Source of the DNA: a virus
Length of the DNA stretch: 20,456 nt
Reading direction: 5' to 3' (one strand)
Virus record (IMG/VR): IMGVR_UViG_3300029954_000089
Location: 1 to 20,456 of that record
The notes below the pieces were generated by a model. It saw nothing but the letters and a program-made list of their open reading frames with translations. It ran no database searches and had not been told where the DNA came from. This document shows positions 1 to 20,456 of the stretch, one piece after another. Numbering within the stretch: the first letter of the stretch is position 1; each line of letters begins with the position of its first letter. A program made the translations under genes and the position numbers.

Positions 1-240
1 GTTGTACGGGTTTGACCCGACGGTCAGCGCAGACCCGACTGTGAGGAACGTACTCAGGTTGATCTTGGTGACAGTGCTGTCACTGTAGTTCGCCACATAG
101 GCGTAGGCGCCGGTGGGGTCGATGGCGATGCTGGCCGGGTTTGACCCGACGGTCAGCGCAGACCCGACTGTGAGGAACGCACTCAGGTCGATCTTGGTGA
201 CAGTGCTGGCGCTGAAGTTCGCCGTGTAGGCGTAAGCCAT
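1..240 (-). CDS. YVTN-type beta-propeller repeat protein, N-terminal part (runs off left edge)
   Basis: Only the first 80 codons are in the window; the rest lies to the left. The protein is made of 43-residue repeats with the core motif AYAYVAN and the element SIAIDPTG, the signature of YVTN/YncE-like beta-propeller blades. No signal peptide is visible. The ATG at 238-240 overlaps the TAA of the preceding small gene by one base (TAATG), and a weak purine run (GAGG) lies just upstream, so it is probably translationally coupled. In phages, proteins of this kind are usually structural (tail or decoration); that role is inferred from position only. The two visible repeats are nearly identical in DNA as well as in protein. 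Confidence 0.75.
   Translation of the reverse strand, partial: MAYAYTANFSASTVTKIDLSAFLTVGSALTVGSNPASIAIDPTGAYAYVANYSDSTVTKINLSTFLTVGSALTVGSNPYN
7..239 (-). repeat. Two near-identical 129-bp tandem repeat units in the propeller gene
   Basis: The stretches 7-110 and 136-239 match at nearly every base, with an offset of 129 bp (43 codons). Most of the few differences are clustered at one end (roughly 80-110 versus 209-239). They encode successive beta-propeller blades. Such DNA-level identity points to recent duplication or ongoing gene conversion between blades. Confidence 0.85.
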
Positions 241-398
241 TACCTCACCGCCCAGACAGGCCAGCCGCCGTGGTACTTATCGCCCCATGGTGCCACGGCT
301 CGCCGCCCTTCGGTCAGGACTGGACAGCGTTCGTGTGCGAGCCAGCTCCCGGCAATCAGCTTGACAGCCCCTATCGTGCCTACGAGGCCATAGGCCAT
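240..398 (-). CDS. Small conserved-looking phage protein (52 aa), function unknown
   Basis: This gene is short but well supported. ATG 396-398 is preceded by GAGGAG at a spacing of about nine bases, and its stop TAA (240-242) overlaps the ATG of the propeller gene. The product begins MAYGLVGTIGAVKLIAGSW and ends with a Trp/Gly-rich segment (APWGDKYHGGWPVW). It has no clear transmembrane helix and one Cys. I recall similar small proteins beside structural genes of actinobacteriophages but cannot name a family. The context suggests a minor structural or assembly role; this is inference. Confidence 0.7.
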   Translation of the reverse strand: MAYGLVGTIGAVKLIAGSWLAHERCPVLTEGRRAVAPWGDKYHGGWPVWAVR

Positions 399-411
399 TT
401 AGGGTCGCTCC

Positions 412-1029
412 TCAGTGCAAGTGGTTCACGGAGGGAAAATGCTGGTGAAACGAGATGTGGTTCACCTGCGCGTACTTGGCGAGGTGACCGTCACAATGTT
501 GCCAGGTGCGAGGGGTCTCCTGTGCCCAGAACGGCGCGCCCGGCACAGGCGTCTGGTCCATCTTCGTCCACATCTCGGGCTCCCAGAGGCCAGGGGTTTC
601 CAGGACAAAACGAGCCGAGAACTTTACGAGGCCGAGGTACGCGGCACCGGTGAAGACCTCGTTGTCGCCGTAGCCGAACACACACCAGTCGTGTGGGCAG
701 TTCCACAGCGAACGGTAAGCGCCGGGCCAAGGGAGGACATCGTGCTCGTGATTGATGAACGGGCCTCCCTCGGCCCAACGCTCGGCAAGGTAGTTCGGAT
801 AGCTGTCAGGCTCGGTCATCTCCACGCCGGTCCACCCGAGCGTCAGGCCATTGATGAAACAGGGCGCATCGAGGACCTGCTTGAGGGCCGGGTGGATGGT
901 CGTGTGAGGAACGTAGACCCTCGCGCGGACGCCGCCGTCGTGCCCCAGGACATGCCTGCCCTGGAGCGTGACGAAGCGGTGCAGGGGTGCGCGGGCGGGG
1001 AGTTCCTGGCCTTCGTAGGTGAGGGTCAT
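412..1029 (-). CDS. Glycosyltransferase-like phage protein (205 aa)
   Basis: The ATG (1027-1029) overlaps the stop of the HNH gene (ATGA). The central region has an EHDVLPWPG motif (residues 95-103), then HDWCVFGY (113-120) and LGLVKFS (132-138). The same pattern, EHD, then WC plus aromatics, then LG..KF, occurs in the product at 9274-9861, so the two belong to one family. The EHD box resembles the acidic nucleotide-sugar/metal-binding motif of GT-A glycosyltransferases, but this is a resemblance by eye. His-rich residues mark the C-terminus. It lies outside the main sugar cassette, separated from it by the capsid region. An ORF on the opposite strand over the same interval is judged a shadow because it lacks recognisable motifs and a ribosome-binding site. 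Confidence 0.75.
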   Translation of the reverse strand: MTLTYEGQELPARAPLHRFVTLQGRHVLGHDGGVRARVYVPHTTIHPALKQVLDAPCFINGLTLGWTGVEMTEPDSYPNYLAERWAEGGPFINHEHDVLPWPGAYRSLWNCPHDWCVFGYGDNEVFTGAAYLGLVKFSARFVLETPGLWEPEMWTKMDQTPVPGAPFWAQETPRTWQHCDGHLAKYAQVNHISFHQHFPSVNHLH

Positions 1030-1727
1030 GCTGATTCAGCTCTCTGACGCTTTTTCGCATCGTAAGCAACCTGATACGCCCGACGCTTCTCATCTCGCTG
1101 AGCATCCAAAGCGGCCTTCACGTCAGCGGGTATGTCCTCAGCCCGGACCCAGTGCCCGTCGATCATTCGCGTGCCAAGTCGGACAGCAGCCACTTTGGGC
1201 TGAGGGCGCCCCTTCTTTGCGCGCCCAGCTGCCGCCTGATGCTCTGAGGTCCGAGTGGCGACCAGAGCGGCGCGCGTGCCAGGGGCATTGCCGTATCCCA
1301 CACCGCGCTTACGCTCGGTCGGGACCACACGGGCGTAGTCGCGAGCCCCGACCGATTCTTTCTCCTCGATGCGCTTGATGACGTTGCAGTTTGCGCAAAG
1401 AATCTGGAACTCGTCTCTATGGGCAAGGACAAAAGCATAGAGGCGGGGACCTCCAGCAGCGTGTTCCATGCCTCGCTTTTGGACGCCCCCGCCATGCACA
1501 TGGTCGACCTGCAACGCGCGCTGGTCCGAGAACCCGCAACGCGCACAGACGCCGCCCATCGCCTCAAGGAACTCGGCTCGTTGTTTGCGAGCAGAGGCCT
1601 GGGTCCGTTCCCGATGGTGCACAGCACAGAGCGGCGAAAGTCCGTCGCTCCGTGCTGCGTTCCCGTAGAACTCGCCCACTGGGCGCTCCTCTTTACAAGC
1701 TGGACACCATTTCGTTTGAGTTGTCAT
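1026..1727 (-). CDS. HNH endonuclease, probable free-standing homing nuclease (233 aa)
   Basis: The N-terminus has a zinc-binding cluster: C8-x2-C11, then C34-x2-H37. A treble-clef HNH nuclease core follows: C61-x2-C64, the catalytic DH pair at 75-76 (LQVDHVHGGG) and CANCN at 111-115. The C-terminal 100 residues are Lys/Arg-rich and probably bind DNA. The start chosen is ATG 1725-1727; upstream in-frame codons fall inside the preceding gene. There is no Shine-Dalgarno sequence, but a promoter-like element would place the transcript start at this ATG. The gene is inserted after a structural gene, as free-standing phage HNH homing genes commonly are. A packaging-associated HNH role is possible but less likely this far from the terminase. 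Confidence 0.88.
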   Translation of the reverse strand: MTTQTKWCPACKEERPVGEFYGNAARSDGLSPLCAVHHRERTQASARKQRAEFLEAMGGVCARCGFSDQRALQVDHVHGGGVQKRGMEHAAGGPRLYAFVLAHRDEFQILCANCNVIKRIEEKESVGARDYARVVPTERKRGVGYGNAPGTRAALVATRTSEHQAAAGRAKKGRPQPKVAAVRLGTRMIDGHWVRAEDIPADVKAALDAQRDEKRRAYQVAYDAKKRQRAESA

Positions 1728-1733
1728 GCTGCC

Positions 1734-1762
1734 GGCATACTTTATGAACCGGAAAATGTCAA
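1734..1762 (-). promoter_or_regulatory. Possible leaderless promoter of the HNH gene
   Basis: On the minus strand a perfect TTGACA (complement of 1757-1762) is followed after 17 bases by TATGCC (complement of 1734-1739). Transcription would begin about seven bases later, at the A of the HNH ATG. The -10 match is weak (it lacks the final T). The absence of a Shine-Dalgarno sequence fits leaderless initiation, which is common in actinobacteria. Confidence 0.35.
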
Positions 1763-2910
1763 CTTCCAGTCCACGTGTCCGTGACCGAAAGCTGGTCCCC
1801 ACTCGCCGCCAACGTGGCGCTCGTGATGGTCGCCTCCGACATCAGTGTGGCCGCACCTCCCGGAGGACCTCCGACCGGACCCATCGAAACGAAGGTCGCG
1901 ATGGTGACCACCGCCAGCGAGTAGGTGTCCGAGCCGTTGCCGGTGAATGAGCCCACAATCGTCCAGGTCACCGGTGTGGTGCTCTGGGTGTTGGCGTAGG
2001 CGCAAATCTTGCGGTTCAGGCCACCAGCGGAGTGCCAGTTCTCGCCGGTCAGGGCGGTGTCAGACACGTTGCCGTAGGCCGTGGCCGACAGCCCCATGTA
2101 CCAGGCCGAGGGAATGCCCCCGTCCTCGATGGAGTAGTAGTACCCCGCCGAGGGAGCTGTGGCCGCTGTGACTGCTCCAGGCGTGCCCACCGTGTACCAA
2201 CGGTCGATGGTGAACACCGGCGTGGTGCCGGAGGTGTGGGAGATGATGTGGCCGTACACCATCGGCCCTGTCGCGGTCTGCAGGACGTGAATCCGGCAGC
2301 CCGCGTACTGGTTTGCCGTCACCGAGGTGACCGCAGCCGACGTGGCTGTGGTGGATGTGGCCGAGGACAGCGTGCCGGTGAACCCGACCAGGCCACCTCC
2401 CATCATGTTCGACTGCAGCAGTCGACCGACGTTGGAAATCAACGCCTTCGGGGGTGCCAGGAAGGGCGCGACTCCCGGAGGAGTGATGCTCCAGTGGGAC
2501 TCTTCGGCTCCCTCGAGTTCCGAGTCAGTGAACTGCGGCACTTCGTAGTGCCGGGCGAGCATCTCGCCGAAGGCCTGGTTGCTGGACCAGACCCAGAGCG
2601 GGTCGTCCTGCGCCTGGCTCATCCATCCACCGGAGGGGTGGACGACAGCCAGGTAGGCCTCCTGCTTGCCGTGGCCGATGTCCTCGAACCGCGTGATCCC
2701 TTGCCTGTCAGGCGGCAGGTAGGGGCTGTGGGCATCCACGATGTGCTTCTTGGCGTCTGCCACATCGAACGCCGGGTCGAAGTCGTAAGCGAGGTCGCCC
2801 TGGTCGTTAATGGGGTAGGTGTCCGGGATGCTGATGGTTGTGATGTGCGGGATTCCGTCCTTCACCGGGACATTTGCCCTGGGGGCCGGGTTACCGAGCT
2901 TGACTAGCAT
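1759..2910 (-). CDS. Putative structural (head or tail) protein, 383 aa
   Basis: ATG 2908-2910 has an AAGGAG at five bases spacing; longer readings back to 3156 run across the preceding gene and are rejected. The N-terminal third is acidic and globular (a DTYPINDQGDLAYDFDPAFD segment). The C-terminal half is rich in Thr, Ser, Ala and Gly and looks like beta-rich virion decoration or tail-type sequence, without collagen repeats. It lies two genes after the major capsid protein in the same direction, so it may be a head decoration, head-tail or tail protein. I do not recognise a named family. Its last codons contain the TTGACA assigned to the HNH promoter. Confidence 0.75.
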   Translation of the reverse strand: MLVKLGNPAPRANVPVKDGIPHITTISIPDTYPINDQGDLAYDFDPAFDVADAKKHIVDAHSPYLPPDRQGITRFEDIGHGKQEAYLAVVHPSGGWMSQAQDDPLWVWSSNQAFGEMLARHYEVPQFTDSELEGAEESHWSITPPGVAPFLAPPKALISNVGRLLQSNMMGGGLVGFTGTLSSATSTTATSAAVTSVTANQYAGCRIHVLQTATGPMVYGHIISHTSGTTPVFTIDRWYTVGTPGAVTAATAPSAGYYYSIEDGGIPSAWYMGLSATAYGNVSDTALTGENWHSAGGLNRKICAYANTQSTTPVTWTIVGSFTGNGSDTYSLAVVTIATFVSMGPVGGPPGGAATLMSEATITSATLAASGDQLSVTDTWTGS

Positions 2911-3220
2911 TGCGACTCCTTGTCTTGAGAGGTGCTTCGAGAGGAACTGGATGGCCGCGCTCATCGTGGCGGCACAACTGGGGCTTTTCTTCGATGGGAT
3001 AGGACGTGCCTGCCGCATAGGCCAGGGCTCCCGAATCCACCCAGTAGAGGCGCTCTGTGGCAACCTCGCTGGGTCTGTCGTCGGGAGGCTCAGGCTGCAC
3101 GTTGGGCCATGAGAGCAATCTGAATGGCTCGTTGTGCTTGAGGATGGCGATGCCATGAGGAGGTTGAGCCTCCACTACCACCCGAAACTTCCCTGTTGGG
3201 GGGAGTCCCTCTACTGGCAT
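2891..3220 (-). CDS. Small protein after the capsid gene (109 aa), unknown
   Basis: ATG 3218-3220 has a very strong Shine-Dalgarno sequence (AGAGGAGGTG) just upstream. The 3' end overlaps the next gene by 20 bp. The product is hydrophilic: the N-terminal half (residues about 10-65) looks ordered and the C-terminus is basic and probably disordered. There is no transmembrane segment and no Cys cluster. The position between the major capsid protein and a structural protein fits a head accessory or head-tail connector role, but no family is recognised. Confidence 0.7.
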   Translation of the reverse strand: MPVEGLPPTGKFRVVVEAQPPHGIAILKHNEPFRLLSWPNVQPEPPDDRPSEVATERLYWVDSGALAYAAGTSYPIEEKPQLCRHDERGHPVPLEAPLKTRSRNASQAR

Positions 3221-3241
3221 CGCACCTCCTCTCTGAAATAG

Positions 3242-3273
3242 GACCCCGGGCCGGTGGCACCCAGCCCGGGGTC
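3242..3273 (-). terminator. Stem-loop after the major capsid gene
   Basis: A perfect 10-bp inverted repeat (3242-3251 with 3264-3273, core CCCCGGGC) encloses a 12-base loop. It lies between the capsid stop codon and the ribosome-binding site of the next gene. There is no U-run, so it is either a Rho-independent-like terminator of actinobacterial type, a partial terminator, or an mRNA 3'-end stabiliser that raises capsid expression relative to the genes behind it. Confidence 0.6.
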
Positions 3274-3288
3274 ATCCGCGCCAGCGGA

Positions 3289-4581
3289 CTAGCTCAGCGC
3301 GACCTCGCAGAAGAGGTCAGGACGCTGGATCATCAGACCCACGCGCTCTTCGCAGATGAGCAGAATCTCGTTCAGCTCGGCGTACCGCTCGCGATACGTC
3401 TGAACGTTGACCTGCTCGCGGTCGACGATGGTGGCTCCACGAGTGAAGTCACCTACGAGGGCCTGACCCTGCGGGTGGGCACGGGTGCGGTAGGTCGGGA
3501 CTCCCCAGACCGTGAGCGGCAGTGCCGAGAACGGCGTGCCAGCGTCGAAGGTCCCTGCGCCACCAGCAGCGCGCTTGGTGAACATCGACCACGCGTCGGA
3601 GGGGTAGAACACGACGGCCGTGACTTCACCGTCATGCTCTTCGATCTGGGCGAAGGCCTGACCAAGAGTCGGCGCCCAGTCGGTCGGGGTGATTGTCGCC
3701 TGGGTGAGGAGCCCAGGGCACTTCTCGATGCCGAGGATGTTCGGCCAGTTGCCGTCGCCCTGGAGGAACTCCTGGTCCTCCTTGAACTTCACGATGTACG
3801 GCAAACGCATATTGATGTACTGCACCACCAGCGCGGCGTCTTCCCAAAGCTGCTTGGAAATCGTCAGTGTGGCGGCGAGCACGGTCGGGTCTGCCGACGC
3901 ACCCTGGAAGTTCAGGTTCGTCGAGGGCTTGGTCGTACCTTCTGTCACGGCCGAACCGGACTCATTGTCGGTCGGCGCTAGCTCTCGGACATACGGCACG
4001 CGGGCAAGCGTGGTGCTGAACTTCGGGATGAGGTCCCGAAGGTACAGCTTGGCGTGACGGGGGATCGGCGGGATCGGCTGGCCGACGGGCAGCAGCACGG
4101 AATCAGAGCCGGTCGCTAGGGCGCCAGGGGCCACGTAGGTCCCAGGACCAGTAGTGGCCCACTCGAACTCTCCAGCACGAGTCTGGAAGCCGTCGATACC
4201 GAAGGGCAGTTCTATCCCGAAGCCATCTGACTTGAGGCCGTGAGCAATCCAGGCCTTGACCTCGTCGGTCTCCATGAGAGCGCGGCCACCCGTGGCGATG
4301 GCACGCTGCATGAGGGTCTCCGTGGAGGCTCCGCGCGTGGCTGCCAGCGGCATCAGCGCCTTGGCCTCGCGGCCCTCGATGAGGTCGATGACCGTCAGCT
4401 CGGAGTCAAGCAGGTCGACCTCTGCGAACATGGATCGCAGAGCGGGGTCGTCGGCGCCGCGTGTCTCGAGGTCCACTTCGCCAAGGTCGTGGCGCAACTC
4501 CTTCAGGCGGTCAATGACATCCTCGGCGGTGCGCTCGCCGGTCTTGTTGGTGGTGGGAATGGTTACGTTTTCCGGGGCCAT
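3289..4581 (-). CDS. Major capsid protein, HK97 fold (430 aa)
   Basis: This is the shell protein of the head. Residues about 1-75 form a charged helical region (delta-domain-like, probably removed by the prohead protease). The mature HK97-like part has the expected E-loop/P-domain/A-domain order and ends with a segment containing RERYAELNEILLICEERVG, typical of HK97-family capsids. The length of 430 is usual for a capsid that keeps its scaffold-like N-terminus. The start is ATG 4579-4581 with AAGGAG four bases upstream. The gene is set apart from its neighbours: about 280 bp of non-coding DNA with two hairpins lies upstream and one hairpin downstream, consistent with a separately controlled, highly expressed unit. 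Unusually, it is not adjacent to the protease gene. Confidence 0.93.
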   Translation of the reverse strand: MAPENVTIPTTNKTGERTAEDVIDRLKELRHDLGEVDLETRGADDPALRSMFAEVDLLDSELTVIDLIEGREAKALMPLAATRGASTETLMQRAIATGGRALMETDEVKAWIAHGLKSDGFGIELPFGIDGFQTRAGEFEWATTGPGTYVAPGALATGSDSVLLPVGQPIPPIPRHAKLYLRDLIPKFSTTLARVPYVRELAPTDNESGSAVTEGTTKPSTNLNFQGASADPTVLAATLTISKQLWEDAALVVQYINMRLPYIVKFKEDQEFLQGDGNWPNILGIEKCPGLLTQATITPTDWAPTLGQAFAQIEEHDGEVTAVVFYPSDAWSMFTKRAAGGAGTFDAGTPFSALPLTVWGVPTYRTRAHPQGQALVGDFTRGATIVDREQVNVQTYRERYAELNEILLICEERVGLMIQRPDLFCEVALS

Positions 4582-4687
4582 GATGCTCCTTCAGCGGGAT
4601 GGATGAACACACATCCGCTGGCACGAGCAATCGGCCGGCCGGCGTCTTGGGGATAACCCTACACCTCAAACTGGGGAATAACGTGAA

Positions 4688-4723
4688 TCAGCCCCGGGGG
4701 CTCTCTTATGCGCCCGGGGCTGA
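4688..4723 (-). terminator. Stem-loop upstream of the capsid gene (proximal)
   Basis: Perfect 11-bp inverted repeat, 4688-4698 (TCAGCCCCGGG) with 4713-4723, loop of 14 bases. No U-run follows on the minus strand. It could terminate transcription arriving from the glycosylation cassette, or act as a leader structure of the capsid mRNA. Confidence 0.5.
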
Positions 4724-4773
4724 CTGGCAAACCGCAACTCAGCGGGTTCCGTATCCAAGGACAATCCTAGCGC

Positions 4774-4818
4774 GAATCGGTCCCGGACCTCCACCAGGGA
4801 GCACTCCGGGACCGATTC
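4774..4818 (-). terminator. Stem-loop upstream of the capsid gene (distal), 14-bp perfect stem
   Basis: Perfect 14-bp inverted repeat, 4774-4787 (GAATCGGTCCCGGA) with 4805-4818, loop of 17 bases. It is the strongest hairpin noticed in the window. It lies 41 bp after the tRNA in the transcription direction, so it may end the upstream operon and define the tRNA 3' transcript. On the plus strand a short T-run (4825-4828) follows, so it could also stop antisense transcription. Confidence 0.6.
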
Positions 4819-4859
4819 AATTGCCTTTTCAATGGCGTTGCATCAGGCTGCTTGCCTAG

Positions 4860-4947
4860 TTGCGGGGGGAGGAATCGAACCTCCGTCGGCTGAGTTATGG
4901 ACCCAGTGAGCCTCGCGCGTTTCCGCACTCCACTGCTCTACCCCGCT
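4860..4947 (-). tRNA. Initiator-type tRNA-Met (CAU) with enlarged D-loop
   Basis: An 88-nt cloverleaf reads on the minus strand. The acceptor is six pairs (GCGGGG with CCCCGC) plus an A1/A72 mismatch; positions 8-9 are TA; the D-stem is GAGC/GCTC; the anticodon stem CTGGG/CTCAG has loop TCCATAA (anticodon CAT); the variable loop is CCGAC; the T-arm is GGAGG-TTCGATT-CCTCC; the discriminator is A. CCA is not encoded. The unpaired 1:72, A11-U24 and G29-G30-G31 are hallmarks of bacterial initiator tRNA. Two oddities stand out. The D-loop is 23 nt because of a 14-nt hairpin (GTGCG-GAAA-CGCGC), and position 33 is C instead of the near-universal U. It could be a functional variant or a decaying gene. 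Confidence 0.75.
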
Positions 4948-5008
4948 GCGTACATCATAGCCAGCCCGCCGCGCCAGGTCCCGATCCCTGAGCGCGACGG
5001 ACCGACCT

Positions 5009-5446
5009 CTAAGAGTCGAACCGGCCAGGGAACGCCCTTATGGCCGCGCGGCGCATTATCCGGTCGACTAGCTGGCGCCAGAGGGATTGGAAGAGGGCTC
5101 GCTCAGCGGGGTCTGTCTGAGTGAGGGACATGAAACGGTCGTGCACCTGATTGAGCAGGTCGATCACCTCCGACTCTTCGGGGGTGATGAGTACCAACTT
5201 TGTAGGGCCTGGTTTCGGAGGCATCGGAGCGAGAGCGGAGGGGTCAAGCTCGAAGGGGTGACGCACCGGAGGTTCGTCCGCTACTTCTGCTGCTGCGAGT
5301 GCCTCGAAGTGTCGCTTGCAGTACCACTTGCCGTCGATGGTCCCAGCGTGGAACGCGTCCGGCAGTAAGTCTCGAGAACACCCCGGCTGTTCGCACAGCG
5401 GAGGCATCGAGGAGTAGTCGACGGGGGTGAGGTCATCGGGCGTCAT
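5009..5446 (-). CDS. Small putative zinc-binding phage protein (145 aa)
   Basis: ATG 5444-5446 is preceded by ACAGGAG at six bases spacing, 12 bp after the glycosyltransferase stop. The N-terminal 50 residues carry C18-x4-C23 and C43-x2-H46 (PGCSRD and WYCKRHF), a likely single zinc site. A Pro-rich linker (about 60-85) and a C-terminal helical, basic region follow. No enzyme motif is seen. It is the last protein of the cassette before the tRNA. Function unknown; nucleic-acid or protein binding is a guess from the zinc site and basic tail. Confidence 0.75.
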   Translation of the reverse strand: MTPDDLTPVDYSSMPPLCEQPGCSRDLLPDAFHAGTIDGKWYCKRHFEALAAAEVADEPPVRHPFELDPSALAPMPPKPGPTKLVLITPEESEVIDLLNQVHDRFMSLTQTDPAERALFQSLWRQLVDRIMRRAAIRAFPGRFDS

Positions 5447-5458
5447 GTGTCGCTCCTG

Positions 5459-6514
5459 TCATCGGGTCCAGGCCTGCCACCAGCGGTCACTTTGTGATTC
5501 GTAACATTGTGTCTTCATCGCCTCACGAGAACTCTCTCCTAGCTCAAGACGATACCTCTCATTGAGGGTGAGGGCACGAAGCTTGCGCGCCCACTGTGAA
5601 GGTGAGGACGCGAGCACCCCGACACCGAGATTGTGTAACCGGACATTGTCGGGCGTCGGGGAGGCCACAGTGGGGATGCCGAGAGAACTGAGTTCGGAAA
5701 ATTTCAGGCTCGATTTTGAGGCATTAAATACCCCGTCGAAGAGAGGGACGATGCCGACCTCCAGCTGAGCGAGGTAGAAGGGGTACTGCTCGAAGGGCAC
5801 CCAGCCGGTCGAGCCGATGTAGGTGTGGGGCTCCAGCTTCAGAGCTGAGCCGATGCCGTCCGGCGGCCCTATCACAGTGAAGTGCCAGTCGGAGTCGTGC
5901 AGCACCGTGCGCATGGTACCTTCCATCACCTGTAAGTCGCCGCCGTGAGTCTCAAGCGTGCCACTCCAGCCGATGCTGTGGTGGTCCTTCGGACTGGTGA
6001 TCTTGAAGTAGAACTCCGGGACGAGGTTCGGGAGCACGACACCGTGCCCGTAGCCGTAACGCTCAGCCAGAGCCTTAGTCGAGGCGGTCACGAGGTCGGC
6101 AGCCTTGCAGGCCCGGTCGACGTGCTCGTAACCAAGGTCGAGGCGCTTGCCGCGTTCACCCAGCCACTTGTAGGCGATGGAGTCGATTCGGATGCGGTCG
6201 AATCGGTCGTCCACGTCAACTACTACTTTGATACCAGCAGCCTGGAGATGTGGTACCAAATCAGCCCACCAGCGTCGGGCTGGTCGCTGAAAGACAACGA
6301 CGTCGGCGTCCGGCACCTCAGCAAGTCCTATGACCTCGTTATCAGCAGGAGGAAGGTTGACGTGCTCCTCCGGGTGTCCGCGCCATAGGACGTTCGGACC
6401 GGTGCCTATCTCAACAGCGGCACCCTGCTTGATGAGAGCCTGGGCCACAAAGATCAATCTGTAGTGCCCGCAGCCACCCCGATCCGCGGGCCACACCAGG
6501 ACGCGCTCTCTCAC
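5459..6514 (-). CDS. GT-B fold glycosyltransferase (GT4/group 1-like, 351 aa)
   Basis: It probably transfers a sugar from a nucleotide-sugar donor. The N-terminal half begins RERVLVWPADRGGCGHYRL, a Rossmann strand with a Gly-rich loop, and has VVVDVDDRFD (97-106). The C-terminal half has IGWSG (181-185), IGPPDG (215-220) and a donor-binding segment with K271, E274 and GIPTVAS (279-285), the usual Lys/Glu/Gly order of GT4 enzymes. The chosen start is GTG 6512-6514, overlapping the methylase stop (GTGA), because the protein then begins directly at the first beta strand. ATG 6548-6550 is an alternative. Longer readings to 6778 cover the methylase gene and are shadows. As part of the sugar cassette it probably decorates virion proteins. 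Confidence 0.85.
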   Translation of the reverse strand: MRERVLVWPADRGGCGHYRLIFVAQALIKQGAAVEIGTGPNVLWRGHPEEHVNLPPADNEVIGLAEVPDADVVVFQRPARRWWADLVPHLQAAGIKVVVDVDDRFDRIRIDSIAYKWLGERGKRLDLGYEHVDRACKAADLVTASTKALAERYGYGHGVVLPNLVPEFYFKITSPKDHHSIGWSGTLETHGGDLQVMEGTMRTVLHDSDWHFTVIGPPDGIGSALKLEPHTYIGSTGWVPFEQYPFYLAQLEVGIVPLFDGVFNASKSSLKFSELSSLGIPTVASPTPDNVRLHNLGVGVLASSPSQWARKLRALTLNERYRLELGESSREAMKTQCYESQSDRWWQAWTR

Positions 6515-7056
6515 TGGGGTGTCTCGTGACCCAGACCCCAGCCATCCCATCCGAGCCGCGCCTGCCTTGTGAAAAGTTCGAGGTACGGTCCAGGGGAAAT
6601 CTTCTCGACCATGTCCATGAAGGCCGGGGGCTTGACCGAATGACCGTGGCGCGGCCACTCGAACCACTGCCGGCCGACCTTGCCGGTGTGACCGAGGTTG
6701 CCACGGTGAGCGAACAGGCAGAACTCGAGCGAGGTGCCGCCGAACACCCCCATGAACGGAGCTCTCGGCTTCTTGCACCAGACGAGTGTCTTGGAGTGCT
6801 TGAACCCCCAGGCGTCGATGACGTCGAATCCGTCCCGGAGGAAACTCGGGATGACCCAGAGATAGAGGTGCGCGTCCTTTGCTGCCAGGTCGCTCACGGG
6901 GAGGGCCTTGATTTCGTCAAGGCTCATGGTGCTGTAGCCGACTCCTCCGCGGGCGGTCCACTTACCCTTGATGAGCGAGGTGCCGCGCGCTGCCGTTGCC
7001 CACGGAGGATCGGCCGTGAGGGTCGCGTAGGGAGGAATCAGGCCCTCGAAGTTCAC
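6511..7056 (-). CDS. MT-A70-type adenine methyltransferase (181 aa)
   Basis: Contains the catalytic DPPW motif at residues 16-19, directly after a short N-terminal strand. It has the helical and strand elements typical of MT-A70 phage methylases: HLYLWV about residues 63-68, KTLVWCKKP about 88-96, LEFCLFAHRG about 107-116 and PYLELFTR near the C-terminus (SAM site). Such enzymes add a methyl group to N6 of adenine in DNA, often protecting phage DNA from restriction. The start is GTG 7054-7056, overlapping the upstream stop (GTGA). It is embedded in a sugar-modification operon, but its motif is that of a DNA or RNA methylase, not a sugar O-methylase. Confidence 0.88.
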   Translation of the reverse strand: MNFEGLIPPYATLTADPPWATAARGTSLIKGKWTARGGVGYSTMSLDEIKALPVSDLAAKDAHLYLWVIPSFLRDGFDVIDAWGFKHSKTLVWCKKPRAPFMGVFGGTSLEFCLFAHRGNLGHTGKVGRQWFEWPRHGHSVKPPAFMDMVEKISPGPYLELFTRQARLGWDGWGLGHETPQ

Positions 7057-7415
7057 GAGGTGCCACTGACGTCGAGGGCGTGGCCGAGGACATACTGGCC
7101 AACGTGGTCAGGGTCGGGGACCAGGCAGCCGGTGCCGCAGGTGTGCCGCCCCATGTAGCCGGGCTCCTTGACCTCCTCGTAGGCGACCTCGAAGAGCTCC
7201 GCGGTGCAGACGTGGAAACCGCCGATGATGTCCCTAACAACCCAATCGTCTAGGTCGGCTGGCACGAAGCCTTCTGACGTCGGTACCCCGATACGTCTCA
7301 CTGTGTTGTACCCGTACTCAGGCACTCCTGCGCACCATGCCATCACCTCAGGCCCGTTCTCCTGGCTGAACTGCACGGCCTCAACCTCGACCGGCCTTGT
7401 GCGGTATTTCCTCAT
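7053..7415 (-). CDS. Conserved phage hypothetical protein (120 aa)
   Basis: The start is ATG 7413-7415, giving an N-terminus MRKYRTRPVEVEAVQF that matches a widespread phage family beginning M..YR.KPV.VEAVQ. It is preceded by GGAGAGG and overlaps the stop of the 49-residue gene. The middle has the expected DDWVVRDI segment, and the part around GFHVCTAELFEVAYEEV closes the conserved domain; the last 30 residues are specific. The function of this family is unknown to me; it is found scattered among phage accessory genes. A longer reading to 7547 is a shadow of the upstream small gene. Confidence 0.8.
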   Translation of the reverse strand: MRKYRTRPVEVEAVQFSQENGPEVMAWCAGVPEYGYNTVRRIGVPTSEGFVPADLDDWVVRDIIGGFHVCTAELFEVAYEEVKEPGYMGRHTCGTGCLVPDPDHVGQYVLGHALDVSGTS

Positions 7416-7561
7416 GGCCTCTCCATCTTCATGACAATGACCCAGCGATAGGTACCGTCTTCGCTCCTCTTGACCTTCCAGTTCTGCTTGCAGACGGAGC
7501 ACTTGAAAATCTGATTCTTCGGTGGCCTTGCCGGAGGCAGCTTGCACTTGTGCTCTCTCAA
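7412..7561 (-). CDS. Tiny zinc-ribbon-like protein (49 aa), TTG start
   Basis: This short gene fills the gap between two genes. Its TTG start (7559-7561) overlaps the upstream TGA (TTGA) and has a good CCGGAGG sequence seven bases before it. Its stop overlaps the next ATG. The product begins MREHKCKLPP and contains IFKCSVCKQNW, so H4, C6, C21 and C24 could bind one zinc. It ends in a strand-rich segment (YRWVIVMKM). The fold suggests a small rubredoxin-like zinc ribbon; the role is unknown. Confidence 0.65.
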   Translation of the reverse strand: MREHKCKLPPARPPKNQIFKCSVCKQNWKVKRSEDGTYRWVIVMKMERP

Positions 7562-8190
7562 CGAATCGCCTCCGGGTAGATGGTGTTAAAGCCCGGCCAG
7601 CCCGGGCGCAGGTCGTAGGCCTTCGGGTTGTTCTGACCGAGCCAGGCTTCAGCGTCGTGGCGCGTGTCTCGCAAAGGCTTCGGAAGCGTACGCAGGTACT
7701 CCGCGGTGCTCCACCACGCGTTGCCGCCGTAGAACGGCGTGGCCACCAGCTGCGGGAATTGCTGAGGGGTCAGCCAGTGGCAACCGACCACGTCCCATCC
7801 GGCTTCCATTTTCTCGATGCACTCGCGCCAGTGGCCCACGACACCGATGGTCATGGAGCGGCGCCAAGCGTCGTTCCACTGACTTGGGTCCGAAGCGCCC
7901 TTGGAATGCAGGTAGAGAGCAGCATCGAATTTGTCGGCACAGGCGTCATCATGAAGAACGTCGAGCGTTACCTGTTCCCAGCCTTCATCGGCTTCAGCAA
8001 CGACGTCGATCTTGATGCGGCCAGCGATGTCAAGAATGTACCCATCTGACGAGTGACCACCGACAAGGCCCATGTGCATGACGCCGAGCTCCTTCGCTAA
8101 CCCGCTGTGGTCGAGGTAGTCGAGGTGCTCATTGATGATGTGGCTGATAACAGGAGAATTGAAACAGTGGTAGTAGTGGGCAAGTCTCAA
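7558..8190 (-). CDS. Glycosyltransferase-like protein (210 aa)
   Basis: The product has YLHSKGASD (93-101), a segment resembling the nucleotide-sugar region of rhamnan or capsule glycosyltransferases that carry YxHxKG. It also has DVVGCHW (133-139) and YGGNAWW (154-160), the latter like the acceptor/metal region with a W-W pair. It starts with TTG 8188-8190, overlapping the upstream stop (TTGA), so it is translationally coupled. It probably adds a sugar to a virion glycan. Donor and acceptor cannot be told from sequence. Confidence 0.75.
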   Translation of the reverse strand: MRLAHYYHCFNSPVISHIINEHLDYLDHSGLAKELGVMHMGLVGGHSSDGYILDIAGRIKIDVVAEADEGWEQVTLDVLHDDACADKFDAALYLHSKGASDPSQWNDAWRRSMTIGVVGHWRECIEKMEAGWDVVGCHWLTPQQFPQLVATPFYGGNAWWSTAEYLRTLPKPLRDTRHDAEAWLGQNNPKAYDLRPGWPGFNTIYPEAIR

Positions 8191-8717
8191 CGGTCGATCA
8201 GCTCCCTCTGTCCCCAGTCGCCACGGTACTTGATGAGGTAGCCGGTGTCATAGGGCAGGTTCTCCCTGCCGTGGCGCCATTCGAGAGGCAGAAACTCGTC
8301 AGGTCGAGTGTCGAAACAGGTGATTTCGGCGTGAAGGCCGTACTCCATCGGCCAGGTGCTCTCGTAGCGAACCGAGTCCTCCTTGTGCTCAGACAGAGGC
8401 ATCCCTGTATCGAGGAGTGCGATGCTTTGGAACACCCCGAGGTAGCAACTGAAGTGCTGGCCTCCGAAGTGATGCAAGCAGATGCTGCCGTCCGTGTCGT
8501 CGATGCGGTCGAACACGCTCGGGTCGGTGATGACTACAGAGTCGGGCAAGAACACAAATCGGTTCCACGTCGTGTTCTCCACCACCCAGCGCATCTTGCC
8601 GAGTTCGTAGCCTCCTCGGCTCACGACCACGTAGTCGCGTCCGCAAAGCGAAGAGGTCAGGTCTGACACCCAGGCCTCGCGGCCGAAGTTGGTTGCGATG
8701 ACGATGGGGGTCGTCAC
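8187..8717 (-). CDS. Putative GT-A-like glycosyltransferase or sugar-modifying protein (176 aa)
   Basis: GTG 8715-8717 overlaps the stop of the cytidylyltransferase (GTGA). The protein begins with a strand (TPIVIATNFG), has RFVFLPDSVVITD in the middle with a D-x-V acidic motif where GT-A enzymes bind nucleotide-sugar and metal, then HHFGGQHFSCYLGVF. No transmembrane region is present. The length is short for a full GT-A enzyme, and the family is not recognised by name. The cassette context strongly suggests a role in glycan transfer. Confidence 0.65.
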   Translation of the reverse strand: MTTPIVIATNFGREAWVSDLTSSLCGRDYVVVSRGGYELGKMRWVVENTTWNRFVFLPDSVVITDPSVFDRIDDTDGSICLHHFGGQHFSCYLGVFQSIALLDTGMPLSEHKEDSVRYESTWPMEYGLHAEITCFDTRPDEFLPLEWRHGRENLPYDTGYLIKYRGDWGQRELIDR

Positions 8718-9274
8718 CCTCTGCGCTCCGGCTCGGTTGGACTCGGACGCATCGGGACGTCGATGAGTTCGGACCGCACTTCTTCGACATCGCACATCCC
8801 CTGGCGCAGCAAAGTGCTGCTGATGCCAGGCGTGTAGGGAATGTAGACGAGGATGATGTGACGCGAGTCAAGCCATCCCTGGTCAACACCGATTTGGTCG
8901 TAGTAGGCCTTGCGTGCCCAGTCCGAGCCGACGGCCAGGTAGCGAGCGTCCTCGTAGACATGGCCGTCCGGGTCTAAGTGAGCAGTTAAAGGTAAGGCCT
9001 GCTCAATGAAGTCTGAGGTTGGTATGAGGTCGCCCGGTCCCCGACCTGTCATGTTGGCGTGACCGACGACACGCCCATAGGCACGCAAGCTTGATGCCCG
9101 CGACTCGAAGGGCACGATGGGGGGTCGTCCTCGGTACTTCTCGACAAACTCGTCGGTATTGACGCCGATGATGACCTGGCCGTCAGGCCCCACGAGTTCC
9201 CGGCAGGCTTTGAGCAGGTTCCGGTGGCCTTCGTGGAATAGGTCGAATGTGCCAATGGTCAGGACTCTCTTCAT
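8714..9274 (-). CDS. Cytidylyltransferase-like nucleotidyltransferase (186 aa)
   Basis: This is a HIGH-superfamily nucleotidyltransferase. GTFDLFHEGH (residues 8-17) is the nucleotide-binding motif of the glycerol-3-phosphate cytidylyltransferase/TagD group, and ISSTLLR (151-157) is the second signature. GSDW (117-120) lies in the expected place. The reaction would join CTP (or another NTP) to a phosphorylated small molecule to give an activated donor for the adjacent transferases. The start is ATG 9272-9274, in a TGATG overlap with the upstream gene and preceded by GGGAG. At 186 residues it is longer than the roughly 130 of TagD, so the substrate may differ. Confidence 0.88.
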   Translation of the reverse strand: MKRVLTIGTFDLFHEGHRNLLKACRELVGPDGQVIIGVNTDEFVEKYRGRPPIVPFESRASSLRAYGRVVGHANMTGRGPGDLIPTSDFIEQALPLTAHLDPDGHVYEDARYLAVGSDWARKAYYDQIGVDQGWLDSRHIILVYIPYTPGISSTLLRQGMCDVEEVRSELIDVPMRPSPTEPERRG

Positions 9275-9861
9275 CACCAATCTCCCATCGCCTCTCTGAC
9301 TTCGCGAGACAGCCTCTCGTTTTGTGCCTGGACACCTCGGAACTCGTCACCGGGCACCACGACACGACCACCTTCAGCTAGGCAGCCCTTGTGGCTCCGC
9401 TGAGTGCTCAGATGCCGAATCTGATTGCTGCGGTGCAGGCACGGCTGATGACCGGCGTTCATGAGGGTCATGCGCAGGAAGATGTCCAGGGAGCACCAAT
9501 GACGGCGAGGATGAATTTCATTGCCGATACGGGCCACCCGATCGAAGGCGTCCGGGACGGCCTCGCGTATCTCGAGAGCGAACTTGGTGCAGCCGAGCCC
9601 GTAGATAGTGCCCCCCTCGAAGGGATACCAGCAAGCACACCAGGAGAACTTGCAGTCGAGCAACTCCTGGATGACCGCCGGGGTCACGCCAATGTCGTGC
9701 TCGATGATGAGGAGGTCCGGCTCGTCCGACTTCCACCACTTGCTGAGCAGTTCCCAGTAGGCGGTGTCGCTGCCACTGACGTCAGCGCGCAGGTGCTCGT
9801 AGTTCGCTACCGCCCGCATCGTGTCGGCGGGGTGATCGTGAGTGTAGGGGAGCAGGATCAT
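9274..9861 (-). CDS. Glycosyltransferase-like protein, paralog of the 412-1029 product (195 aa)
   Basis: It begins MILLPYTHDH with ATG 9859-9861 overlapping the stop of a small membrane protein (ATGA). The conserved core is IIEHDIG (52-58), FSWCACWY (72-79) and YGLGCTKFA (87-95), matching in order the motifs of the protein at 412-1029. The EHD acidic box after a hydrophobic strand resembles a GT-A nucleotide-sugar site. The C-terminal third (HWCSLDIFLRMTLMNAGHQ) is helical. Longer readings to 9978 cover the upstream small gene and are rejected. No clear Shine-Dalgarno sequence is seen, consistent with coupled re-initiation. Confidence 0.75.
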   Translation of the reverse strand: MILLPYTHDHPADTMRAVANYEHLRADVSGSDTAYWELLSKWWKSDEPDLLIIEHDIGVTPAVIQELLDCKFSWCACWYPFEGGTIYGLGCTKFALEIREAVPDAFDRVARIGNEIHPRRHWCSLDIFLRMTLMNAGHQPCLHRSNQIRHLSTQRSHKGCLAEGGRVVVPGDEFRGVQAQNERLSREVREAMGDW

Positions 9862-10037
9862 CGGCGCTGACAGTTCTTGCAGCTGCAGTGCGGCGTCGGC
9901 AGCGTGGCCGTGCCCCAGAAGTAGAGCAAAAAGGCAACGGGAACCAGCCACCGCCATCCGTAAGACACGTATGCCCAAATGGCAGCGATGTTATGCCAGC
10001 CCTGAGCCTGCAGGGCGTGGTTCGTGACGGCGATCAT
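9858..10037 (-). CDS. Small single-helix membrane protein (59 aa)
   Basis: Found in the gap between two longer genes: ATG 10035-10037 overlaps the methyltransferase stop (ATGA) and its own stop overlaps the next ATG. The product has an N-terminal amphipathic part, one strong hydrophobic segment (about residues 28-46, WRWLVPVAFLLYFW) and a Cys-rich tail (CSCKNCQRR). The tail would face the cytoplasm by the positive-inside rule. The function is unknown; in a sugar cassette it could tether an enzyme or substrate carrier to the membrane. Confidence 0.65.
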   Translation of the reverse strand: MIAVTNHALQAQGWHNIAAIWAYVSYGWRWLVPVAFLLYFWGTATLPTPHCSCKNCQRR

Positions 10038-10591
10038 GGGCGCTTGCGGATGAACACGAGCTGGGGATAGCAGAGGATTTCGGATGCCTCACCCCGCTCG
10101 TGCCAGAGTTCCCGCTGGAGACTCTCAATTATTGAGAGTACGGGAGAGTCGTCGGGCTGAACGTCGAGGTCCTCAATTACGAGGTAGCCACCAGGCTTGA
10201 CCCGCGGCCAGAGGTGCGTCCAGGTGGCCATGATGTCCTCGGGGCTGTGCGAGCCGTCGTCGATGACCACGTCGAAGCGTTGGTCGTCGCTTAACCAGTC
10301 GGTGATGACGTGAATGTTGTGCTCCAGCAAAGTGACATTGACTCGGTACTGCCCTTCAAGCGGACCGAGGGGGAGCGCCCAACACAGATCCACGTCGACG
10401 CCAGTGACGTGCCCATTAGAGAAGAATTCCGCCCACATCCTGATGGAACCGCCGGCCCACACGCCGACCTCGAGAAGTTCGATGGGCTCGTCGCGCAGGT
10501 AGCCCAGGACGTCCTCATAGTGAGTCAAATACCCGTGGAAACCACTGGATTTGTCAGTGTCGTGCTTGAGGCCTAGCTCGTCAAGGGTCAT
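10034..10591 (-). CDS. Class I SAM-dependent methyltransferase, sugar O-methyltransferase-like (185 aa)
   Basis: The SAM-binding motif I is LLEVGVWAGGS (39-49), the motif II acidic end is GVDVD (64-68), followed by DVVIDDGSH (107-115) and KPGGYLVIEDL (132-142). An opening KHDTDKSSGFHGYLTHYE with DVVIDDGSH is typical of the MycE/TylF and cephalosporin-hydroxylase-like group, which methylate sugar hydroxyls with help of a divalent metal. The start is ATG 10589-10591, preceded by GGGAGG and overlapping the upstream stop. It opens the sugar cassette and would methylate a glycan made by the neighbouring transferases; the substrate is inferred. Confidence 0.87.
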   Translation of the reverse strand: MTLDELGLKHDTDKSSGFHGYLTHYEDVLGYLRDEPIELLEVGVWAGGSIRMWAEFFSNGHVTGVDVDLCWALPLGPLEGQYRVNVTLLEHNIHVITDWLSDDQRFDVVIDDGSHSPEDIMATWTHLWPRVKPGGYLVIEDLDVQPDDSPVLSIIESLQRELWHERGEASEILCYPQLVFIRKRP

Positions 10592-10782
10592 TTGCCTCCC
10601 GCCATGCCCTTCACCAGTTCCCCTACCAGGTAGAGGGCCTGTGACTCGGTGAACTCCGCGGCGACAAGCGCCAGAAAGAACTGACGTACACCGCTGGCAG
10701 CCTGTATCGCTCCCATCATGGCCTTGGCGTTGACCTCGTTGAACGGGTCTGACGGCGATGTGCCCTCGGGATCAGGAGGCAT
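10588..10782 (-). CDS. Small helical phage protein (64 aa)
   Basis: ATG 10780-10782 has a clear GAGAGGAG. Its 3' end overlaps the methyltransferase start (ATGA). The product has a Pro/Asp-rich N-terminus followed by two helices (about 18-42 and 45-62) with the pattern FFLALVAAEFTESQALYLVGELVKG. Short proteins with an F..L...GFT..QAL..... motif are common in actinobacteriophages next to head genes, but their function is not known to me. It is the first gene after the protease/scaffold gene. Confidence 0.7.
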   Translation of the reverse strand: MPPDPEGTSPSDPFNEVNAKAMMGAIQAASGVRQFFLALVAAEFTESQALYLVGELVKGMAGGK

Positions 10783-10814
10783 CGGGGTCTCCTCTCTATG
10801 AGTAAGGCGCTAGT

Positions 10815-12242
10815 TTACCGCTTCGCTCCGACCCGCCGATCCAGTTTCGCCTGCACGCGGGCAGCCTCTGCGGCCAGTTCGGCGTTGCGAGTCTCCAACT
10901 CGGCGTCGCGAGTCTCCAGCTCCACCAGGCGGTCAGAGTAAGCCTGGAGGGCGCGCTCTGACGTGTCGATGCCGAACTTCTTGGCAGCGGCCATGACCTT
11001 CGACTTGGCCTTGTCCCCGAACTCAGCGCCACCGCCAATACGGGCCAAGGCGTTGCGAACGTGAGCAGCGTCATGGATCGGGAAGTGGTAGCCGTTCTCC
11101 GGCGTCTTGCTGACACCCTCGCCTGTCTTGGCGCCGGGTTCGATGTAGCCGAAGTCGTCGTTCGACAGGGCCGTGCGGTCCGCCGTACTCATGGAGGCCC
11201 TCACCTCGAGGTTGCTGAAGTCCTCCTCGCGTGGGGAACCTCCGCCTTCTGTGTCGCCGCCGGCTGAACCCTGTGTCTTCTTCTGGTAGCCGTCGTCGTC
11301 CTCATCGTCATCATCGTCGTCGTCCGGGTCGTCGATGCCCATGCGCTCGAGCATCTCGTCGACGGAGACGCCGGCCGCGTAGACGAGGTCGACGCCCTGG
11401 CGGATATTGGCGTCAACGTCAGTGAGGTCGACAGCCTGGAACAACTGGATGGCCCGGTCCAGGGCCGCATCCACTGCCTGAGCGAGTAGGGCGCCGTCTT
11501 GGACCTTGTGGCCGTCATCGGGGCCGACGATGTTGCCAGATGCTGCACGAATCGCGGGGTCGCCACCATCGCCCGTCGGGGCGAGAACATCGTCCGCTGG
11601 AGGGGACGAAAGCTCGATGTGCTCCCGGTAGTTCTCCGGGAGCGTCAGAGCGAGCATTTTGCGGAACTCCAGCTCCGAGATGTGCTTGCCCTCGCGCAGC
11701 TTGAGCAGTGTTTCGATGTCGGGCACTTCGACCTCCTCGATAGGGGTTCCGTCTTCCCGGAGGCCAGTCATGTGAGCGCCGGGGATGCTGCCGATTGAGA
11801 CAGGACTGAATTCGTACATACGGGCTCGTGTGAAAGCCGTGATGCCGCGCTGCCCACCCCACGGCTTGACGGGTCCATTACGGAGGAAACCGAACGAGAA
11901 GTCCTTGAGGGTGCCGTCCTCAAGCTGGCTGAAGGCACGCATCGCCAGCGGGACAGGGCAGACTCCATCGACGGGGTCGAACTTGGAGAAGGCGCCGACG
12001 ACCTCGTTGCCAGCGGCGGTACTCTGCGCGCTGGTGGCGATGCCGATTGGCTCGCGGAGATTGTGCATCCAGCACATCACCGGGAGATGCTCCTCGAAAT
12101 CACGCGTGAACGTGTCGGGGAGGAACACCGTCTTGAACGTGTCGGGAGACTCGTGCGGGAAGATGACCTGCACCTCCCGTTTGCCGCTGTCGACGTCCTT
12201 CAGATGTCCGGTGCCGACAGCATCGCGGTATTCGAGCTTCAT
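10815..12242 (-). CDS. HK97-type prohead protease with C-terminal scaffold-like region (475 aa)
   Basis: Serine protease that trims head proteins after shell assembly. The protease domain is at about 1-165: LPVMCWMH (H60), KDFSFGF (S116) and YEFSPVS (E144) fit the His/Ser/Glu triad of the HK97 gp4 family by spacing. A linker with an acidic run (seven Asp, then Glu and three Asp, about 307-317) follows. Residues 350-426 hold a domain (DDFGYIEPGAK, HFPIHDAAHVRNALARIGGG, AAAKKFGID) that I recall as appended to phage prohead proteases, possibly DUF6582. Residues 427-470 are a coiled coil with ELETR repeats, scaffold-like. The start is ATG 12240-12242 with AGGAGG at five bases, one base after the MuF stop. 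Confidence 0.92.
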   Translation of the reverse strand: MKLEYRDAVGTGHLKDVDSGKREVQVIFPHESPDTFKTVFLPDTFTRDFEEHLPVMCWMHNLREPIGIATSAQSTAAGNEVVGAFSKFDPVDGVCPVPLAMRAFSQLEDGTLKDFSFGFLRNGPVKPWGGQRGITAFTRARMYEFSPVSIGSIPGAHMTGLREDGTPIEEVEVPDIETLLKLREGKHISELEFRKMLALTLPENYREHIELSSPPADDVLAPTGDGGDPAIRAASGNIVGPDDGHKVQDGALLAQAVDAALDRAIQLFQAVDLTDVDANIRQGVDLVYAAGVSVDEMLERMGIDDPDDDDDDDEDDDGYQKKTQGSAGGDTEGGGSPREEDFSNLEVRASMSTADRTALSNDDFGYIEPGAKTGEGVSKTPENGYHFPIHDAAHVRNALARIGGGAEFGDKAKSKVMAAAKKFGIDTSERALQAYSDRLVELETRDAELETRNAELAAEAARVQAKLDRRVGAKR

Positions 12243-12243
12243 T

Positions 12244-13014
12244 TCAGCCTCCTGTTGTTGCAAGTGTGGCAGGTTGGGCCACCCGTGCGGGTGAATATGT
12301 GACATAACACGCGCAATTGATGGCGTGCTCAGGAGGGAGAACCGGGTCTCCCGGGTACTGGGGGTGATGGCCTCCGGTCATGTGGAATGGTTCATGAATC
12401 GGGAGGGTTACGCCATCAAGGCGCTTGTGCGAGGGACGCATCCGGCCGTCATGGCGAGTGTGCCAGGTGTGCTCCTCGGGACGTCGGTCGGTCGGCTGAT
12501 TGATGGCGAACTGATGGGCAGCGCCGTTCATCGCCCCCACAACCTCAGTGCGCGCCGTGGTGGCTGCTCGCGAATCACGAGCGACATCAAAGACGTGATG
12601 GATAGCCTCGACGTGCTCGTCTGTAGAGGCCCCATTCGCCAGCCCTGCTGCCAGGGCATCGCCGATCTGCTCGTGGGTGGTCTTGGTCACGCGTTGCGCG
12701 AGTATCTGTGCCCTGGACCGGAGTTCGCTGTCGACTGCTGCCTGGGAGGCGTCGTCGATGTAGTCCGGGTTCAGAGCCAACTGCTCGATGACCTGCTGCT
12801 TGGCCAGAACCCCGATAGCCGCGTGGAGCGGCTCCAGAGTCTCGACCATCTTGGTCGTCCAGAATGGCGCGTCGAAGATGGCACCGGCATAGAACGCTGG
12901 AGTCATGTCGGCTCGCGCTGCCTGACGCCCGCGCTTGCCGGTAAGCCGCGCGATGGTTGCTTGTTCCTGCTGGTTGAACAGGGACTGTAGAGCGTGCTCC
13001 CAGTGCGGGAACAT
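12244..13014 (-). CDS. MuF/SPP1 gp7-type head morphogenesis protein (256 aa from first ATG)
   Basis: A minor head protein thought to enter the capsid with the portal and aid assembly or DNA ejection. Family marks: ARTE (154-157), HDGRMRPSHKRLDG (188-201), PGDP (221-224) and NCAC (233-236). The N-terminal half is helical. The first ATG (13012-13014) has only a poor Shine-Dalgarno-like AGCAGG, and no other start exists before the frame's stop. The 20 codons before this ATG already read like MuF sequence (RALEARKPPDAAIAHQQA). This frame is -1 relative to the portal frame and joins it at a slippery site (13074-13080), so the main product may be a portal-MuF fusion; the free form may be minor or absent. 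Confidence 0.88.
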   Translation of the reverse strand: MFPHWEHALQSLFNQQEQATIARLTGKRGRQAARADMTPAFYAGAIFDAPFWTTKMVETLEPLHAAIGVLAKQQVIEQLALNPDYIDDASQAAVDSELRSRAQILAQRVTKTTHEQIGDALAAGLANGASTDEHVEAIHHVFDVARDSRAATTARTEVVGAMNGAAHQFAINQPTDRRPEEHTWHTRHDGRMRPSHKRLDGVTLPIHEPFHMTGGHHPQYPGDPVLPPEHAINCACYVTYSPARVAQPATLATTGG

Positions 13015-13050
13015 CGCCTGCTGATGGGCTATCGCAGCGTCGGGGGGTTT

Positions 13051-13080
13051 TCGCGCCTCTAAGGCGCGACTGCTAAAGGG
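13051..13080 (-). promoter_or_regulatory. Predicted -1 ribosomal frameshift signal at the end of the portal gene
   Basis: On the minus strand the portal frame reads TAC CCT TTA; the heptamer CCCTTTA (complement of 13074-13080) has the exact X XXY YYZ phase required. After a 4-base spacer there is an 8-bp GC-rich hairpin (TCGCGCCT, 13062-13069, with AGGCGCGA, 13051-13058) whose three-base loop is the portal stop TAG (13059-13061). Slipping back one base gives a frame open through the hairpin into the MuF gene: portal residues 1-1116, 20 linking residues, then the MuF protein. TTA is an uncommon Leu codon in such GC-rich genes, suggesting the site is selected. Confidence 0.6.
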
Positions 13081-16000
13081 TAGGTCGGACCTCGGTTCTC
13101 ATCAGAGAATCCGGCCAGGTGAATGGGCGACAGGACCGGCTGCTCGCACTCGGTGCACATCGCCAGGTTGTGACCCTTGAAAGCGTGGGGACGAGGGGTG
13201 ACCGGCTCGGTCACCTGGATCGTCACCGTCTTGGTCGGCGCCGCGCCGGTGGAGGGACCGCCGACGATCTGCTTGACGGTGCGGGGCCGCTCGGGTCCGG
13301 TGTGCGCTAGTTCGCGCAGCTCGAGACCGAGCAGAGTCCGACGCTCCGGGTCCTCCAATGCAAAGTCGACCAACTGGAGAGCCCGGCTGCTCTTCTTCGA
13401 GCCGTGCATCTCGGTTTCCCAGTCGCCATGAGCCGTGGCCGGGGTAGCGACGTAAGCGTCGATGGTTCCCCGACCAGCGTGACGATGGGCCAGTGTGCGG
13501 TGGTAGCCGTCGGCGATGCGCAGCTTGTCGTCGGCCGGCGAATTCACGAGCACCACGGGGTCCATGTGGATACCCGAGCGGATCTGCTTGGCCATCGAGG
13601 CCACCTTGACGTCGTCGCGCGCCCCACCGGGACGGCGCTCCATCTGGATGCTGTCGAGGGGGACCTTCTTACGTGTCCAGGCGGCGTCATGCACCCAGCT
13701 AAGGGTGCGACGGGGGTAGGAGCGAGCTAGGTAGCCGTGCACCTTGTCGGCAATGTCCGTTGACTTGTCCCAGTTGATGGCCCTGCGGCGCTCGGCTATT
13801 TGGCGAGCTCGGTATTCAAGCTGAGCCCATTCGGGAGAACGCGACGGAGCCGTAGAAGGTGGGTAGCCCTGAGTCGACGGGCCTTCGCCCTCTTCTCCGA
13901 GGGGAGCAGTCTCGATGGACTCCGCGGGGCTGACAAGGTCCGCTATGTCGAGCAGGTCCTGCACGTCCTTCGGGGTGAGGATGCCTGCATCGACCGCCTT
14001 GTCCGCCGCGAGAGGGGCAAAGATGGTCGGGCTCTGCAAGGCCACGACCTCGGAGACGTCAAACCAGCCCACCTCGTTACCCAGCCGGGGAGCTAGGTGG
14101 ACGTTGATGAGGTCCTCCATTTCACCTATAAAGGAGGACATGGTTATAGTCCAGAAGTTTCTATATTCTGTGTTATGTTCCCAATATGTACCGAGGTAAG
14201 TGTGTCCGTCTGGCACCATAAGGCCCACGGTTGCGTCTATTCCTGCTGGCTCTATGGACTTGACCTTTTCCCACATAAGTCCTGGCCACAGGTTCTTAGC
14301 ACGCCACGTCCGACGATTCTGTCTGCCCGGCATAGCAGCAACTTCCCGCGCCCGCTTAACAGCCTCGGCCTTAGCCGGAATCCCAATCATATCGCAAAAG
14401 CGGACAACCTCGTCGGGGTTCTGACAGATAAGGTGATAGGACTCAAAGATACGGTCTCCCATATAAGGGAGGCCGCCCTTGGAGTGTTGGTGGATGATCC
14501 GCGAGCCGATTCCGAACCGAAGGAGTAGCTCCTGAACGTCGCGAACCAGATCGTCAGAGATCGAGACCAGGGTGATCGCTGCTCGGGCGTAGGACGTACG
14601 GCCACCGTAAGTCGCGGGCTTTGAGACGCCAGCACAACCGTCGGCCGCATAAAGCGCCTGCAGGAACGCCACCTGCACTTCTTGCCGCGCAGCGAACACA
14701 GCTGGGGGGACGTGTTTGTCCCGCGCCTTGACGCCGAGCAGGCCGTTGTCCTCGAGCAGCTTGCGCACCACACCGCCGGAGACGCCCCACTGGTCGCAAG
14801 CTCCCTCGCGGGTCTTGTACTGCCGGACGCTGTCTCCGAGGGTCTCCACGGCCCTGGTGAAGGCCTCCACGTCAGGCCCCAAGGGGCTCGTGAGCGTGAT
14901 AGCAGTCCCAGTGGAGCATCCGTCGCCGACTATGGCCCCGAGCACAGCAGCTTCCTCAACCGTCAGGGGTCCGTCGCCCTCATATGGGAGCTCGGTCGGC
15001 ACCGCGACAAGGTCGCCGGGCTTGAGTTCGCCGATGGGCGTCCAGCCCTTGACTTCGACCCCAGCTTCGCCACGCGGCACCTTTGGCTCCTCGCCTACCG
15101 CAGGACGGCCGGGAGACCCACGCTTCACGTTCCTCACCGCGGTGTAGGTGGCGGCGTAGAGAGGATGCCTGTCGTTCGCCATGATCCGACGCCCGGACTC
15201 GGTTGTCACTGCATAGGTGGGCTCGACTTTGTTCCAATGGGCGTAGGCTTCGACCCTCTTGATTTGTTCGTATGGCGTCGTGGTAAGCACGTCGAAAGTC
15301 TTACCGACTAGGTCCTTAGCCTGGTATCTTTCACCATTAGCGAGCCGCACATATTCGTTAGCTTTCAAACAATCCGCGTTTGCGTAGGTCCTCTGGCTCG
15401 CGTTGCCTATTAGGCTTTCCGGCACCCCCAACGCCACAGTGACGTCGATCTTGGCTTGCTGCCACATCTGGAGCAGCTGAGCGTCGACCGGCCGGGTACC
15501 GATCTGCTGCACCTGCACCTGCGGAATGCGCTGGTCCTTGTCAGACAGCTCGGCCTCACCGAAGATGGTCTTGCCGGCATTGTCGACGCCAGTGAACTCG
15601 GTCAGGAACTGCTCCTGCCAGGCACGGCGCATCTCCGGCTCCTCGAAGGGCGGCGAGATGACCATGTGAGCGGCAGTCAGGCCATTCTTCAACAGGCCGT
15701 TCATGAACCGCTCGATGCCGACCTGCATCGAGATGGCGCTGCGGGCGGACTCGAGAGGTGACTCCGGCTGGCGCCAGTCACGCAAGGACGGACGCCATCC
15801 GTACATGACGTTCTCGTTCTGCAGCTCGATGATGCCGTAGGGAGTCTGGTACTGGAAGCTGTCCCACCACCTGTCGCCGCCCATGGAGGGGACTGGGGTG
15901 AGGCAGGGCGACACGAGAGGCCAGAGCCCAATGACACGGTTCTGCGTGTCGAGCTGCGTCTCCCAGCCCACCTTGCCGGTCACTATGTACTGACAGACGG

Positions 16001-16421
16001 TCCAGGCCCAGAGAGCGCGAGCGGTGGTGCGGGAATTCGGGCTGCCGGGGGGCGGTCCGAGCATGTACGCGAGGGGGCACTTCAGAGTAGACGTGTTCGG
16101 GTTCCGAGCACTCTTGCCAGCCATGAAGGGGAGGGCGGCCAGCGTCTCGGCAATGGTGCGCACGCAGCGCATCACCCACAGCGACTGGTAGTAAGCCTCA
16201 ACAGAGGACGCCCCGTCCCAGTGGAGAGCGAGTGGTTGACCCGGAGAGGCAAAGGTGATGTTCGCTGTACCGGCGACTACCCCGTTCCTGGCATTGCGGC
16301 GCCCGAGAGGGATGTTGTCCACGATGTTGCCCGTGGGCCGCTGGCCCATCCCAGGCAACGTGCGCCCGGAAGTGGTGGTCTGCGGCATGGCACGCGTCGC
16401 GATGCGGTCGAGCACGCTCAT
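13059..16421 (-). CDS. Portal protein with intein and C-terminal ParB-like domain (1120-aa precursor)
   Basis: The portal ring is the DNA gate of the head. Residues 1-350 and 751-830 are the HK97/phage-type portal core (QSLWVMRCVRTIAETLA near 79-95, GVPESLIGNASQRTYANAD before the intein, TEYRNFWTIT after it). Residues 351-750 are an intein whose removal leaves about 720 residues. After a Pro/Ser linker, residues about 908-1010 form a ParB/sulfiredoxin-like domain with VPLDSI (920-925) and IADGYHRTLAHR (969-980). The tail has C1089-x2-C1092 and a later His. The start is ATG 16419-16421, overlapping the upstream stop (ATGA), with GGAG eight bases before. The gene ends in a predicted frameshift signal into MuF. 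Confidence 0.92.
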   Translation of the reverse strand: MSVLDRIATRAMPQTTTSGRTLPGMGQRPTGNIVDNIPLGRRNARNGVVAGTANITFASPGQPLALHWDGASSVEAYYQSLWVMRCVRTIAETLAALPFMAGKSARNPNTSTLKCPLAYMLGPPPGSPNSRTTARALWAWTVCQYIVTGKVGWETQLDTQNRVIGLWPLVSPCLTPVPSMGGDRWWDSFQYQTPYGIIELQNENVMYGWRPSLRDWRQPESPLESARSAISMQVGIERFMNGLLKNGLTAAHMVISPPFEEPEMRRAWQEQFLTEFTGVDNAGKTIFGEAELSDKDQRIPQVQVQQIGTRPVDAQLLQMWQQAKIDVTVALGVPESLIGNASQRTYANADCLKANEYVRLANGERYQAKDLVGKTFDVLTTTPYEQIKRVEAYAHWNKVEPTYAVTTESGRRIMANDRHPLYAATYTAVRNVKRGSPGRPAVGEEPKVPRGEAGVEVKGWTPIGELKPGDLVAVPTELPYEGDGPLTVEEAAVLGAIVGDGCSTGTAITLTSPLGPDVEAFTRAVETLGDSVRQYKTREGACDQWGVSGGVVRKLLEDNGLLGVKARDKHVPPAVFAARQEVQVAFLQALYAADGCAGVSKPATYGGRTSYARAAITLVSISDDLVRDVQELLLRFGIGSRIIHQHSKGGLPYMGDRIFESYHLICQNPDEVVRFCDMIGIPAKAEAVKRAREVAAMPGRQNRRTWRAKNLWPGLMWEKVKSIEPAGIDATVGLMVPDGHTYLGTYWEHNTEYRNFWTITMSSFIGEMEDLINVHLAPRLGNEVGWFDVSEVVALQSPTIFAPLAADKAVDAGILTPKDVQDLLDIADLVSPAESIETAPLGEEGEGPSTQGYPPSTAPSRSPEWAQLEYRARQIAERRRAINWDKSTDIADKVHGYLARSYPRRTLSWVHDAAWTRKKVPLDSIQMERRPGGARDDVKVASMAKQIRSGIHMDPVVLVNSPADDKLRIADGYHRTLAHRHAGRGTIDAYVATPATAHGDWETEMHGSKKSSRALQLVDFALEDPERRTLLGLELRELAHTGPERPRTVKQIVGGPSTGAAPTKTVTIQVTEPVTPRPHAFKGHNLAMCTECEQPVLSPIHLAGFSDENRGPTYPLAVAP
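14172..15371 (-). mobile_element. Portal intein with LAGLIDADG homing endonuclease (400 aa)
   Basis: The boundaries are clear. Cys (complement of 15369-15371) is the first residue, block B carries NDRHP (intein residues 67-71), and the C-terminus is HTYLGTYWEHN followed by Thr as the +1 residue, with His-Asn as the penultimate and last residues. The two LAGLIDADG motifs are VLGAIVGDG (143-151) and LQALYAADG (237-245). So this is a full-length mobile intein able to cut intein-free portal alleles. It interrupts the conserved ANAD/TEYRNF segment. Its ends, especially the C-terminal 30 codons, are richer in A/T and in codons such as ATA, AGA and TTT than the rest of the gene. Confidence 0.93.
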
Positions 16422-16609
16422 AGCTTCGGCTCCGGTACCGGGAGCTTGTCCCAACAGGGCACGCACACGAACGACGGGCCTGTCGGAGGAGCTCCCTTAG
16501 CTCTGATCCGGCCCTCGCGTGTCAAGGTCTTACAGATGGCGCATTGCTTCGGGTGACCAGCACGCACGCGCCGATAGTGCTTTCGCTGGCGCGTGGAGAC
16601 GGTAGTCAC
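16418..16609 (-). CDS. Small four-cysteine zinc-finger protein (63 aa)
   Basis: GTG 16607-16609 overlaps the upstream stop (GTGA); its stop overlaps the portal ATG. The product starts with a basic helix (RQRKHYRRVRAG) followed by CAIC and FVCVPC, a C-x2-C ... C-x2-C zinc knuckle spaced by about 24 residues. It is a likely nucleic-acid-binding protein. Its position between terminase and portal is where some phages carry small HNH nucleases, but no HNH residues are present here. Function unknown. Confidence 0.75.
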   Translation of the reverse strand: MTTVSTRQRKHYRRVRAGHPKQCAICKTLTREGRIRAKGAPPTGPSFVCVPCWDKLPVPEPKL

Positions 16610-16866
16610 AGGTTCTGCTCACGCCGGAATATGGCGTTCTCGCGGGAGGCTCTCAGGGCAGCCGCGTTACGTTCGTCGAGGGTTGGAAGAGGCGCAGGTG
16701 AAGGGAACACCCTTCTGGCTGCTGTCTGTGCTGCCAATTGGGCCAACTCCCCTTCCGTCATCCGAGCCAACGTTGTCGGGAGCCGGCGGTGAGCAACTAT
16801 GTAGCCGGTGAAGAACCCGGTCGAGGCACATACTACGCCTATTACGATGTAGAGGGTGACAATCAC
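16606..16866 (-). CDS. Small membrane protein with one N-terminal helix (86 aa)
   Basis: The start is GTG 16864-16866, overlapping the stop of the Cys-rich gene (GTGA). Residues 2-22 are strongly hydrophobic (IVTLYIVIGVVCASTGFFTG), followed by a basic HRR and a soluble helical tail with TEGELAQLAAQTAARR. It would sit in the inner membrane with the tail in the cytoplasm. Longer readings to 17085 cover the Cys-rich gene and look like shadow. The role is unknown; it is unusual inside a packaging module. Confidence 0.7.
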   Translation of the reverse strand: MIVTLYIVIGVVCASTGFFTGYIVAHRRLPTTLARMTEGELAQLAAQTAARRVFPSPAPLPTLDERNAAALRASRENAIFRREQNL

Positions 16867-17036
16867 AGCCCGTGGTCCCTGGGGGTGTGGCTGCAGTCGC
16901 AGAGTTCGTCGGGATTGTCGCCCGGCGCAAGCTGGTAGTCCATGCAGGTGCAGTCCTGGACGTTCTCCTGTATCGGCGGCTTGTTGCGTCCGTGGGGTCG
17001 CCATTCCATGACAGCGTGAGTGCAGGGCATGTTCAT
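16863..17036 (-). CDS. Tiny Cys/His-rich protein (57 aa)
   Basis: This gene exactly bridges two neighbours: ATG 17034-17036 overlaps the upstream TGA (ATGA), and its TGA overlaps the next GTG (GTGA). A second in-frame ATG lies at 17028-17030. The product has C5-x-H7, C29-x-C31 and C46-x-C48-x-H50, enough ligands for one or two zinc ions, between Pro- and Asp-rich stretches. I do not recognise a family. Short gene, but the junctions and the regular Cys pattern make it credible. Confidence 0.6.
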   Translation of the reverse strand: MNMPCTHAVMEWRPHGRNKPPIQENVQDCTCMDYQLAPGDNPDELCDCSHTPRDHGL

Positions 17037-17236
17037 GGTGTGGGGCGCTCGATTTCAATCCTGAGTCCGTCACCAGTAACGGCAATCACCTTGTTCGGGA
17101 GGCTGCTAGCGTCGCCCCAGCAGTCAAGTAGGTGATGTGCAGTCTCCGCGTTAGTTCCTGACGGCAAGTGAAGAATGATGACGTCATCGGGGCGGACTTC
17201 AGCAACCTGGATTCGCTCAATCTTCGGGAGTCTCAT
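17033..17236 (-). CDS. Small conserved-type phage protein after terminase (67 aa)
   Basis: ATG 17234-17236 overlaps the terminase stop (ATGA), so it is coupled to terminase translation. The product (MRLPKIERIQVAEVRPDDVI...) alternates short strands and one helix: VRPDDVIILHL, then AETAHHLLDCW, then KVIAVTGDGLRIEI. Similar small alpha/beta proteins with a RPGDV.V.. pattern occur in many actinobacteriophages near the terminase. Function unknown. A longer reading to 17320 lies inside the terminase gene and is rejected. Confidence 0.7.
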   Translation of the reverse strand: MRLPKIERIQVAEVRPDDVIILHLPSGTNAETAHHLLDCWGDASSLPNKVIAVTGDGLRIEIERPTP

Positions 17237-19794
17237 GAAGCAGAGCCTACGACTTGGTTCGCCCGACGTCCCACTTTGCCAGCGAAGGTCATGCGCGCGC
17301 GACGCACCTCCCAGAGACATGCCTGGATAACGGCATCAGCGGAGTCAGTCGAACGGTGGATTCGAGCCTTGATTTCCTCCTTGGATTCGACCTGAATCTT
17401 CCCTCCACGAGAGATTTTCCAGCGCACGGCCGTCAGGTCGCCTACCATCAAGTCGTCGTCAGGTAGAGCGAGCATTGCACCCGCGGCCGGGTCGAGAAGG
17501 TCACGGAGGTACCACCAGGCGGCGGCTCGACAATTCCTTGCGACCGTTGACTTAGACCGATAGGCCCCAGTTGAAGTTTCCATCGTGTAGACGTAGGAGC
17601 CGCCATGCCGGGACGCAGGAATGACATCAATGCTGACGACATCGTTAGTCGGTATCTGGCGGGCGAGTCCCTGCACTCGCTGAGCAAGCGTTACGGGGTC
17701 GACCGGGACGTGCCACGGCGAGTTTTGCGAGAACACAACATCGGTCCACGGAATCAGGCCGAGGCCGCGTTGCTCTTGCGTTCCCAAGTAGCCGACCCGG
17801 TCGGACTCGTTGACAACTACTTGGCCGGTGAGTCTGCCAAAGCCCTGGGCAGGCGACTCGGACTGGCCGAACGCGTCGTAACACGTACCCTGTGCCAGCA
17901 GGGTGTAGCCCTCAGAGCCAACACCGAAGCCAACCGGCTGCGATCCGAGCGGATGACCGAAGCCGAGCATCGCGCTCGAACGGCCATGTGGGCGGACGGC
18001 TGGAACACGCCAATCAGCGTGCCGTCCTTCGTCCCTAAGAACATTGTTGGTCTTCGTCGGGCTGCTCTCACTCGACAGATCACCTTGTCCAAGCAACTCC
18101 CAGACGAGTTGCGGGTTCGAGCTCTGTTGCCCCCGGCCTGGGGGGTAGAGCAACTGCCCGTTGACCGTTACAACCTCGACTTCGCCCACGGGACGGTCGC
18201 CGTGGAAGTTCACAGCGCCGCTTACCATCCGTTCTGGTTCAAACAACATGCGAGCCGCGCCGTAGACCTCGCTGAGCGTGGGTGGCACCTGGCCTATCTC
18301 TGGCTGACCAAAGGACATGCCCTGTCCGAACGAGGCGTCGCAGAGCTTGTCGCCCACGCTGAGCGCCTGGACAGGGACCCAGCCCCCGAGCGTCAGTACA
18401 TTGTGATTCGGGGTTGCGGTGAAGTCATCTCCACCGGCCGTCTTGACCCGGTAGAGCGGACCATCGTGCCAGCTTCTCCAGATTCGCCGTAGCTGACCGA
18501 TAGGAGCGACTCGAGCATCGCCTGTCAGGCAATTGAGAAAACGGTGCTCCCCGGTCCTGTCCGTACGGTCCGTCGCCTCCGAAGCATTGAACGGAATGGC
18601 CCTGCGACCATGCTCCTGCCGCACCATGTCAAAGACGCCGGCTCCGACCCCGATGGTGTCAACGACAGCGCGAGCACCCTGGTGAGCATGGAGAGCCGCG
18701 TTGACCCACCCGGCCGTGATGGTCGTGTCGTCCCAGTTGTGGTGCTCGAGTCGAGTGACAACGTGGCCTGCCTTGTAGGCAAGGACGGTTTCGTCGTCAC
18801 CCTCTCGTGCAACGTCAACTCCGAGGTCCGTGTATTTCTCGATTGGTGACCCGTCGTCTACCCATTCCCGGTAGCGGTCCTGTGCCGCTTCGACCCACGC
18901 GAGCGGGATGACGCAGTTGCCCTCAGAACCCTTGAACTCACCGAGCACCCTGTTGTTGTAGAGCTGGCTCTGCGCCCCCCACTGCTTCTTGCGCTTCTCG
19001 GCCCAGTCCTCAGTGATGCGGCCAGCTGCGATGGCCTCCTTGAGGGTGATATGTCTGGTGCTCCAGTCCTCCAGACCAGGACGGTGCGCGTGAATATCGT
19101 AGAACCGTCCCTCGGGATCGCCAGGTGTGCTCTGGGCTAGGCCGAAGGCCTCGGGGAGTGTGCCGATCTTGTTGCTCGATCCAGCGAAAGCACCCTCGGC
19201 GGCGTCGAAGATGCGGGCGTCGATGGCTTTGGACTCGTCGAAGATATAGAGCAGGCAGACGGCGTGGGCGCCCTCGACGAGAGCAGGGTCCGAGGCAGCG
19301 ACAGCGAAGGCCTCGCCGTTGTCGAGCTTGAGCGCAAGGTCGAGGAGCTGTGAACTGTTGAAAGGCTTGAGACCGAGGACCTCGAATTTGATGCGGCGCG
19401 CCCAACGGTGAATCTCCGGCCAGAGGTACTTTTCGAGTTGGCGCCACGCGCCGGCGGTCGTCAGCACCTTCCAGTCGTAGCCAGCCAACTCTCGGGTGGT
19501 GGCGAACCACAAAGCCGCCATCGAGTTGGTTGTGGTCTTGCCTGTGCCGTGGCCACTGCGGACTGCGACCCTGCCGGTCTTGACAAGCTCGTCGAGCGTC
19601 CCCTCTTGGTAGGTGGTCAGGCCCTGGCCTTCGGGCCACGCAATGCATTCGCGTGCCCACAAAACGGGGTTGTACTCCCACCGCTTGATTCGAAGGCGAT
19701 TGACCTCGCGGAGCCGCAGTTCGGTTTCAGCTAGACGGCGCTGCAGCTCCGCGGGGGCGTCGATCCGGGTCGGCAACTGCTGGCGAGGGGACAC
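17233..19794 (-). CDS. terL: Large terminase subunit with intein (853-aa precursor)
   Basis: The DNA packaging motor and nuclease. The ATPase part has Walker A RSGHGTGKT (79-87) and Walker B LLYIFDE (181-187). The nuclease part has GVDVAR (D327), VVDTIG (D379) and STDSADAV (816-823) as the three acidic sites of the RNase H-like fold. Residues 422-754 are an intein, inserted between RFLN and CRAAAWWYLRDLLD in the nuclease domain; the mature enzyme would be 520 residues, normal for the family. The start is GTG 19792-19794 with no strong Shine-Dalgarno sequence; no other start is available upstream before a stop. A complete ORF for an endonuclease-like protein lies on the opposite strand within the intein. 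Confidence 0.93.
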   Translation of the reverse strand: MSPRQQLPTRIDAPAELQRRLAETELRLREVNRLRIKRWEYNPVLWARECIAWPEGQGLTTYQEGTLDELVKTGRVAVRSGHGTGKTTTNSMAALWFATTRELAGYDWKVLTTAGAWRQLEKYLWPEIHRWARRIKFEVLGLKPFNSSQLLDLALKLDNGEAFAVAASDPALVEGAHAVCLLYIFDESKAIDARIFDAAEGAFAGSSNKIGTLPEAFGLAQSTPGDPEGRFYDIHAHRPGLEDWSTRHITLKEAIAAGRITEDWAEKRKKQWGAQSQLYNNRVLGEFKGSEGNCVIPLAWVEAAQDRYREWVDDGSPIEKYTDLGVDVAREGDDETVLAYKAGHVVTRLEHHNWDDTTITAGWVNAALHAHQGARAVVDTIGVGAGVFDMVRQEHGRRAIPFNASEATDRTDRTGEHRFLNCLTGDARVAPIGQLRRIWRSWHDGPLYRVKTAGGDDFTATPNHNVLTLGGWVPVQALSVGDKLCDASFGQGMSFGQPEIGQVPPTLSEVYGAARMLFEPERMVSGAVNFHGDRPVGEVEVVTVNGQLLYPPGRGQQSSNPQLVWELLGQGDLSSESSPTKTNNVLRDEGRHADWRVPAVRPHGRSSAMLGFGHPLGSQPVGFGVGSEGYTLLAQGTCYDAFGQSESPAQGFGRLTGQVVVNESDRVGYLGTQEQRGLGLIPWTDVVFSQNSPWHVPVDPVTLAQRVQGLARQIPTNDVVSIDVIPASRHGGSYVYTMETSTGAYRSKSTVARNCRAAAWWYLRDLLDPAAGAMLALPDDDLMVGDLTAVRWKISRGGKIQVESKEEIKARIHRSTDSADAVIQACLWEVRRARMTFAGKVGRRANQVVGSAS
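17533..18531 (-). mobile_element. Terminase intein (333 aa) lacking a sense-strand LAGLIDADG motif
   Basis: The intein starts at Cys422 (CLTGDARV, block A) and has TPNHNVL (461-467) as block B with T-x2-H. It ends VYTMETSTGAYRSKSTVARN with Asn754 followed by Cys755. The penultimate residue is Arg, not the usual His. The middle holds PTLSEVY and VNFHGDRPVGEVEVV, a pattern I recall from phage Hint/intein sequences, but no LAGLIDADG or HNH motif. Its coding DNA is shared with an antisense ORF (17605-18492) that looks like the homing nuclease of this element. Confidence 0.88.
17605..18492 (+). CDS. Antisense Vsr/EDxHD-like homing endonuclease candidate inside the terminase intein (295 aa)
   Basis: ATG 17605-17607 has TAGGAG five bases upstream, a good Shine-Dalgarno sequence on the plus strand. 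The product has two similar helix-turn-helix units, each opening with YLAGES (residues 18-23 and 72-77). The nuclease-like part has NLDFAHG (190-196; D192), VAVEVHSAAYHP (198-209; E201, H203, H208) and GWHLAYLWL (226-234). This strand order and the D/E/H pattern resemble Vsr-like EDxHD homing enzymes such as I-Bth0305I. The ORF lies entirely within the intein (72 bp from one end, 39 bp from the other) and is codon-aligned with the intein frame. Codon-aligned antisense frames often stay open by chance in GC-rich DNA; the motifs and ribosome site argue against that here. Confidence 0.7.
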   Translation: MPGRRNDINADDIVSRYLAGESLHSLSKRYGVDRDVPRRVLREHNIGPRNQAEAALLLRSQVADPVGLVDNYLAGESAKALGRRLGLAERVVTRTLCQQGVALRANTEANRLRSERMTEAEHRARTAMWADGWNTPISVPSFVPKNIVGLRRAALTRQITLSKQLPDELRVRALLPPAWGVEQLPVDRYNLDFAHGTVAVEVHSAAYHPFWFKQHASRAVDLAERGWHLAYLWLTKGHALSERGVAELVAHAERLDRDPAPERQYIVIRGCGEVISTGRLDPVERTIVPASPDSP

Positions 19795-19847
19795 AAGGTC
19801 CAGGTTAGGGCCTCATGTCCCCTCGTGCAGCTATCCTGCCACTGCAG

Positions 19848-20165
19848 CTAGCTCACGGACTCCGGCATATCCAGCTTCGGCTTGAGCAACGCGGCTGCGG
19901 CACGGAACAGGTCGTCATTCGTCATACCCGCCACGGGGTCGACGGCGATGATTGCTTCCAGCTCCGGGGTCATCTCGGGGTCCCTCATCGACCACGACTC
20001 GCTGCCATCGCCCATCAAAGACCAGCCGGTGCAGACCTGGTGCTCAGCGTCCTCAAAGTGAAGTGCCAAGGCATAGCCGCGAGGGTGAAAGACAGTCACA
20101 TTGATAAGCCACAGCAGACCGGTCGGACGTAGGTCCGCGAAAGGACGTGACTCTTGCTCAGCCAT
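19848..20165 (-). CDS. Conserved actinophage-type hypothetical protein (105 aa)
   Basis: The start is ATG 20163-20165, overlapping the stop of the RHH gene by 8 bp; a longer reading to 20231 covers that gene and is rejected. The protein has FADLRPTGLLWLINVTVFHPRG near the N-terminus, then ALALHFED, CTGWSLMGDG, and a C-terminal DDLFRAAAALL helix. I recall the same arrangement in many small actinobacteriophage proteins found just before the terminase. Function unknown. It is soluble, with no cysteine cluster or membrane segment. Confidence 0.8.
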   Translation of the reverse strand: MAEQESRPFADLRPTGLLWLINVTVFHPRGYALALHFEDAEHQVCTGWSLMGDGSESWSMRDPEMTPELEAIIAVDPVAGMTNDDLFRAAAALLKPKLDMPESVS

Positions 20166-20337
20166 GCGTGGGAGCGAGGGGGTCGTGGCCCTCGAGCTCA
20201 CCGAGGTACTTCTCGATGGCCTTGGTGACAATCTTGTTCATGCCGACCATCCGGTCCTCCGAGATGGCAGTGAGGCGCTCGTGCAGCTTGGTAGAGATGC
20301 GGAGGTTGATCGGCTTGGTGTCAGATGCCTCTGGCAT
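20158..20337 (-). CDS. Ribbon-helix-helix (Arc/CopG-like) DNA-binding protein (59 aa)
   Basis: This short gene begins with ATG 20335-20337, preceded by AAGGAGA at an ideal spacing. The N-terminal strand KPINLRIS is followed by helices LHERLTAISEDRM and NKIVTKAIEKYLGEL, the ribbon-helix-helix fold, with the second helix opening at a short turn (VGMN). Such proteins act as dimers that insert the strand into the major groove. It is the first gene after a divergent promoter region and may regulate it. It could also be a small terminase-like DNA-recognition factor; no separate small terminase is visible in the window. Confidence 0.82.
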   Translation of the reverse strand: MPEASDTKPINLRISTKLHERLTAISEDRMVGMNKIVTKAIEKYLGELEGHDPLAPTHG

Positions 20338-20367
20338 TGCAGTCTCCTTTTCGGGTTGCTTTCGGTA

Positions 20368-20397
20368 GTGACAGTATAGCCGCTAGCCGATGATAAG
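20368..20397 (+). promoter_or_regulatory. Possible plus-strand promoter of the divergent region
   Basis: GTGACA (20368-20373, five of six to TTGACA) is separated by 18 bases from GATAAG (20392-20397, four of six to TATAAT). A start just after it would give a near-leaderless transcript for a GTG at 20406 or an ATG at 20398. Weak but plausible. Confidence 0.3.
20373..20378 (-). promoter_or_regulatory. Possible -10 element for the leftward (late) operon
   Basis: The minus strand reads TATACT (five of six to TATAAT), about 35 bases before the RHH start codon. No good -35 is visible at 17-18 bases, which is common in actinobacterial promoters. It overlaps the possible plus-strand -35 by one base. 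Two TAGCCG direct repeats (20377-20382 and 20384-20389) lie between the two start regions and could be an operator. Confidence 0.35.
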
Positions 20398-20405
20398 ATG
20401 CAGTC

Positions 20406-20456
20406 GTGTTCGGTGACCAGAAGGAACGACGTCGGCCAGTGGATGAGCAGATTGCC
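20406..20456 (+). CDS. Possible start of a divergent gene (runs off right edge)
   Basis: GTG 20406-20408 opens a frame reading MFGDQKERRRPVDEQIA to the window edge, a plausible N-terminus. A competing ATG at 20398 opens another frame (MQSCSVTRRN). No Shine-Dalgarno sequence is seen for either. Only 17 codons are available, so this is tentative. Confidence 0.3.
   Translation, partial: MFGDQKERRRPVDEQIA

Follow-up and report, generated by a model that had tools for sequence, protein, structure and literature searches.

A phage terminase intein with a probable homing endonuclease gene encoded antisense within it, representative of a family of tailed-phage elements

The terminase gene of the viral record IMGVR_UViG_3300029954_000089 raises the question of whether one segment of DNA can serve two genes, one strand encoding a splicing protein and the opposite strand a homing nuclease, a layout proposed for this locus in an earlier, sequence-only reading. 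The DNA analyzed here (the window, positions 1 to 20,456 of the record, 20,456 nucleotides) carries a tailed-phage head module on its minus strand, encoding a methyltransferase, major head protein, protease, MuF, portal protein and terminase. The precursor of the terminase large subunit, TerL (17233-19794, minus strand), is an open reading frame of 853 codons with no internal stop, and its product (853 aa) matches the phrog_2 terminase, with Terminase_6C found only at an E value of 0.039. The frame contains a 333-residue intein (17533-18531, minus strand; terminase residues 422-754) that runs from Cys1 to Asn333 and is followed by a +1 Cys, between an N-extein (18532-19794, minus strand) and a C-extein (17233-17532, minus strand). 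The intact intein originally described, with Cys422, TPNH and Asn754-Cys755 in an open minus frame, is thus present. Its insertion site, FLN/CRAAAWW (the slash marks the junction), lies in the C-terminal part of TerL. After removal of the intein in silico, the terminase is 47-48% identical to the intein-free terminases of Streptomyces phage TurkishDelight and Actinoplanes phage phiAsp2, which align across the junction (FRN/VRSAAYW and FTN/TRSAAYW, respectively), as for an in-frame insertion at a conserved site in an otherwise intact host protein.

The intein displays the block A Cys/Ser/Ala1, block B TxxH (here TPNH, intein residues 40-43), C-terminal Asn and +1 Cys/Ser/Thr hallmarks. HMMs matched both the N-terminal splicing half (blocks A and B, residues 1-66; 18334-18531, minus strand) and the C-terminal half (blocks F/G, residues 279-333; 17533-17697, minus strand). 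AlphaFold predicted a confident splicing domain, with pLDDT values of ∼95 for the N-terminal half except its last few residues and mostly high values for the C-terminal half, climbing over residues 279-290. Between them, 148 residues (129-276; 17704-18147, minus strand) have pLDDT <50 and are predicted to be unstructured in the terminase frame. Foldseek analysis of the model returned inteins as the top matches to its Hint fold (best E value 1.3e-3, probability ∼1), and the best PDB matches include the Mtu RecA and Ssp DnaB inteins. A second intein, of 400 residues (14172-15371, minus strand), is located in the portal gene (13059-16466) and is conventional, with an in-frame LAGLIDADG_3 domain.

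A gene for a protein of 295 aa (17605-18492, plus strand) lies wholly within the terminase intein. As the sequence-only reading had noted, it starts and ends inside the intein and has its own Shine-Dalgarno-like AGGAG (17595-17599, plus strand), which is the reverse complement of intein codons adjoining block F; the ATG start (17605-17607) is the reverse complement of CAT, the codon of the invariant intein His309 near block F. The product comprises two helix-turn-helix (HTH) units, at residues 10-43 (17632-17733, plus strand) and 65-98 (17797-17898, plus strand), each containing the sequence YLAGES (residues 17-22 and 72-77), and a nuclease domain at residues 147-257 (18043-18375, plus strand) of the Vsr/DUF559/I-Bth0305I-like type, and we regard it as the product of a probable homing endonuclease gene (HEG). 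Opposite the unstructured middle of the intein lie both HTH units and the beginning of the nuclease domain. At 18403-18414 the same letters encode the block B motif TPNH of the intein on the minus strand and VIRG of the antisense protein on the plus strand.

Used as a single query, the antisense protein matched HTH models only. A profile of its family matched the catalytic domain of I-Bth0305I (PDB ID: 3r3p, E value 2.2e-6, and 1.8e-5 in another search) and the endonuclease-like protein 3hrl (E value 1.3e-4) as well as resolvase-type HTHs, and Pfam matches among its relatives include MTES_1575, DUF559, Vsr and several HTH families, bearing out the suggested relationship to Vsr/EDxHD enzymes. 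The AlphaFold model (52 sequences, mean pLDDT 87.6) shows the helices of the two HTH units, followed after a linker by an alpha/beta domain bearing E168, D192 and E201. Foldseek against the PDB placed 3r3p third (E value 0.19, probability 0.82), and against viral models it returned endonucleases and DNA mismatch endonucleases. The nuclease-like core originally proposed was D192/E201/H203/H208; counted within the family, D192 (18178-18180) and E201 (18205-18207) proved invariant (52/52 each), whereas of the two histidines H208 occurs in most members (38/52) and H203 lacks conservation (9/52). The histidines of an EDxHD site are kept only in part, while E168 (18106-18108; 47/52) and Y189, N190 and R218 (52/52 each) belong to the conserved nuclease core.

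Relatives of the antisense gene were found widely. Searches by tblastn returned 74 phage records with the window protein as query and 131 with a Gordonia homolog, and a pattern scan of IMG/VR yielded 184 relatives on viral contigs; scans of viral contigs with the single protein recovered near-identical copies only. Placement could be scored for 77 of the IMG/VR loci, and in 73 of these the HEG is intact, fully embedded and antisense in the same codon register, so that the frame is not often disrupted in related inteins; contig ends or a misplaced start account for the other four. HMMs of the two intein halves found both flanking the HEG, in the antisense frame, in 76/77. The same antisense placement and register were seen at all 19 loci with a host gene spanning the HEG (the window and 18 annotated regions) and at three Actinobacteria genome-contig loci from a profile search. 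A phylum search added four chromosomal loci in three more genomes, with the intein N-half opposite the HEG in 4/4 and the C-half in 3/4, the fourth lying at a contig end. Genome matches without intein halves (L121, L122, L123, L124 and L127) were excluded, being probably HTH-repeat proteins, and GE_vB_HIL (L024, an UNVERIFIED record with a broken HEG frame) was left out of the counts.

The phages that carry these inteins have hosts among Actinobacteria, Gammaproteobacteria and Helicobacter, and the genes that harbor them encode MuF/head proteins, portal-MuF fusions, VG15, minor capsid protein 2, TerL (the window and L087) and a dCMP deaminase (L006). MuF is the usual home of the family; the MuF gene of the window phage itself (12244-13014, minus strand) has just 256 codons, and no intein was seen in it. 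The dCMP deaminase case, in Virus Rctr197k (616-1968, APU88838.1), is annotated as a head morphogenesis protein while its exteins match dCMP deaminase, and its head label probably comes from the intein. When intein-bearing host proteins were scanned with PHROGs, phrog_15127 ("head protein") matched their intein region, and this model thus apparently incorporates the intein that houses the antisense HEG. In the annotation of PK2 the antisense ORF is a hypothetical.

Phylogenetic analysis placed the window element as sister to MuF elements of Gordonia phages (99/97), whereas L087, the second TerL element, branches elsewhere at a weakly supported position; the unit has therefore probably moved between host genes. 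Nuclease distances correlate with intein-half distances (Mantel r 0.36-0.45, P 0.001), as expected if the nuclease and the intein halves travel together, a correlation to which shared ancestry of the host phages could contribute. The sole exception found to placement antisense within an intein is a free-standing Acinetobacter form (phage IME285, L020, 449-1345; P1068, L112, 2501-3397), in which the nuclease gene is convergent with an intein-less MuF gene and overlaps its 3' end by a few bases. We considered whether this form might be ancestral and rejected the idea, as the tree nests the Acinetobacter copy within an embedded clade (98/86, 97/88). This nesting favors escape from an intein, with the caveat of a long branch and odd composition. 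The VIRG motif is missing from the IME285 copy.

These comparisons bear on whether the antisense product is a homing enzyme at all. A genuine DNA-binding nuclease housed in the intein for another purpose, such as regulation or attack on competitors, would fit the HTH-rich product and the existence of a free-standing relative. We consider this improbable, given the near-universal coupling to inteins, in several different host genes, the similarity to I-Bth0305I and the fact that even the free-standing copy adjoins a MuF gene that has no intein.

The anatomy of the elements is shared in detail. In the 72 loci where both ends could be defined, inteins are 268-363 residues long (median 316), the HEG start typically falls 60 nt in from the intein C end, and the HEG stop lies a median of 25.5 nt from the intein N end. 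In all 57 loci scored, the HEG start codon (50 ATG, 7 GTG) mirrors the block F His codon (CAT/CAC), and in 55 of the 57 a Shine-Dalgarno-like sequence mirrors the codons after this His, typically V-Y-N/D-L; the window element has both features, with their spacing shifted relative to its relatives. In the host frame, the mirror of the nuclease motif YNLDFA...VAVE reads GEVEVV...FHGD, just as the intein TPNH is mirrored as VIRG. Throughout, codon position 2 of the HEG faces codon position 2 of the host gene. It could be argued that the plus-strand gene is real while the minus-frame insert does not function as an intein and the terminase is simply interrupted, a view to which the penultimate residue of the window intein, Arg instead of His, lends some color. 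This seems very unlikely in light of the retention of Cys1, the block B His, the terminal Asn and a +1 Cys/Ser in inteins throughout the family, the intein folds that head the PDB matches of the model, and the strong host-frame constraint on the codons of the splicing halves described below.

In this register, host codons TTA, CTA and TCA mirror as stops in the antisense frame, and vice versa. They make up only 1.1% of codons in the window genes, and the probability of meeting none in 295 codons is ∼0.035 in the window, so the length of the ORF here is by itself weak evidence. Another long antisense ORF in the window (2032-2907, plus strand, 291 aa) has no PHROG match and is probably spurious; the ORF opposite it (1759-3156) also lacks a PHROG match. 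Three mirror-stop codons (386, 615 and 647) interrupt the codon-aligned antisense frame of the portal intein. None of the first 18 embedded HEGs inspected, among them a Helicobacter prophage gene with a GC3 of 0.36, contains a TTA, CTA or TCA codon, and the chance of zero mirror-stop codons is ∼1e-9 to 1e-5 in several AT-richer genomes. The free-standing Acinetobacter copy contains 12 such codons in 299, the local genome background rate.

Selection was measured on relatives because copies of the window's own lineage are near-identical. In the intein middle, substitutions silent in the HEG that change the host protein occurred at 0.240 per site against 0.076 for the reverse class, when pairwise substitutions were pooled over related pairs; the corresponding pooled values were 0.091 and 0.206 in the N-terminal splicing half, where the host frame is constrained, and 0.018 and 0.331 outside the HEG. 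The pairs are partly related to each other, and among single pairs the near-identical L007/L027 runs opposite to the pooled trend. Host codon position 1 is the most variable in the intein middle of relatives. Since the rate classes swap between the middle and the N-terminal splicing half, constraint switches strand along the element: judged by these substitutions, the splicing halves show constraint on the host frame and the middle on the nuclease frame. Selection is thus not confined to the minus frame, the plus frame being under the stronger selection in the intein middle. The notion of a chance open frame, of the sort common opposite codon-aligned GC-rich genes and compatible with the rarity of mirror stops in the window and with its 291-aa ORF without homologs, can be dismissed with near certainty, as a homologous protein occupies the same antisense place in AT-rich phages and in unrelated host genes, with its start, Shine-Dalgarno sequence and catalytic motif conserved and its frame under selection. 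It is this comparison, through homology, conserved anatomy and selection, that is decisive for the reality of the gene, rather than its length.

We therefore consider it very probable that the locus is a mobile intein with its homing endonuclease gene on the strand opposite the splicing protein, codon position 2 facing position 2. The minus strand would give rise to a terminase precursor in which the two terminal parts of the intein form the splicing domain, and the middle would be a long unstructured loop, a literal mirror of the nuclease gene that needs mainly to be free of stops. Excision of the intein would restore the terminase. From the plus strand, an HTH-Vsr-like nuclease would be translated from its own Shine-Dalgarno sequence and start codon, both within the block F region, and would presumably cut intein-free alleles at the insertion site, with repair copying the whole element. 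The two-strand layout first proposed for the splicing protein and the nuclease-like gene is upheld, as far as sequence comparison can speak, by the anatomy, its conservation across host genes and phages, and segment-wise selection on each strand. Splicing and nuclease activity are predicted from knowledge of the families, and we infer cutting and homing from the position of the gene as well. Transcription of the HEG would have to proceed from the plus strand, for which promoter scans of the window found no promoter-like site.

Like the bifunctional LAGLIDADG inteins, of which the portal intein of the window is an example, the element would combine a splicing domain and a homing enzyme into one mobile unit in an essential phage gene. 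In those inteins the enzyme forms one domain of the intein polypeptide, whereas the window element encodes it in a gene of its own, on the opposite strand of the same DNA, and the intein middle is unstructured. Group I introns can carry homing genes antisense to the host gene; no dual coding is needed there, because the intron RNA is not translated. The same broad nuclease superfamily is tied to inteins in the fractured genes reportedly described by Dassa et al. in 2009, in which a free-standing Vsr-like endonuclease is said to lie between the halves of a split intein; in the window, by contrast, host gene and intein are both continuous, and the codons of the nuclease gene lie directly opposite those of the intein. 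The nuclease domain, matched by profile, is shared with the EDxHD (Vsr-like) homing endonuclease I-Bth0305I, an intron-encoded enzyme (PMC3943268), and in both it is joined to an extended DNA-binding part; the window gene differs in being antisense in an intein, in its partly kept histidines and in having HTH units as the DNA-binding part. In the ShiLan insertion a homing enzyme is likewise concealed in another frame of an uninterrupted phage gene, namely an out-of-frame, same-strand HNH endonuclease in a host-frame insert that is not an intein (PMC11855218, in which the word "antisense" does not occur); the window nuclease lies on the opposite strand, is Vsr-like instead of HNH, and is accompanied by genuine intein motifs. 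Papers on the phages Snoke, UPWr_S and vKMB36 note a MuF intein and, in the passages retrieved, do not mention the antisense gene. We found no description of an antisense intein nuclease in the searchable literature, although a preprint from 2025 on non-canonical inteins of actinophages (Gosselin et al., bioRxiv 2025.01.02.630785) may predate the present one.

It is likely that "antisense inteins" are widespread, previously undescribed mobile elements of tailed phages, in which each segment holds two genes, selection switches strand, the ribosome-binding site and start of the nuclease lie in a splicing-motif region, and the whole unit moves between MuF, terminase and dCMP-deaminase genes. They reveal many unannotated nucleases behind "head protein" annotations, and they offer a case in which both strands are coding over nearly 300 codons and in which many natural alleles are available for testing. 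The register permits a clean separation of the two functions, since replacing a host Leu codon with CTA or TTA, or a host Ser codon with TCA, leaves the terminase or MuF protein unaltered and introduces a stop in the nuclease. The arrangement shows how a homing gene can persist inside a protein-splicing element, where its expression could be uncoupled from that of the late structural gene.
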